64,000 nt of DNA, taken from positions 1 through 64,000 of the forward strand of contig JAJPIT010000029.1 of assembly GCA_021324615.1 (NCBI GenBank), given 5' to 3'. The translations under genes and the position numbers were made by a program. Position 1 is the stretch's first letter. Each line of letters opens with the position of its first letter. This document shows positions 1 to 64,000 of this stretch, piece after piece. The notes beneath the pieces are model-generated. The model was not told the DNA's origin. It made no database searches and saw nothing but the letters and a program-made list of their open reading frames with translations. This stretch comes from Terriglobia bacterium. GTDB lineage: Bacteria; Acidobacteriota; Terriglobia; Bryobacterales; Bryobacteraceae.

Positions 1-533
1 ACCAGCGCGAACAGCGCGGTCATCAGGCCGCCGACGAAATCCACCAGGCCGGTGCCGATCAGGTTGCGCACGCCTTCGACGTCGCTCATGATGCGCGCCA
101 CCAGCACGCCGCTTTTGTTGGCGTCGTAATAGGAGACGGGCAGAAGACCCACGTGCTGCTGCACTTTGCGGCGCAGCTCGGCGATCAGGCGCTGGCCGGT
201 TTTCGAAAGAAGCTGGGTGAGCGAAAACGAGGTGACGCCCTGGATCATGGTGGCCAGGACGATGGCCAGAACCATCGGTCCCAGCAGGCGCTCATTATGC
301 GCGCCGATGATGCGATCAACCATGGTCTTGGTCGAAATGGGCAGCACCAGCCCGCTCACGCGGTTGATCACCATCAGGAAAAAGCTGGCGATCAGCAGGC
401 CGCGGCGCGGCAGAATCATTTCGCGCAGATCGGGCCAGACGCTGCGCAGGCTTTCCGAGGCCGATTTTTTCGGCTTGTCGCCCTCGCGCGCCTTGTGCGG
501 CGTCCGCTCGGCTTGGGAACCTTTCGGGATCAC
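1..533 (-). CDS. ABC transporter transmembrane/ATP-binding protein, N-terminal part (runs off left edge)
   Basis: Reading leftwards, a GTG at 531-533 opens a frame with a charged N-terminal leader of about 45 residues, two hydrophobic helices and the stretch LRRKVQQHVGLLPVSYYD followed by SGVLVARIMSDVEGVRN. That region is typical of the first intracellular loop of MsbA/LmrA-type exporters. An in-frame TGA lies two codons upstream of the GTG, so this is the earliest start. The nucleotide-binding domain is outside the window. The gene diverges from the DUF72 gene with only 24 bases between start codons. Lipid or drug export is the family role; the substrate cannot be told. Confidence 0.82.
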   Translation of the reverse strand, partial: MIPKGSQAERTPHKAREGDKPKKSASESLRSVWPDLREMILPRRGLLIASFFLMVINRVSGLVLPISTKTMVDRIIGAHNERLLGPMVLAIVLATMIQGVTSFSLTQLLSKTGQRLIAELRRKVQQHVGLLPVSYYDANKSGVLVARIMSDVEGVRNLIGTGLVDFVGGLMTALFAL

Positions 534-541
534 TTCCTTTC

Positions 542-549
542 AGTGTAAC
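542..549. promoter_or_regulatory. Overlapping divergent -10 candidates between ABC exporter and DUF72 gene
   Basis: The 24 bases between two divergent start codons contain TGTAAC (544-549, plus strand), 8 nt before the ATG at 558. They also contain TACACT (547-542, minus strand), 8 nt before the GTG at 533. Each matches the TATAAT consensus at 4 of 6 positions. If used, both messages would start within 1-2 nt of their start codons. This is inferred from spacing only. Confidence 0.35.
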
Positions 550-557
550 CTGCACCT

Positions 558-1265
558 ATGGCGCGGCTTTACTGTGGAACCAGCGGATTCGCGTATCCAA
601 GCTGGAAACCGGACTTTTATCCCGCCAAAACCGCGCCTAAAGATTTCCTGAAACATTACGCGGCGCGGCTGAACGCGGTGGAGATCAACTATACTTTCCG
701 CCAGTTGCCTTCCGCTTCGACGCTCCAGAAGTGGGTGGAGGCAACGCCGGGCGGATTCCTTTTCGCCTGCAAGGCGCATCAGCGGATCACGCACATTTTG
801 CGATTGAAGGAATCGGAGTTTACCGGCGCGTTCTTTAAAGCCATCGATCCGCTCCGCTCGGCGCGGCGCCTGGGGCCGGTGCTGTTCCAGCTCGCGCCGA
901 ATTTCAAATGCAACGCGCCGCTGCTGGAGGCGTTTCTCGAAAAGCTGCCGGACGATTTGCGCTATGCCTTCGAATTTCGCAATCCGTCCTGGCTGTCTGA
1001 GGAAGTGTACCGGCTGCTGGAGAAGCACCGCGTGTCGTTGTGCCTGGCCGAATCGGACAAGCTGGAGATCCCGCGCGTGATCACCGCGGATTTCGTCTAT
1101 TCGCGATTGCGCAAGGGGGAATATAGCGCCGCGGAACGCGCTGAAATTCAGGAGCGCGTGGCCTCGCTGCTCGGCGGCGGGCGGGATGTGTATGTGTTTT
1201 TCAAGCATGAAGAGACCGCGGCCGGCGCGCATTACGCCGAGGAGCTGCTGAATGCGGCGCGTTGA
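558..1265 (+). CDS. DUF72 domain-containing protein (YecE-like)
   Basis: A 235-residue protein opening with LYCGTSGFAYPSWKPDFYP, the typical start of DUF72/YecE proteins. It continues with AVEINYTFRQLPS and FLFACKAHQRITH, motifs of the family's TIM-barrel-like fold. Length fits the family (about 230-280). The biochemical function of DUF72 is not established. There is no Shine-Dalgarno before the ATG, and a -10-like TGTAAC lies 8 nt upstream. Its end overlaps the next gene by 14 bases, so the two are probably translationally coupled. Confidence 0.85.
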   Translation: MARLYCGTSGFAYPSWKPDFYPAKTAPKDFLKHYAARLNAVEINYTFRQLPSASTLQKWVEATPGGFLFACKAHQRITHILRLKESEFTGAFFKAIDPLRSARRLGPVLFQLAPNFKCNAPLLEAFLEKLPDDLRYAFEFRNPSWLSEEVYRLLEKHRVSLCLAESDKLEIPRVITADFVYSRLRKGEYSAAERAEIQERVASLLGGGRDVYVFFKHEETAAGAHYAEELLNAAR

Positions 1266-1656
1266 GACCCGCCTGCGCGTCCGCTACGCGGAAACGGATC
1301 AGATGGGAATTGTTTATTACGCGAACTATCTGGTCTGGATGGAGCTGGGGCGCGCCGAATACTGCCGCGCGGCGGGAATCCGCTACCGCGACATGGAGCA
1401 GGAAGACGGGATCCTGCTGGCGGTGGCCGAGGTGAACTGCCGGTATGCGTCGCCGGCGCGGTATGACGAGGAAGTGATCGTGCGCACCTGGATCGAGCAG
1501 GCGCACCCACGCATGGTCCGCTTCGCCTACGAAATGATCGAGGCGGCGACGTCGCGCGTGCTGGCCACCGGCGAGACCAAACACGTCTTCAGCGGCCGCG
1601 ATTTGAAGCCGCGGAAACTGCCGGAAAAATATCGCGCGGCGTTTGGGATCGCCTGA
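1252..1656 (+). CDS. Acyl-CoA thioesterase, 4HBT/YbgC family
   Basis: A 134-residue single hot-dog domain. Residues 11-30 carry the 4-hydroxybenzoyl-CoA thioesterase signature: RYAETDQMGIVYYANY, with the catalytic Asp at residue 16. It should hydrolyse short- or medium-chain acyl-CoA thioesters in the cytoplasm; the exact substrate is not readable. It overlaps the DUF72 gene by 14 bases and is probably coupled to it. YbgC in many bacteria sits beside tol-pal genes, which are not seen here. The 66 bases after it hold a GC-rich inverted repeat without a T-run, before the convergent protease gene. Confidence 0.88.
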   Translation: MRRVETRLRVRYAETDQMGIVYYANYLVWMELGRAEYCRAAGIRYRDMEQEDGILLAVAEVNCRYASPARYDEEVIVRTWIEQAHPRMVRFAYEMIEAATSRVLATGETKHVFSGRDLKPRKLPEKYRAAFGIA

Positions 1657-1722
1657 ACCGGAGCGGTACCGCGAGCCGGCCTTCCCTCCCGCCTGGCCGC
1701 CGCGGAGACGCCAGCGGGGGCG

Positions 1723-2283
1723 TCAGCGGGAACGCAGCGCGTCCCTCAGATGGGCGCGGTCGGCGGCGGAAAGGCCGCTGTATTTGCGGATATCCTGCCG
1801 TGTGGCGAGTTGCCGGCGGTAACGCCCGAAATATTCGGCGATGTCGCCGCCGAATTGAAAACTGTACATAATGTCCGCGAAATTCCGGGTGTGCGCCAGA
1901 CCCAGGGCGTGGCCGGATTCGTGAAGGCAGGTGAGATAAACGATCGTGTCGCGCAGCAGCCGGTCGCCGCCGCCCGGATCGACGATCCGCACATTCACCT
2001 GCGCGCCAGCCTGGCCGTGCACCTCGATCGGCACGGTTTCGCCATACAAACCTTCCTCGGGCAACGCCCAAACGATGCGGAGACGTGCGTGATCGCGGTC
2101 CGCCGCGACGAACCGGAGCCGCCCGTCCGATGCGCTCTGCCAGGCTTCCAGCGCCCAGCGGCCAAGCTCGACGTCGCCGGCGGAGCAGCCGGTTTCCTTG
2201 CGCTCGCAGGGCTCGATCCAATACGGCAGGTCAGCCGCGCCGAGCGTGAGCGCGAAGCTAACGCTCAGAAGAAATTTTTTCAT
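1723..2283 (-). CDS. Secreted matrixin-like zinc metalloprotease
   Basis: A 186-residue protein beginning [18 protein letters not shown], a signal peptide, so it is exported. Residues 121-131 form the complete metzincin zinc site [15 protein letters not shown] follows, with Met139 as the likely Met-turn, as in matrixins (M10). No propeptide cysteine switch is evident, and the protein is short, essentially a bare catalytic domain. The chosen ATG at 2281-2283 starts the signal peptide; a longer frame upstream would have no signal sequence and would run deep into cysE. It overlaps the cysE end by 26 bases and is probably in the same transcript. Confidence 0.82.
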
Positions 2284-2917
2284 CCGCCATCTTTTCCGCA
2301 AGCGCGCGCACCATGGATTCAAGCTGCGCCACGCGGTGGGAGAGCTCGTTGATCGCCTGCCCTTCCGGATCGGGCAGATTGCCGTGTTCAAGCGGCTCGG
2401 TCGCGTCTTCCTCCCCGACCACGCGGCCGGGGACGCCGACCACCGTCGAATGATCGGGAACCGGGTGCACCACCACCGACCCCGCGCCGACCTTCACATA
2501 ATCGCCCACCCGGATATTGCCCAGAATTTTGGCGCCCGTTCCAATCACCACGCCGTTGCCGATGGTGGGATGGCGCTTGCCCGTATCCTTGCCGGTGCCG
2601 CCCAGGGTCACGCCCTGATACATCAAAACATCGTCGCCAATCTCCGTGGTCTCGCCGATGACGACGCCCATGCCGTGATCGATGAAGCAGCGGCGGCCGA
2701 TGGTGGCCCCGGGGTGAATCTCGATGCCGGTGGCGGCGCGCGAAATCTGGGAGATCACGCGCGCCAGCGTGAACCATCCCTTTTTGTAGAGGCGGTGCGC
2801 CACGCGATGCAGCAGAATGGCGTGAAAACCGGGATAACAGAGAATAATTTCGAGAACGCTGCGCGCGGCGGGATCGCGGCGGAAGACGGTCTCGATCTGC
2901 TCGCGGATCGCGCCCAT
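2258..2917 (-). CDS. cysE: Serine O-acetyltransferase
   Basis: A 219-residue left-handed beta-helix acetyltransferase making O-acetylserine from serine and acetyl-CoA, the first step of cysteine synthesis. Hexapeptide repeats begin near residue 66 ([19 protein letters not shown]). The [16 protein letters not shown] and [18 protein letters not shown] segments are characteristic of CysE. It lacks the long N-terminal helical domain of the E. coli enzyme, like the short Bacillus type. It has a helical tail of about 45 residues. A minus-strand GATAAT (2929-2924) ends 6 nt before the ATG, suggesting a leaderless message. Confidence 0.93.
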
Positions 2918-2920
2918 ACG

Positions 2921-2929
2921 TATATTATC
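2921..2929. promoter_or_regulatory. Bidirectional -10 region between cysE and a lipoprotein gene
   Basis: Only 20 bases separate the cysE ATG (2917) from the GTG at 2938. They contain an AT-rich core next to an ATACGTAT palindrome. On the minus strand GATAAT (2929-2924) is followed after 6 nt by ATG. On the plus strand TATTAT (2923-2928) is followed after 9 nt by GTG. Both hexamers match 5 of 6 consensus bases. There is no room for a leader or Shine-Dalgarno on either side. Confidence 0.6.
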
Positions 2930-2937
2930 CTGATGTT

Positions 2938-3381
2938 GTGCGCAACACGCTGATCGCGGCAGTGCTCCTGCTGGCCGGCTGCTCCTCGCCGGATACGAAC
3001 GCGGCAAAGAAAACCGGACCGCCGGAGCCGCCGGGCGCGGCAATCGCGGCGGGAAAACATCCGCTGGCGAAATATCTGGAGGTCTCCGGCTTCCGCCTGG
3101 CCGAGGAGACGCCGGGAAAACTCAAGGTGACCTTCGCCGTGGTGAACCATTCCGAGGCGGATATGGGAGACCTGGTGCTGAAGATCCGCCTGACCACCAC
3201 CGCCGCCAAACCGGACGAGCCGCCGGTCACCGAATTCGAGGCGAAAATCCCCAATCTCGGCCCCCAGGAAATGAAGGAGGTCACCGCGGCCGCGCCCACC
3301 AAGCTGCGCATCTACGAACTGCCGGACTGGCAGTTCCTTCGCGCGCAGTTCGAGATCGTGTCGCCCCCGCCGCCACAATGA
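2938..3381 (+). CDS. Hypothetical lipoprotein
   Basis: A 147-residue protein with a lipoprotein signal peptide: [15 protein letters not shown], lipobox LAGC with Cys15 as the lipidation site. The rest is predicted beta-rich, with phrases such as [23 protein letters not shown] that resemble DUF3426- or FxLYD-like single beta-sandwich domains. That resemblance is by eye only. Translation starts at a GTG 20 bases from the divergent cysE start. The last four bases overlap the AlaX-type gene (ATGA). Confidence 0.75.
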
Positions 3382-4529
3382 CCGAAAGACTCTATTACAA
3401 CGACTGCTATCTGCGCGAATTCGAGGCGCGCGTGGTGGAGCGCGCCGATGAGGGGCGGCGGATTTATCTCGACCGCACCGCGTTTTATCCGGCCTCCGGC
3501 GGCCAGCCCTTCGATCTGGGCACGCTGGGCGGCGTCGCGGTGAAGGAGATCGTCGATGAACAGGAGCGGGTCGCCCATCTGCTGGAAGCGCCGCTGGCCG
3601 GTACGCAGGTTCGCGGGCAGATCGACTGGCCGCGCCGCTTCGATCACATGCAGCAGCACACCGGCCAGCATCTGCTTTCGGCCGTGCTGGTGGAGCTGTA
3701 CGGGATCCGCACCGTGAGTTTCCACATGGGCGCGGCCTCATCGACCATCGACGTGGAAGCGCCGGCGCTCGAATCGAAGCAGTGGGAGCGCGTCGAGGAG
3801 CGCTGTGCGGAGATCGTCGGGGAAGCCCGGCCGGTGACCATCGCCTACGAAGACTCGTCGGCGGATCTGGGCTTGCGCAAACCGGCGGCGCGCGCCGGAA
3901 CGCTGCGCATCGTCTCCATCGAGGCGCTGGACCGCAGCGCCTGCGGCGGAACCCACCTCCGGTCCACCGCCGAGATCGGCCCCATCCTGCTGCGCAAGCA
4001 GGAGAAAATCCGCGGCAACACGCGTCTTGAGTTCGTGTGCGGAAGGCGCGCCCTCCGGCAGGCGCGGCGGGACTTCGGCACGCTCGCCGAAATCAGCAGG
4101 ATCGTTTCGGCGCCGTTCGACGAAACGCCGGCGCTGATCCAGGCGCAGATGGACAAAGCCAGGACGCTCGAAAAGAATCTGGCGCGCGCCTTGACCGACC
4201 TGGCGCGGCGCGAAGGCCGCGAGTTGTACGAGGCCACCGCGCCGGACGCTTCCGGCCTTCGGCGCGCGACGCAGCGCGGCGCCATCGACGAAGCCATGCG
4301 GGCCCGCGCGCAGGCCTTCGCCGGCGGCGCGAAGGCGGTGTTTCTGGCGATCAGTGAAAACCCGCCGGCGGTGCTGCTGGCGGCTTCGCCGGATTCGGGC
4401 GTCAACGCCGGCGAGCGGGTGAAACGGGCGGTCAGCGCCGCGGGCGGGCGCGGCGGAGGCAATGCCGTCCTCGCTCAGGGAAGCGTGCCGCCCGCCAGCC
4501 TGGAAGCGGTGATCGCCGAACTGTCCTGA
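3378..4529 (+). CDS. AlaX-type alanyl-tRNA editing protein with DHHA1 domain
   Basis: A 383-residue stand-alone relative of the AlaRS editing domain that should deacylate mischarged tRNA(Ala). Residues 38-42 (PASGG) and the zinc-binding HTGQH (94-98) with CGGTH (189-193) are all intact. The C-terminal third includes a helical linker and a glycine-rich GGRGGGNAVLAQG segment typical of DHHA1, so this is the long AlaX form. There is no aminoacylation domain. It overlaps the lipoprotein gene by 4 bases. Confidence 0.88.
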   Translation: MTERLYYNDCYLREFEARVVERADEGRRIYLDRTAFYPASGGQPFDLGTLGGVAVKEIVDEQERVAHLLEAPLAGTQVRGQIDWPRRFDHMQQHTGQHLLSAVLVELYGIRTVSFHMGAASSTIDVEAPALESKQWERVEERCAEIVGEARPVTIAYEDSSADLGLRKPAARAGTLRIVSIEALDRSACGGTHLRSTAEIGPILLRKQEKIRGNTRLEFVCGRRALRQARRDFGTLAEISRIVSAPFDETPALIQAQMDKARTLEKNLARALTDLARREGRELYEATAPDASGLRRATQRGAIDEAMRARAQAFAGGAKAVFLAISENPPAVLLAASPDSGVNAGERVKRAVSAAGGRGGGNAVLAQGSVPPASLEAVIAELS

Positions 4530-4589
4530 ATGGGCCCCGATGCCGCGCTGTCTGCGCCGGAGACCGCTCTGCTAATCTAAAAAAAACGA

Positions 4590-4949
4590 ATGGCCGAAAA
4601 TTTCCGTTTCTTCGAAGCCGGGCCCGATCCGTTCGGCCGCACCTGGCAAGTGGAGTTCCGCTGGCTTCAGACCGCCATCTCCATCCGCCACGCCGATACC
4701 GTCGACGTGAAGTTCGTCCTCTGGACACGCGATGAGCCCAAGCAGGAAAAGGTGATCGCACTGCCGCACGCCCTGCTGCTTGAGCTCAGCGAGGAAGCCC
4801 GGCGCGAGCTTACCGACGCCTGGTGCCTGAAACTGGCGGCCAGGCATTTAACGTATATGATCGAATCGGGTGAGGATCTGGAAAAAACGCTGGTGACGCT
4901 GACCAAGGAAGAACTGGAGCGGGCCGCCGGAATCCGCGTTCCGGCGTAA
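4590..4949 (+). CDS. Hypothetical protein, 119 residues
   Basis: A soluble, charged protein without signal peptide or membrane segment. It has a beta-rich first half (WQVEFRWLQTAISIRHADTV) and a helical second half ending EELERAAGIRVPA. No family recognised. Codon use and the strong third-position GC match the neighbours, supporting it as a gene. An A-rich stretch and TAATCT precede the ATG, and no clear ribosome site is seen. The 85 bases downstream contain a GC-rich inverted repeat (near 4960 and 4991) flanking an AT-rich TACATAAAAT. Confidence 0.65.
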   Translation: MAENFRFFEAGPDPFGRTWQVEFRWLQTAISIRHADTVDVKFVLWTRDEPKQEKVIALPHALLLELSEEARRELTDAWCLKLAARHLTYMIESGEDLEKTLVTLTKEELERAAGIRVPA

Positions 4950-5034
4950 CCTTCGTTCCGCCGCCGTCGTGGTACATAAAATAGTGGAGCGGCGGCGCGC
5001 GGTTTGACAGCGCCCGACGGAAGGAAGGATACAG

Positions 5035-5277
5035 ATGGTCAATTGTCCAATGTGTGACGCGGTCATCGATGTGGATGAGGAAGAACTGGATGAAGGCGAC
5101 TCGCTGATTTGCGAGGAGTGCGGCGCGAATCTGAGCGTCAGCGGGGTTTCTCCGCTGGAACTTTCGGCCGAGGACGACGACGAAGAAGAGGATGAAGATT
5201 TCGAGGACGAAGATTTCGAAGACGAAGACGAGCTAGAGGACGAAGAAGAAGACGAGGAAGAGGATGAATGGAAGTAG
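5035..5277 (+). CDS. LysW-like zinc-ribbon protein with extreme acidic tail
   Basis: An 80-residue protein. Cys4/Cys7 (CPMC) and Cys26/Cys29 (CEEC) form a small zinc ribbon, followed by VSPLELS. This closely resembles LysW/ArgW, the amino-group carrier proteins of lysine/arginine synthesis. Genuine LysW ends in EDWGE and carries substrate on the terminal Glu. Here residues 44-80 are almost entirely Asp/Glu and end in EDEWK. It is therefore LysW-related in its ribbon but probably not a carrier. A strong AAGGAAGGA ribosome site precedes the ATG. The last 14 bases overlap the next gene. Confidence 0.78.
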   Translation: MVNCPMCDAVIDVDEEELDEGDSLICEECGANLSVSGVSPLELSAEDDDEEEDEDFEDEDFEDEDELEDEEEDEEEDEWK

Positions 5278-5623
5278 CATCGCCGCCGGCGCTCTTTTCG
5301 CCGCCCTTGTTTTCACCTCGCCCGCTGGGGCGGCGAAGAAATCCTATTCCGAGGTCGGCGGCACCGTATTTCGCGATCCCGGTCTGGCGCTGCCCGGCGC
5401 CAAGGTGGAAATTTTCCTGGAAGGAACGGTCAAGAATAAAAAGCTCCAGGAGGCCGAAAGCAACTATCGCGGCGAGTTTCTTTTCCGGGTGCCCGGAGTC
5501 GGTTCCACTTATCTGGTCCGCGCCTCGCTGAAAGGATTCAGCCCGGCGGAAAAGGAAGCCACCGTTCATTCCGCCAATGAGCACGTGGACGTGAACCTGG
5601 TGTTGTCTCCGGTTAAAAAATGA
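5264..5623 (+). CDS. Secreted carboxypeptidase-regulatory-like domain protein
   Basis: A 119-residue protein with a signal peptide of about 23 residues, cleaved near SPAGAA. One CarboxypepD_reg-like beta-sandwich follows: GGTVFRDPGLALPGAKVEI, then YRGEFLFRVPG and YLVRASLKGFSPAEKE, the transthyretin-like pattern. It has no catalytic residues. Such domains bind or stabilise partners at the cell surface. It overlaps the LysW-like gene by 14 bases and the next gene by 4, within a coupled cluster. Confidence 0.75.
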   Translation: MNGSSIAAGALFAALVFTSPAGAAKKSYSEVGGTVFRDPGLALPGAKVEIFLEGTVKNKKLQEAESNYRGEFLFRVPGVGSTYLVRASLKGFSPAEKEATVHSANEHVDVNLVLSPVKK

Positions 5624-6000
5624 AGTTCTTTCTCGGGCTCGCCGTCGCTTTGCTGTGCGGATTTGCGCTGGCGGCGCAGGACACGCCCAAGCCGACCAAA
5701 AAGGAGAAACGAGAAGCCGCCACGGAGCGCGTTGTTCAGGGCCGCGTCACCGATTCCGACGACAAACCGGTGAACGGCGCCATCGTTCAGTTGAAGGATA
5801 TGCGCAGCTTGCAGGTGCGGTCCTTCATCACCCAGAACAACGGCGAGTATCACTTTTCGGGGCTGAAGGTGGATAACGATTATCAACTTAAAAGCGACTA
5901 TAACGGCATGACCAGCGGCTGGAAAACGCTGAGCATGTTCGATACGCGGAAAGAGCCGGTGATCAATCTGAAACTCGCCAAACCGGAGAAGAAACAATGA
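5620..6000 (+). CDS. Secreted carboxypeptidase-regulatory-like domain protein (second copy)
   Basis: A 126-residue protein with signal peptide MKFFLGLAVALLCGFALAAQ. A Lys-rich linker is followed by one carboxypeptidase-regulatory-like domain: VQGRVTDSDDKPVNGAIVQL, then NGEYHFSGLKVDNDYQLK. It is a diverged sister of the preceding gene rather than a recent duplicate, since little residue identity is visible. It overlaps both neighbours by 4 bases (ATGA), which implies coupled translation with the thioredoxin downstream. Function unknown. Confidence 0.75.
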   Translation: MKFFLGLAVALLCGFALAAQDTPKPTKKEKREAATERVVQGRVTDSDDKPVNGAIVQLKDMRSLQVRSFITQNNGEYHFSGLKVDNDYQLKSDYNGMTSGWKTLSMFDTRKEPVINLKLAKPEKKQ

Positions 6001-6467
6001 CCCGCATCGCCCTGACCGCCGTTTTCGCCGCATCGTTATTCGCCCAGCCGAAGCTGACGCCCATCGATCAGACCGCATTTCCGGAAATGATCGCGGCGCA
6101 TCGCGGAAAAGTGGTGCTGGTCGATTTTTGGGCGACCTGGTGCAAGCCGTGCCGCGCGCAGACGCCGGCGCTCGCCACGCTTGCTGAGAAATTGCGGCCG
6201 CGCGGATTCGAACTGATCACGGTTTCCACCGACGAGCGATCAAACGAAGCCGCCGCGCTAAAGGTGCTCGCCGAAGATCACGTAAGCGGGACAACGTATA
6301 TCAAAAAGGCCGCCGATGACGACAAGTTCTACGACTCCATCGACAAGGATTGGGGCGGCGCCGTGCCGGCCATGTTTCTGTACGACCGCCGCGGCCGGAA
6401 GGTGAAGTCGTTCATCGGAGAAACACCGTTGAAGGACATTCAGGCGGCGATCGAAAAACTTCTTTGA
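5997..6467 (+). CDS. Secreted TlpA-like thioredoxin-fold protein
   Basis: A 156-residue protein with a short signal peptide (MTRIALTAVFAASLFAQ). The thioredoxin fold carries the active site WCKPC (Cys49, Cys52) in VDFWATWCKPCRAQ and the cis-Pro segment AVPAMFLYD. TlpA/ResA-type proteins reduce disulfides outside the cytoplasm, for example in apocytochrome c. No partner cytochrome gene is adjacent, so the client is unknown. The TGA stop is shared with the TTG start of the amidohydrolase. Confidence 0.85.
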   Translation: MTRIALTAVFAASLFAQPKLTPIDQTAFPEMIAAHRGKVVLVDFWATWCKPCRAQTPALATLAEKLRPRGFELITVSTDERSNEAAALKVLAEDHVSGTTYIKKAADDDKFYDSIDKDWGGAVPAMFLYDRRGRKVKSFIGETPLKDIQAAIEKLL

Positions 6468-7873
6468 AGCTCGCGCTATGGCTGCTCGCGGCGGCCGTGC
6501 TGCCGGGGCAATCTCTCATTATTAAAGACGCTGTCGTGATCGATGCCAACGGCGGCAGGCCGCACCGCGCCAGCGTCGAAATCAGCCGCGGCCGCATTGC
6601 CGCCATTGCGAAAAAGATTCACGCGCGCCGCGGCGACGAAGTCATCCAGGCGAAGGGAAAATTCCTGATCCCCGGCCTGTGGGACATGCACATTCACCTC
6701 GGGCCGCCGGAAATTTTTTTCCCGCTGCTGCTCGCCAACGGGATCACCGGCGTGCGCGAGATGTTCACGGGCATCCCCATGCCGGTGATCAACGGATGGC
6801 GGTCGCGTCCCGATGTTCCGCGCATCTTCGCGCCGGGATTTCTGGACGGCCCGCCGCTGGCGTGGTCCGGTCCGCCGCCGCCCGGGGCGATCGCGGTCGC
6901 TACCGCCGAGCAGGGGCGGATGGCGGTGCGGGCGCTGGCTTCGAGCCGCGTCGATTTTCTGAAGGTTTATACCAGCCTTCCGCGCGAAGCCTATTTCGCG
7001 ATCGCCCAGGAAGCGCGTGCGATCGGGATTCCGTTCGCCGGCCACGTCCCCGAGGAAGTCAGCGCGGCCGAAGCCTCCGACGCCGGACAACGCAGCCAGG
7101 AGCACCTGATCGGCATCCTCGAAGCGTGTTCGACCAACGAAGACGCGCTGCGGCGGGCGCGCGTGGCCATGATGCTTGACCGGAATCTCTCGGGCGAGGA
7201 GCGGATGCGGGAGCTGGCTTTTCCCGATCCCGCGGGACTTTTCGATACCTACAGCGAGGCCAAAGCCGCCGCGCTCTTCCAGAAATTCGTCAACAACGGA
7301 ACCTGGCAAACGCCGACCCTGGCCCTGCTCAGCGGCTTTGCGCGGATGCGCGACGCCGACTTCCTCGACGATCCGCGCCGCAAGTATCTGCTTCGCCCCT
7401 GGCGCGAGCAGTGGGATCCGCGCCGCAATTTTTTCCTGCACGACCTTTCCGCCGCCGATTACGATGCGCTGAACGCCCGCATTCACGCGCTGCTCGACCG
7501 CTACGAAAAGCTGGTAGGCGATATGCACCGCGCCGGAGTCGAGTTTCTCGCCGGAACCGATGCCAACGGCATCAATCCCGTCTATCCCGGCTTCGGCTTG
7601 CACGACGAGCTGGCGCTGCTGGTCAAATCGGGCCTGTCGAATCTGGAGGCGCTACAAGCCGCCACGCGAAACGCCTCGCGATACTTCGGCGATCCCGATT
7701 TCGGGACCATCGAAGTGAATAAATCCGCCGATCTGGTCCTGCTTGACGCCGATCCGCTCGAGGATATCCGCAATACGGAAAAAATCGAGGCGGTGGTGCT
7801 CCGCGGGCGATACTTTTCGCGCGAAAATCTGGATGCGATGCTGAAGCGCGTCGAGCAGATCGCCGCGCGCTGA
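6464..7873 (+). CDS. Secreted metal-dependent amidohydrolase
   Basis: A 469-residue protein starting at TTG (6464-6466), which overlaps the TlpA stop as TTGA. This start gives a good signal peptide (MKLALWLLAAAVLPGQS) directly before a canonical amidohydrolase beginning. HIH (residues 76-78) in GLWDMHIHLG, AGHVPEE, QEHLIG and LAGTDANG supply the metal-binding and catalytic positions of imidazolonepropionase-like amidohydrolases. It ends with the LADLVLLD-like strand expected at the C-terminus. Export, which is common in Acidobacteria, suggests action on a peptide or cyclic amide outside the cell; the substrate is unknown. Confidence 0.86.
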   Translation: MKLALWLLAAAVLPGQSLIIKDAVVIDANGGRPHRASVEISRGRIAAIAKKIHARRGDEVIQAKGKFLIPGLWDMHIHLGPPEIFFPLLLANGITGVREMFTGIPMPVINGWRSRPDVPRIFAPGFLDGPPLAWSGPPPPGAIAVATAEQGRMAVRALASSRVDFLKVYTSLPREAYFAIAQEARAIGIPFAGHVPEEVSAAEASDAGQRSQEHLIGILEACSTNEDALRRARVAMMLDRNLSGEERMRELAFPDPAGLFDTYSEAKAAALFQKFVNNGTWQTPTLALLSGFARMRDADFLDDPRRKYLLRPWREQWDPRRNFFLHDLSAADYDALNARIHALLDRYEKLVGDMHRAGVEFLAGTDANGINPVYPGFGLHDELALLVKSGLSNLEALQAATRNASRYFGDPDFGTIEVNKSADLVLLDADPLEDIRNTEKIEAVVLRGRYFSRENLDAMLKRVEQIAAR

Positions 7874-7886
7874 GACCGCGCTTCTT

Positions 7887-8900
7887 TCAAGGACGCGACG
7901 AAACAGAAAATCCCTCTTTTCGCCGGGCGCGCACCGCAAAAAGACCCAGAATCGCCAAAGAACCGCTGCCGAGAAGGGCCATGCTCGCCGGCTCCGGCGC
8001 ATCAAACGTGGTGAACGCGTAGCCGTTGCCCGCCGGGGTCGCGAAGAACGCCGGATCTGAGGATGGGCACGAATTGCATGTGTAGGTCCCCACGATCTCG
8101 CCAAGATTATTGATCCCGAACAACTGTGTGGAACTCGAGTTGGGGTATGCGATCGAGGTGTAGATCCCATTACTGTAGATGAACCCCCATGATGTGCCGC
8201 CCAGGAAATAAAATCCCACAACCTCGCCGCTGTTGTTGATGCCCTGCACCACCGTTTGCGTCGCGCCGGGATACGCGATCGCGGTAAATACGCCCCCGTT
8301 GTCGATGAACCCCTGGCGTCCCGGGCCGCTGCTGAACGTATATCCCGAAATTACGCCCGAATCGTTGACGTCATAGAGACTGGTGAATGTGGGGGAATCG
8401 GAAACGCCGGTATTGGTGAACGTCCCCCCGCTGTAAACAAAACCGTCCCCGGCTCCCGCCGAGGTGTACCAATGCCCGACGATTTCGCCGTTGTTGTTGA
8501 TCCCCTCGGCGGTGGTGCCGCCGCTATTCAGGAACGTCGACTGGTAAGCACCGGACACGCCGATCGTGGTATACGTGCCGCCGCTGTAAAGGAATCCGAA
8601 GTTGCCGGAGGTGGTCGTATAGCCGCCCACGAGCTGCCCGTTATTATTGATTCCGACCACTTCACTGTTGGTTGCGCCCGGCGGGACGATCAATGTGAAG
8701 GAGCCGCCCGCGGGATTATAGACGAAACCGGTGGAACTGGTCCCGTTGTAAATCTCTCCGACGATCAGTCCGTTGTCATTGACGTTATACGGCTGAATCG
8801 TGTCCGCCCGTGATGCCGCCTGAGCGAGGCAGAATAGGGCCAGCGCGCCCGCCGCCCGCGCCGGCACGCCCATCCGCTTATGCAATGTGTGCGCGATCAT
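7887..8900 (-). CDS. HAF-repeat PEP-CTERM protein
   Basis: A 337-residue exported protein. After the signal peptide come six repeats of about 40-55 residues, each centred on a NNxGxIVG motif (INNNGQLVG, INNNGEIVG, VNDSGVISG, INNSGEVVG, INNLGEIVG). This is the HAF/DUF3466 type of extracellular repeat. The C-terminus has PEPASM, a hydrophobic helix and RARRK, a complete PEP-CTERM sorting signal for an exosortase. No exosortase gene is in the window. The ATG at 8900 is chosen because GGAGG lies 8 nt upstream. It is 17 bases downstream of the next gene in the same direction. Confidence 0.85.
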   Translation of the reverse strand: MIAHTLHKRMGVPARAAGALALFCLAQAASRADTIQPYNVNDNGLIVGEIYNGTSSTGFVYNPAGGSFTLIVPPGATNSEVVGINNNGQLVGGYTTTSGNFGFLYSGGTYTTIGVSGAYQSTFLNSGGTTAEGINNNGEIVGHWYTSAGAGDGFVYSGGTFTNTGVSDSPTFTSLYDVNDSGVISGYTFSSGPGRQGFIDNGGVFTAIAYPGATQTVVQGINNSGEVVGFYFLGGTSWGFIYSNGIYTSIAYPNSSSTQLFGINNLGEIVGTYTCNSCPSSDPAFFATPAGNGYAFTTFDAPEPASMALLGSGSLAILGLFAVRARRKEGFSVSSRP

Positions 8901-8917
8901 TTCAATTTCCTCCGTTG

Positions 8918-11206
8918 CTACTGAAATGTCACCGGGATCGACACTTGAAAGCTGGAGATGTGGATCGTGAGGTCGAAGCCGGAAATCGTTCCGAGAATGT
9001 TCGGCAGAGAATTCGTGCTGACCTGGAGGGTCCCGTTCAGCGGCGGCATCGCCAAGAGAATCGAGGACGGGATCGTGAACTGTCCGGCTGAAACCGGCGC
9101 CGCGCACTCGAAGCCAACGTAGTAAAAGCCGCTCAGCGGGCTCCCCGCGTTGGTGTAGCCCGAAATATCGACGTAGCCGTTCGAGTCGCCGCCGCTCCAT
9201 GAAATCGTAAGCGGGCTGGTCCGACTCACATTGCTGCCGATCAGCGAGCCCCGGTTCATCCATTGAATCGGCTGTTGAACCGGGAAGCTGAAGTTCAAGG
9301 GGCCGACCACGGAGCCGCCCGCGCCATCGGAAAAGCCCCAGGTTCCTCCCGGAAGGGTGAAGGTCCCATTGGGCGTAAGGGCCGCGGACGCCAGGTCCGC
9401 CTGATAAAAACCGGCGGCGCCGCTCTGTTGATCGGTGAGCGTGATCGCGCTCGCCCCGGGCGGAGTTAATGTAATCGCCGGGCCCGCGTCCAACGGCGTG
9501 GGATTGAAGGGGCCGTTGGCGTCAGGATTGGCATTGATGCCCACATAGCAACTGCCGAAACTGGACTCGGCGTTGGCCCCTGGCGCTAGCGCGGCGGCCT
9601 GAGCCTGACTCACCTGAAACGTAAGAACTTCCGCCCTCCCGGATACGGTCCCTGATGCCGGCCCGCCGGCGTTGCCCGTAATATCGATGTTCTGTTTAAC
9701 CGAGACGAGAAGCACCTTCCCACTGCTCAAGCCGAGGACGGAGGCCGGAACCAGTTGCGTCGGATCGGAGCAGGTGGCGCCATCGGACGCCGCCAGAGCG
9801 ATGGTGGGCGCATTGCTCACGATGGGTGTCGAGCCGTTCATCGTCTGAACCACGATCGAAACATTGCAGCCCAAAGGAGCGTTGGGCGGCACCTGGAAGT
9901 TGATTTGATCGAGCCCGGGAATGGTGCCCGGAGCGCGGCCCCAATAGCTCACCGAAGGCGACGGAATGCCGCCGATGAACACCTGCGGCGCGGGACCGAT
10001 GTTGCCGGCGGGCGGGCCGTTGGTGTCGTCTCCGTTCGGCGTCGGCCCCAGGCCCGTACCCCAGAGAGTCAGAATGTCGCCGGGTTTGGCTGTGTTGGTC
10101 GTGGTCACGGCTTGATAATTCGGGAAGGTCACCGACGCGGTATTCAACACTCCCACGGTGTTGCTCGCAAAGGGGATCACGTTATTCGAAATGCCAAAGC
10201 CGGTTTGTGTGACCGTAATCGGTGTGTTTCCGGTCTGGCCGTTGTAGGTCAGGGTCAAGGTCCCGCTGCCGGGCGGCGCATTGGAGGGCATCACCGCGAC
10301 GACGACATCCTGGCGGGTAAAGTAGACGAGCGGAGTCACCGTCACCGTCGCGCCCGTGGACGAGGTGAGCGCAACCGTCATCGAGGTCCCGGAAAGGCCG
10401 GACGCCGGCAGCGGAAGAGACGACACCGCCAGGGCCGCCGGCCCCATGCCGCCGCCGTAGACCGCAAACAGCGATCCCTGCGCGATGGCGTAGTTCGGCA
10501 TTCCCGGAGGGATGTTGCTGGCCACGTTGACCACGCCGCTGATCAAGGGCGCCGTGGTCGTATAGCTGATCTGCACGATGGGTCCGGAGTAGGCGAACGT
10601 GCCGGTCGCCGAACCGGCCGGGCCGACGACCGTCGCGACCGAGCCGCCGGGCGCGGAAAACATCATCGCATCGAGAGCCCCGCTCCCGCTGATATTCGTT
10701 TCCATCATATCGACCAACAGCGGCCCCTTCGACGCGGAGTACACGAACGGCGTCTTGAAGACGATGCTCAAATTGAAATTACAGGGCGCGCCCGCGGCGC
10801 AGCCGGGATCCTTCAAGGCGACATTGCTCGCGGAAAATACCACCGTCTTGTCCGGGCCGGCATTGCTGGCGAAGGTCGAGCTCATCAGCGTCCCGCCGCC
10901 GTTGGTGTTCGGGTAGTTCGGGCTGGTCGAAAGAGTCACGGTCAGGTTGCCGATGGTGGCGTTGACCGGGCCGGTCCCCGGGGCGGCGCGGAAGGAGATG
11001 CCGGTAATGGTAATCGGGCTCGAATGAAACTGCCCGGCTCCGAGCAGTTCCTGAAACTCCAGCGACTGCGCCGTCGTGGGAAAGGGAATCGTAGATCTTC
11101 CCTGACTGGTGAGATTGTTATTGGGAACGACCATCGTATTTCCGGCCGCCCGGGATGACAGGACGATCAATACAAGACACGGAAGTAGTGTTTCGATTTT
11201 CCTCAT
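8918..11206 (-). CDS. Large secreted protein with Solibacter-type (TIGR03437) domains
   Basis: A 762-residue exported protein with signal peptide MRKIETLLPCLVLIVLSSRAAG. An N-terminal region of about 200 residues has no recognised domain. Then come two Ig-like modules starting GVVNVASNIPPG and GVLNTASVTFPNY, with FAVYGGGMGP and LTLWGTGLGP. These are the hallmark of the Solibacter uncharacterised C-terminal domain family TIGR03437. A further beta-rich region of about 250 residues follows. It is low in charge and rich in Thr/Ser/Gly, as expected for surface proteins. GGAGA lies 10 nt before the ATG. Confidence 0.82.
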   Translation of the reverse strand: MRKIETLLPCLVLIVLSSRAAGNTMVVPNNNLTSQGRSTIPFPTTAQSLEFQELLGAGQFHSSPITITGISFRAAPGTGPVNATIGNLTVTLSTSPNYPNTNGGGTLMSSTFASNAGPDKTVVFSASNVALKDPGCAAGAPCNFNLSIVFKTPFVYSASKGPLLVDMMETNISGSGALDAMMFSAPGGSVATVVGPAGSATGTFAYSGPIVQISYTTTAPLISGVVNVASNIPPGMPNYAIAQGSLFAVYGGGMGPAALAVSSLPLPASGLSGTSMTVALTSSTGATVTVTPLVYFTRQDVVVAVMPSNAPPGSGTLTLTYNGQTGNTPITVTQTGFGISNNVIPFASNTVGVLNTASVTFPNYQAVTTTNTAKPGDILTLWGTGLGPTPNGDDTNGPPAGNIGPAPQVFIGGIPSPSVSYWGRAPGTIPGLDQINFQVPPNAPLGCNVSIVVQTMNGSTPIVSNAPTIALAASDGATCSDPTQLVPASVLGLSSGKVLLVSVKQNIDITGNAGGPASGTVSGRAEVLTFQVSQAQAAALAPGANAESSFGSCYVGINANPDANGPFNPTPLDAGPAITLTPPGASAITLTDQQSGAAGFYQADLASAALTPNGTFTLPGGTWGFSDGAGGSVVGPLNFSFPVQQPIQWMNRGSLIGSNVSRTSPLTISWSGGDSNGYVDISGYTNAGSPLSGFYYVGFECAAPVSAGQFTIPSSILLAMPPLNGTLQVSTNSLPNILGTISGFDLTIHISSFQVSIPVTFQ

Positions 11207-11235
11207 TTTTCTGTTTCTCCGTTGAAAGCCATCGT

Positions 11236-12861
11236 TTACTGGACCGCGATCAGCGCTCCGGGGAACGTCGGATAGAAGGCGTAAATACAACTCACCGGGT
11301 TGTCCCCGCTCGGCGTGCCTTTGGGAACCGTGAGATTGATCTGATAAAGTCCCGGGCTGATTAACGCGCCAACGGCCGGAGCATTGACTCCTGCTATCCA
11401 GCAGCTCAGCGACCCTCCCAAATTGCCGCTTTGCGTGGCCGATCCCTCAACGATCCCGCCGGGCACCGGGCCGAAGCCCGTTCCGTACAGCTCGATCGTC
11501 TCGCCCGCCTTGGCCGGCGTGCTGGACCCCGGATAAAGACTGGCCGGCGCCATGATGCTCCCATCCAGGTGCCGGGCCGCGATGTGGCCCTTCGTATCGA
11601 ACGACAGAAACGCGGGCGAGTACCCGCTGCGGAAGGATAACGTTCTGGCGATGGGTGCGCCGTTGCTTAGTACGGTAACCGGCACCGGAGCCGCATCATT
11701 GAGGCTCAAACTCGCCGGCGCCAGCACATTGATCTGGTCGTCGGCGCAGTTCGGATTTGTCTGCGCGCTGCAATACCAGTAAATGTAGCCCGGCAGCATC
11801 CCCCCTCCGAAACCCACGCCGACCGGGCCGAGCTGCGTCGGCATCCTGCCGTTGGCGAAATCCGGAGCGTTGCTCCAATCGACTCCGGTTGCCGGAGTAT
11901 CGGCCGGCACAAGATTATGGCCGTGAATCTCCAGCCAGGTGTTCAGGGCGATCTGCGGAAGCCCGTAGATCGTCTTCACCTGAGTAATTACCGGCCCGGG
12001 ATTCGTGGTCATTGTGCCGACCGCGGAAAAGCCTTTGTTCGTGCTCGTCCAGGTGATCGCCCCGATGGCGTTCGCGTATTTTCCGGTCCCGCCGATCAAA
12101 TTGCCGCTGAATGTATTCGGCGGGCTGATATCGGTGCTCGAAGCAGGACTATAGCTATACCCGAGAATCAGCGAATCCGTGCTGTTGAAGCTTATCATCA
12201 CGGCGCCCAACACATTGGGCGTGCCGTTCGGAATGTTGGTGTTGGAATAGTAGTACTCCTTCAGCATCCCTGTTCCGTTTCCCAGGTTTCCACTGGCTGT
12301 GAGCGGGATCGCAAAATAGTCCTCCTCCCGTGTGGGCCAGCCGCAGCACCAGCCGCGAAAATTGGTCAGCGTGAGCGGCGTAGTGCTGCCTGCGGCCGTC
12401 AACGTCCCGGAGCCCGTGGTGGTCGACGTCGACCAAAGTGCACCGGCGCTGTCTTTCGTGATGGTTAAGTCGAGAGAACCGGTCGCGCCGGCGTATGCCC
12501 CCGTGCCGCCGGTGATCGTCCCGCCCGTCATTGCCACCGTCGTATGCGTCTGATCCGCGAAATTCGGATCGCTCATGGTATAGGCGATCGTGATCGTGTC
12601 GATTTCGTTAAAGGCCAGCTCGAAAGTGACCTGCACCGGACCCATGATGCCGCTACTGCCGATCGGCCCGGAGTTGCCGGTCATCACCAGCGTTGCGTTG
12701 CCCAGCGATCTTACAGAACCGGTCTGCGCCAGAATCAGCGTATTTGACCAGTTCGGGCCGCCGTTACCAAGCGTGAGATTGACGCTGAAATTCATCGAGC
12801 TTTGCGCCGGCGCGATGAGGCCTCCCAACAAAAGGCCGGAAATTGTGGAGAAGCGGCGCAT
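11236..12861 (-). CDS. Secreted protein with C-terminal TIGR03437 domain
   Basis: A 541-residue exported protein. The signal peptide MRRFSTISGLLLGGLIAPAQS starts at the ATG at 12859-12861, with AAAGG 10 nt upstream. An alternative ATG at 12882 adds 7 residues and lies 12 nt after a minus-strand TATTGT. The first 300 residues are beta-rich with GNLIGGTGKYANAIGAI-like strands. The C-terminal 230 residues form a TIGR03437 module (HGHNLVP, DQINVLAP, GETIELYGTGFGPVPGG). It heads the three-gene leftward cluster of secreted proteins and diverges from the sigma-factor gene. Confidence 0.8.
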   Translation of the reverse strand: MRRFSTISGLLLGGLIAPAQSSMNFSVNLTLGNGGPNWSNTLILAQTGSVRSLGNATLVMTGNSGPIGSSGIMGPVQVTFELAFNEIDTITIAYTMSDPNFADQTHTTVAMTGGTITGGTGAYAGATGSLDLTITKDSAGALWSTSTTTGSGTLTAAGSTTPLTLTNFRGWCCGWPTREEDYFAIPLTASGNLGNGTGMLKEYYYSNTNIPNGTPNVLGAVMISFNSTDSLILGYSYSPASSTDISPPNTFSGNLIGGTGKYANAIGAITWTSTNKGFSAVGTMTTNPGPVITQVKTIYGLPQIALNTWLEIHGHNLVPADTPATGVDWSNAPDFANGRMPTQLGPVGVGFGGGMLPGYIYWYCSAQTNPNCADDQINVLAPASLSLNDAAPVPVTVLSNGAPIARTLSFRSGYSPAFLSFDTKGHIAARHLDGSIMAPASLYPGSSTPAKAGETIELYGTGFGPVPGGIVEGSATQSGNLGGSLSCWIAGVNAPAVGALISPGLYQINLTVPKGTPSGDNPVSCIYAFYPTFPGALIAVQ

Positions 12862-12893
12862 AGATTCGATGCCTTTCGTCATCGCTGAGACGT

Positions 12894-12899
12894 TACAAT
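12894..12899 (+). promoter_or_regulatory. Candidate -10 of the ECF sigma-factor gene
   Basis: TACAAT (5 of 6 consensus) lies 42 nt before the ATG at 12942, leaving a leader of about 36 nt that contains GGAGG and AAGG. The same bases read as TATTGT on the opposite strand, a weaker -10 for the divergent secreted-protein gene. A perfect inverted repeat, CGGAGC-AC-GCTCCG (12904-12917), overlaps the predicted transcription start. Confidence 0.45.
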
Positions 12900-12941
12900 A
12901 GGGCGGAGCACGCTCCGGCGTTGCCGGAGGCAAGGCCCGCG

Positions 12942-13508
12942 ATGATCGAGCACGGCGAAGTGACACTTCTGTTGAGGCGAATTCAGGAGGGAGATCGCGC
13001 GGCTATCTCCGATCTGGCAAGCGTCGCTTTCCCGGAGCTGCGCCGCCTGGCCTCGGCTTGCCTCCGCCGGGAGGGGTCCGGCCACACCTGGTTCCCCACC
13101 GATCTGGTCGACGAATTGTGGGTGCGCCTGCTCCGGCGCGACCGCATCGAATTTCAGGATCGCTCTCATTTCCTCGGCGCGGCGGTTCATCTGATGCGCG
13201 CTCTGGTGATCGACCACGCCCGGATGCGCCGCGCCGGCAAGCGGTCGCCGCCTCACCATGAGATTCCCGCCGGTTTTCCCCAGGCGGACGCGGAGCAACT
13301 GCTCGCTTTGAACGACGCGCTCGACCGTCTGGCCACCATGAGCCCACGGCAGGCGCAAATCGTCGAGATGCGCTACTTCGCCGGCTTCACCATCGAGGAG
13401 ATCGCCGGCGCCCTGGAGCTCTCGCCGAAAACCATCAAGCGTGAATGGGCCGCCGCGCGAGCCTGGCTGCACGCGGAGTTGCGCGCGCGGCCGGATGAGA
13501 AAATGTAG
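12942..13508 (+). CDS. ECF sigma factor, TIGR02999-like
   Basis: A 188-residue RNA polymerase sigma factor. Region 2 lies in the first 90 residues (ELRRLASACLRREGSGHTW, LVDELWVRLL). Region 4 is ARQAQIVEMRYF-like (SPRQAQIVEMRYFAGF) with the helix-turn-helix IEEIAGALELSPKTIKREW. The pattern fits the ECF group TIGR02999, abundant in Acidobacteria and usually paired with Ser/Thr kinases. A TTG 21 bases earlier is possible, but AAGG 6 nt before the ATG supports 12942. The kinase 99 bases downstream is the likely regulatory partner. Confidence 0.9.
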   Translation: MIEHGEVTLLLRRIQEGDRAAISDLASVAFPELRRLASACLRREGSGHTWFPTDLVDELWVRLLRRDRIEFQDRSHFLGAAVHLMRALVIDHARMRRAGKRSPPHHEIPAGFPQADAEQLLALNDALDRLATMSPRQAQIVEMRYFAGFTIEEIAGALELSPKTIKREWAAARAWLHAELRARPDEKM

Positions 13509-13586
13509 GCCGGATCGATTCTGCACGTCGTCTATTTGTGTAAACGAAAAGCGCGCCGCGATGGGGTCAGCTTTCGTAAGCTTTCC

Positions 13587-13595
13587 TGTTAGAAT
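13587..13595 (+). promoter_or_regulatory. Extended -10 promoter of the Ser/Thr kinase gene inside an inverted repeat
   Basis: TG-T-TAGAAT (13587-13595) is an extended -10 with 5 of 6 core matches, 12 nt before the ATG at 13608. It sits between perfect 7-bp inverted repeats GCTTTCG (13570-13576) and CGAAAGC (13600-13606). Since the left arm is upstream of the likely start site, the repeat is more plausibly a DNA operator than an RNA hairpin. Confidence 0.55.
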
Positions 13596-13607
13596 TCTTC
13601 GAAAGCC

Positions 13608-15302
13608 ATGAATCCCACCGAGTGGAGGCGGATTAGCGACCTTTTCGCCCGCGCAGCCGAGTTGGACCCCGACGAACGCGCGCGCCTGCTCGAAACCGAA
13701 GAGGAAAACATCCGGCGCGAGGTGGAGCGCCTGCTCGCCGAGCATGAAGCCAGCGGCGTTCTGGATCTTCCCGCTGCCGCAGACGACCGGTGGACCGGCA
13801 GGATCCTCAACGGCCGCTATCGCATCGAGCGGTTCCTCGCCCGCGGCGGCGCCGGAGCGGTCTATCTGGCCCGCGATGAACCCATCGCCGGGCGCGCCGT
13901 GGTGATCAAATTTCTGGAGCATCGCGACGCCTGGCTCGAAAGCAAATTCCACCAGGAGATGGAGGCGCTGGCCCGGATCGATCATCCGGGCGTGGTCGGC
14001 ATCCTCGACGCCGGCGCAACCGGGGATGGACTGCCTTTTCTGGTCATCGAATTCATCGACGGCGTCACCCTCCGCTACGAGATCCAGAACGGGCCAGTGC
14101 AAGCCGCGCGCGCAGCCCGGCTGATCCGCCAAATCGGCGGCGCGGTCTCGGCGGCGCACGAAAAAGGCGTGCTTCATCGCGATCTCAAGCCGGAAAACAT
14201 CATGCTCGAGCGCCCGGGAACCCCGGAGGAAATCGTGCGCCTGATCGATTTCGGCATCGCCCGCTTGGATCGCCCCGAGGAGCAGGCCCCGACCCGCACC
14301 ACCCGTTTCGCCGGCACCACGCCGTACATGGCGCCGGAGCAGTTGGCCGGCCGCCCGCAAGCCGCCAGCGATATCTATGCCTTGGGCGTGATCGCTTACG
14401 AAATGTTGAGCGGCCGGCGTCCGTTCGCAGCCGCCAGTCCGGTGGAGCTTTATGAGCAGCAGCGCGCCGGGATCAAGCGCGGCGCGATTCCGGGAGTCGC
14501 GCCCGCGGCCGTGCGCGCGATTTTAAAGCAGCTCTCCTTCCGCCCCGAAAATCGCGCCGCGTCCGCCCACGAAGCCGCCGAGCAGATCGCGCTGGGGCTC
14601 GAAGGCAGGCTGTCCGAAGAATGGTCCCGGCGGAAGATTGCCGCGGTCCTGGCAAGCGGCGCGGCCGTTTCCGCCGCGGGCGGCTTCTATCTCTGGCCGC
14701 GTTTCCGCCCGCTCGACTCCTCCGAGCGAGTGATCGAGGTCCTCATGGGCAGCGAAATCCTCGAGCATGGCTTCCAAAAAAGTCTGGACATCGATTCCCG
14801 TCCGCTGCAAAACGCCGACGGCACAATGATCGATTCGATCCGCGTTTCAAGCGGCGACCAGGGGGAATTTTTTCATCCCCTCAGCGCGGCGCAGGCGCGC
14901 GAAGCCCACCTTCGCGGCTGGATCCTGACCGTCGAAGCCGCCCTGGAACAGGGACGGATTTATTGGGGGCTCGATAATCCACAGGATCCACGCCAGTACT
15001 CGCCTTATCTCGAGCGGAACGCGGATAACACGGAGACCGCCGGCTGCCTTCTTCTCGTCGCGCCGTCGCACCAGGGCATCGATCGGCTTCTGCCCGGCAA
15101 AGCCGGCGCGCGCCGCCGCATGGTGATGAAGTGGACCCCATCGGCGGAAGCCGAATTCTCGGTCGATGGCGTGAAGCTGGTCTCCGGCTATACGGGCTTT
15201 AGCGGATTTCGCTACGCGCGCGGCCTGAAGTTCGGCGCGACTCGATATCGCAGCGCCCGCGCCAGCGGCGTGTTCTGGAAAATCCGCCTCGAAATCGGCT
15301 GA
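13608..15302 (+). CDS. Membrane-anchored Ser/Thr protein kinase with extracytoplasmic domain
   Basis: A 564-residue protein. Residues 1-60 are the acidic helical leader common before acidobacterial and planctomycete kinases. Residues 70-330 are a Hanks-type kinase with G-loop ARGGAGAVYLA (78-88), ATP-binding Lys101, catalytic HRDLKPEN (190-197), DFG (214-216) and APE (242-244); all key residues are present. One transmembrane helix spans about 343-363. The remaining 200 residues would be outside the cytoplasm and look like a beta-sandwich (EAEFSVDGVKLVSGY, GVFWKIRLEIG), perhaps LamG-like. Its stop codon abuts that of convergent ftsH with no base between. Confidence 0.88.
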   Translation: MNPTEWRRISDLFARAAELDPDERARLLETEEENIRREVERLLAEHEASGVLDLPAAADDRWTGRILNGRYRIERFLARGGAGAVYLARDEPIAGRAVVIKFLEHRDAWLESKFHQEMEALARIDHPGVVGILDAGATGDGLPFLVIEFIDGVTLRYEIQNGPVQAARAARLIRQIGGAVSAAHEKGVLHRDLKPENIMLERPGTPEEIVRLIDFGIARLDRPEEQAPTRTTRFAGTTPYMAPEQLAGRPQAASDIYALGVIAYEMLSGRRPFAAASPVELYEQQRAGIKRGAIPGVAPAAVRAILKQLSFRPENRAASAHEAAEQIALGLEGRLSEEWSRRKIAAVLASGAAVSAAGGFYLWPRFRPLDSSERVIEVLMGSEILEHGFQKSLDIDSRPLQNADGTMIDSIRVSSGDQGEFFHPLSAAQAREAHLRGWILTVEAALEQGRIYWGLDNPQDPRQYSPYLERNADNTETAGCLLLVAPSHQGIDRLLPGKAGARRRMVMKWTPSAEAEFSVDGVKLVSGYTGFSGFRYARGLKFGATRYRSARASGVFWKIRLEIG

Positions 15303-17210
<1,908 letters not shown>

Positions 17211-17243
17211 GACTTCTCCAAAACAATGGCTGGACGGGAAACG

Positions 17244-18539
17244 TTAGACATCCGGTCCCACTTCCCAGATGCGGAGGACCGGACCGGCGCCAGGGTCCGC
17301 GGAAAACTCCTCGGCTGCGCCAAACCCGCGGGCCCACATGATCTTTCCCTCACTTTCGACAATCGGCCACGTTCGCCGCCGCCAGGAGGGTACCCGCGCG
17401 ATCTGAAACATTTCCTTGATTTTTTGATCTCGGGATCGCCCCACGGGACGGTAGTGGTCACCAGGTCTCCAGGCGCGCAACTCCATCCGCGCCGCCAATT
17501 CCACCCTTAGGTTAGCACACGATGGCGATTGAGTTTCAGCGATTTCGAACCGGATTTCTCCCGCCCCGTCCGGTGTGAGGTAAGCTCCCGGAACGGCGAC
17601 CGCTACCGCCTCAACGCGAAGCTCATCGCCCGGCCGATGCAGGCGAATCGAGTCGAACGACCGCGTTACCCACACGCCGGGCAGCCGGATCCGGCCGCTG
17701 CCGTCCGGACGCGACGCCAGAGCCAGGATCTGTTCAATATGATCGAACTCGATCCCGCGCAAATCCCCTTTCGCCGCCGCAATCGCTCGGCGCAGCGCGC
17801 GCCGGGCGATCGCCCGCGGCAGCGCCGCCAGCTCGCTGGCCCGAAATTCGCCCTCCGGCAAAGCCTGTTGCGACCACCACCGCTCTTCCTCAAAGGCCAG
17901 ATCCGCCAGATGCGCCAGAGCCTCGCCGATTCGCGGATTCCAATCGCGCTTCAGACGCGGCAGCAGTTCGTGGCGGAGGCGATTGCGCGCAAACCGCGGC
18001 TCCCGGTTGGTGGCGTCCTCGCGCCATCCAATACCGCGCGATTTCAGATACTGTTCGACTTGCGCCCGCGTGATCTGAATCAGCGGCCGGATCCACGGGC
18101 CGTTCACCGGATGAATCCCCGCCAGCCCCGCCAATCCGGAGCCGCGCAGAATGCGGAACAATACCGTTTCCGCCTGATCGTCGCGGGTGTGCCCCAGCGC
18201 GATCCGCTCCGCTGCGCCATCCCGGATCAAGCCGCTCAAAAATTCCATACGCGCCCGGCGCCCGGCTTGTTCGATATTCCCGCGCAGCTCGCCCGAGGCG
18301 CAAAAAAACGGCAGATCCATCCGCGCGGCCAGTTCCGCCACGAACCGCTCATCCTCATCGGAGGCCGCGCCGCGCAATTTGTGATTAAAATGCGCCAAAC
18401 CGCTCAAATTTGCGCCAATTTCGCGCAAAACGTGCGCTAAACAGACCGAATCCGCCCCGCCCGATACCGCCGCGATCACGCGGCAATTGGCCGGCAGCAT
18501 CGCGTATCGCGCAACCGTGGCCCGGATCAGATCCAGCAC
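17244..18539 (-). CDS. tilS: tRNA(Ile)-lysidine synthase
   Basis: A 431-residue N-type ATP pyrophosphatase that modifies C34 of the CAU-anticodon isoleucine tRNA with lysine, making it read AUA. The PP-loop SGGADS is at about residues 26-31. LAHFNHKLRG, ALGHTRDDQAETVLFRILRG and the WREDATN segment are classic TilS motifs, and the C-terminal domain ends with ELRAWRPGDHYRP. It starts at GTG, 10 bases after the PQQ-dehydrogenase stop, and is probably cotranscribed with ftsH. Confidence 0.95.
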   Translation of the reverse strand: MLDLIRATVARYAMLPANCRVIAAVSGGADSVCLAHVLREIGANLSGLAHFNHKLRGAASDEDERFVAELAARMDLPFFCASGELRGNIEQAGRRARMEFLSGLIRDGAAERIALGHTRDDQAETVLFRILRGSGLAGLAGIHPVNGPWIRPLIQITRAQVEQYLKSRGIGWREDATNREPRFARNRLRHELLPRLKRDWNPRIGEALAHLADLAFEEERWWSQQALPEGEFRASELAALPRAIARRALRRAIAAAKGDLRGIEFDHIEQILALASRPDGSGRIRLPGVWVTRSFDSIRLHRPGDELRVEAVAVAVPGAYLTPDGAGEIRFEIAETQSPSCANLRVELAARMELRAWRPGDHYRPVGRSRDQKIKEMFQIARVPSWRRRTWPIVESEGKIMWARGFGAAEEFSADPGAGPVLRIWEVGPDV

Positions 18540-18549
18540 TTCAAGCCAG

Positions 18550-20124
18550 TCAGGGCAGCTTGAACGCGATCAGGTTCTGCCCCGAAACGACCGCGATGTA
18601 CTGCTTCCCCCGAAATGTGTAGCTGACCGCGGGAGCGCGGATCGGAGCGCCCGTCGCGAAATGCCACAACGTTTTTCCGGTCCTTGCGTCCAGCGCCATA
18701 AAATATCCGTCCGAATCGCCCGTGAACACCAGCCCGCCCGCCGTCGCCAGCATTCCCGATGGCGTGCTCACCAGCTCGTGCTTCCATTTCGTGACGCCGG
18801 TCGCCGGATCCACGGCCACCACCGACCCCGTCTGCGGATCCTTCGGAACGCGAAACGCATCGCCGGCCTGATACTGCTTGCCCTCGACGTATTCCTGTTT
18901 TTCAAGATCGAACAACTGGCAGCCGTCGGTGGAGGAAAAATAGTAAAGCCCTGTCTGGGGACTGTAGGCCGTCGCGTTCCAATTATGCCCGCCGCCCAGC
19001 CCCGGACAAACCAGCGTGCCTTCCGGCGTGGGCTCGCGATTGGCGATCAGAATCGGCCGGCCCTCAGCGGTCAGCCCGTCGGTCCAATTAATTTTCGTGT
19101 ACGGCTTGGCGGTGATGAATTTTCCCGTCGCCCGGTCGAGCAGATAATAGAACCCGTTGCGATTGGCCTGCCCTACAGCCTTGATTCTCTTGCCGTCGAC
19201 GGTCACATCCATCAGTACCGGATCGGCCACCGCATCCCAATCGTGGACGTCATGGGGGGTCATTTGAAAGTACCACTTTAATTTTCCGGTATCCGCATCA
19301 AGGGCCACGATTGCACAGGTGTAGAGGTTATCGCCCGGCCGGACGTCGCCATCCATATCCGGGCCGGGGTTGCCGATTCCCCAATAAATGAGATTCAGCT
19401 CCGGATCGTAAGTACCTGTGATCCAAGTAGATCCGCCACCTGTCTTAAAGGAATTTCCACCCCAGCTCTCAATGCCCTTCTCGCCGGGTGCGGGAACCGT
19501 ATAGAATCTCCAGCGGCGCTTGCCCGTATTGGCATCGTAGGCGTCTACGTAGCCGCGGATTCCCCACTCCGCGCCCGCCGTGCCAACCACCACCATATCC
19601 TTCACCACCAGCGGCGCAATGGTGTTGGAATAACCCTTTTTGTAATCGTCGATGGGGGTTTCCCAGATCACCCTGCCGGATTTTGAGTCAAGTGCAACCA
19701 GCGTGGATTGAATGTTCACTTTGAACAGCTTGTCGCCGAGCATCGCGAATCCGCGATTCACGGTCCCGCAGCACAGACCGAGGCCCGAGGGCACGTAATC
19801 CGAATAGCTCCAGATCTTGCGGCCGGTCAGCAGATCGACCGCCCAGGCGTTATTCGACGGGCCGGTGAGATACATCATTCCGCCGACCACTAGCGGCGTG
19901 GTCTCGTTGTTGCCGGGAACGCCGGTGGGCAGAATCCAGGCCGGCGCAAGCTGCGCGACGTTGGCCGCCGTCACCTGAGCGAGCGGGCTGAAGCGCCAGC
20001 CCTGATAATTGCGGCCATAGGTGAGCCAGGTGTCCGGATCCTGCTGGGCATGAACCAGCGCGTCGCTGGTTACCTGCCCGTTTGCGGCCAACGCCGCCAC
20101 GAAAATCCAGAGAAGTTTTCTCAT
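18550..20124 (-). CDS. PQQ-dependent alcohol dehydrogenase (quinoprotein), lanthanide type likely
   Basis: A 524-residue periplasmic eight-bladed propeller with signal peptide MRKLLWIFVAALAANG. Cys118-Cys119 (GLCCGTVNRG) match the vicinal disulfide of methanol/ethanol dehydrogenases. Glu186 (GAEWGIRGY), Asn252 (WGIGNPGP) and Asp295 (HDVHDWD) fit the metal-ligand and catalytic positions. Asp297 sits two residues after the catalytic Asp, the position that marks lanthanide-dependent XoxF/ExaF-type enzymes. It overlaps the dihaem cytochrome c gene by 4 bases, which should take its electrons. No PQQ synthesis genes are in the window. Confidence 0.88.
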   Translation of the reverse strand: MRKLLWIFVAALAANGQVTSDALVHAQQDPDTWLTYGRNYQGWRFSPLAQVTAANVAQLAPAWILPTGVPGNNETTPLVVGGMMYLTGPSNNAWAVDLLTGRKIWSYSDYVPSGLGLCCGTVNRGFAMLGDKLFKVNIQSTLVALDSKSGRVIWETPIDDYKKGYSNTIAPLVVKDMVVVGTAGAEWGIRGYVDAYDANTGKRRWRFYTVPAPGEKGIESWGGNSFKTGGGSTWITGTYDPELNLIYWGIGNPGPDMDGDVRPGDNLYTCAIVALDADTGKLKWYFQMTPHDVHDWDAVADPVLMDVTVDGKRIKAVGQANRNGFYYLLDRATGKFITAKPYTKINWTDGLTAEGRPILIANREPTPEGTLVCPGLGGGHNWNATAYSPQTGLYYFSSTDGCQLFDLEKQEYVEGKQYQAGDAFRVPKDPQTGSVVAVDPATGVTKWKHELVSTPSGMLATAGGLVFTGDSDGYFMALDARTGKTLWHFATGAPIRAPAVSYTFRGKQYIAVVSGQNLIAFKLP

Positions 20125-21011
20125 TGCATGTTGGCCTTGCTTTGCGATTTCAAAATGTAGGCGACGATGTCGTCGATCTGCGCCGGGCTGAATTTCCTGG
20201 CGTAATCGCCCGGCATCATCGATCGCATCTCCCGCTTCACCGATCTGATTTCATCGCGCAGAAAGCTGCGCTCGTTGCCGGATGGATCAATCAGCCGCAC
20301 CGAAAAATTATCGACCCACCGCTCCACGCCGGTGATCGTCTGCCCGTCGCGCGTCACCACGGTCACGACCGCAAATCCCGGAGTGATGTCCGCGTTCGGA
20401 TCGACAATGGATTGCTTGATACGGTCGGCGTTGTTGCGCCGGCTGCCGCGGCTCAGATCCGGGCCCAGCCTCCCGCCGCGCGAGCCCAGGGTATGGCACT
20501 GGCCGCACTTCGCCTCGCCCCAGAACAGTTTTTCGCCCGCCGCCGGATCGCCGGTATAGGACATGCTGACCGCGGAAAGGGACCGCACAAAAGTCACCAG
20601 CCGCCAGATCTGATCCGATCCGAGCGACTGGAACGACGGCATCAGCGTCCCGCGCACGCCCTCGGAGATGACGCGGAACAGGTCGCCATCGGTGCGCCCG
20701 GCCTTGAACTGGCCGCGGGTCAGATCGGGCGGATGCATGCCCTCGGCCTGGCCCTGCGCTCCTTCGCCGGTGGCGCCGTGGCAGGGGGCGCAGGATTGCA
20801 GAAACAGCTTTTGGCCGTCCGCGATCGCTTGCGGGTTGCCGGCGAAGGGATTCGTCTGGGCGAAGGCGAGGGCGGCCAGGGCGAAAAACAAGGCGCCGGC
20901 GGGGAAAAATTTCGTCCCCGGGGGCCGCTTCGCGCCGCGCTTCGGATTGGAAAGAAACCGCGGCCGCAAGCCGGGAAGAACGAATGGGGCACGAGCGATT
21001 TGCCGCCGCAT
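20121..21011 (-). CDS. Exported dihaem cytochrome c
   Basis: A 296-residue protein with two haem c sites, CAPCH (74-78) and CGQCH (169-173). Met124 in TLMPSF is a likely axial ligand for the first haem, and the late MMPGDY region for the second. The hydrophobic export helix lies unusually far in (about 35-52) behind a basic N-region, so translation could start later, but no better ATG/GTG/TTG is seen. An extended -10 (TGGTAGAAT, 21033-21025) ends 13 nt before the ATG. Directly coupled to the PQQ dehydrogenase, it is the probable electron acceptor. Confidence 0.88.
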   Translation of the reverse strand: MRRQIARAPFVLPGLRPRFLSNPKRGAKRPPGTKFFPAGALFFALAALAFAQTNPFAGNPQAIADGQKLFLQSCAPCHGATGEGAQGQAEGMHPPDLTRGQFKAGRTDGDLFRVISEGVRGTLMPSFQSLGSDQIWRLVTFVRSLSAVSMSYTGDPAAGEKLFWGEAKCGQCHTLGSRGGRLGPDLSRGSRRNNADRIKQSIVDPNADITPGFAVVTVVTRDGQTITGVERWVDNFSVRLIDPSGNERSFLRDEIRSVKREMRSMMPGDYARKFSPAQIDDIVAYILKSQSKANMQ

Positions 21012-21024
21012 TGGTACGGGCCAA

Positions 21025-21033
21025 ATTCTACCA
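21025..21033 (-). promoter_or_regulatory. Extended -10 promoter for the cytochrome c / PQQ dehydrogenase pair
   Basis: On the minus strand TG-G-TAGAAT (5 of 6 core matches with the TGn extension) lies 13 nt before the cytochrome ATG. It overlaps the last codons of the upstream membrane-protein gene. The predicted leader is only about 6-7 nt, with no Shine-Dalgarno. Confidence 0.5.
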
Positions 21034-23871
21034 AAATCCGATGCCGCGTATGAGGTACGATGCTTTACGCCTGTCGGGCGGGCGCAGGCGGGCGGCCGCC
21101 GACGCGCGGATCTCGATGCGATGCTTGCCGCCGGCGAGCTCGCCCGATTGCAGCTCGAAATCGCCCGGCTCGATTTTTTGCTTCACCGATTCCCGCCCGT
21201 CCACAAGCAGGGTAATCTCGACCGGCCCGAACGGAGCGGCGCCTTTGAGCCGCAACCGCGAGGAGCCCCGCAGCAGGAAAAACGCGTCCTCCGACGCCCA
21301 TCCATCCTCATAAACGCCCGCAAATTCCAGATTCGGATTTGCCAGATCGGAGGGAAAATGTTCCACCGTGCGCGGAGCGCTGAGCGCGTTGTACTCCTCA
21401 TCGGAGATGGCGGAAATATCGCGCACAAATCCGGTGATCCGCCGCCGGTCGAGCCGCACCGGCCGCCCGTAGAGTCCCATGAGGCCGGATTTGTCGTTGG
21501 GCATTTGAAACGGCTCCCGCCCCATGTCGAGCATCAAATAATCGTCCCCTTCGATCCGCTGCGGCTCGATTACCGGCGAAAAAAATCTTCCCGCGCCGCG
21601 CGCGCCGCGGGCGATCCCGATACGCTCCGATCCGATTGCCGTAATGGGCGGAATCCGGTTCTCGCCGTCGCTGTTAAGCGTCGCCGTATATTCGACCACC
21701 AGACGCGCCCGCGCCGAAGGATGCAGGATTTGAAACAGCAGATAGCGCCCGGCGGAGGCCATCATGCCCGGAAAGAAATAATCCGGCTCGGCGGAGTAGA
21801 ACGCGATGTTCCCTGGCGTCCCGAACGGTCCGGAGATGGCCTCGCTTCCGCCCAACCGCGAAACGACCGCGATGAGATGATCGCGGGCCTGCCCGGCATC
21901 GGCAAAGGCGACGAAGGCGGATTGAGGATGGCGATGATTGAGCGGGCCCGCATCCGGACCGGTGGCGAGAAGGCGCGCATCGGCCTGCCGCGGGCCGCGC
22001 CAGCGGTAAAAAACGTTTTGGCTCGAACCCACAGGCCCGGTCTTCATATCGAAAACCGCCATTCCATCGCGCTCCTGCCGCGCCCGGGCCAGGCGCAGCG
22101 CGCTTTGCGCGAGGTTGGGACGAAGCCAGTTCCCCATCCGAAATTCATCCTGTTCGGGATGCAGATTCGCGGCGTGCTGAAAAAAATCGCCGGCGGGGAG
22201 ATTCAGTTCCGCGGGATTGAAGTACACCGCCTCAAGGCTGGAGAGGATCACGTTATCGCTGTCGGAAATGATGGAGCGGAGCGGCTGCCGGCGCAAGAGC
22301 GCCAGTTGCTCAAGCAGACCGCGGGAAGATGCCATCGGAAGGTTGGCGAAGCTGCCCGGGGCGCCCAAGCTGCGCCGGACGTAATAAATCTGGCTGGGCA
22401 GGCCGAGGGCGGCAATCAGCAGGAAGACCGCCAGTGACAATTTACGGATGCGCGCAGAGGGCAGGCTCAGGGCGCCGGATGCCAGCGAGGCGAGCAGGAA
22501 CGGTTGAATGTACATGGCCAGCTTGAACAAGCCGAAATCGCCGCCGCTGGCGTACAACTTGGCGGCAACTGCGAGCATGGCCAGCGCGATCAGCGCCGCC
22601 GGGCTCCTTTTCCATGCCCGCCACAGAATTACGCCCGCGGCGAGGAGCAGGAGCAGCCCGCCGGCGGCGATCGCGGCATTCATCATCCAGCCCGGGCCCT
22701 GCTCGCCGCCGATGGGAACGAAGCCCCACAGATTGGCGAGACCGCTGGGGACCAGATAATAGGGAAATTTGCTCGAATTGGGATCGGCGCGTTCGAAACT
22801 TCGCGCCGCCTGGCGATCGAGGAACGGCAGGATCGCCAGCAGCCAGCTCCGCAGAAAAAGCGCGACCACCGCGAACAAACCCAGGTAAGGCAGGATCAGC
22901 GAACGCAATTTTTCCATCCGCCGCGTGGAGGGTGAAGGCGAGATGAGCTCGAAGGCGTGGTAAAGCATGGCGGCGGCAATCAGGAACGGAAGAATTTCGT
23001 AATAAGCCACGATCAGCGCCGCAACGGGCACGCCCGCGTAGAAGGAAAATCGCGCGGCGCCGCCCTTGACGGGTTCCAGCAGAATGGCGGCGCAGATCGA
23101 CAGCAGCGCCAGTCCAAACACCTGAGGCATTAATTGGTACATCGCGCCGAGTGTGTTTAAAGGCGACACCGCCAGCCACGCGCAGGTCACGATCGCCGCG
23201 GTTGGAAAACGATCTTCGGCGAGTACCAGCGCGCCCGCCGCCGCGATCAGGCTGAGGTGCAAGGCGATGAGCAGGGGCATGTACACTTGAAAACCGGTCA
23301 GTCTGGTCAGGCTGATCAGCCAGGCGATCAGCAGATCGCTGCCGCAGCGCGTTCCTTCGATGGCGTAGGAAAACCAGTAGCTCGCACCGAGGTCGCGGTT
23401 ATTCAGCAGCGCGGCGGCATCCGGCAATTCGTAGTAGCCGTGCGAGGCGAAACGATGCGCCATCATCACGAAGCTGCACATATCGTTGTTGCCGTAGCTG
23501 ATCCAGTTGAACCCGTAGAGCAGCATGGGATAGCCGGCCAGAAGCGCCGCGCAAACCAGAATCAGCGCGAACGGGGCGAGCCGGCGCGGCGAAACGCGCG
23601 GACGGCGCATCCAGAGAACCGCGGCGGCGGCGGCGCAGAGCACGATGGTCAACGGCCAGGCAAATCGTCCCACCGGAACATTCATCTGATTCAGCACAAA
23701 GACGGGCAGCACCAGCATGGCCGCGCCCAGGCCTGGCGCCATCAGCGCACCGCGCAGTGAATCCCTCCGCGGCGACAGGATCGCGGTGAAGGCCGCGCCG
23801 AGAGCGCAGAACAGCGCAAAGAGTCCGAAAGAGAGCAGTAGAGCGAGCAAGCTTTCGTATGAGACTAGCAC
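21028..23871 (-). CDS. Large polytopic membrane protein with soluble C-terminal half
   Basis: A 947-residue protein. The first 500 residues contain at least a dozen hydrophobic helices separated by short loops and end near LPSQIYYVRRS. The remainder is soluble and beta-rich and would lie outside the cytoplasm. A conserved-looking loop YGNNDMCSFVMMAHRFASHGYYELPD follows an early helix pair. The architecture resembles GT-C glycosyltransferases or arabinosyltransferase-like proteins, but no catalytic signature is recognised, so this remains a suggestion. Translation begins at GTG, 9 bases after the polA stop, with GGAAAGG directly before it. Confidence 0.7.
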   Translation of the reverse strand: MLVSYESLLALLLSFGLFALFCALGAAFTAILSPRRDSLRGALMAPGLGAAMLVLPVFVLNQMNVPVGRFAWPLTIVLCAAAAAVLWMRRPRVSPRRLAPFALILVCAALLAGYPMLLYGFNWISYGNNDMCSFVMMAHRFASHGYYELPDAAALLNNRDLGASYWFSYAIEGTRCGSDLLIAWLISLTRLTGFQVYMPLLIALHLSLIAAAGALVLAEDRFPTAAIVTCAWLAVSPLNTLGAMYQLMPQVFGLALLSICAAILLEPVKGGAARFSFYAGVPVAALIVAYYEILPFLIAAAMLYHAFELISPSPSTRRMEKLRSLILPYLGLFAVVALFLRSWLLAILPFLDRQAARSFERADPNSSKFPYYLVPSGLANLWGFVPIGGEQGPGWMMNAAIAAGGLLLLLAAGVILWRAWKRSPAALIALAMLAVAAKLYASGGDFGLFKLAMYIQPFLLASLASGALSLPSARIRKLSLAVFLLIAALGLPSQIYYVRRSLGAPGSFANLPMASSRGLLEQLALLRRQPLRSIISDSDNVILSSLEAVYFNPAELNLPAGDFFQHAANLHPEQDEFRMGNWLRPNLAQSALRLARARQERDGMAVFDMKTGPVGSSQNVFYRWRGPRQADARLLATGPDAGPLNHRHPQSAFVAFADAGQARDHLIAVVSRLGGSEAISGPFGTPGNIAFYSAEPDYFFPGMMASAGRYLLFQILHPSARARLVVEYTATLNSDGENRIPPITAIGSERIGIARGARGAGRFFSPVIEPQRIEGDDYLMLDMGREPFQMPNDKSGLMGLYGRPVRLDRRRITGFVRDISAISDEEYNALSAPRTVEHFPSDLANPNLEFAGVYEDGWASEDAFFLLRGSSRLRLKGAAPFGPVEITLLVDGRESVKQKIEPGDFELQSGELAGGKHRIEIRASAAARLRPPDRRKASYLIRGIGFW

Positions 23872-23880
23872 CTTTCCGCG

Positions 23881-26403
<2,523 letters not shown>

Positions 26404-26451
26404 GTTACGACCGCGCCATGGCGGCGCCCCCTGCGCCCGGCCTGCGGCGGG

Positions 26452-26610
26452 CTAACTGCCGGGAGCGGGCCCAATCTCCTGATCCGGCGGTTCCTGTCTT
26501 TCCCTCGCCTGGCGGCGTCGCAGGCGCTTTTCCAGCTTGACTTGCTGGCGTTCCTTGCGCTGCTGCTCCTTCTGGCGCTTCTTAAATGATTGCGGGCCAC
26601 GTCCGGCCAT
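26452..26610 (-). CDS. Small very basic protein, 52 residues
   Basis: A 52-residue protein (MAGRGPQSFKKRQKEQQRKE...) that is almost wholly Lys/Arg/Gln/Glu in a predicted single helix, ending in a Pro/Gly tail. A perfect AAGGAGG lies 4-5 nt before the ATG at 26608-26610, stronger than at most genes here, which decides both the start and its reality. It sits 48 bases upstream of polA in the same direction. A nucleic-acid or ribosome-binding role is plausible from charge alone. No family is named. Confidence 0.7.
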   Translation of the reverse strand: MAGRGPQSFKKRQKEQQRKERQQVKLEKRLRRRQARERQEPPDQEIGPAPGS

Positions 26611-26771
26611 ACGGCCTCCTTGGATCGGAAGGGATTTCGCGCGCGGGGCAGCCACCGCCGCCGGCCGCGCAGAACGGGAACAACAGCGGTGTTGGCGCTT
26701 TCAGGATAGCAGACCGCGAAATTGTTTCCGCAAGACAAACTCCTTTGCCGGGCCGCCGCTGGTGGAGGATA

Positions 26772-26777
26772 TATAAT
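26772..26777 (+). promoter_or_regulatory. Consensus -10 TATAAT close to the YncE-like gene start
   Basis: A perfect TATAAT ends 10 nt before the ATG at 26788, so the transcript would begin about 3-4 nt before the start codon. No -35 at the standard distance is evident; TTGCCG lies at 26745-26750, 21 nt upstream. Part of the leaderless pattern in this window. Confidence 0.55.
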
Positions 26778-26787
26778 AAATGCCGCC

Positions 26788-27786
26788 ATGCCTCGCACCG
26801 CTGTTTTTCTGACGATCGCCGCCGCGTGCTTGTGCGCGCAGCCACCCGCCTACCGGATCGCGCACCGCTATCGCCTGGGCGGCGAGGGAGGCTGGGATTA
26901 CGTGGTGCCGGATCCGCCCAGCGGGAGGGTATTTCTGGCCCGTGAAAACCGGCTCATGGTGGTGGAGGAAAGCAGCGGCAAGCTGTTGGGCGAGGTGACC
27001 GGCATCGACGGCGCGCACGGCACCGCCATCGCCGCCAAGACCGGCCACGGATTCGCCACCGAGGGACACGGCCAATCCGTCGCCATGTTCGATTTGAAGA
27101 CGTACCAAGTCCTCCGCCACATCCCGGCCGCCGAAGACGCCGACGCCATTTTGTACGATGCGCCCTCCAACCGGGTGTTCACGCTGAACGGCGACGCCCA
27201 CTCCTCGACGGTGATCGACCCGGTGGAGGGAAAGCGCATCGCCACGGTGCCGCTCGGCGGCAAGCCCGAGTACGGCGTCTCGGCGGGCGACGGCAAGGTT
27301 TACGCAAACCTGACCGACGTCAGCGAAGTGGTGGAAATCGACGCCAAGGCGGCCACAGTGACGCGGCGCTGGCCGGCGGCGCCGTGCCGGCAGCCGGTGT
27401 CGATGGCGATCGATGCTGCGCACCACCGCCTGTTCAGCGGCTGCCGCAGCGGGTTGATGGCCGTTTCCGATTCTCAGGCCGGAAAGATCGTCGCCAGCAT
27501 CCCCATCGGCGCGGGCGTTGACGGCGCCGGCTTCGATCCCGCCACCGGGGACGCCTTCGCCTCGACGGCCGACGGCAAACTCACTGTAATTCATGAGGAC
27601 AGCCCGGACCGGTACCGCGTCGTCCAGGAGATCGCCACTCCGGAGCGTTCGCGAAACATGGGACTCGATCCGCGCACGCATCAGATTTTCGTTCCGTCGG
27701 CCGAATTCGGTCCGGCCGGCGGCGCGCGCCGCCCTCCGGTGCTTGCGGGAACGTTTACGCTTCTGGTCATCGAACCCGCACGCTAG
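26788..27786 (+). CDS. Secreted YncE-like beta-propeller protein
   Basis: A 332-residue exported protein with signal peptide MPRTAVFLTIAAACLCAQ. Repeated blade motifs follow: SGRVFLARENRLMVVEESSGKLL, SNRVFTLNGDAHSSTVID, HHRLFSGCRSGLMAVSDSQAG. These are typical of six- or seven-bladed YncE/YVTN propellers that bind partners at the cell surface. The GHGTAIA and NMGLDPRTHQIFVPSAEFG segments are common in acidobacterial members. The ATG at 26788 is chosen for the signal peptide and because TATAAT ends 10 nt upstream. Ligand unknown. Confidence 0.82.
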   Translation: MPRTAVFLTIAAACLCAQPPAYRIAHRYRLGGEGGWDYVVPDPPSGRVFLARENRLMVVEESSGKLLGEVTGIDGAHGTAIAAKTGHGFATEGHGQSVAMFDLKTYQVLRHIPAAEDADAILYDAPSNRVFTLNGDAHSSTVIDPVEGKRIATVPLGGKPEYGVSAGDGKVYANLTDVSEVVEIDAKAATVTRRWPAAPCRQPVSMAIDAAHHRLFSGCRSGLMAVSDSQAGKIVASIPIGAGVDGAGFDPATGDAFASTADGKLTVIHEDSPDRYRVVQEIATPERSRNMGLDPRTHQIFVPSAEFGPAGGARRPPVLAGTFTLLVIEPAR

Positions 27787-27906
27787 CCGATGAGAGCGCG
27801 GAGGGCGGATGTTCCTCCGCACCGGCGCGCTGGACACCGCGCCGCGCAAGCCGCTACGATGTCTGAAGCGAGGTTCCCTCCGCGGTCGAACGCTCGCCAG
27901 CCCTGA

Positions 27907-29526
27907 ATGCCCGAACCATTGAGGCGCGCGGTCATCATCGGCGCGGGTCCGGCCGGCCTGACCGCCGCGCTGGAGCTTCTGCGCCGTACCGATATTGTGC
28001 CCATCGTGCTGGAGCAGAGCTCCGCCATGGGCGGCATCTCCCGTACCGTCAACTATAAGGGCAACCGCATCGATATTGGAGGGCATCGCTTTTTCTCCAA
28101 GTCCGACCGGGTGATGAACTGGTGGCTGGAGGTGATGCCGCTGGAAGCCACTTCGGAAGCGGCCACCTTCATCACCTACCACAATCAAAGCCGCAGCATC
28201 TCCTCCAGCGGCGGGCGCGCCGCCGACGCCCGCCTGGAGGACCGGGTCATGCTGATCCGCAACCGGAAATCGCGGATCTATTTTCTGCGCAAGTTTTTTG
28301 AATATCCGATCACTCTGAGCGCGCAGACGCTGCGCAACCTGGGAATGTGGCGCACCGTGAAAATCGGAGTCAGCTACGCCCGCAGCGCCCTCCGCCAGAT
28401 CCGGCCGGAAAAGACGCTGGAGGATTTTTTCATCAACCGCTTCGGCCGCCAGCTTTATCTCACGTTTGTCAAATCCTACACCGAGAAGGTGTGGGGCGTG
28501 CCCTGCAACCAGATCAGCGCCGAGTGGGGCGCGCAGCGGGTCAAGGGCCTGTCCATCACCAAGGCCGTCGTTCATTTCCTCAAAAAGCTGGGCGGCGGAG
28601 AAAAAAGCCTGCGCCAGAAAAACGTGGAGACGTCGCTGATCGAAAAATTTCTCTATCCCAAATTCGGCCCCGGCCAGCTTTGGGAGTGCGTGGCGCAAAT
28701 GGTCCGGGATCGCGGCGGCGTCATCGAAACCGGCTGGTGCGTGGACCGCATCCTGACCCAGGACGGCCGGGTGACGGCAGTGGAAGCCGTGGGCCAGGAT
28801 GGCGCCCGGAAACGCTTCGCCGGAGATTATTTCTTTTCCACCATGCCGGTCAAGGAGCTGATCCGCGCGCTCGGCGCCGTCGTTCCGGAAAACGTCCGGC
28901 AGGTCAGCGAAGGGCTGATCTACCGCGATTTCATCACCGTCGGCATGCTCGTCAACAAGCTCAAGATCAGCGACCGGGACGGTGCCGATTCGGCCGGCGC
29001 GCGCCTGCTCAAAGACAACTGGATCTATGTGCAGGAGCCCGACGTGCTGGTGGGACGCATCCAGATCTTCAACAACTGGAGCCCCTACATGGTCTCCGAT
29101 CCGCAAAAGGTGTGGATGGGCCTGGAGTATTTCTGCAACGAAACCGACGAACTATGGCGGAAACCCGACGCGGAAATGATCGCGCTCGCCGCCGAAGAGA
29201 TGGAGCGCATCGGGATCTTTTCCCGCTCCGATCTGCTGGACGCCGTGGTCATCCGGGTCCCCAAAACCTACCCCGCCTACTTCGGCACCTACGACCGTTT
29301 CCCGGAGCTGCGCGATTACGTTGACCGGTTCGAAAATCTCTATCTGATCGGCCGCAACGGCATGCACCGCTACAACAATCAGGACCATTCCATGCTCACG
29401 GCCATGACCGCCGTCGATAACATCGTCGCGGGCCGGACCGACAAATCCAACATCTGGGCGGTCAACACCGAGCAGGATTATCACGAAACGAAAACCGAGA
29501 CGCCCCCGGCGCGGACCGGAGCCTGA
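27907..29526 (+). CDS. FAD-dependent amine-oxidase-fold protein (HemY/UDP-galactopyranose-mutase-like)
   Basis: A 539-residue cytoplasmic flavoprotein. The dinucleotide-binding site [18 protein letters not shown] opens the protein, followed by [19 protein letters not shown], the second FAD-contact motif of the protoporphyrinogen-oxidase-like family. The C-terminus has [19 protein letters not shown], a conserved FAD-binding end. Such proteins often occur with polysaccharide genes and may oxidise a lipid-linked sugar or a carotenoid-like substrate. The reaction cannot be told. The 120-base upstream gap includes a GCGGAGG/CCTCCGC hairpin and no clear ribosome site. Confidence 0.83.
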
Positions 29527-29580
29527 AGCGGCCCGGATCCTTGCCCGCCTGTGCCGGGCGTTCCGCCCGCGCGGTTCCGT

Positions 29581-29586
29581 TAAGAT
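29581..29586 (+). promoter_or_regulatory. Candidate -10 TAAGAT, 6 nt before a GTG start
   Basis: TAAGAT matches 4 of 6 consensus bases and ends exactly 6 nt before the GTG at 29593. The ATG at 29587 immediately abuts the hexamer and would be upstream of the expected transcription start, which argues for GTG as the true start. Confidence 0.45.
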
Positions 29587-29592
29587 ATGTAC

Positions 29593-31974
29593 GTGAAACG
29601 GACGCTTGCATTTTTCCTGCTGCTGCCCGCCTTCGCCGCGCCGCCGGCGCCGGAAAGCCACTTCGGACACAAGATCGGCGTGGATAATGAGCTGCTCGAT
29701 TGGGACAAGGTCGTCAGCTATTTCCAGGCGCTTGAACAATCGAGCGACCGGATCAAACTCCAGGAGCTCGGCAAAACGGTGGAGGGCCGGCCGCAGATCG
29801 CCGCGATCCTCTCCTCGGCGGCCAATCTCAAGAATCTCGATCACTACCTCGATATCCAGCGCCGCCTCTCGGATCCGCGCCGGACCACCCCGGCCGAGGC
29901 CGCGCGCCTGGAAGCCGAAGGGAAAGCGATCGTCATGATCACCTGCTCGATCCACGCCACCGAAGTCGCCTCCACCCACACCGCGGTCGAGTTCGCCTAT
30001 CGCCTGCTGACCGAGCAGAATCCGAAGTTCCGCGCGATTCTCGACAACGTGATCCTGCTTCTGGAGCCGTCGCAAAATCCCGACGGCGTCGATATCGTCA
30101 CCCGCTGGTACCGGAAAACGCGCGGCACGCCCTACGACGGATCGAGCCCGCCGGAGCTTTATCATCACTACGTCGGCCACGACGATAACCGCGATTGGTA
30201 CATTTTCACGCAGCCGGAAACGCGCAACACGGCTTCGCTCGAAAACCGGTGGCATCCCGAGATCGTCTACGACGTTCACCAGATGGCGCCCAACGGAGCG
30301 CGCCTGTTCGTTCCGCCATGGATGGATCCGGTGGACCCCAATATCGATCCGATCCTGGCGAGCATCTGCAACATGATCGGCACCGGCGTGGCCACCGATC
30401 TGTATGCCGCCGGAAAAACCGGCATCGCCATCAACGGCGTCTACGATTTCTGGTCCCCCGCGCGGCAGTATCAGGCCTATCACGGCGGCGCGAGAATCCT
30501 GACCGAATCGGCCAGCGCGAGGCTGGCCACGCCGATCACGATCCGGCCCCAGGATATCGCCGAAAACGCGCTGGGCTACAATCCCCGCGAAAGAAGCTGG
30601 AACTACCTGGTTCCCTGGATGGAAGGCACCTGGCATCTGCGCGACATCATCGATTATCAGGAGATCGCCTGGGAATCGGTTCTGTATCAGGCCGCCACCC
30701 GGCGCAGCGATCTGCTTCGCTACTTCTATCAGATCAACAAGGATAACGTGGAGCGCTCCAACCCCAACGCGTTCGTGATCCCCGCAGTGCAAAACGATCC
30801 CGGCGCCGCCAGGAAAATGCTCGAAACCCTGGCCTTCGGCGATATCGAAATTCAGCGCGCCGCCGATAGTTTCACCGCCGACGGAAAGCCGTTTCCCGCC
30901 GGCAGCTACGTGATCAGCATGCATCAGCCGTTTTCCGGCTGGGCGAAGACCTTGCTTGAGGTGCAAAACTATCCCGATCTGCGCCTGTATCCCGGCGGCC
31001 CGCCCAAGCGCCCCTACGACGTAACCGCGCAGACGCTGCCGCTGCTGATGGGCGTCGATGTCGCCACCGTGAAGGACAGCTTCACCGCGAATCTGAAGCC
31101 CGCGGCCCGCTTCAGCTTTGAATTGGACCATCCTAAACCGCTGGACGGCTGGCCGGCAAGCGATGTGGATTCGTGGAGGGAAGTGGCCCGCCTATGGAAG
31201 TCGGCTAAGCCGGTCTATCGCGACACCGCCACTGGCGATTTTTACCAGTCTCCGGGCAACGGCCGCAAGGAGATCCCGGCGCCGCGCATCGGGATGTATC
31301 AAAGCTACAATCCCAGCATGGACGAGGGCTGGACGCGCTGGCTCTTCGACGACTTCGGATTCGTTCACACCTCGCTGCATAACGCCGATATTCAGGCCGG
31401 CGGGCTGCGGCAGCGCTTTGATACGATCATCATTCCGGATCAGCAGCGCGGCCAGATCGTCAATGGCCATCGTCCCGGCACCATGCCCCCCGAATATTGC
31501 GGGGGAATCGGGGAAAAAGGCTCGGCCGCGCTGAAGGAATTCGTCGAGCAGGGCGGCACTCTGATTCTGCTCAATCATGCCTCCGACTACGCCACCCAGG
31601 ACTTGGGCGTGAAAGCCAGAAACGTGCTGGCCGGAGTCGCCAGCCGCGACTTCTATTCGCCCGGATCGTTGCTGAACGTGAGCTTAGATCCCAAGAGCCC
31701 GCTCGCTTACGGAATGCCGGAGCGCATCACGTTGTGGAGCGAGCAAAGCCCGGCCTGGGACGCCCCGCCCGAGCAGGTCGTGGCTCGTTATCCCCCGGAC
31801 CATGTGCTGGCTTCGGGTTGGCTGCTCGGAGAAAAATATCTGGCCGGCCGGGCCGCGCTGTTGGATGTGCCGGTGGGGCATGGCCGCATGATTCTTTTCG
31901 GGATGCGGCCGCAGTATCGGGGACAGAGCTACCAGAACTTCAAGCTGCTGTTCAACGCGCTGGTTTATCATTGA
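29593..31974 (+). CDS. Secreted M14-family zinc carboxypeptidase-like protein
   Basis: A 793-residue exported protein with signal peptide MKRTLAFFLLLPAFAA. The zinc ligands His121 and Glu124 (SIHATEV) and His229 (DVHQM) are in place, and PSQNPDG precedes the third ligand as in M14 carboxypeptidases. The C-terminal half of about 400 residues ends in a flavodoxin/glutamine-amidotransferase-like region (LILLNHASDYA, GHGRMILFGMRPQYRGQSY), the usual acidobacterial layout. It should cleave C-terminal residues or peptide bonds outside the cell. GTG is preferred over the ATG two codons earlier. The last 23 bases overlap the convergent 31952 gene. Confidence 0.86.
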   Translation: MKRTLAFFLLLPAFAAPPAPESHFGHKIGVDNELLDWDKVVSYFQALEQSSDRIKLQELGKTVEGRPQIAAILSSAANLKNLDHYLDIQRRLSDPRRTTPAEAARLEAEGKAIVMITCSIHATEVASTHTAVEFAYRLLTEQNPKFRAILDNVILLLEPSQNPDGVDIVTRWYRKTRGTPYDGSSPPELYHHYVGHDDNRDWYIFTQPETRNTASLENRWHPEIVYDVHQMAPNGARLFVPPWMDPVDPNIDPILASICNMIGTGVATDLYAAGKTGIAINGVYDFWSPARQYQAYHGGARILTESASARLATPITIRPQDIAENALGYNPRERSWNYLVPWMEGTWHLRDIIDYQEIAWESVLYQAATRRSDLLRYFYQINKDNVERSNPNAFVIPAVQNDPGAARKMLETLAFGDIEIQRAADSFTADGKPFPAGSYVISMHQPFSGWAKTLLEVQNYPDLRLYPGGPPKRPYDVTAQTLPLLMGVDVATVKDSFTANLKPAARFSFELDHPKPLDGWPASDVDSWREVARLWKSAKPVYRDTATGDFYQSPGNGRKEIPAPRIGMYQSYNPSMDEGWTRWLFDDFGFVHTSLHNADIQAGGLRQRFDTIIIPDQQRGQIVNGHRPGTMPPEYCGGIGEKGSAALKEFVEQGGTLILLNHASDYATQDLGVKARNVLAGVASRDFYSPGSLLNVSLDPKSPLAYGMPERITLWSEQSPAWDAPPEQVVARYPPDHVLASGWLLGEKYLAGRAALLDVPVGHGRMILFGMRPQYRGQSYQNFKLLFNALVYH

Positions 31975-32254
31975 GCCGCCGCGATTGCGGTTCCCCCGCG
32001 AGCGGGATCACGGCGACGCCGCGCCGGCGGCGAAGCTCGGCGGCGGCTTGCCGCCGGCGGTCCGCTTCGGCCTCCTGCCGGGCGCGAATTTCATCCTCTG
32101 TCGCCAGCCGGTGCGACTTGGCGAGAATCATCTTTGCGGCAATGCGCGGCGGCGCCTCGACCAGGGCGCCGTCGCGGCTGGCCAGCCAGACATCGGCCGG
32201 CAGGCTCGCCGCGAGCGCGTGGAGATCCTGCCAGTACTTTCTAAGATCACGCAT
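31952..32254 (-). CDS. Uncharacterised 100-residue protein, third gene of an unknown cluster
   Basis: A small soluble protein with a globular N-terminal half (YWQDLHALAASLPADVWLAS, PRIAAKMILAKSHRLA) and a charged helix (EDEIRARQEAEADRRRQ). It ends with GVAVIPLAGEP. No family is recognised. Its start overlaps the 68-residue gene by 8 bases, and its end is antisense to the last 23 bases of the peptidase gene. The tight overlap with two upstream genes supports it being real. Codon composition is like its neighbours. Confidence 0.62.
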   Translation of the reverse strand: MRDLRKYWQDLHALAASLPADVWLASRDGALVEAPPRIAAKMILAKSHRLATEDEIRARQEAEADRRRQAAAELRRRRGVAVIPLAGEPQSRRLNDKPAR

Positions 32255-32453
32255 CGCCGCCGCCCCGCAACGCCCGGGCGATCTCTTCCATGGCGCGCCG
32301 CTTTTCCTCCGCGCTCATCAGCGGATGAATGTCTTCGATCTTGATGGCGTCGCGCCGGCGCCGCCCTTCCACCTCCTGCGCCACGGACCGGCGCAGCTCC
32401 TCGAGCGCCGCCGCGTCCAGCTCCCGCACCAAGGCTTTGAATTTCGCTTTCAT
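32247..32453 (-). CDS. Uncharacterised 68-residue helical protein
   Basis: A short, mostly alpha-helical, highly charged protein (MKAKFKALVRELDAAALEEL, then RRDAIKIEDIHPLMSAEEKRR). No transmembrane segment or zinc motif. It overlaps the upstream 219-residue gene by 4 bases (ATGA) and the downstream gene by 8. Size and overlap could suggest a toxin-antitoxin module, but no toxin fold or DNA-binding motif is visible, so no function is assigned. Confidence 0.6.
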   Translation of the reverse strand: MKAKFKALVRELDAAALEELRRSVAQEVEGRRRRDAIKIEDIHPLMSAEEKRRAMEEIARALRGGGDA

Positions 32454-33109
32454 CGTCTGTTCCTTTCGTTGTAGGCCCGTTCGATTTCGTCGGCGTTGGC
32501 GGAAATCTGGACGGCCATTTTCTTCAGGGCCGCCGCGCGGGCCAGCAGCGCGCCGGAGACGCCCCTGGAGAGATCGACCGGCAGCACCATCTCTTCGGTG
32601 ACCGCCTGGCGCATCTGTCCCAGCACGCGTTCGGCGCGCTCCTGCGCGATCGATTCCAGCGCGCGGGCGCGCGACATCGCCGCGTGCGATTCGCCGCGCA
32701 AGGCCGCGATCTGCGCCTGCGGGATCAGATGCTCGACGATCTGTTCGATGGCGCGGGTCACCAGCCCGTTCTGGCTCTCCAGGGCGATCTCCGCCAGCAG
32801 CTTCTTGAAGTCGGGCTTTTCGCCGGCGCAGGCGCTGGCCACCAGCGTTTCGATGGCGATCCGCGCCGCGGCGGCGGCCTGTTCGCGCAGTTCGCGGGCC
32901 AGCCCGCTCAACACCCGCTCCGCTTTCTTCAGTTTCGACAGATGATCCTCGGCGCTTTGCTGCGCCGCGGCGGCTTCGGCCACCTCGGGCCGCTGCTCGG
33001 CGGCGGCGATCGATTCCTCCACCCGTTTCTGCAACTCCTGCGCCAGGCGTTGCTCGTCCTCGGTGGCCACCGCTTCGAGGGTCGGCGTTCTGGCCAGATC
33101 AAAACTCAT
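32450..33109 (-). CDS. Uncharacterised 219-residue coiled-coil protein, first gene of an unknown cluster
   Basis: A soluble, Ala/Glu-rich protein predicted to be nearly all helical. A long coiled coil covers roughly residues 20-80 (DEQRLAQELQKRVEESIAAA, SKLKKAERVLSGLAREL). A globular stretch containing LVASACAGEKPDFKKLLAEI follows, then more helices. The ATG at 33107-33109 is set by GAGGAG 6 nt upstream; a longer frame would add over 80 implausible residues. TAAGAT (33134-33129) is a possible -10. It leads a three-gene overlapping cluster. No family recognised. Confidence 0.68.
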   Translation of the reverse strand: MSFDLARTPTLEAVATEDEQRLAQELQKRVEESIAAAEQRPEVAEAAAAQQSAEDHLSKLKKAERVLSGLARELREQAAAAARIAIETLVASACAGEKPDFKKLLAEIALESQNGLVTRAIEQIVEHLIPQAQIAALRGESHAAMSRARALESIAQERAERVLGQMRQAVTEEMVLPVDLSRGVSGALLARAAALKKMAVQISANADEIERAYNERNRR

Positions 33110-33289
33110 GAAAATCTCCTCTGCGCGGATCTTATCCCGGCCGGCGTGCCGCAAAAGGCCGGCAAAAGCGTCAATTTGGTGAAAAAACGGCCCAAATTCG
33201 CGCGCAACACGCGCTTTGCCGGCGCAACGATCGGGGGCTTTTTGCAAGCAATCTAAGCGATTCGCCCCGTACCCTGGCCGCGCGGCTCC

Positions 33290-33298
33290 TGCTAGTAT
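33290..33298 (+). promoter_or_regulatory. Extended -10 promoter TGCTAGTAT
   Basis: TG-C-TAGTAT has the TGn extension and 4 of 6 core matches. It ends 17 nt before the ATG at 33316, which leaves a leader of about 10 nt without a recognisable ribosome site. Confidence 0.45.
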
Positions 33299-33315
33299 GT
33301 GAGCGGCGGTATGGT

Positions 33316-33888
33316 ATGCGGCGGCTAATGCTGGTTCTGTTGCTCGGTGTTGCGGCAAGCGCGCAGTCTTTGGTCGAACACGCCGCGGCGGCGGCCGGAG
33401 GCAGCATCGGCGGGGTGGCGGGCAAGAAAGTCGGCGAGGGTCTGGCCGGCATTTTCAACAAAGTCGATGTATCCGCGGCGAAAGCCGCCAAAAGCGGGGC
33501 CTCGAAGACGCCGTTGGGGGAAGCCGCGGATGAGTTTATGGAAGTCGGACCCGGCGTGCCCAGGAGCGCGCCGTCGGTTCCCCCGCCTCCGCCTCTTCAT
33601 CGCGCCGCGGTTCGCAAAGTGGCGCGGACTCCGGCGCCCGTCCCCGCTGCGCCCGCCGCGCCTGCCGCGCCTCCGCCTCCGGCGCCGCAGCCCACCCGCG
33701 ACGATCTCAGAAAGGCCGAAACGGGAATGAGTCGCGACGCGCTGCTGCAAATGGGGCCGCCGGCGGTGCGCATCACCATGTTTGAGGACGGTCACCTGCT
33801 CGAAATTTACCGCTATATGGCGGAGGATACGATCGTCGGCGTGGTGCGCCTGATCGATGGAACGGTTGCGGCCGTGCAAATGCCCTAA
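33316..33888 (+). CDS. Exported Pro/Ala-rich protein with BamE-like C-terminus
   Basis: A 190-residue protein with signal peptide MRRLMLVLLLGVAASAQ. A Gly/Ala-rich region (AAAAAGGSIGGVAGKKVG) and a proline-rich spacer (about residues 90-130) precede a small domain: LRKAETGMSRDALLQMGPP, then HLLEIYRYMAEDTIVGVVRL. The last part resembles the SmpA/BamE/OmlA fold, where GMSRDALLQ-type helices precede a two- or three-strand sheet; this is by eye only. Its stop codon is part of the -10 of the GNAT gene. Confidence 0.68.
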   Translation: MRRLMLVLLLGVAASAQSLVEHAAAAAGGSIGGVAGKKVGEGLAGIFNKVDVSAAKAAKSGASKTPLGEAADEFMEVGPGVPRSAPSVPPPPPLHRAAVRKVARTPAPVPAAPAAPAAPPPPAPQPTRDDLRKAETGMSRDALLQMGPPAVRITMFEDGHLLEIYRYMAEDTIVGVVRLIDGTVAAVQMP

Positions 33889-33891
33889 GAT
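33886..33891 (+). promoter_or_regulatory. Candidate -10 TAAGAT, 6 nt before the GNAT gene GTG
   Basis: TAAGAT overlaps the TAA stop of the previous gene and ends exactly 6 nt before the GTG at 33898. That is the spacing at which transcription would begin at the start codon. The same hexamer with the same spacing occurs at 29581. Confidence 0.45.
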
Positions 33892-33897
33892 GGGCGT

Positions 33898-34410
33898 GTG
33901 CTGATCCGCGTTCTCACGCCGGCAGACGCCGTCGCTTTTTCAAAACTGCGGCGCGAGCGGCTGGAAGACTCCCCACGCGCCTTCGCCGAATCGCTGGCCG
34001 AGCACGATTCCCTGCCCCTTTCCAAGATCGCCGAGCGTCTGTCCCGTTCTCCCGACAACTTCGTGGTCGGCGCATTTTCGCCGAAGGCGGAACTGATCGG
34101 AATGGCGGGATTCGCGCGCAATTCGCGCTTGAAAAGCCGGCATAAGGGAGTGATCTGGGGCGTCTATGTCCGGCCGGGCTGGCGCGGCGCCGGCGTGGGG
34201 CGCGCGCTGCTGACGGAGTTGATCCGCCAGGCGAAAAAGTCGTCCGGCCTGGAGCAGATTTACCTGACCGTTTCCACCACCCAGGTCGCCGCCCGGCGCC
34301 TGTATGAGTCGCTTGGCTTTGAATGCTTCGGGCACGAACGCCACGCGCTGAAAATCGGCGACGACTACGTGGATGAAGATCACATGGTGCTGTGGCTGAC
34401 GCCAGACTGA
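33898..34410 (+). CDS. GNAT-family N-acetyltransferase
   Basis: A 170-residue single GNAT domain that uses acetyl-CoA. The pyrophosphate-binding motif A reads VYVRPGWRGAGVGRALL (WRGAGVG 95-101). The later LTVSTTQVAARRLYESLGF is the usual motif B with the Tyr/Gly-Phe ending, followed by ECFGHERHALKIGD. Substrate unknown. It starts with GTG, 9 bases after the preceding stop, without a Shine-Dalgarno. Confidence 0.88.
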   Translation: MLIRVLTPADAVAFSKLRRERLEDSPRAFAESLAEHDSLPLSKIAERLSRSPDNFVVGAFSPKAELIGMAGFARNSRLKSRHKGVIWGVYVRPGWRGAGVGRALLTELIRQAKKSSGLEQIYLTVSTTQVAARRLYESLGFECFGHERHALKIGDDYVDEDHMVLWLTPD

Positions 34411-34470
34411 TTTTATTTCTCCGGCCGGATTCCGGCGGTGCGGGAAGCGGTGGTCGATCGGGCCAGAGAG

Positions 34471-34476
34471 TATAAT
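34471..34476 (+). promoter_or_regulatory. Consensus -10 TATAAT, 6 nt before a lipoprotein GTG
   Basis: A perfect TATAAT is followed by CGGGAT and then the GTG at 34483. Transcription starting at the usual 6-7 nt from the hexamer would begin on the start codon itself. This is the cleanest leaderless candidate in the window. Confidence 0.65.
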
Positions 34477-34482
34477 CGGGAT

Positions 34483-34896
34483 GTGCGCCAAATATTGCCG
34501 ATCGCGGTGGCCGCGCTTGCGGCGGCCTGTTCCCGCGATATCCAGAATCCGGAGGCCGTTAAGCGGGGAGTGCTGCAATACTTGGACGAGAGAAAGGCGC
34601 AGACCGGCCTCGATCCGGCGCAGATGCAGATCGATATCGGCTCGGTTTCCTTTGAACGGAATGAAGCGCGCGCAGCGGTGATCTTTCGTCCGAAAAACGA
34701 GCCGGATCCGCAGCCGCTGAGCATCACCTACGTGCTGGACCGCAAGGGCAACCGATGGGTGGTGCGCCCGCATGCGGCTTCCAGCGGAAATCCACATGGG
34801 GCGGAGCTGCCGCCGGGCCATCCCGGCGCCGGCGGCGTAGACGGCCAGCCGCTGCCGCCCGGCCATCCGGCGATTCCGGAAGGCCCGCGGCCATGA
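34483..34896 (+). CDS. Hypothetical lipoprotein
   Basis: A 137-residue protein with lipoprotein signal MRQILPIAVAALAAAC (Cys16). The middle part (IDIGSVSFERNEARAAVIF, SITYVLDRKGNRWVVRP) looks like a small beta-rich NTF2- or cystatin-like domain. The tail carries two LPPGHP copies, as in many acidobacterial lipoproteins. An upstream in-frame GTG at 34438 would put 15 charged residues before the signal and precede the TATAAT, so the GTG at 34483 is preferred. Its stop overlaps the next start by 4 bases. Confidence 0.75.
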   Translation: MRQILPIAVAALAAACSRDIQNPEAVKRGVLQYLDERKAQTGLDPAQMQIDIGSVSFERNEARAAVIFRPKNEPDPQPLSITYVLDRKGNRWVVRPHAASSGNPHGAELPPGHPGAGGVDGQPLPPGHPAIPEGPRP

Positions 34897-36077
34897 AAAC
34901 GGTCGCCGTGCTGGGAGGAGGACCGGCCGGTGCGTTCGCGGCCGAAAGACTGGCGCGCGCCGGCCTGCGCGTCATCGTATTCGATGAAAAACTCGCCTGG
35001 GAAAAGCCCTGCGGCGGCGGATTGACGTATAAAGCGTACAAAGAATATCCGTTTTTGATCGAAAACGACACACCCAAGCGGCTGATTACGGAGACGTCGA
35101 TCGCGGCGCCGAAGGCCGGCGAAGTGAAGATGGCGCTGCGGCGCCCGCTGGTGATTTACTCGCGCTTCGATCTGAACCGCATGCTGCTGGAGCGCGCCGC
35201 GCGGGCCGGAGCCGCGGTCGAAAAGACGCGGGTGCTGGGAATCGAGCGGCGGGACCGCGGCTGGAGGCTGCGCACGCGCTCCGGCGCGGCCGAAGCCGAT
35301 TTCTGCATCATCGCGACAGGAGCGCGGAATCCGCTGCGGGAGGTGGGAACCGAGTGGCGCGCCGGCGATACCATGAGCGCGCTCGGCTACTATGTCCCGG
35401 CCTCGCGGGAGCGCATCGACATTCAATTCCTGGAGCAGTTGGAAGGATACATCTGGGTGTTTCCGCGCTGCGGCCACCTTTCGGTGGGCATCTGCGGCAA
35501 GGGGGAGCCGGCGCAGTCGCTGCGCGCGCGGCTGGAGCGGTATATGGATGAGCGGGGCATTCCCTGGAAGGGATCGGCGTTCTACAGCCACATGCTGCCC
35601 TCGCTGGAAACTCCGGGATGGAAGCAGAACCGTGTGGCGGGCGACGGTTGGCTGGCGGTGGGCGACGCCGGGGGGCTGGTGGATCCGATCACCGGCGAAG
35701 GCTTGTACTACGCCATGCGTTCGGGCGATCTGGCCAGCCGCGTGGTGTTGGGGGAGACGCATTCCTTCGGCGAAAAGGCCGCCGCCTACCGCGCGCTTCT
35801 GCGCCGCGAATTCGCGCTCGATCTGGAGTTCGCGGCGATGCTTGCCAAGCGTGTCTTTCTGGGCCGTTTCATGTTCAACACGGTTCCGGCGCGCATGATC
35901 CAGTTCATCCGCCGCAGCCCGCGTTTTCGCGATCTGATGCAGGATCTGTTCGCGGGCACGCAGCCTTATCTGACGCTCAAAAGCCGGCTGCTGCGCAATT
36001 TGAACGGGACGCTTCAGGAAGTGCTGATGAATTTCTTTCTGAACCGCGTGATTCCGGAACGCTCGCCGGGCCTATGA
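34893..36077 (+). CDS. Geranylgeranyl-reductase-family FAD oxidoreductase
   Basis: A 394-residue flavoprotein of the ChlP/geranylgeranyl reductase group. The FAD site [20 protein letters not shown] begins at residue 5, PCGGGLT follows near residue 44, and [19 protein letters not shown] is the conserved FAD/substrate motif. Members reduce isoprenoid chains of quinones, lipids or chlorophyll precursors. With no photosynthesis genes visible, a quinone or lipid substrate is more likely here. It overlaps the lipoprotein and hemL genes by 4 bases each, so it is probably part of one transcript. Confidence 0.85.
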
Positions 36078-37360
36078 ACACCGCGCGTTCGGAGGCCTGG
36101 TTCGCGCGGGCGCAGTCGCGGATCCCGGGCGGGGTGAATTCGCCGGTGCGCGCCTTTAAGGCCGTGGGCGGCGCGCCGAGGTTTATCGCGCGCGGGCAGG
36201 GCTCGCGCCTCTTCGATATCGACGGCAACGCCTACATCGACTATGTGGGATCGTGGGGGCCGCTGATTTTAGGGCACGGCCATGCCGCGGTGAGCGAAGC
36301 GGTGCGCGCCGCGCTAGAAGACGGGACCAGCTTCGGCGCGCCCACAGAGCGCGAAGTGGAGCTGGCGGAACTGATCGCGCAGATCATGCCGTCGATGGAG
36401 ATGTCGCGGCTGGTCAACTCCGGGACCGAGGCGACCATGAGCGCGCTGCGGCTGGCGCGGGGTTTCACCGGCCGCGAGCTGACCGTCAAATTCGAAGGAT
36501 GCTATCACGGGCACGTCGATTCGCTGCTGGTCAAGGCGGGTTCGGGCATGGCGACTCTGGGGATCGCCGACACCGCCGGCGTGCCCGCCGGATTCGCCGC
36601 GAGCACGATCGCGCTGCCGTTCAACTCGGTCGCGGCCGCCGAGCAGGCGTTCCAGCGGCACGGCGGCAAGATCGCCTGCGTGATCGTCGAGCCGGTGGCC
36701 GGCAACATGGGCTGCGTTCCGCCGCTTCCGGGGTTTCTGGAGGCCTTGCGCGAACTGACCGCGCGCCACGGCGCGCTGCTGATTTTCGACGAGGTGATGA
36801 CCGGGTTCCGCCTGGGGCTGGGCGGCGCGCAACAGCGATTCGGCATCAGGCCCGATCTGACCACGCTCGGAAAAATTATCGGCGGCGGACTGCCCCTGGC
36901 GGCATACGGGGGCCGCGCCGACGTGATGAAGCGCGTCGCGCCGCTGGGGCCGGTGTATCAGGCGGGAACGTTATCGGGCAATCCTCTGGCGGTGGCCGCC
37001 GGACTGGCGGCGCTGCGCTATCTACGGGACCATCCGGAGATCTACGGCGAGCTGGAGAGGCGCGCCGCGCAGTTATGCGCCTGTCCGCCGCCCCAAGTGA
37101 CGGTGAACCGCGCCGGATCGATGTTCACGTTTTTCTTCACCGGCCGGCCGGTGACCGATTGGGAATCGGCGCGGCAGTGCGACACGGAACGGTTTGCGCG
37201 ATTTTTTCATCACCTGCTGGAGCGCGGGGTGTACCTGCCGCCATCACAGTTCGAGGCGGGTTTTGTTTCGGCGGCGCACAGCGAGGAGGATATCCGGAGG
37301 ACCGTGGAAGCCGCGCGGGAGTTTTTTGAAGCGGCCGCCCCTCCGCCCTCCAATCCGTGA
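36074..37360 (+). CDS. hemL: Glutamate-1-semialdehyde 2,1-aminomutase
   Basis: A 428-residue PLP enzyme converting glutamate-1-semialdehyde to 5-aminolevulinate in haem synthesis by the C5 route. Signatures: [17 protein letters not shown] near the start, [16 protein letters not shown] for PLP phosphate binding, [10 protein letters not shown], and Lys267 in [11 protein letters not shown] for the Schiff base. [16 protein letters not shown] is characteristic of HemL. Start chosen at the ATG that overlaps the upstream stop (ATGA). Length is normal. Confidence 0.96.
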
Positions 37361-37548
37361 CCGCCGGGCTTTGTGAAAGCTGCGCGTTTTGCAGGCGGAT
37401 CCGCTCTGACCGCGGCTCGCTCTTCTATCTGTGCGAGCGGTCCTTCCACGATCCGGCGTATCCGAAATATCCGCGCCTGCCGGTGCTGGCCTGCGGCGGC
37501 TATCAGCGCCGGGTGGAAGAAGCCGGGAGCGGCGATCCTCCGGAGTGA
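37357..37548 (+). CDS. Small Cys-rich protein coupled to hemL
   Basis: A 63-residue protein starting at a GTG that overlaps the hemL stop (GTGA). Cys6, Cys9 and Cys12 (CESCAFC) plus Cys26 and Cys46 (LYLCERS-like and LACGGYQ) suggest a metal-binding knuckle. The segment [18 protein letters not shown] gives it the look of a conserved small protein rather than a chance frame. No family name or function is recognised. The 31 bases after it lead to the convergent flavoprotein gene. Confidence 0.68.
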
Positions 37549-37579
37549 GGCCGGGGACGGCTGCCGTTGCCGCCGCGGA

Positions 37580-38803
37580 TCATCGCTTGCGCGCGGCCGC
37601 GCCCGCGGCGATGGCGCGCGCGGAGTATCCCACTCCGGCGACGAACCGCAGCAGGGGCCCGTGCGCGGGCACCGCGCTTGATCCGGTAAAGTACAGTCCC
37701 GGAACCGAAGATTCCAGGTGCGCCGACAGCGCCGGGCAGTTGGTGCCCTCCTGCAGGCGCACGCGCGCCAGCAGGTCCGGCGCGAGGATTCCGGGCTTGG
37801 CGATGTCGAGCGCGTATCCGGTGGCGAGCAGGACGTGATCGGCGAAGGCGCGCGAGGAGTCGTCGAGAACCAGCGCGATCCCGCTCCCCTCGGGTTTCGC
37901 CGAGGCGACCATCCGTCCGGGGCGGAGGCGTACTCCGCCCATGCGCGGCGCCAGCCATCCGGCGGCGGCCGGACGCAGGCAGCGCTTGCTGAACTTTTCG
38001 CGCAGCGCCTGCGGCCACAAACGGACCAGTTGAGGGACCTCCACCATCCAGTCCAGCGGGAACGGCCCGACGCCGCTCGGAGCGCGCATCCAATGCGTCA
38101 TGGCTTTGGCTCCCTCCCAGCCGATCCAGCGGATTTCGCCGCGCGAGATCAGCTCGACTTCCGCGCCCGCTTCAGCCAGCAGCGCGGCCGACTCCACCGC
38201 GCTCTGCCCGCGTCCGATCACCGCCACGCGGCGTCCTTTAAATTTGCCCAGATCGGTATGATCGGCGGTGTGGCTGGCCAGCTCCGGCGGCAAGCCGCGG
38301 AACACCTCCGGGATGAACTCCTGATTGAGAAGACCGGTGGCGACCACCACGTTTTCGCTTTCGAAGCGTTCGCCGTCTTGCAAAAGAATGCGGAACCGGC
38401 CGCCGGCGCCGTCGACGCGCCGCACCTTGCGGCGGTCGAGATCGGGCACGGTCTGGCGCTGGAACCACTCGCCGTAGTGGATGAAGTCCTCGATGGGGAT
38501 GGGAGCGGTGCGGCGGATCGCGCCAGTGGAGGCGTACTCGTTGAGCGAGTACCGGCCGCCGGGCGCGGAAAAGTTGGATGCGTTCCAGGCCGAGCGCAGC
38601 TTCATGCCGGCGGGCATGTGGCCGCGCCAAAACGACATGGGCTCGCCGAAGACGCGGGTTTCAATGCCGGCGGCGCGCAGGTGCGCCGCTGCGGACAGGC
38701 CGGAGGGTCCGGCTCCGATGACCGTCATCCGGCAGGCGGATTTCGGCGCGCGGGCCTTGGCGCTGGCCGCGGCGGGTTTTACGGGTGTCAGGCTGGCGTT
38801 CAT
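37580..38803 (-). CDS. CzcO-like FAD/NAD(P)-binding oxidoreductase
   Basis: A 407-residue flavoprotein. FAD site TVIGAGPSGLSAAAHLRAAG (near 27-46) and a second Rossmann motif AVIGRGQSAVESAALLAEAG near the middle indicate FAD and NADPH binding, as in flavin monooxygenases and CzcO/TrkA-related proteins. VVATGLLNQEFIP matches the ATG motif, and GLYFTGSSAVPAHGP the C-terminal FAD contact. The substrate cannot be inferred. The 124-base gap to the upstream polysaccharide operon end has a GC-rich inverted repeat but no T-run. Confidence 0.83.
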   Translation of the reverse strand: MNASLTPVKPAAASAKARAPKSACRMTVIGAGPSGLSAAAHLRAAGIETRVFGEPMSFWRGHMPAGMKLRSAWNASNFSAPGGRYSLNEYASTGAIRRTAPIPIEDFIHYGEWFQRQTVPDLDRRKVRRVDGAGGRFRILLQDGERFESENVVVATGLLNQEFIPEVFRGLPPELASHTADHTDLGKFKGRRVAVIGRGQSAVESAALLAEAGAEVELISRGEIRWIGWEGAKAMTHWMRAPSGVGPFPLDWMVEVPQLVRLWPQALREKFSKRCLRPAAAGWLAPRMGGVRLRPGRMVASAKPEGSGIALVLDDSSRAFADHVLLATGYALDIAKPGILAPDLLARVRLQEGTNCPALSAHLESSVPGLYFTGSSAVPAHGPLLRFVAGVGYSARAIAAGAAARKR

Positions 38804-38927
38804 GGGATCTTGCTCATTCTTTGGCTGAAATGTGGGTGCTGCGGTTGCCCCTGGCCGCGCGGGGCCGAGGGTCTCGCCGGAACTCGATCAAGCAACATCA
38901 TGGGCGAAGGAGACTCATGTTGAAAAT

Positions 38928-40157
38928 CTAACGATGGTACTGTACGGCACCGAACTTCAGAACTGGAGCCGCGGCCTTGGCGGCCAAAAGGCGGATATAA
39001 AGTTCCTCCCAGCGCGAGACCACGCGCTGCTCGGAAAATCGGGCCTGAGTCCGGGCGCGGCCGGCGCCACCCATGGCCTGCCGGACGCCGGCCGGCAGAT
39101 CCATCAGCCGCAACATCGCGGAGCCGAGCGCGTGCGGGTCGGCCGGGCGGACCAGATAACCGGTTTCGCCGTCTTCCACCACTTCAGCGTTGCCGCCCAC
39201 ATCGGTGGCGACGATGGGCAGCGACGCGGCCGAAGCTTGCAGCAGGGCCATTGGCAGGCCTTCGCTGCGCGAGGACATGACATAGGCGTCGGCAGCGGCC
39301 ATCAAATCGGGAATATCCTGGCGAACTCCCATCAGGCGGACCGCTTGGTTCAAGCCTCGGGCGGCGATCTGGCGTCGGATGGCGTCCATCAACGAGCCAT
39401 TCCCGCAGATGAGCAGGACCGCCTGGCGCTGGCGCGCGCAGACCCCGGCGAAGGCGTCGATCATGGTGGAGTAGTCCTTGACCGCCTCCAGGCGTCCGGC
39501 GGCGAGCCAGACGAAGCGCCCGGCAAGGTCCAGCGCGGAGCGCAGGCGCGCCCGCGTCTCCGGATCGGGGCGATAAACAGCGGTATCGACGAAATTGGGA
39601 AGCGGCAAAACCTTTCCTGCGGGCACGGATCGGTTCAGCACGCACTGCTCGGCGGCGGCGCCGCACACGGTGGTGGTCAGGTCCGCCCAGCGGTCCGTAA
39701 TCCGGTGGGCGATTTCGCGCAGGCGGGGCGATCCGCGGCGCACGGCGTTCATGCGCAATCCGTGCAAAGTGCAGATCAGCACCGGAACCCGGGTGAGCGG
39801 GCGGACCGCGCGCGCCAGCAGATTGGCGTGCGTCATATGGCTGTGCAGAACATCGGGCTGGAACTGATCGGCGATTTTTTTGAGGCGAAGCACGGCGCGC
39901 GGATCGGGTACGCCGCGCTTCATCGACAGGGAACGGACGGGGATGCCCGCCGCCAGGACTTCGGGAGCGAGCTCCCCGGGCGGGAGCATGGAAACCAGCA
40001 AGGCGTTCCAGCCGCGGCGGTGCAGCGCGGCGGCGAGCTGCATCACCTGGACTTCGGCTCCGCCGTGCGTCATCAGATTGGTCGCAAGCAGCAGAACCTT
40101 GCGGCCGTGGCCGGCGCCGGCGGCGTTGCGGTGGGACATGGGAAACGATGCGGTCAT
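38928..40157 (-). CDS. Glycosyltransferase family 4 protein (last gene of the exopolysaccharide operon)
   Basis: A 409-residue GT-B enzyme. THGGAEVQVMQLAAAL marks the acceptor-side N-terminal domain, followed by VLHSHMTHANLLARA. The donor-binding domain carries WLAAGRLEAVKDYSTMIDAF and the ExxxGLPMALLQASA motif (SSRSEGLPMALLQASA). It transfers an activated sugar to the growing lipid-linked repeat unit; sugar identity unknown. GGAGGA lies 5 nt before the ATG, which overlaps the deacetylase stop. Confidence 0.88.
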   Translation of the reverse strand: MTASFPMSHRNAAGAGHGRKVLLLATNLMTHGGAEVQVMQLAAALHRRGWNALLVSMLPPGELAPEVLAAGIPVRSLSMKRGVPDPRAVLRLKKIADQFQPDVLHSHMTHANLLARAVRPLTRVPVLICTLHGLRMNAVRRGSPRLREIAHRITDRWADLTTTVCGAAAEQCVLNRSVPAGKVLPLPNFVDTAVYRPDPETRARLRSALDLAGRFVWLAAGRLEAVKDYSTMIDAFAGVCARQRQAVLLICGNGSLMDAIRRQIAARGLNQAVRLMGVRQDIPDLMAAADAYVMSSRSEGLPMALLQASAASLPIVATDVGGNAEVVEDGETGYLVRPADPHALGSAMLRLMDLPAGVRQAMGGAGRARTQARFSEQRVVSRWEELYIRLLAAKAAAPVLKFGAVQYHR

Positions 40158-41188
40158 CGGCTCCTCCCGCCGGCCGCCGCCACCGCCGGCGAGCTTTCCT
40201 GGCTGAAGAGCGCGGCCATTTCCGCCAGCGACTGCATGCTCAGGAACTCCAACCTGCCTTGCTCGCGAAGCCGGCTTGCCCGCTGGAGAATCTGGCGCAG
40301 GCCGCCGAGCATCTCCGCCGATTTTGGCGCCAGATCGGTGGGATGAAACCAGAGATGGAATACGCGGCCGCTGGCGGCGGCGGCCTCCAGTCCTTTCACC
40401 GCCCGCTCGACGCGCCACGCCACCGGGATGGCGCCGCGCACGCCGCGCGCCGGCGTAAACAGCATGGAGCCGGGGACCTGCCAGAGGCCATCGGGATGAC
40501 GCGAAGGCATCACCACCGGCGGCGGCGCAGCGCGCAGGATGTCCCAGGCATGGCCCAGGCGGTGTTTCCAGCCGCGGCGGTTGGTCTGATGATGCCAGCT
40601 TGCGTCCTGGCAGCGGAAAATCGAGTATCCGAAGCCGGCCAGCAGGCCGGTGTGCGCGATGCGATTGCGCGGGAAGGCGAAGGATTTCAAAACCAGGCTC
40701 ATCGAGCGCGCGCTGGCCTGGAGCTGGGCCAGTTCGGCGGCGGCGGCCTCCGCCGTGCACATCGGATCGGTGAAGGGCAGGTGGGTGAAGCCGTGTCCAC
40801 CGATCTCCTGGGGAACCGGACAGTCGCAGATGCGGCGGAGCAGGTCGCGGGCGCACAGCTCTTGCTGAGCCAGCTCGCGGAGATCGCCGAGGCGCACGTC
40901 GTTGGAGCGCGCTCCGGTTCGCAGCAGGCGCCGCGCGGCGAGGGCCGCTTCGGGATCGAGAAAGAGCTGGCCAACCACGCACCAGGTGGCCGGAAGGCGG
41001 AACTCGCGGAACAGATCAAGGAGCCCGTCGACGATGGCCGCGCGCTCCTCGGCGCAAAGCCGGCGGAACGAGTCGCGGCCGGCGCGGTCGATGGTGCCCC
41101 AGATGAGCTCGAAATCGAGGCTGACGGTGAAAACGCCGGCCGGAAAACGGTCCAGTTCTTTTGGGATCCCGTTGGTGGCGATGTTCAT
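40154..41188 (-). CDS. Polysaccharide deacetylase-like protein
   Basis: A 344-residue protein of the NodB/carbohydrate esterase 4 kind. VSLDFELIWG holds the first Asp-containing motif, HGFTHLPF the metal-binding HxxxH, and SFAFPRNRI the third motif with Arg. WFHPTDLAPK near the end supplies the last His. The Asp-Glu arrangement (DFE rather than TFDD) is seen in polysaccharide-locus relatives. It probably de-N-acetylates the polysaccharide or its precursor. The ATG at 41188 overlaps the upstream stop; an ATG 42 bases earlier is less likely. Confidence 0.83.
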   Translation of the reverse strand: MNIATNGIPKELDRFPAGVFTVSLDFELIWGTIDRAGRDSFRRLCAEERAAIVDGLLDLFREFRLPATWCVVGQLFLDPEAALAARRLLRTGARSNDVRLGDLRELAQQELCARDLLRRICDCPVPQEIGGHGFTHLPFTDPMCTAEAAAAELAQLQASARSMSLVLKSFAFPRNRIAHTGLLAGFGYSIFRCQDASWHHQTNRRGWKHRLGHAWDILRAAPPPVVMPSRHPDGLWQVPGSMLFTPARGVRGAIPVAWRVERAVKGLEAAAASGRVFHLWFHPTDLAPKSAEMLGGLRQILQRASRLREQGRLEFLSMQSLAEMAALFSQESSPAVAAAGGRSR

Positions 41189-42429
41189 TGGGGATTTTGG
41201 CTCTCCAGGTCGAAACCCAGCGATTGCCACTGGGAAAAAGTGACGCGCGCGCCGCTGGGAAGCACCCAGGCGAGCGGCGTGACGGAATAGAACAAATTAT
41301 GGTTGGAGATCAGCCCCGGCTGAGTGGCGGCGTCATTCAGGCGGATGTAGCCGCGGAACGTATCGGAGGTCGGGGTGAGATAGCAGAAGGTGTTCTGCTC
41401 GATGCGCCAGGAGCCGCTGCCGCCGATCTCCACCCCCATCGCGGTGATCGCCGGGCGATCGACCAGCACCAGATTGCGCCGCGCGCAAGCGCGCGTGGCG
41501 GTATAGCCGCCGTACTGGCGCAGGGCGTTGTCGTAAAACGTATTGTTCTCCAGCAGAATGTCGAGCCGCATGCCTTCGTTCCCCAGATAGAGTCCGGCGG
41601 AGGCGTTTTCATGAATGTAATTGCCGATCACCTTGACGTCGCCGTGGAAGGTGCCGGTGATGCCCCGTCCGGCCTGGTTCTGCGCCGGATTGCCGTTGGC
41701 GTAGACATCGTTGCCCGCGATGCGGACGTCTTGAAGCGTGGTGAAGGCCGGCGTGGTGTGGCCGAGAAAGATGCCGTTGGCGGAGTTCCAGCCGGCTCCG
41801 CCGATCTGATGATGAATCGAGTTGTTGCGGATGAGGAAGCGGCGGTAGGTGTTGGCGTCGCCGTCGATGCGGATGCCGTCCCAGGAGGCGGTGGTGTCCA
41901 GCGCATTGCCGAAGATCTGGCTATCCTCGATGGCGACGTCGTTGGAGTTGTAAACCAGGATTCCAAAGGTGCGGGAGCCGCTCACGGTCACGTCGCGGAT
42001 CCGGATGCTGGTTCCGCCGTAGACGTTGATGCCGGCGCCCAAGGAGTTTCTGACGGCGATCGCGGAGATCACCAGGTCGTGCAGGCCGTGGGCTTTGAGC
42101 AGCCCGTTGGAGGCCGCCGAAAGGACTCCGGTGCCATCGAGGACTGGCGCCGGATCGGCCGCATCGCCGTAGGCGCCGATGGTGACCGGAGCGAGCGGTG
42201 CGCCGGAACTCGCCAGGATCAGCGGTTCATTCCACACATCGCCGCGTTTGAGCAGGAGGGAGTCGCCCGGTTGAAGCTGCTGCGCGGCCGCGCGGGCCAG
42301 CGTCTGCCAGGGCTGATCCGGCGAGCGTCCGGAGGCCAGATCCGATCCGTTGACGCGATCGGCATAATATACGGCGGCGCTTGCCGGAGCGGCCAGGATC
42401 ACCGCCAGGAGGAGAACATATTTCTTCAT
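41185..42429 (-). CDS. Secreted right-handed parallel beta-helix protein
   Basis: A 414-residue exported protein with signal peptide MKKYVLLLAVILAAPASAA. Many repeated turns (IRNNSIHHQIGG, DVRIAGNDVYANGN, VIGNYIHENASAGLYLGN, LENNTFYDNA) give the Asn-rich PbH1 pattern of pectate-lyase-like or polysaccharide lyase/epimerase helices. Placed inside the exopolysaccharide operon, it may trim or modify the polymer during export. Catalytic residues cannot be assigned. An ATG 18 bases earlier would add six residues. Confidence 0.83.
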   Translation of the reverse strand: MKKYVLLLAVILAAPASAAVYYADRVNGSDLASGRSPDQPWQTLARAAAQQLQPGDSLLLKRGDVWNEPLILASSGAPLAPVTIGAYGDAADPAPVLDGTGVLSAASNGLLKAHGLHDLVISAIAVRNSLGAGINVYGGTSIRIRDVTVSGSRTFGILVYNSNDVAIEDSQIFGNALDTTASWDGIRIDGDANTYRRFLIRNNSIHHQIGGAGWNSANGIFLGHTTPAFTTLQDVRIAGNDVYANGNPAQNQAGRGITGTFHGDVKVIGNYIHENASAGLYLGNEGMRLDILLENNTFYDNALRQYGGYTATRACARRNLVLVDRPAITAMGVEIGGSGSWRIEQNTFCYLTPTSDTFRGYIRLNDAATQPGLISNHNLFYSVTPLAWVLPSGARVTFSQWQSLGFDLESQNPQ

Positions 42430-42454
42430 CGCCAAAACCGGAGTCATGGGTTGG

Positions 42455-43888
42455 TCAGTACGCCCCTTCGCCAGCGAGCACGGTGCGGACGGTGCGCGCC
42501 AGCAGATATATGTCGAGCCACACCGACCAGTTGCGCACGTAGTAGGCGTCCAGCTCCACGCGTTTGGAATACGACGTGGTGCTGCGCCCGGAAACCTGCC
42601 ATAGTCCGGTGAGCCCGGGGGTGACGCGGCAATAGAGGCCGAAGCCGTCGCCGTATTTGATCACCTCGTCATCGACGATGGGCCGGGGTCCCACCAGGCT
42701 CATCTCCCCGCGCAGCACGTTCCAGAGCTGCGGCAGCTCGTCGAGGCTGGTTTTGCGCAGCAGCCGGCCGAGCGGGGTGATGCGCGGATCTCGTTGCAGC
42801 TTCATGTTCTCCCGCCAGTACCGATGTTCGGCGGGATGATCCCTGAAATATTGTTCGAGGATTCTGGCGCCGTCGGCATACATGGTGCGGAACTTCCACA
42901 TTTTGAACTTCCGTCCGCCGCGGCCGATGCGGCGGTGGCCGAACAGCACGCCGCCGGGCGACTCCAGGCGGATCATCGCGGCGATCAGCAGCATCAGCGG
43001 GAACAGGAGAACCAGCAGCACGCCGCTCACGGCGAGATCGAAGGCGCGCTTGGCCAGGCGGCGGCTGGGGACCAGCAGATCACGCCGCAGTTCCAGGGCC
43101 ACGCCGCCGGCGACGTCCCGCGTCTCGACGCCGAAGCTCGAAAATCCGTCCAGGCCGGGCATCAGGTAAATTTTGGAAAACACGTTGGCGTGCGATTCGA
43201 GCAGGCGCGGCAGGCCGTGGCCCTGGAGATCGGAGAACGCCACGATGGCCCGGCGGATCCGCAGACGGCTGGCGTAGAGCGGGGCGGAGGCGTACGTGCC
43301 CAAAACAGGAACACCCAGAATTGTTTCGGGTGCCCCCGCCTCCGCCAGAAACACCGCGGCTGGCCGCAGGCCGGCCTGCGGCTGCGCCTGCAATCCCTCG
43401 ATCAACCGCCGCGCCGTTTCCCGCGTGCCGAAGACCGCCACCGGATATCCCCAGGACGGCGCGCTCGAACCGGCTTTGCGGGCCACAGCACGGGCGCAGG
43501 GAACGGCGGCCAGAGTCATCAGCCAGGCCCCCAGGAACGCCGCGCGGGAATAATCGACGCCGGCCTTGAACAGAAACAGCAGAACCGCGAACAGAACGAA
43601 AACCAGCGTGGTGGCGGCGGTGAGCCGGCGGATTTCCCGCACCGGATGATGCGCCACCGGAGAATATTGTCCGAACAGCGCGTAAGCCAGCGGGAACAGC
43701 AGCAGCGCGCCGCCGCTGCGGGCATAGAAAGCCGGATCGAAGCGGCCGCCGAGGGCGGAGCGCAGCAGCACCGCGGCCAGCAATGCCAGGGCCGCGCCGG
43801 CCAGATCGGCGAAGAGAAGATGCAGAGCGCGCAGGCCCGGCCGGAACCTCGCGGCGGACGGCGGGGCCAAGGCAAGCGCCGGGGTCAT
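42455..43888 (-). CDS. Undecaprenyl-phosphate sugar phosphotransferase (WbaP-like)
   Basis: A 477-residue membrane enzyme that starts repeat-unit synthesis by moving a sugar-1-phosphate onto undecaprenyl phosphate. About four N-terminal helices and a Rossmann-like cytoplasmic region are followed by the catalytic C-terminus. [20 protein letters not shown] is the re-entrant helix region; [28 protein letters not shown] and [12 protein letters not shown] are the hallmark motifs. It is followed closely by the beta-helix gene and overlaps the upstream glycosyltransferase by 4 bases. Confidence 0.94.
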
Positions 43889-45018
43889 ACCCGTTCCTCC
43901 GCCGGAATCTGCCGCGCGATGGCGGCGCCCAGCACGCGTTGGTAGAGATCGAAGGTTTTGGCGCAGGTCATCGAAAATGTGAAGTGGCGCTGGTAGCGCG
44001 CTCGCGCGGCGCGGCCCATTTGCACGCGAAGGCCCGGATCGGCGATCAGGCGGCGCAGGGCGGCGGCCAGCGCGCCTGCATCGCCGCGCGGGACCAGCAA
44101 ACCGGTCTCCGGGGTCACCGCTTCCGCGACCCCGCCCACCTCGCTGGCTACCACCGGCAGGCCCGCGCGCATCGCCTCCAGAATGCTGCGGGGAAAACCC
44201 TCCGAACGCGAGCTCAAAACGAAAAGCTGGGCCTGGCTCAAACGCTCGGCGACATGGGCCGACGAGCCGGAAAACAGCACGCGGTTTTCCAGGCCGAGCT
44301 GAGCCGCGCGCCGCCGGGCCTGCTCCAGCAGCGGGCCGGCGCCGACAAATTCGAAGCTCCAGGGGATCCCGCGCAGCCGCGACAGGGCCTCGAGCTGCAA
44401 CAGCGGATCCTTGGGAGGTTCGAACCGCGCCACGGTGATCAGGTGCGGCGGCTCGGTTTCCGGGCGCGCGCAGAGAGCGGGCGGAACGTCGTGGACGCCG
44501 TTGTGAATCAATTCGAAGCGGTCCGGGCCGGCGATGCCGCGGCGCAGGGCCAGATCCTGCTCAGCCTGGCAGACATTGACGATGCGGGCGGCCAGCGGCG
44601 CGGCGAGCCGCTCGGCCAGGGTGAAAATCAGCCCGCCGGCGCGCGAGACGCGGTCGGCGATGGACCATCCGTGCGCCGTGAACACACACGGCACGCCCGC
44701 CATTTTCGCGGCCACGCGGCCCAGCAGGCCGGCTTTGGCGGTGTGCGCCGAAACCAGATCGGGTTCAAGGCGGCGCAGCGCGGCCGCGATCCGCACGACG
44801 GCCGCCGCGTCGCGCAGCGGATGAATGCTGCGCCGCAGCGCCGGAACCACTTCGCAGGGGATGCCGTAACGCCGGAACTCCTGGTAGGCTTCGCCCGCGC
44901 CGCCGGTGAGGATAGTGGCGCGGTTTCCGCGGCGGATCCACTCGCGCGCCAGATCGCGGACATGAATGGTCGCCCCTCCCACCGCATCGCCGCGCGTGAT
45001 CAGATAGACGACGTGCAT
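43885..45018 (-). CDS. Glycosyltransferase family 4 protein
   Basis: A 377-residue GT-B enzyme beginning MHVVYLITRGDAVGGATIHV. DLVSAHTAKAGLLGR and VFTAHGWS belong to the acceptor half. ITVARFEPPKDPLLQLEAL and SSRSEGFPRSILEAMRAGLP (ExGFP with downstream Glu) are the nucleotide-sugar half. The sequence resembles PelF/EpsF-type transferases acting early on undecaprenyl-linked sugars. The ATG at 45018 lies two bases after the preceding stop with GGGGA 7 nt upstream. Confidence 0.9.
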   Translation of the reverse strand: MHVVYLITRGDAVGGATIHVRDLAREWIRRGNRATILTGGAGEAYQEFRRYGIPCEVVPALRRSIHPLRDAAAVVRIAAALRRLEPDLVSAHTAKAGLLGRVAAKMAGVPCVFTAHGWSIADRVSRAGGLIFTLAERLAAPLAARIVNVCQAEQDLALRRGIAGPDRFELIHNGVHDVPPALCARPETEPPHLITVARFEPPKDPLLQLEALSRLRGIPWSFEFVGAGPLLEQARRRAAQLGLENRVLFSGSSAHVAERLSQAQLFVLSSRSEGFPRSILEAMRAGLPVVASEVGGVAEAVTPETGLLVPRGDAGALAAALRRLIADPGLRVQMGRAARARYQRHFTFSMTCAKTFDLYQRVLGAAIARQIPAEERV

Positions 45019-45020
45019 CG

Positions 45021-45761
45021 CTACTTCCCCGCCCCCGCCGCCGCGCGGAGTTTTCGAAAACATGCTTCAAACACGGTGTCTTCCAGCGAGCGCCGGCGCG
45101 AGCGGAACTGCGATTTCAGTTCGGCCAGGCTCACCAGACGGCCGCGATATCGCCCGACATCGGCTTTGAACCGCGCGATATCTGCGGTTTGCCAGGCGTT
45201 CAGATGCAGGCAAACCGTCCAGGTGCCGGCCGGCATCCAGCGGAATCTGCCGAGCTGCTGCGGAACCCACAGCAAGCCCTGGGGATCAACGAACGGCGCA
45301 AGCGCGTAGCCGTCGCTGATGCAATCGACGCCGAGTGCGGCGAGCAGCCGGACGGTGGTTTTATCGAAGGAATGCGCGGGCGCGACCCAGGCGTCGGCGC
45401 GAACCCCCTGGGCGGCGAAGATGGCCAGCGCGTTTTCGAGCTTGCGGCGCTGCTCGGCCTCCGGCAGGCCCGCGAACTCGCTGTAGGCGTTGCGGCCGAT
45501 GATACCCGCCGATGGGCTGACGTAGCGATGCTCGTAGCCGTGCAGGCCGATGGCCCAGCCGCGCCGCTGCCAGGCGCGTACGCGGCTCCAAAAATCCGGA
45601 TCCGGCGCATCCACTTCCAGGTGCGGATCGCGGTTGGCCGGCACCACCGCCAGCAGCGGCCGCGCTCCCGCCTGGTCGAGAATGCGCTCGACCTGCTCCC
45701 ACACGGACCAGTTCATGGCCGGGCACAGATCGTCGATGCGGAGAAGGTAGCGCGCCGCCAA
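45021..45761 (-). CDS. DUF2334 / polysaccharide deacetylase-like protein
   Basis: A 246-residue protein with YLLRIDDLCPAMNWSVWE at the N-terminus (IDD is the metal-binding Asp pair), AIGLHGYEHRY (HxxxH) and WVAPAHSFD. This is the DUF2334 branch of the carbohydrate esterase 4 fold. It likely deacetylates a sugar on a glycan or glycolipid. Translation must start at TTG (45759-45761): the next ATG is inside the first motif. It is flanked by 2-base gaps on both sides in the operon. Confidence 0.82.
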   Translation of the reverse strand: MAARYLLRIDDLCPAMNWSVWEQVERILDQAGARPLLAVVPANRDPHLEVDAPDPDFWSRVRAWQRRGWAIGLHGYEHRYVSPSAGIIGRNAYSEFAGLPEAEQRRKLENALAIFAAQGVRADAWVAPAHSFDKTTVRLLAALGVDCISDGYALAPFVDPQGLLWVPQQLGRFRWMPAGTWTVCLHLNAWQTADIARFKADVGRYRGRLVSLAELKSQFRSRRRSLEDTVFEACFRKLRAAAGAGK

Positions 45762-45763
45762 GC

Positions 45764-46516
45764 CTATTCGCCCCCTTTCCAGCGGTGAAGCTGCACCGCC
45801 ACCAGGCCCTTCATGGTCACCGCGTCGTAGGTGTTAAAAAGATCGATCACGCGGCCTCCGAAGCTTTCCTTGAACCGGTTGATCTTCAAGCGGGCCGTGT
45901 CTTCGCCGCCGGCATACCAGCCGCCCAGATCGTAGGCGGCCACGCCGAGCTCGCGCAGGGCCAGCATGTCGCGCCAGTGCAGCAGCCGGTTGGCGCGGGC
46001 GAGCTCGGCTTCCTTTTCGCTGGAGTGATCCAAGCGATAGACGCTGGCCGAGTAGAGCAGGCGCGCCCAGCCGCGGTCGCGGAAGTAGGCATGCCAGACC
46101 AGCGCGTGGCCCTCGCGGTCGTCGACGCGGCTCAGGCACAGCCGGCCCTGAGCCCGCATGGCGCCGAGGCGGGCGCGGTTGGCGCGGGGAATTTTTCTGG
46201 ACCGCGCGAAGCGGTCGAAAAACGCTTCGAACTGCCCGGCCAGCACCGCGCTCGGGCGGGAATCAAAGATGGTGGCCACCGGATCGGCCGCGGCTCTGCG
46301 GACATGGCGCCGGGCCATCGCATTCATCCCGCCGAAGATCCGGTCGGGGTCCTCGGAAAGGTCGATGACGCGCGTCTGAATCGCCAAGGAAAAAGTCCCG
46401 CGCACCTTTTCCAAACGCCACTGATAGCGGATCACGTCGGCGTTGACGGCGCCGCCGGCCGGTTCGTCGTAATGCAGCTCGGCGATGCGCACGCTGGACT
46501 TGGAGTACTGAATCAT
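45764..46516 (-). CDS. FemAB/GNAT-like acyl- or aminoacyltransferase
   Basis: A 250-residue protein. GHALVWHAYFRDRGWARLLY, followed by LLHWRDMLALRELGVAAYDL and GGWYAGGEDTARLKINRFKE, matches the C-terminal GNAT half of FemAB-like proteins. In those proteins the YDLGG and INRFKESFGG segments recur in polysaccharide loci. It may attach an acyl or amino-acid group to a sugar. The ATG at 46516 overlaps the upstream stop (ATGA). Confidence 0.72.
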   Translation of the reverse strand: MIQYSKSSVRIAELHYDEPAGGAVNADVIRYQWRLEKVRGTFSLAIQTRVIDLSEDPDRIFGGMNAMARRHVRRAAADPVATIFDSRPSAVLAGQFEAFFDRFARSRKIPRANRARLGAMRAQGRLCLSRVDDREGHALVWHAYFRDRGWARLLYSASVYRLDHSSEKEAELARANRLLHWRDMLALRELGVAAYDLGGWYAGGEDTARLKINRFKESFGGRVIDLFNTYDAVTMKGLVAVQLHRWKGGE

Positions 46517-47547
46517 GGGCGGATCCTCTTGCCGGCGAGCAGCGCTTCGTAAAGCCGCTCCCACTGGCCGGCGATCTTTTCGAGGTCGTGATGACGGGAC
46601 ACGTGAGCGAAGGCGTTGGCGGCCAACTGCTCCCGCTCCGGATCGGGGAGCGTCATTAAGTGGAGCATGGTGTCGGCCAGCGCTTCCGGATTGGCGGGCG
46701 GCGCGGCCAGGCCGCTGACGCCGTGCGCCAGCACACTCGCCGCCGCAGGGGCATCGGTGGCGACCAGGGGCAGACGCGCGGCGCCGGCTTCCAGCAGCAC
46801 CGACGGCAGCGCCGCGGCCCGCGACGCCGAAACGCAGGCGTCGGCGGCGTTCATCAGCGCCGGCATATCGGACCGTGCGCCGAGGAAGCGAACGCGCGGC
46901 GCGAGGTTCAAGCTGGCGGCCAGCTCTTCCAGCTCGCCGCGCAGGGCGCCGTCTCCCGCCAGCAAAAGGACCGCGTCGCGGCGCTGTGCGGCGACGCGCG
47001 CGAAGGCCCGGATCAGGCCGTGATGATCCTCCGGCGGGCGCAGCGGGGCCGCCGAAAGCCAGGCAAAACAGGCGCCCAGGCCGAGCGCTTCGCGCGTGCG
47101 CCGCCGCAGTTGGCCATCCCGGCGGAAGCGGGACAGATCAATCCCGGGGCGGATCATGGCGCGCTTCCCCCCTGCCCGCATCTGCTCCGGGCCGGCGGCG
47201 ATGCTTGCGTCGCTGAGCCACTCCAGCAGCCGGCAAAACGCGCCCTTGCCCGCCGGAAGCGTGGTGATGCGGACGGGAACTCTCAGCAGAGCCGCCAGGG
47301 TTCGCGGATGGAAGGCGATCTGCGGCGCATGGCAGTGCAGGATGTGCGGCCGCTCGCTCTTCAGCAGCGGGGCGGGCGGCGCGCTGGTGACGGTCACCTG
47401 CCACTGGCGCGACCGCAGCCGCTGCGCCAGGTGATAGGCGGAGCGGTCAACCTCCGGCGCGTCCGCCAGAATCAGGACGCGCCAGGGCTTGCGCGCGGCT
47501 TCGCGCGGCGCGATGAAGGGCGCAAGAGCCGGGGCCGGCGCGCTCAT
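46513..47547 (-). CDS. Glycosyltransferase family 4 protein
   Basis: A 344-residue GT-B protein, shorter than its paralogues. Domain 1 includes PHILHCHAPQIAFHPRTLAAL. Domain 2 includes WLSAAPLRPPEDHHGLIRAF, RVRFLGARSDMPALMNAADA and SRAAALPSVLLEAGAARLPL. In the last motif the usual E-x7-E begins with Ala-Ala instead of Glu-Gly, so the first donor-contacting Glu is lost and activity may be altered. It overlaps both neighbours by 4 bases. Confidence 0.82.
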   Translation of the reverse strand: MSAPAPALAPFIAPREAARKPWRVLILADAPEVDRSAYHLAQRLRSRQWQVTVTSAPPAPLLKSERPHILHCHAPQIAFHPRTLAALLRVPVRITTLPAGKGAFCRLLEWLSDASIAAGPEQMRAGGKRAMIRPGIDLSRFRRDGQLRRRTREALGLGACFAWLSAAPLRPPEDHHGLIRAFARVAAQRRDAVLLLAGDGALRGELEELAASLNLAPRVRFLGARSDMPALMNAADACVSASRAAALPSVLLEAGAARLPLVATDAPAAASVLAHGVSGLAAPPANPEALADTMLHLMTLPDPEREQLAANAFAHVSRHHDLEKIAGQWERLYEALLAGKRIRP

Positions 47548-48686
47548 CGGCAGACCTCCTCGCCTTCCTCCGCCGGCGCGCCGAGCGCCTGACGGTAGAG
47601 ATCCTCATAAGCCGCGACCATGCCGCGATGGTCGAAGCAGCCGCGGGCGCGTTCAGCGGCGGCGCGCCCGAACTGGCGCCGCCGGCCGGCGTGGCGCGCC
47701 AGGCCAAGCATCGATTCGGCCAGCCCCGCGGCGTCTCCGGGGGCGGCCAGCAGACCGTGCCTGCCGTCTTCGGCCAGCTCCGGAACCGCGCCTACGCGGG
47801 TGGCGGCGATGGGCAGCCCGGCGGCCATCGCCTCCATAACCGAGAGCGGATTGCCTTCCCACAGCGAGGCCAGCGCGAAGATATCGCTGGCGCCCAGGAT
47901 ATCGGCGATGTCGCCGCGCTGGCCGAGGAAGAACACGCGCCGCTCAAGGCCCAGCTCGCGGACCTGCCGGCGGGCGGCATCCTGCAACCGCCCGCTGCCG
48001 GCCAGCACCAGCTTCGCCGCGGGAACTTCACGCGCCAGGCGGGCGAAGGCTTCCATCAGAGTCCGGTGATCTTTCTGCGGCTCGAAGCGCGCCACGCAGG
48101 TGACCAGCAAATCCTGCATGGCGAAGCCGTGAAGGCGCCTCCACTCCGATCGGGGGACAATCGGATGCTGATACTTCTCTACCGTAATGCCGTTGCGGAT
48201 GACGGGAGCGGGGCGGCCGTAGACACGCTCGAAGCTGGCCGCGCACTCCTCCGAGATGGCCACCGGCTGAACGCGCCGCCGGAAGGCGCGCCTCTGAATC
48301 CACAGGCCGAGCCGGTCCGTCTCGCGGTCGGCCAGATTGTGAACGGTGTGGATGATGGGCGGCGATCCGGCCAGCGCGGCCGCCGGCAGAACATAACGTA
48401 AAACGTAGTTGTGCGTGTGCACGATCTCGGGCTGGGTCCGGCGCAGCAGCCGCGCCAGCCGCGGGATCATCCGCGGATCGGGGCCGCGGCGCTTGTCGAG
48501 ATGAAAGACGGGAACGCCCGCCTGCTGGAAATCGTCGGCCAGGCTGCCGGGCGCGTAGCCGTACAGGCTGGCGACGGCGGGCTCGAAGCGGGCGCGGTCG
48601 CCCAGCAGCGCGAGATTGGCGACAATCCGCTCCAGGCCGTAGGGCACCAGGTCGGGCAGGATGTGCAGGACGCGAATGCGCTTCAT
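47544..48686 (-). CDS. Glycosyltransferase family 4 protein
   Basis: A 380-residue GT-B protein. VLHILPDLVPYGLERIVANL opens it, then PEIVHTHNYVLRYVLP. The donor half has CVARFEPQKDHRTLMEAF and the intact SLWEGNPLSVMEAMAAGLP motif. The ATG at 48686 overlaps the O-antigen-polymerase stop as ATGA; upstream in-frame sequence belongs to the other gene. One of four glycosyltransferases that together suggest a repeat unit of about five sugars including the primer. Confidence 0.9.
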   Translation of the reverse strand: MKRIRVLHILPDLVPYGLERIVANLALLGDRARFEPAVASLYGYAPGSLADDFQQAGVPVFHLDKRRGPDPRMIPRLARLLRRTQPEIVHTHNYVLRYVLPAAALAGSPPIIHTVHNLADRETDRLGLWIQRRAFRRRVQPVAISEECAASFERVYGRPAPVIRNGITVEKYQHPIVPRSEWRRLHGFAMQDLLVTCVARFEPQKDHRTLMEAFARLAREVPAAKLVLAGSGRLQDAARRQVRELGLERRVFFLGQRGDIADILGASDIFALASLWEGNPLSVMEAMAAGLPIAATRVGAVPELAEDGRHGLLAAPGDAAGLAESMLGLARHAGRRRQFGRAAAERARGCFDHRGMVAAYEDLYRQALGAPAEEGEEVCR

Positions 48687-49900
48687 GCCAGGGCTCCTTC
48701 CGGCGGCGCCGGGCTCCAGCCCCGCGCGCCGCGCTCCAGCCGCAGGGCCACGTGCGCCACCAGGATGCCGAACAGAAACCAGGTCGGCTTCCGGTATTCC
48801 CAGGTGAGCGCGGAAACCCCCAGGCACCAGACCGCCAGAACGGTGAGCCAGAAGCACCGTTCCAGCCACGGAAGGCGAAGCGCCAGGGCGGCCATCACCA
48901 GCAGCATGGCGGCGAATAACACGAATCCCACTACGCCGGTTTCCACCAGCACCGAGAGGAAGGAATTGTGGGCGACCGGGGTGAAGCGCCACGGCTCGCC
49001 GAAGGCGGGAATCAGCGCTACCGGATACGCCCCCGCCCCGATGCCTACAAAAGGCGAATGCTGAAAAACCCGCCAGCCTTCACGCCACAGGACCCTGCGG
49101 TCGTTGAGCGTGCCCTCGGTCATCTCCGAAGCGAGCGTCAGCAGGCGTTGCCAGGACGCCGCCGGAACCAGAATCAGCGCCGCGGCCAGCGCGGCGGCGC
49201 CGCCCGCCACAAGCAAGCGGCGGCGCCACGCCGGGATCGCGGGAAGCGTCCACAGGATCAGGCTGAGCCCGGCGGCCATGGCCAGCACCCCGCCGCGCGA
49301 GGCCGTCAGCAGGATCGCGAAACAGGCCGAGGCCATGTGCAGCAGATACACCCACTGCCACTTGGCGCCGCGCCGCAGGCTGAGATAATACGCGGCCGGC
49401 AGGCTGAGCGCCAGCGTCAGGGCCAGATCGTTGGGATCGAAGCCTTCCGCCGCGAAACGCTCGTAATACGTCTGCGCGCCGCTGAGAAACCGCCCGGCGG
49501 TCTGCGCCGCGGTGAGCAGCGCGCCGAAGACATAGGCATCCAGCAAAGCGAGGCATCGTTGTTCAAAGCCGCACAGCGTCCAGATAAGCAGCGGCACCGC
49601 CAGCAGTTGCAGATTGGTGAGGAAGCGCTCCGCGGTGAACTCCGGCGCGATGCTCCAGCGGTAGCTGAGCGCGGCCCACAACACAAAGGCGAACATCAGG
49701 ACGTGGGTCGCGGTGGGAACGCGGAACCGCCCTTCCAGGGCGACGGCCAGCGCGCCGCCGGCCAGAGCCAGCAGTCCGGCCAGCCGTCCGATCGTGCCCA
49801 ATCCCGGAATCTCGATAGTCTTCTCGACCGGAATGGAGAACACAAAGAGCCACAGCAGCGCGAAGGCGAGCCGGGAGAAGACGCTGGAGCGCGGCTTCAT
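48683..49900 (-). CDS. O-antigen ligase/polymerase (Wzy-like) membrane protein
   Basis: A 405-residue protein with about ten to eleven transmembrane helices. The large outer loop holds YERFAAEGFDPNDLALTLAL, and VAHNSFLSVLVETGVVGF is the Wzy_C/WaaL signature with its His. It should polymerise flipped repeat units at the outer face of the inner membrane. The ATG at 49900 overlaps the flippase stop, and the downstream glycosyltransferase start overlaps its own stop. Confidence 0.88.
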   Translation of the reverse strand: MKPRSSVFSRLAFALLWLFVFSIPVEKTIEIPGLGTIGRLAGLLALAGGALAVALEGRFRVPTATHVLMFAFVLWAALSYRWSIAPEFTAERFLTNLQLLAVPLLIWTLCGFEQRCLALLDAYVFGALLTAAQTAGRFLSGAQTYYERFAAEGFDPNDLALTLALSLPAAYYLSLRRGAKWQWVYLLHMASACFAILLTASRGGVLAMAAGLSLILWTLPAIPAWRRRLLVAGGAAALAAALILVPAASWQRLLTLASEMTEGTLNDRRVLWREGWRVFQHSPFVGIGAGAYPVALIPAFGEPWRFTPVAHNSFLSVLVETGVVGFVLFAAMLLVMAALALRLPWLERCFWLTVLAVWCLGVSALTWEYRKPTWFLFGILVAHVALRLERGARGWSPAPPEGALA

Positions 49901-51165
49901 CGCGGGGCCTCCAGCGCGCCGCGCAGCACCCGCCAGGATGCGGCAGCCTGCGCCACATAGGCGGCGGCCAGCGAGAGCGCGGCTCCGCACAAGCCCGCCC
50001 TCGGAATCAGCAGATAGGCGGTGGCGGCGGAGGCGGCGATGGAGGCGGCCTGAATCGGCACCTGCTCGCGGAAGCGGCGCGCGGCGGTGATCGCGTATCC
50101 GGCAAACTGCGCCGCGAATCCGATGCCGGAGGCGGCGCTGAGCAGCGCCAGCACGTTCACCTGGTCCGCGTACTCCGGCCGGAACAGGAGCAGCAGAATG
50201 CGCCGCCCCGCAATCCAGGCCAGCGCCGCGCCCCCCGCGCCCATCGCCAGGCCGAGCCCGACCAGCCGGACGGTCATCCGCCGGAACGGGATAAAATCGC
50301 CCGCCGCGAACAGTTTCGCCAGCCGCGGCGTCACCGTCTGGCCCAGCGCATTGACCACCATGCCGCCCGCCGAGGTCAACGAAGCCAGCGCCGCGAAGAT
50401 TCCCAGCGCGGAGGTGCTCATCCGGTTCGCGACGAAATACCGCGGGACGTTGCTTGCCAGCGACAGCGCCATCATCACCACCCCGAGCGGCAGCGCGGTC
50501 CGCAGCAGCCGCCACTGATCGGTCCAACGCGGCTTGCCCGGCGCCGGCTCGATCATCCCGCGCACCGCGATTCCCGAATCGTAGACGGCGTACAACATCA
50601 ACCGGACCAGAAAGGACGCGGCTACCGCCAGCAGCAGCTTGCGCGTGAGCCACATCACGGCCGACAGCGCCGCCAGGGCTCCGATGCCGCGAAGCATCAG
50701 GGAGACCGCGATGCGGTCCATGCGCTCGTGCAGTTGCAACCAGCCGAAGTAGATGTCGGAGGCCCATTCCGCCGATTGGACCAGGCCCATCGCGGCGATG
50801 ATCCAGCCCGCCCCGCCTGAGGCGCCGGCCCAGGCGCAAACCAGCGTCGCCGCGAATCCGGCCAGAATGGAGAGAAACCGCAGGCGGCGATAATCGCGGA
50901 ACTCATGAGAACCCGTAACGTCGGTAGCCAGAACGCTCCGCAGGTTGAGCTGGGCCAGCATGAACACCGGCGTGGCGACGGCCACCGCCAGCGCGTATTG
51001 CCCCACCACATCGGAGCTGGTCAGCTTTGCCAGGACGCTGAGGGTTCCCCACTGGCACGCCGCGTTGACGGCGTTGCCCGCCGCGGTCCAGCCGAAGTTG
51101 CCGCGGAGAGAGGGGGCCTTGGCGGCTCCGCAAATCGCGGGCGGCGCGGAAACGGCGCAGCTCAT
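49897..51165 (-). CDS. Polysaccharide flippase (Wzx-like, MOP superfamily)
   Basis: A 422-residue protein with about twelve hydrophobic helices, starting with LRGNFGWTAAGNAVNAACQW, the usual Wzx/RfbX beginning, and including SALGIFAALASLTSAGGMVV. It should move undecaprenyl-linked repeat units across the inner membrane. The ATG at 51165 overlaps the upstream stop by 4 bases and is preferred over a start 15 bases earlier. Confidence 0.87.
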   Translation of the reverse strand: MSCAVSAPPAICGAAKAPSLRGNFGWTAAGNAVNAACQWGTLSVLAKLTSSDVVGQYALAVAVATPVFMLAQLNLRSVLATDVTGSHEFRDYRRLRFLSILAGFAATLVCAWAGASGGAGWIIAAMGLVQSAEWASDIYFGWLQLHERMDRIAVSLMLRGIGALAALSAVMWLTRKLLLAVAASFLVRLMLYAVYDSGIAVRGMIEPAPGKPRWTDQWRLLRTALPLGVVMMALSLASNVPRYFVANRMSTSALGIFAALASLTSAGGMVVNALGQTVTPRLAKLFAAGDFIPFRRMTVRLVGLGLAMGAGGAALAWIAGRRILLLLFRPEYADQVNVLALLSAASGIGFAAQFAGYAITAARRFREQVPIQAASIAASAATAYLLIPRAGLCGAALSLAAAYVAQAAASWRVLRGALEAPR

Positions 51166-53237
51166 GACGGTTCCCCGCACTCCCCGCCGGGCGAAGTTCC
51201 GCCCGCCCCAAGCTGCGCAGCCGTGGCATGGGCCGCGCCGCCGCGCGAGGCGGTGACGATCCCGTCGGCGAACGAAGCGATCGACTGCGCGTCGCCACCG
51301 GCCAGCGCCGGGGGCAGCACGACCAGAACCACATCGAAGTCGCGGCGCAGCGCGTCAAACAGCATCCGCACGCGGGCGCGGTGGGCCAGCGCCTCACCGG
51401 GATCGGTCACCGCGCCGGCCGGCATAATGAAAAATCCGCCGCTGCCCGCCATCCAGATCGCGTTTTCGCGCAGCGCCGGATCTTTCCACCATTGCGCCCG
51501 CAGGAGATCGAAAAATCCGAAGGCGCCGCCGAGCCGCAGCGACGGCTGCGCGACCGGACTCACCCCGTCGGCGTCCACCAGCAGGGTTTTGCGGCCGGCG
51601 GCGGCCAACTGGCGCGCCAGCTCGCAGGCCGCCTCCAGCGCGCCATCGCGCGGCGAGGCGCTGCTCACGCAAATCACCTGCCCGCTTCCGTTCTGGCTGG
51701 TTCGCATCAGCCAGCGGCGGGTCTTCTCCAGCGGATCCGGCGGTCCGGTCTCCACCGCAGCGGCAGGCTCGGCGGGAAGGCTCGTCCAGGACGGCGCGGC
51801 CGCGGCGAGCGCCGGTTCCTGGATCACCGCCGGAGGGGTCTGCGGCCCGCGCGACTGCGCAAACACCAGCACCATCCCGAAGAGAAAGCCCGCGCCCAGA
51901 CCGATCCCTGCAAAGAGCGGCTTGTTCGGCTTGGACGGCAGCTCGGCGGGCACCGCGCGGTCCACGATCCGCACATTGCTCGCCTCCAGCGCCGCCGCCA
52001 GATCCGCTTCCTTCAACTTTTGCAGCGCCGCATCATAAATCTGCCGGTTCCTCTCGACGTCGTGCTTGAGCGCTTCGTACCGGATCGCCTCACCGTTTTC
52101 CGACGCCACGATCCGCTCCTGCTCCTGATAGTCCTTGGCCAGCGCGTTCTCGCGAAGCTCCGCGGAACGATACTCGTTCCGCAGCCGGCCCAGAACCCCG
52201 GCGCGCTCGCGGTCGAAAGCCTGCTGTACTTCGTCGATTTCGGCCTGAAGCTGCCGGATTTTATAGTGCGCCGGCGTGAAGATTTGAATATTTTCGGCGT
52301 ACTGCTGCCGCAGCTCGGTCAGCTTGACGCGGTAGGCGCGCAGCGTTTCGCTGTCGAGCTGCTGCGCCAGCAGCTCCGGCGGCGCGCTGGAAAGCATCTC
52401 GTATTTCGATTGCGCGGCGACGCGCGCATCGTGCGCCGCGCCCAGATCGGCCTGAAGCTGCTTCAGGCGAAGCTGCGCCACGCTCTCCTGATTGGCGCCC
52501 GCCGGAAGCCGGTTGGCATCGACGAAACTGCGCAGCCGCGCCTCGGACTGGTCGAGCGCGGCCTTCAGACCGGCGATCTGCGTCGCCAGCAGCGCCGCGG
52601 TCTGGCTGGCGGAGCCGTTGGCCGCGCTCAGCGAAGCCGCTTGATAAGCCTCCGCGATGGCGTTGGCCACGCGCGCCGCCAGAGCCGGATCGGAGGACTC
52701 GTAGCTAATATCGAGAATCTGGGTTTGCCCGGCCAGGCGCAGGTTGAGCTGCGCGCGCATCCTCTCGAGCAGCTCCAGATCCGTGGGCGGTTTTCCGCCG
52801 GCGTGCCGGAAGCCGAGCCGGAGGCGCACCGCCAGCGGCGGCGCGGGCTGGTACTCGGGCACGCTCGCCAGATTCAGCTCATGCGCCACCTTCAACAGCA
52901 GCGTGTCGCTCTGGATCAGCCGGAGCTGGGTTTGCAGAAACGGCTCCAGCATGATGCTGTTCAGCTCGCTCACCGGATTCAACTGGCGGCGGTTCAGGTA
53001 GTCCTCGTTGGGAACCTGGATCTCGATGGAGGCCCGCGCGCCGTAAACTTTTTCCTGGGTGAACGCGAACGCCGCCGCCAGCGCCAGACCCGCGCCCAGG
53101 CAGAGTGCGATGGTGCGCTTGCGGCGCCATAGCAGCGACACCGCGCTGCTGAAGTCCAGGTACTCCGGCGCGGCCGCCGCCGGAACCGTAGCGGCTGGCG
53201 GCGTGTTGTAGAGGAGGATCTCGGACGAGCGCTTCAT
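51162..53237 (-). CDS. Wzz-type chain-length protein fused to a degenerate tyrosine-kinase domain
   Basis: A 691-residue inner-membrane polysaccharide co-polymerase. A Wzz domain (TM about 41-61, second TM about 443-463) encloses a long periplasmic coiled coil. The C-terminal 170 residues follow the BY-kinase fold: LLVDAD (552-557) retains Walker A'. But Walker A is SSASPRDGALEAACELA (525-541) with no GK[S/T], and the Walker B position reads DVVLVVLPP without its Asp. The usual C-terminal Tyr cluster is absent. It should still set chain length but not act as a kinase. It lies 17 bases after the Wza gene. Confidence 0.86.
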   Translation of the reverse strand: MKRSSEILLYNTPPAATVPAAAAPEYLDFSSAVSLLWRRKRTIALCLGAGLALAAAFAFTQEKVYGARASIEIQVPNEDYLNRRQLNPVSELNSIMLEPFLQTQLRLIQSDTLLLKVAHELNLASVPEYQPAPPLAVRLRLGFRHAGGKPPTDLELLERMRAQLNLRLAGQTQILDISYESSDPALAARVANAIAEAYQAASLSAANGSASQTAALLATQIAGLKAALDQSEARLRSFVDANRLPAGANQESVAQLRLKQLQADLGAAHDARVAAQSKYEMLSSAPPELLAQQLDSETLRAYRVKLTELRQQYAENIQIFTPAHYKIRQLQAEIDEVQQAFDRERAGVLGRLRNEYRSAELRENALAKDYQEQERIVASENGEAIRYEALKHDVERNRQIYDAALQKLKEADLAAALEASNVRIVDRAVPAELPSKPNKPLFAGIGLGAGFLFGMVLVFAQSRGPQTPPAVIQEPALAAAAPSWTSLPAEPAAAVETGPPDPLEKTRRWLMRTSQNGSGQVICVSSASPRDGALEAACELARQLAAAGRKTLLVDADGVSPVAQPSLRLGGAFGFFDLLRAQWWKDPALRENAIWMAGSGGFFIMPAGAVTDPGEALAHRARVRMLFDALRRDFDVVLVVLPPALAGGDAQSIASFADGIVTASRGGAAHATAAQLGAGGTSPGGECGEPS

Positions 53238-53254
53238 GGCTGTCTCGGCTTCGG

Positions 53255-54190
53255 CTAGCGCCGCCAGATTACGACCCCGGTCCCCATTTGGATGGCCGCT
53301 TCGATGGCCCGCAGGCCCGCGTTCCTGGCCTGGCTGTCCGGCACGAACAGAATGTCGCCGGCCTGGAGCATCGGGTCGGCCGCTCTGCCGGCGAGCAGAT
53401 CCTTGATGTTTACCGGAATCTCCTGGCGGTCCGGACCTTCCCGCACGATCTTGGCGTGCGCCGCCCCGGCCACCGGCGTCAGACCTTCGGCCAGCGAAAG
53501 GGCCTGCAACACCGGCATCGACGCGCGGTCGTGCAGAACAAACCCGCCCGCTCTTTTCACCTCGCCGACCACGTAAACCAGCTTGGCCCGCGGCACCGTC
53601 ACGACATCGTCCGGCTGCAGCAGCAGATTCTCCCCCGGATGTTTGGCCTCGAGCAGATCCGGCAGGCTGAGCTCGACCACGCTGGCGCCTTCCATCTCCC
53701 GGGCGCCTTCCAGCGGGATGGCGCCGCGGCCCAGCGGGCGGCTGACGCGAACCGTATCGCCGGCGTCCGCGTCGGGCCCGCCGGCCGCCGACAAAATCTC
53801 CAACAAATGTTTTTGCCCCTGCAACTGGTACACGCCGGGAGTCTTCACCGCTCCAAGCACCGAAACCGGATGGCTGCGCGCTTCGGCCAGCTCCACCGAT
53901 ACGTGCGGATCGCGAATCTCACGCGCCAGCAGACTTTCGAGCTTGCGGCCGAGATCCGCCGCCGTGCCGCCGGCGGCCTTCACCCGCCCGGCCATGGGCA
54001 GATCTATGGTTCCGTCGGCCGCGATGGGGATCGGTTTATCCGGCATCTCCGGCACGTGCAACGCGCGCACCAGAATCAGATCTCCGGCGCCCAGAATATA
54101 ATCCGGAAAGGCCGATGGCTGACCGCAGACGAGCAGCGATAAAGCCAGGCAAAATCCGGCCCGAGCCCCCAGCCGAGCTTTCTTTTGCAT
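53255..54190 (-). CDS. Polysaccharide export protein (Wza-like), first gene of the operon
   Basis: A 311-residue exported protein. The signal region is MQKKARLGARAGFCLALSLL; the lipobox is poor (LLVC), so lipidation is doubtful. Residues 32-110 form the poly_export domain (YILGAGDLILVRA, DGTIDLPMAGRVKAAGGTAA). Two SLBB domains follow (PVSVLGAVKTPGVYQL, LVYVVGEVKRAGGFVL). It should form the outer-membrane channel with the Wzz protein. GAGGA 5-6 nt before the ATG at 54190 decides the start; a TTG 12 bases earlier lies within that ribosome site. Confidence 0.9.
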   Translation of the reverse strand: MQKKARLGARAGFCLALSLLVCGQPSAFPDYILGAGDLILVRALHVPEMPDKPIPIAADGTIDLPMAGRVKAAGGTAADLGRKLESLLAREIRDPHVSVELAEARSHPVSVLGAVKTPGVYQLQGQKHLLEILSAAGGPDADAGDTVRVSRPLGRGAIPLEGAREMEGASVVELSLPDLLEAKHPGENLLLQPDDVVTVPRAKLVYVVGEVKRAGGFVLHDRASMPVLQALSLAEGLTPVAGAAHAKIVREGPDRQEIPVNIKDLLAGRAADPMLQAGDILFVPDSQARNAGLRAIEAAIQMGTGVVIWRR

Positions 54191-54362
54191 GATGTTCCTC
54201 AAATATGGAGTTCCCCGGCGAACACCGGCAATAGAGCGAATCGCGCAGTGCGTCTAGTACGGCTCGAATCGGGAGCAGGTACCGCTCCAGTACTTTTCCA
54301 CAGCCAGCGGCGCCCAAGTACCGTTGACGGCGTGCCCCCCGGCATCCGAAGATCAGCCATAG
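54191..54362. promoter_or_regulatory. 172-base divergent control region of the exopolysaccharide operon
   Basis: The region lies between the Wza start (54190) and the ATP-grasp start (54363). It contains AGTAC at 54256-54260, 54289-54293 and 54317-54321, and GGTAC at 54279-54283, so GTAC recurs four times. GGAGC (54272-54276) and GCTCC (54284-54288) form a short inverted repeat around one copy. A minus-strand CATATT (54207-54202) precedes the Wza ribosome site, and TTGACG (54324-54329) could serve the plus strand. Operator function is only a suggestion. Confidence 0.4.
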
Positions 54363-55556
54363 ATGATCGGAGCGCTGATTCTGGGCGGCGCGCACGGATC
54401 GCTCGCGGTGGTCCGCAGCCTCGGCCGGAAGGACATCCCCGTGTGGGTCGCCGTCAAGGATCATCCGATCGCCGCCCTTTCGCGCTACGCGAAAAAGAGG
54501 GTGGCCTGGCCGGGCCCGAACGATTCTTCCGCGGCGGATTTTCTGCTCGATCTGGCCCGCCGCCAGGGCCTGGAAGGCTGGGTGGTGTTTCCCGGCGGCG
54601 ACGCCGAGGCGCACCTGCTTTCGCGTCATCATGCGGCGTTGTCGAAGGTCTTCCGTCTGATCACGCCTCCCTGGGAGGTGATGCGCTGGGCCGCCGACAA
54701 GCGGCTCACCTATCAACGCGCCGAACAGATCGGCATCGATTATCCGCGCACCTGCCACGCGGCGGACCGCGGCCGGCTGGCGGAGCTGGACATCCCATTG
54801 CCGGCCATCCTCAAGCCGGCGCAGCGGCTGGAATCAAATCCGCTGACCGCCGATAAGGCGTGGCGCGTGAACACACGCGCCGAGTTGATGGCGCGCTTCG
54901 ACCAGGCCTCAAAACTGATGGGCGACGGCGGCGTGGTGCTTCAGGAAATGATACCCGGCGCGGGAACGGCGCAGTGGTCCTACGCCGCGGTGTGGAATGA
55001 GAACGGGCCGCTGGCTTCGCTGGTTGCCCGGCGCCTGCGTCAATATCCCATCGAGTTCGGCTATACCAGCACCTTCGTGCAATCCGCCGCGCAGGAGCGC
55101 GTGGAGGAAGCGGCCTGCCGCTTTCTCCGCTCCATCGGCTATACCGGCCTGGTCGAAGTCGAATTCAAGCACGACGCCCGCGACGATCGCTACAAAATCC
55201 TCGACGTGAACGCGCGCACCTGGGCCTGGATCTCGCTCGGCCGCGCGGCGGGCGTCGACTTTCCCTACATCATGTGGCGGGCCGCAACCGGTCTGCCGGT
55301 ATCGCCAACCCGCGCGCGGCCGCAAGCCCGATGGGTGCACTTTTCGCGGGATCTTCCCGCCGCGATCGGTGAACTGCGCCGCTCTGGAATTTCCCTGCGG
55401 AGTTATCTACGCTCGTTTCGCCCGCCCGTCGAATTCGCCTGCTTTGCCGCCGACGATCCCATCCCCGGTTTGCTGGAGCTTCCCCTTCTGTTCCGCCGCC
55501 TGCAAACCCGCGGCCTCCCAGTGAGAATCAAACCGGCCGCGGCCGCAGCCGGTTAG
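54363..55556 (+). CDS. ATP-grasp ligase-like protein
   Basis: A 397-residue cytoplasmic protein. An N-terminal Rossmann-like domain begins ALILGGAHGSLAVVRSLG. AILKPAQ carries the ATP-binding Lys, VVLQEMIPG the adenine-contact Glu, and EVEFKHDARDDRYKILDVNA the Mg-binding Glu and Asn, the carbamoyl-phosphate-synthase-like ATP-grasp pattern. Relatives near glycan loci attach amino acids to glycans or peptides. It diverges from the exopolysaccharide operon and may modify its product. Substrate unknown. Confidence 0.82.
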   Translation: MIGALILGGAHGSLAVVRSLGRKDIPVWVAVKDHPIAALSRYAKKRVAWPGPNDSSAADFLLDLARRQGLEGWVVFPGGDAEAHLLSRHHAALSKVFRLITPPWEVMRWAADKRLTYQRAEQIGIDYPRTCHAADRGRLAELDIPLPAILKPAQRLESNPLTADKAWRVNTRAELMARFDQASKLMGDGGVVLQEMIPGAGTAQWSYAAVWNENGPLASLVARRLRQYPIEFGYTSTFVQSAAQERVEEAACRFLRSIGYTGLVEVEFKHDARDDRYKILDVNARTWAWISLGRAAGVDFPYIMWRAATGLPVSPTRARPQARWVHFSRDLPAAIGELRRSGISLRSYLRSFRPPVEFACFAADDPIPGLLELPLLFRRLQTRGLPVRIKPAAAAAG

Positions 55557-55619
55557 CCCGCCATCATCCCGTTCCCGCCCAGCAGCGTCCTGGTTAAAAA
55601 GGGCCGCGGCCGCGCCGAT

Positions 55620-56549
55620 ATGCGTGGTGACGGTAAAACGATGGTGTCCACCGAAATCCCCATCGAAAGTATTTTGCGGGCACACGCCGCATGGCTGGAG
55701 GAGGCCGAAGGCGGGCGGCAGGCCGATCTGAGCGGCATGACGCTCAATGACCTGGACCTGGCCGACGCCGTGCTGCGGCGTGCGATCCTGGCCGGCACAA
55801 CGCTTCTGGATGCCAATCTTTCCCGCTCCGATCTGAGCCAAGCGCAACTGGAGCGGGCCGATCTGCGCCGCGCCAATTTGGCCGGCGCGGACCTGAGCGC
55901 GGCCGTGCTGACCAATGCCGATTTCGCGGGCGCATTTCTGGCTCACGCGAATCTGAGCGAGATCCGCGCGATCGGCGCGAAGTTCCAGCAGGCCCGGCTG
56001 CCGCAGGCGCGGCTCCTTGAAGCCTCCCTGACCGATTCCAGCTTCGCCCAGGCTTCGGCGCGCGAGGCGAGTTTTCACCAGGCGCGCCTCTATGAGGTCG
56101 ACTTTACCGAATGCGACCTGGCGCGCGCGGCGTTCTATCACGCGCGGATGCATCACACGCGGTTCCCGGGCGCCTCGATCGTCAACGGGAATTTCGGCGG
56201 CGCCAAGATCGATCACTGCGACTTCACCCGCGCCGGGCTGGCGGGAGTGCGGTTTGCGCGCGCCGAAATCATTCAGTGCCTGTTCCGCTACGCCGACGTT
56301 CAAGGCTGCGATTTCCGCGAGGCGCGGATGCGCGGCGGCGACTTCTCGCGGGCCGTCCTGGCCGGATCGCGTTTCGGCGGCGCGCAGTTGGCCATGGCCG
56401 ATCTCCGCGGCGCGGATCTGACCGGCGCCCGCGAGCTCACCCCGGATCAACTGGCGCAGGCCATCACCGACGAATCCACCACGCTGCCGAGCGGCCGCCG
56501 CGGCCCCTATCTGCGGGGTTCGGGAGCCGAAAAACCAGAGATCCGTTAG
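55620..56549 (+). CDS. Pentapeptide-repeat protein
   Basis: A 309-residue protein. From about residue 50 nearly the whole chain is built of A(D/N)LxX pentapeptides (ADLRRANLAGADLSAAVL, NADFAGAFLAHANL), forming a right-handed quadrilateral beta-helix. There is no signal peptide or membrane segment. The helix is interrupted by variable turns near the middle, which distinguishes it from the very regular MfpA/Qnr type. Function unknown. An alternative ATG lies 21 bases downstream; neither has a convincing ribosome site. Confidence 0.83.
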   Translation: MRGDGKTMVSTEIPIESILRAHAAWLEEAEGGRQADLSGMTLNDLDLADAVLRRAILAGTTLLDANLSRSDLSQAQLERADLRRANLAGADLSAAVLTNADFAGAFLAHANLSEIRAIGAKFQQARLPQARLLEASLTDSSFAQASAREASFHQARLYEVDFTECDLARAAFYHARMHHTRFPGASIVNGNFGGAKIDHCDFTRAGLAGVRFARAEIIQCLFRYADVQGCDFREARMRGGDFSRAVLAGSRFGGAQLAMADLRGADLTGARELTPDQLAQAITDESTTLPSGRRGPYLRGSGAEKPEIR

Positions 56550-56550
56550 G

Positions 56551-57630
56551 CTACTGCGTCCGCGCCGCCATGTAATAGCCGTCGCGCGTGCGCACGCGCA
56601 AACCCGGGCGCATCACCTCAACCCGGATGTGATGCCAGCCGCCTTCGTTCTGATTGTTGGGACTGTAGGTCAACAGATACTGGCTGTGGAGTTCCTCGCC
56701 AAGCTGTGCGATATCGTGTTCCAGACTTTTCTGGCTCTTGAAGGAAAACTGCCGGCCGCCGGTGTAGCGGGTATAAACGTCCAGCGGATCGGGAACAAAA
56801 ACGCCCTTGATGGCCAGAAAAATATCCTTGAAGGCGGGAGCCCAGTTGCCAAAGTCGTTCTGTGATTGGGTGGTCGGATTGTTCACATAGCCGCGCGCGG
56901 CCATCACTCCGTCGGCTCCGGGCGGAAGGTTGCTGGGCGCGTTGGGCATGGCCTTGGAGGTGAGCGCGGCCACGAGCTGGGAAACGTCCACCGAATAGAT
57001 ATAAACGTTGGCGAAATCGGCCTCCGATAGTACTTCGCGCACTTTGATGTCGCTACCCTTATCGCGATTCTCGCCAATGATGATCAGGATGCGGCGCCGT
57101 TCCTTGGGCCGGGTCTTGAGCATGTTGATTCCGGCAAGGGCGGCGGTGTTGAGCTCCGCGGTGTAGCTGCCGGGGGACAATTTCGCGAACGCTTTATCGA
57201 TTTGCGAATTATCCGAGGTAAAGCCGGTGAGGGTTTGGACGCGATGATCATAGGCGATCACCGCCAGCTCGCCGTCGTCGCCCATCACCAGGGTTTCAAA
57301 CACGCTCGCCAGCTTTTTGATCTGCGGAAGAATCGCCGAAACGTCGTTATTGGCTTGAATGCAGACCACCGCCGATAGCGGATGCTGCGCGACGTCCTCG
57401 GTGATGCGCTGCGGCGTTTCGTTATCGAAGAGCCGGAAATCCTGCGCTGTGAGCCCCGGAACAAAATCGCCGTCGCGGTCGGTGACCGTCACCGGAGCGA
57501 GAACGAATTGGAAAGTGGAACGGAAGATCGGCTGATCGGAGCTGTTCTCCGGCTGCGGCCGCGGCGCTTTGCCGGTCTCCTGCGCGCTCAGCAGACCGGC
57601 CAGAAACAAAACCAGTGTTGTCCTCAGCAT
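56551..57630 (-). CDS. Secreted VWFA-related protein (TIGR03436-like)
   Basis: A 359-residue exported protein with signal peptide MLRTTLVLFLAGLLSAQ. VTVTDRDGDFVPGLTAQDFRL is the hallmark opening of the acidobacterial VWFA family. The von Willebrand A domain follows, but the usual DxSxS metal site is VCIQANNDVSAIL, so metal binding is probably altered. YSVDVSQLVAAL and LLTYSPNNQNEGGWHHIRVE are also typical. AAGGAG 4 nt before the ATG at 57630 selects this start over one 15 bases earlier. Its stop is one base from the convergent pentapeptide gene. Confidence 0.86.
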   Translation of the reverse strand: MLRTTLVLFLAGLLSAQETGKAPRPQPENSSDQPIFRSTFQFVLAPVTVTDRDGDFVPGLTAQDFRLFDNETPQRITEDVAQHPLSAVVCIQANNDVSAILPQIKKLASVFETLVMGDDGELAVIAYDHRVQTLTGFTSDNSQIDKAFAKLSPGSYTAELNTAALAGINMLKTRPKERRRILIIIGENRDKGSDIKVREVLSEADFANVYIYSVDVSQLVAALTSKAMPNAPSNLPPGADGVMAARGYVNNPTTQSQNDFGNWAPAFKDIFLAIKGVFVPDPLDVYTRYTGGRQFSFKSQKSLEHDIAQLGEELHSQYLLTYSPNNQNEGGWHHIRVEVMRPGLRVRTRDGYYMAARTQ

Positions 57631-57658
57631 TGCGCTCCTTGACACTTAGATGCCTCGC

Positions 57659-58147
57659 TTAAGTTGATGGTTTCCGGGAGTGTTCGGTTCGTCCATGGAG
57701 CAAATCGACGACATGCGGAACCAGTTCCGACACCGCCTGTAACGACTCTAGCGCACCGCGGGGCGAGCCGGGGAGATTGATCACCAGAGTCCTGCCGCGG
57801 GTGACCGCGGTGCCGCGGCTGAGCGGCGCGAATTTCGTGGATTTCCGCCCTTCGGCGCGCATCAGTTCGGCGAGTCCGGGGACTTCGCGGGAGGAAAACT
57901 GGCGGGTGGCTTCCGGGGTGACATCGCGCGGAGCCACTCCGGTGCCGCCGGTCGTCAACACCACGTCGGCGCCGCTGAGATCTTCGAGCGCGACCAGGAT
58001 CGCCGGAATCTCGTCGGGAACGACCCGGGATTCCACCACGCTCCAGCCGAGCTCGCGCACGGCTTGGGCAAGTCTGGCGCCGGAAACATCCTCGCGCGTT
58101 CCGGCCGCGCATCCGTCGCTGACGGTGAGAATCGCGACCCGGATCAT
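57659..58147 (-). CDS. Molybdopterin adenylyltransferase MogA/MoaB
   Basis: A 162-residue protein that adenylylates molybdopterin before metal insertion. VAILTVSDGCAAGTREDVSG is the N-terminal signature. VVLTTGGTGVAPRDVTPEAT contains the TTGGTG nucleotide loop, and LVINLPGSPRGALESL the conserved PGxP. MogA and MoaB cannot be told apart with confidence here. It overlaps moaC by 4 bases, forming moeA-moaC-mog with the next two genes. Confidence 0.92.
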   Translation of the reverse strand: MIRVAILTVSDGCAAGTREDVSGARLAQAVRELGWSVVESRVVPDEIPAILVALEDLSGADVVLTTGGTGVAPRDVTPEATRQFSSREVPGLAELMRAEGRKSTKFAPLSRGTAVTRGRTLVINLPGSPRGALESLQAVSELVPHVVDLLHGRTEHSRKPST

Positions 58148-58608
58148 CGCTTGAAATCCCCGCTCTTGCCGCCGGTTTTTTCAAGCAGGAACACGTCCTG
58201 AATCTCGATCGATTTATCGAGCGCCTTGGTCATGTCGTAAATCGTCAGGGCGGCGACGGCGGCCGCCGTCAGCGCCTCCATTTCGACACCGGTCGGTCCG
58301 GTGGTGGCGGCGGTGGCGCGGATGCGGACGCCGCGCGGCTCGATGGTGGCTTCCACGTCGGCATGGGTGAGCATCAGAGGATGGCACATCGGGATCAGCT
58401 CGGCGGTCCTCTTCGCCGCGCCGATGCCGGCAATCCGCGCGACTTCCAGCGGATTGCCTTTCGGGTTGCGCGGCAGCTTTTTGAGCACCGACGGCCTGAT
58501 TTTCACGAACGCGTGCGCCACCGCGGTGCGGCGCGTATCGGCTTTGGCGGAGACATCCACCATCCGCGCGCGGCCGGATTCGTCGTAATGAGACAGCGGG
58601 CAGGTCAT
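58144..58608 (-). CDS. moaC: Cyclic pyranopterin monophosphate synthase
   Basis: A 154-residue enzyme that, with MoaA, converts GTP to cyclic pyranopterin monophosphate. VDVSAKADTRRTAVAHAFV begins the fold. The catalytic ELIPMCHPLMLTHADV and TGVEMEALTAAAVAALTIYDM motifs are complete, including the late Lys in MTKALDKSIEI. The ATG at 58608 overlaps the moeA stop. moaA is not in the window. Confidence 0.96.
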   Translation of the reverse strand: MTCPLSHYDESGRARMVDVSAKADTRRTAVAHAFVKIRPSVLKKLPRNPKGNPLEVARIAGIGAAKRTAELIPMCHPLMLTHADVEATIEPRGVRIRATAATTGPTGVEMEALTAAAVAALTIYDMTKALDKSIEIQDVFLLEKTGGKSGDFKR

Positions 58609-59786
58609 TTGAGCATCACCTGGATATCCTCGCCGGCCCGCCACGATTCGCGGTCCGCATCGGCCACCAGGAACGCGTTCGCGCGCGCCACCGCGGCCAG
58701 ATCGCCGGAACCGCGCCATGGCTCCGGGGCGACCGAGGATCCGTCCCCGCTCAACCGCGCGGGCAAAAATCGCGTCAGGCCGGGCTTGTGCCGAAAATCG
58801 CAGGCGAGCTTGGCGCGCAGCAGCGGAAGCGGCGAATCAGAAGCGCCGCTCAGCCGGTCGATGGCGGCGCGGGCGAACAATTCGAACGTAATCAGAGTCG
58901 AGATCGGATTGCCCGGAAGACCGAAGAAAAATTTTCCCCGCGCCTTGCCGAACACGACTGGCTGGCCGGGCTGGATCAGAACGCGGTCGAAGAAAAACAC
59001 CGCCCCCAGATCGGCGAGCACGCGCTCGACGATATCGTACTTTCCGGCGGAGACTCCGCCGCTCAACAGCAGCAGATCGGCTTCGAGGCCGCGCTCGATG
59101 TGCTGGCGCGTATCGCCGTAATTGTCGCGCGCGATGGGCAGAATCTCCGGGATTGCGCCGGCCCGCGCGGCTTGCGCGGCGATCGACCAGGCGTTGGAGT
59201 TGCGAATCTCGAAGTCGCGCGGGGTCCGGCCAGGCTCCACCAGCTCGTCGCCCGTGGGAACGATGGCCACGCGGGGCTGGCGATATACGAGGACGCGCTC
59301 GCGTCCGGTCATCGCAAGAAGGCCGATTTCCGCCGGCGTGAGCCTTCGTCCGGGATCGAGAAGCCTGGCGCCCCGCGCTGCTTCGATGCCGCGGGGATTG
59401 AAATTCTCGCCGGAATGGACCGTGCGGCCGATCTTCACGCGGGTTCCCTCGCGCCTGGTGTGCTCGACCATGGCCACCGCGTCCGCGCCCGGCGGAAGCG
59501 GCGCACCGGTCATGATTTCGACGGCTTGTCCGGGTCCCACGGCACCGGGGAAGATCTCTCCGGCGCGGACCTCGCCGATAATTTCAAGCTCGCCGGGAAC
59601 ATCGGCGGCGCGGATCGCGTAGCCGTCGCGAGCCGATCGGGCAAACGGCGGATAATCGCGGTCGGCCAGAATCGCTTCGGCCAGAACGCGTCCGGCGGCG
59701 GCCAGCGCCGCGACCTGTTCCGCCGCGCCAAGCTGGGTAACTTCGCTCAGAACCTTCTGGCGCGCTTGTTCGAACGTTAAGGCCAT
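58605..59786 (-). CDS. moeA: Molybdopterin molybdenumtransferase
   Basis: A 393-residue protein inserting molybdenum into adenylylated molybdopterin. RDYPPFARSARDGYAIRAAD is the MoeA N-terminal signature. EIMTGAPLPPGADAVAMVEH and VAIVPTGDELVEPG are the domain III strands with TGDEL, and LSGGVSAGKYDIV and GLPGNPISTLITFELF complete it. Length is typical. The 31-base gap to the YmdB-family gene includes a GCCCGC/GCGGGC hairpin (59795-59816) without a T-run. Confidence 0.96.
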   Translation of the reverse strand: MALTFEQARQKVLSEVTQLGAAEQVAALAAAGRVLAEAILADRDYPPFARSARDGYAIRAADVPGELEIIGEVRAGEIFPGAVGPGQAVEIMTGAPLPPGADAVAMVEHTRREGTRVKIGRTVHSGENFNPRGIEAARGARLLDPGRRLTPAEIGLLAMTGRERVLVYRQPRVAIVPTGDELVEPGRTPRDFEIRNSNAWSIAAQAARAGAIPEILPIARDNYGDTRQHIERGLEADLLLLSGGVSAGKYDIVERVLADLGAVFFFDRVLIQPGQPVVFGKARGKFFFGLPGNPISTLITFELFARAAIDRLSGASDSPLPLLRAKLACDFRHKPGLTRFLPARLSGDGSSVAPEPWRGSGDLAAVARANAFLVADADRESWRAGEDIQVMLK

Positions 59787-59817
59787 CGTCGATCGCCCGC
59801 CCTTTTACGAGCGGGCC

Positions 59818-60600
59818 TCAATCATGGACAGTGTAGCGCCGGATGGCGGCGGCCCGGCCGGTTTGTTCGTCGATTTCGACGATCACCGCGTGCAGCTCCG
59901 CGCCGTGTTTGGCCGCTTCCATTCGCACCGGCATCTGGGTCAGGAATTTTTGCAGCGCGATGCTCTTCTCGACGCCGATCACCGAATGATACGGACCCGT
60001 CATTCCCACATCGGTTTGATAGGCGGTGCCGTTGGGCAGAATGCGCGTATCGGCGGTCGGGATGTGCGTGTGCGTGCCGATGACGGCCGAGACGCGGCCG
60101 TCCAGATACCAGCCGAGGGCCATCTTCTCGCTGGTCAGCTCGGCGTGAAAATCGAGGAAGCGGACCCGTACGGTTTCCGGCAGTTCCGCCAGGAGTCGAT
60201 CGGCCTTGCGAAACGGGCAATCGGTCTGCGGCATATAGGTCCGGCCTTGCAGATTCAGGATCGCGCAATCGACGCCGTTGCGGGCGGCCACCACCACCAC
60301 ACCGCGCCCCGGCAGATCCTCGACATAATTCGCCGGACGCAGCAGGCGCGGCTGGCGCGCGAAATAGTCGTAAATTTCCCGCTTATCCCAGATGTGATTG
60401 CCGCTGGTGAGGACGTCGAGTCCATAGCCGAACAGCTCATCGGCGAGCGCAGGCGTGATGCCGAATCCGCCGGCGGAATTTTCCGCGTTGGCCACCGTCA
60501 GATGGATGTTTTCCGCCGCGACGATGCTTTTCAGATGCCGCGCCACCAGGCCGCGGCCGGAAGAAGCAAATATATCGCCGATGAAAAGGATGTTGGTCAG
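59818..60600 (-). CDS. YmdB-family metallophosphoesterase (TIGR00282), start at CTG proposed
   Basis: A 260-residue phosphodiesterase of the YmdB group, a cyclic-nucleotide-processing enzyme in Bacillus. VANAENSAGG, TSGNHIWDK and GTHTHIPTAD supply metal ligands. The family begins with ILFIGDI, and that sequence (NILFIGDIFASSGRGLVARH) is in frame here upstream of the first standard start (GTG at 60546). Between a TAG (60637-60639) and 60546 the only near-start codon is CTG at 60598-60600, which gives a full N-terminus with Asp9. TAGAAA (60613-60608) ends 7 nt before it. The GTG would delete the metal-binding Asp. Confidence 0.8.
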   Translation of the reverse strand: MTNILFIGDIFASSGRGLVARHLKSIVAAENIHLTVANAENSAGGFGITPALADELFGYGLDVLTSGNHIWDKREIYDYFARQPRLLRPANYVEDLPGRGVVVVAARNGVDCAILNLQGRTYMPQTDCPFRKADRLLAELPETVRVRFLDFHAELTSEKMALGWYLDGRVSAVIGTHTHIPTADTRILPNGTAYQTDVGMTGPYHSVIGVEKSIALQKFLTQMPVRMEAAKHGAELHAVIVEIDEQTGRAAAIRRYTVHD

Positions 60601-60612
60601 GAGAAGCTTTCT

Positions 60613-60821
60613 AAGGAGCGCACCACTCCAGCCGTCCTAGCCTCCGTCATTGACCCTGAACTTCTAACAGGGGGGATCCCCCGCGCGCCTTCAGGCTTCT
60701 CCCTGGCGGCTTCCGCCGCCGGAGCTTGCACACCAGCGCGAAGATCGAGTCGGACCCCATGACATTGACTGTTGGATCAATTTATTAGAGGCCGCACACA
60801 AACCAAGCAGGAACGCTCCTT
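60613..60821 (-). ncRNA. ssrS: 6S RNA (ssrS) candidate
   Basis: About 209 nt on the minus strand fold into the long, interrupted rod of 6S RNA, the regulator that mimics an open promoter and binds sigma70 polymerase. Closing stem AAGGAGCG (60821-60814) pairs with CGCTCCTT (60620-60613). Inner stems are GGCCTC/GAGGCT (60793-60788/60644-60639), ATTGATCC/GGGTCAAT (60781-60774/60656-60649), AACAG/CTGTT (60773-60769/60670-60666), GGGG-TCC with GGATCCCC, and CGCGC/GCGCG. The tip is GGCGGC-GGAA-GCCGCC (60720-60705). An extended -10 sits 5-6 nt upstream. Location before a ymdB gene matches the family's usual context. Confidence 0.82.
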
Positions 60822-60825
60822 GTTG

Positions 60826-60834
60826 ATGATAGCA
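60826..60834 (-). promoter_or_regulatory. Extended -10 promoter of the 6S RNA
   Basis: TG-C-TATCAT (minus strand, 60834-60826) has 5 of 6 core matches plus the TGn extension. It places transcription start at about 60819-60821, exactly where the 5' arm of the closing stem begins. No good -35 is visible. Confidence 0.65.
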
Positions 60835-60867
60835 GAGAAGCGGGCGGCCGCCGGATATCTTTCCGGC

Positions 60868-61746
60868 CTATTTGGGAAGGATGCCGCCGTACTTGGGAAG
60901 AATCACTTCCTGCGTGAATTTGTCGTGGTCGCGCATGGCCTGCACGATTCCTTTGATATCCGCCATCTTCACCGTGGCTTCGATCATGGCCACGCCTTCC
61001 CTGGCGTAAGCGGCCCGCTGTTCGGCGGTGATCGGTTTCGCGAGGCCGCCGTGCTCGCCAGGATCGCCGAAGTAGGCGCCGATGGCGCCGCTGCCGGGTC
61101 CCAGGGATTGCAATTTTTCCAGGCTCGCATCACGCGGATGATCGGGCATCACCTGCGTGACGTTCAGCGGAATATCGTCGAGCCGGCCCACCACCGAATA
61201 AGCGCCGAACAGGACCTTGTTGAAATCGGCGTGCGCCTTGCGCATCAGCGTGCCGAGCTCAATATAGAGAATTGGGTCCTTGGTTTCGTCGAAAAACTCG
61301 CGAACCAGCGGGCTGAGCGTCTGCGGCGAGGGGCCGTGGTCGGTGAGATAGATCTGGCGCCGGAAGCCCTGGCGCAAAAGCGAATGGGCGATCGCCTTGA
61401 TATACGCCAGTCCCTGCTCCGGCGTCACGTAAACCGTGCCTTTGCCGACCACCGTTCCGCCGGGAAAGAAGTAGGCCAGGTAGGGAAATACCAGCCCGTC
61501 GGCTTCCTCCGCCATTTTTTCCGCGAAGGCCAGCGGGCCGACGTACTCGCAATCGGTGGGAAACGGCCCGTGCACTTCCACGTTGCCGACTGGGATAAAG
61601 ATGATATCGTTCCGCTTCAGGTAATCTTCGATCTCGGTGTTGGTCAGGCTGGTGAGCAGGCGCGTTCTCATTTGCGGCGCCTGGGCCGGCGCCGCCAGCG
61701 CAAATCCAAACGCGCAAAGCGCCAGGCGAACGAATCTTTTCGACAT
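60868..61746 (-). CDS. Secreted creatininase-family protein
   Basis: A 292-residue protein with signal peptide MSKRFVRLALCAFGFALAAPAQ, unusual for a usually cytoplasmic family. IIFIPVGNVEVHGPFPTDCE holds the Glu, His and Asp metal ligands in a shortened version of the PxGSxExHGP motif. IYLTDHGPS replaces NGHGGN, and GDPGEHGG supplies the later Glu. It should be a zinc- or manganese-dependent amide hydrolase; the substrate is unknown. GGAGG lies about 9 nt before the ATG. It ends 46 bases before the 6S promoter region. Confidence 0.84.
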   Translation of the reverse strand: MSKRFVRLALCAFGFALAAPAQAPQMRTRLLTSLTNTEIEDYLKRNDIIFIPVGNVEVHGPFPTDCEYVGPLAFAEKMAEEADGLVFPYLAYFFPGGTVVGKGTVYVTPEQGLAYIKAIAHSLLRQGFRRQIYLTDHGPSPQTLSPLVREFFDETKDPILYIELGTLMRKAHADFNKVLFGAYSVVGRLDDIPLNVTQVMPDHPRDASLEKLQSLGPGSGAIGAYFGDPGEHGGLAKPITAEQRAAYAREGVAMIEATVKMADIKGIVQAMRDHDKFTQEVILPKYGGILPK

Positions 61747-61853
61747 GGGTGCAATCCCTCCAGATTGGACTTGCGTCGTAGCTTATCACGTTCCGAAGCC
61801 GCCAATCGCGCCTTTGTTAAACAGCGCCGGGGTTACGTTACGCTGAGATGTGA

Positions 61854-62972
61854 ATGGATGTCCCTTTTCTCGACCTGGCGGCGCAGACCGCGGCAATCCG
61901 CGGCGAGGTTCTTGCCGCCATCGCCCGGGTGGTGGATTCGCAAAAATTCATTCTGGGCGAGGAAGTCCACCGCTTCGAACAACAGGCCGCCGGGTACTGC
62001 CAGACCAGCTTCGCGGTGGGCTGCGCCTCCGGCTCCGACGCGCTGCTGCTGGCGCTGAAAGCCGCCGGCGCCGGCCCCGGCGACGCCGTCCTCACCGTGC
62101 CGTTTACCTTCTTCGCGACCGCCGGAGCGGTGGCGCTGGCGGGCGCGCGGCCCGTGTTCGTCGATGTGGACCGCGACACCTTCAATCTCGACGTATCCCA
62201 GATCGAAGGCGCGCTGCAACGGCACCCCAAGATCAAGGCCATCATTGCCGTCCATCTGTTCGGCGGCTGCGCGGACATGGATCCCATCCGCGAAATCGCC
62301 CGCGCGAGAAGGATCGCGCTGATCGAAGATGCGGCGCAGGCCATCGGCGCCGAATACAAGGGCCGGCGCGCGGGCAGTCTCGGCGATATCGGCTGCTTCA
62401 GTTTCTATCCGACCAAGAACCTCGGCGCGTTCGGCGACGGCGGTTTATGCACCACCAACGACGAAGCTCTCGCCGGACGGCTGCGCGCCCTCCGCGTCCA
62501 CGGCCGCACCGGCGCCTATTTTCACGAGTGGGTCGGCTTGGCTTCGCGCCTGGACGCCATTCAGGCGGCGGTGCTGGCCGTAAAATTCAAGTATCTGGAT
62601 TCCTGGAGCGAGCAGCGGGCGTGCAACGCGGCGCTTTCCCGGCGGCTTTTCGAGGAACAGAATCTCCCCCTGGTCCCGCCGCGGCCGGCTCCCTATCAGA
62701 CCCGCCATATTTTTCACCAGTTCGTGGTGCGCTGCCCGCGCGGCCGCGATGAAGTTCAAAAACAGCTAAAATCGCACGGCATCGCCAGCGAAGTGTACTA
62801 TCCCCTTCCGCTGCATGAGCAGCCCTGCTTTGCCGATTTGGGCTACAAGCGCGGCGATTTTCCAGTCAGCGAGGAACTGGCGCGGACCGTGCTGGCGCTG
62901 CCGGTTCATCCCGGTCTCAGCGAAGCGCAGATCCGGCACGTCGTCGCCACGCTGGCGCGATTGCTACCATAA
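61854..62972 (+). CDS. DegT/DnrJ/EryC1/StrS-family sugar aminotransferase
   Basis: A 372-residue PLP enzyme that typically aminates keto-sugar nucleotides for cell-surface polysaccharides. VPFLDLAAQTAAIRGEVLAA starts it and ASGSDALLLAL binds the phosphate. ALIEDAAQAIGAEYKG and GCFSFYPTKNLGAFGDGG carry the Asp and the Schiff-base Lys. GIASEVYYPLPLHEQPCF is the C-terminal family motif. Possibly supplies an amino sugar to the polysaccharide locus, though it is 7 kb away. Start at the ATG at 61854 with no Shine-Dalgarno. Confidence 0.93.
   Translation: MDVPFLDLAAQTAAIRGEVLAAIARVVDSQKFILGEEVHRFEQQAAGYCQTSFAVGCASGSDALLLALKAAGAGPGDAVLTVPFTFFATAGAVALAGARPVFVDVDRDTFNLDVSQIEGALQRHPKIKAIIAVHLFGGCADMDPIREIARARRIALIEDAAQAIGAEYKGRRAGSLGDIGCFSFYPTKNLGAFGDGGLCTTNDEALAGRLRALRVHGRTGAYFHEWVGLASRLDAIQAAVLAVKFKYLDSWSEQRACNAALSRRLFEEQNLPLVPPRPAPYQTRHIFHQFVVRCPRGRDEVQKQLKSHGIASEVYYPLPLHEQPCFADLGYKRGDFPVSEELARTVLALPVHPGLSEAQIRHVVATLARLLP
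62962..62970 (+). promoter_or_regulatory. Extended -10 before trxB, inside the preceding gene end
   Basis: TG-C-TACCAT (4 of 6 core matches with TGn extension) ends 7 nt before the GTG at 62978 and overlaps the last codons of the aminotransferase gene. A transcript from here would start at the GTG. Read-through from the upstream gene is an alternative. Confidence 0.4.
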
Positions 62973-62977
62973 CAGTC

Positions 62978-63901
62978 GTGCGTAACGTGATTATCATTGG
63001 CTCCGGGTGCGCCGGAAACACCGCCGCCATCTACAGCGCGCGAGCCAACCTCCAGCCGCTGGTGGTGATGGGCCACGAACCGGGTGGACAGCTTTCGATT
63101 ACCTCGCTGGTCGAAAATTTTCCGGGATTTCCCGAAGGCATCGACGGACCCCTGCTCGTGGAAAACATGAAAAAACAGGCGGAATCCTTTGGCGCTGAAT
63201 ATATTTATGGCGCCGTGGAGGAAGCCCAGCTCGCCCGCCGCCCCTTCCGGTTGAGGATCGACGAACAGTGGCACGAAGCGCGGACCTTGATCATCGCCTC
63301 CGGAGCCTCGGCGCGCTGGCTCGGACTGCCGAGCGAGCAGAAGCTGATCGGCCGCGGCGTCAGCTCCTGCGCAACCTGCGATGGCGCCTTCTATCGCGGC
63401 CGCAAGGTCATGGTGATCGGCGGCGGCGATTCGGCCATGGAAGAGGCCAATTTTCTGACGCGCTTTGCCAGCGAGGTGACGCTGGTCCACCGGCGCAAGG
63501 ATTTCCGCGCGTCCAAGATCATGCTGGAGCGGGCCCGCAAGAATCCGAAGATCAAGTTTCTGCTCAGTACGGTGGTGGAGGAAGTCTACGACGTTTCCAA
63601 GAACGAAGTGACCGGCGCGCGGCTGCGCAACCTGGAAGACGGCCGCAGTTGGGATGAGCAAGTGGACGGGTTCTTCGTGGCCATCGGGCACATCCCCAAC
63701 ACCAAACCGTTCCGCGGCCAGATCGATCTCGATCCGGAAGGATACATCGTCAGCCACGGCGGCGCGCGCACCAATATCAGCGGCGTCTTTCACGCCGGAG
63801 ACGTGCAGGATCGCGTCTACCGCCAGGCCATCACCGCGGCCGGCGCCGGATGCATGGCGGCCATCGAAGCGGAGCGCTTTTTAGAAGCCGAGGGGCATTG
63901 A
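62978..63901 (+). CDS. trxB: Thioredoxin reductase
   Basis: A 307-residue flavoprotein reducing thioredoxin with NADPH. FAD site IIIGSGCAGNTAAIYSARAN, EPGGQLSITSLVENFPGFPE, redox-active CATC (SSCATCDGAFYRGRKV), NADPH site VIGGGDSAMEEANFL with VTLVHRRKDFRA, and C-terminal GVFHAGDVQDRVYRQAITAAGAG are all complete. The usual GPAG in the FAD loop is GCAG. It begins with GTG only 5 bases after the aminotransferase stop. Confidence 0.95.
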   Translation: MRNVIIIGSGCAGNTAAIYSARANLQPLVVMGHEPGGQLSITSLVENFPGFPEGIDGPLLVENMKKQAESFGAEYIYGAVEEAQLARRPFRLRIDEQWHEARTLIIASGASARWLGLPSEQKLIGRGVSSCATCDGAFYRGRKVMVIGGGDSAMEEANFLTRFASEVTLVHRRKDFRASKIMLERARKNPKIKFLLSTVVEEVYDVSKNEVTGARLRNLEDGRSWDEQVDGFFVAIGHIPNTKPFRGQIDLDPEGYIVSHGGARTNISGVFHAGDVQDRVYRQAITAAGAGCMAAIEAERFLEAEGH

Positions 63902-63930
63902 ACACAAGGCGGGATTTTCAGGCGGGAAAA

Positions 63931-63972
63931 AATAGCGGAGGGAGCGGCCAGAGTGGTCCGACCGCTCCCTCC
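63931..63972 (-). terminator. Intrinsic terminator for a minus-strand gene beyond the right edge
   Basis: GGAGGGAGCGG (63937-63947) and CCGCTCCCTCC (63962-63972) form a perfect 11-bp stem with a 14-nt loop. Read leftwards, the stem is followed after four bases by a run of six T (63932-63927 region). On the plus strand it is followed by GGAAAAAAG, so it would not stop trxB efficiently. GGC AGC TAA at the extreme right (64000-63992, minus) could be the end of the gene it serves. Confidence 0.6.
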
Positions 63973-64000
63973 GGAAAAAAGAACCTGGTGTTTAGCTGCC

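Follow-up and report, generated by a model that had tools for sequence, protein, structure and literature searches.

The minus strand of positions 60613–60821 of the window, the 64,000-nt stretch of DNA analyzed here, almost certainly holds, to judge from its sequence, the single 6S RNA gene (ssrS) of a Bryobacteraceae bacterium (Acidobacteriota). 6S RNA is a common bacterial RNA that restrains RNA polymerase. The locus is an ordinary member of this well-known family, and the initial annotation had named it correctly. The features discussed below are the following:

60613–60821, minus strand: very probable 6S RNA gene (ssrS), about 200–209 nt; RF00013 match of 50.9 bits at 60617–60816; 17 base pairs changed on both sides among 21 genus members
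60826–60834, minus strand: extended −10 element TGCTATCAT without recognizable −35, from the sequence and its conservation in the family
60756–60785, minus strand: central bubble, 5′ strand (AAAUUGAUCCAACAGUCAAUGUCAU region), with many consecutive invariant columns in alignment A1
60699–60724, minus strand: terminal stem with GGAA tetraloop, from the predicted fold; helix 10 of the consensus, with three pairs changed on both sides
60644–60673, minus strand: central bubble, 3′ strand (CCCCUGUUAGAAGUUCAGGGUCAAUGACGG region), with GGGUC and AUGAC invariant in A1
59818–60600, minus strand: ymdB (TIGR00282 family metallophosphoesterase; PF13277, TIGR00282), with a probable CTG start at 60600

Identification of the 6S RNA gene

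Scanning the whole window with Rfam gave a single match, to the 6S/SsrS family (RF00013), at 60617–60816 on the minus strand. The match spans the full model (1–187 of 187) and lies above the gathering score, so the check with this model on the minus strand, suggested along with the initial annotation, was passed. It scored 50.9 bits (E = 3.1 × 10−7 for the whole window), just 4.5 bits over the gathering threshold of 46.4. The RNA resembles the Rfam family in its length, its rod with a central bubble, its GC-rich tip and a covariance match over the whole model that exceeds the gathering score. It differs in a score at the low end and in the sequence of the bubble (UUGAUCCAACAGUCAAUGUCAU / GGGUCAAAUGAC), which is the lineage's own. 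A search of the genome, which is 99% complete, found this one 6S copy and no second. The window lies in a Bryobacteraceae genome: the nearest named ymdB to its own, 95% identical, comes from a Terriglobia metagenome-assembled genome (MAG), and the next come from Bryobacteraceae and other acidobacterial MAGs.

Among relatives, RF00013 detected 6S RNA in 21 of the 23 genus genomes (15/15 of those with a completeness of 90% or more) and in 97 of the 151 class genomes. With a model built from the genus, 13 genomes of the family or order were retested, and 11 of them gave a 6S match; seven of these matches lie in genomes where the class-wide RF00013 search, run with stricter filters than the retest, had given nothing.

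Structure and covariation of the rod

The segment from 60821 to 60613 on the minus strand is predicted to fold as one rod of −93.4 kcal/mol (z = −2.64), and none of 200 shuffled sequences was equally stable. It is closed by a perfect 8-bp stem formed by AAGGAGCG (60821–60814) and CGCUCCUU (60620–60613), and its tip is GGCGGC-GGAA-GCCGCC, a GGAA loop on six G–C pairs. Both elements had been claimed initially, and each was read in the sequence and recovered in the predicted fold. A rod of six stem segments had also been described; the rod stood, but the number did not, as the consensus has 11 helices, and either strand of the central bubble forms a hairpin among them.

Covariation was evaluated in an alignment of the 6S RNAs from 21 genus genomes (A1), whose mean column identity of 78% leaves enough variation for the test. 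The consensus structure is paired in 98.3% of the cells, compared with 41–49% in slid controls. Changes on both sides were found in 17 of 64 pairs (shuffles: mean 8.9, with 0/500 reaching 17; slid controls: 4–6), confirming the compensatory changes anticipated for homologous loci. The covariation score was 0.248, against 0.163 for shuffled and at most 0.090 for slid alignments, and covarying helices occur in the tip as well as in the closing and inner arms.

Both strands of the central bubble are nearly invariant across the 21 sequences of A1, with runs of invariant columns on each, as would be expected for the part that meets the polymerase. The consensus for the 5′ strand contains a local hairpin (AUUGA/UCAAU) and a helix GUCAU/AUGAC, and that for the 3′ strand a local hairpin CCCU/GGGG. 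Since the AUUGA/UCAAU and GUCAU/AUGAC helices are invariant, covariation cannot test them. The Rfam model pairs the bubble differently (UUGAUCC with GGGUCAA), and the bubble may adopt pairings other than the consensus helices.

Promoter and expected transcription start

The initial annotation had assigned the RNA its own extended −10 promoter, and this held. The element TGCTATCAT is found at 60834–60826, with its last base 4 nt ahead of the first paired base, and the pattern TGnTAnnnT directly precedes 6S in 20 of the 21 genus loci, as it does in 42 of 49 distinct family loci (nine loci fetched twice being counted once). A two-hexamer scan for a TTGACA-type promoter found none, and TGCTATCAT lacks a −35 hexamer at the customary spacing; an empty scan of this kind is expected for an extended −10. 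Transcription is expected to start at about 60819–60821, and therefore the outermost one or two pairs of the closing stem may lie outside the transcript. Upstream of 6S, a creatininase-family gene (PF02633; 60868–61746, minus strand) ends 33 nt before the extended −10.

The kept promoter motif also bears on a different origin of the structure, namely a GC-rich inverted repeat formed by chance or a decayed 6S pseudogene. An Rfam score near the threshold would agree with such an origin, but the covariation speaks strongly against it: across the genus, the paired positions show compensatory changes and the bubble hardly varies. The RNA is also the sole 6S copy of a 99% complete genome. The probability of a chance or decayed structure is thus negligible, and a genuine 6S RNA gene is the preferred interpretation.

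The downstream ymdB gene and its probable start codon

The downstream open reading frame, initially called ymdB-like, was identified as YmdB, a phosphodiesterase, by both Pfam (PF13277, E = 5.7 × 10−104, profile 1–252 of 253) and NCBIfam (TIGR00282, 284.8 bits against a cut-off of 254.15, profile 2–258 of 266). The GTG at 60546, listed as its start, was rejected: it would cut off the conserved N-terminus (LFIGDIF). Between the upstream stop and this N-terminus, the window contains no in-frame ATG, GTG or TTG. In the genus, the codon aligned at this place is TTG in 13, CTG in 4, GTG in 2, ATT in 1 and ATA in 1 (n = 21); an ATG start occurs in none of the 21 genus genomes (window 60598–60600, minus strand, and loci L098–L117), whereas of 28 distinct loci from other relatives, 26 have an ATG one codon later. 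Because the GTG removes the N-terminus, no canonical start lies upstream and the relatives align a non-ATG codon, translation in the window probably starts at CTG 60600, 12 nt past the closing stem of the 6S RNA.

Of the 21 genus loci, 11 carry a TTAGAAA motif (60608–60614 in the window, minus strand) in the stretch that separates 6S from the ymdB start, and in 9 of them it lies 7–15 nt ahead of the start. It could be a candidate ribosome-binding or processing site. One idea is that UUAGAAAG before ymdB is a putative Shine–Dalgarno-like site; the 3′ tail of 16S rRNA was sought with two patterns and not found.

Co-transcription of 6S RNA and ymdB is likely, to judge from the 12-nt gap on the same strand, the conserved gene order and a search for an intrinsic terminator between the two, which found none. 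A gap of more than 100 nt in some relatives counts against it.

Gene order across the class

Within 250 nt 3′ of 6S and on the same strand, ymdB was found in 62 of the 97 class genomes with a 6S match, a count in which some loci end too early to show the neighbor. The order is kept in all 21 genus loci. By family, it was observed in 17/21 genomes of the window's own family (f1), 10/11 of f4, 21/21 of f6, 3/3 of f7, 7/12 of f8, 2/3 of f9, one each of f5 and f12, and 0/24 of f10. In f10, the gene after 6S is lgt in 21 of the 24 genomes (for example L072 and L024), and ymdB lies elsewhere in the genome in all 11 that were checked. The claim that ymdB adjoins 6S in some lineages is thus upheld within this class, but a partial literature search found no report of 6S–ymdB adjacency, nor any of 6S synteny in Acidobacteria. 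At gathering level, no 6S was detected in the 2 kb upstream of ymdB in five Desulfuromonadales, Geobacteraceae and deltaproteobacterial loci, where a weak 6S would escape. RNase Y is a common neighbor of ymdB; in this genome, the search for it (PF12072) gave a sub-threshold match alone, on another contig.

The position of the RNA raises the question of whether it acts mainly in cis as a ymdB leader, an attenuator or riboswitch-like 5′ UTR, instead of as a free 6S RNA. A leader would fit its location: ymdB starts 12 nt after it on the same strand, all 21 genus members share this order, and no intrinsic terminator was found in between. Nevertheless, RF00013 is matched end to end, ymdB never follows 6S in the 24 genomes of f10, and the two lie on separate contigs in four f1 genomes (G036, G043, G075 and G145). 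Since 6S occurs without ymdB after it in f10 and apart from it in those four genomes, the RNA is independent of ymdB, and a leader is very improbable compared with a 6S RNA in its own right.

On the other side of 6S, zapA is located upstream in most genomes of f4, f7, f8 and f9, in 10 of 24 of f10 and in none of 21 of f1. In the genome studied here, zapA is on another contig, adjoining apparent rpmI and rplT genes, and no 6S copy was found there. About 500 nt without an obvious gene follow this zapA (L229, 1780–2295), starting with an inverted repeat; no RNA family was matched at threshold in this segment. A parsimonious reading, in which we infer the order of events, is that the 6S–ymdB pair is a remnant of an older zapA–6S–ymdB array that lost zapA in f1 and ymdB in f10. 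Comparable arrangements are the zapA-ssrS-ygfA locus of Escherichia coli and the ZapAB-SsrS-(FAU1)-EVE arrays of beta- and gammaproteobacteria (PMC7641849). As in these, 6S lies directly 5′ of a same-strand protein gene, and zapA is upstream of it in several acidobacterial families; the differences are that the gene following 6S here is ymdB instead of ygfA or EVE, and that the window's own family has no zapA next to 6S.

Proposed function and significance

Sequestration of the RNA polymerase holoenzyme and release through product-RNA synthesis are established for the 6S RNAs of E. coli and Bacillus subtilis. By family membership, the RNA of the window would have a role in the control of RNA polymerase, and its expression, polymerase binding and product RNAs may be expected by analogy. 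Transcription from its own extended −10 promoter would yield a rod of about 200 nt with a central bubble, mimicking an open promoter as studied 6S RNAs do. The rod would sequester the holoenzyme with the housekeeping sigma factor as growth slows, and the polymerase would then copy the bubble into short product RNAs, releasing the 6S RNA. Read-through past the 3′ end, where there is no recognizable terminator, would probably also provide ymdB mRNA. A more speculative and rather doubtful extension is that the 6S precursor in Bryobacteraceae is also the 5′ end of the ymdB mRNA, so that its processing would set YmdB output, with translation in the genus further lowered by the loss of ATG.

A lineage-specific model recovers Bryobacteraceae 6S copies missed by the class-wide search with the Rfam model. 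For a little-studied phylum, these results contribute a 6S RNA with good support as well as a conserved 6S–ymdB gene pair, in which a possible connection between 6S biogenesis and YmdB expression can naturally be explored.
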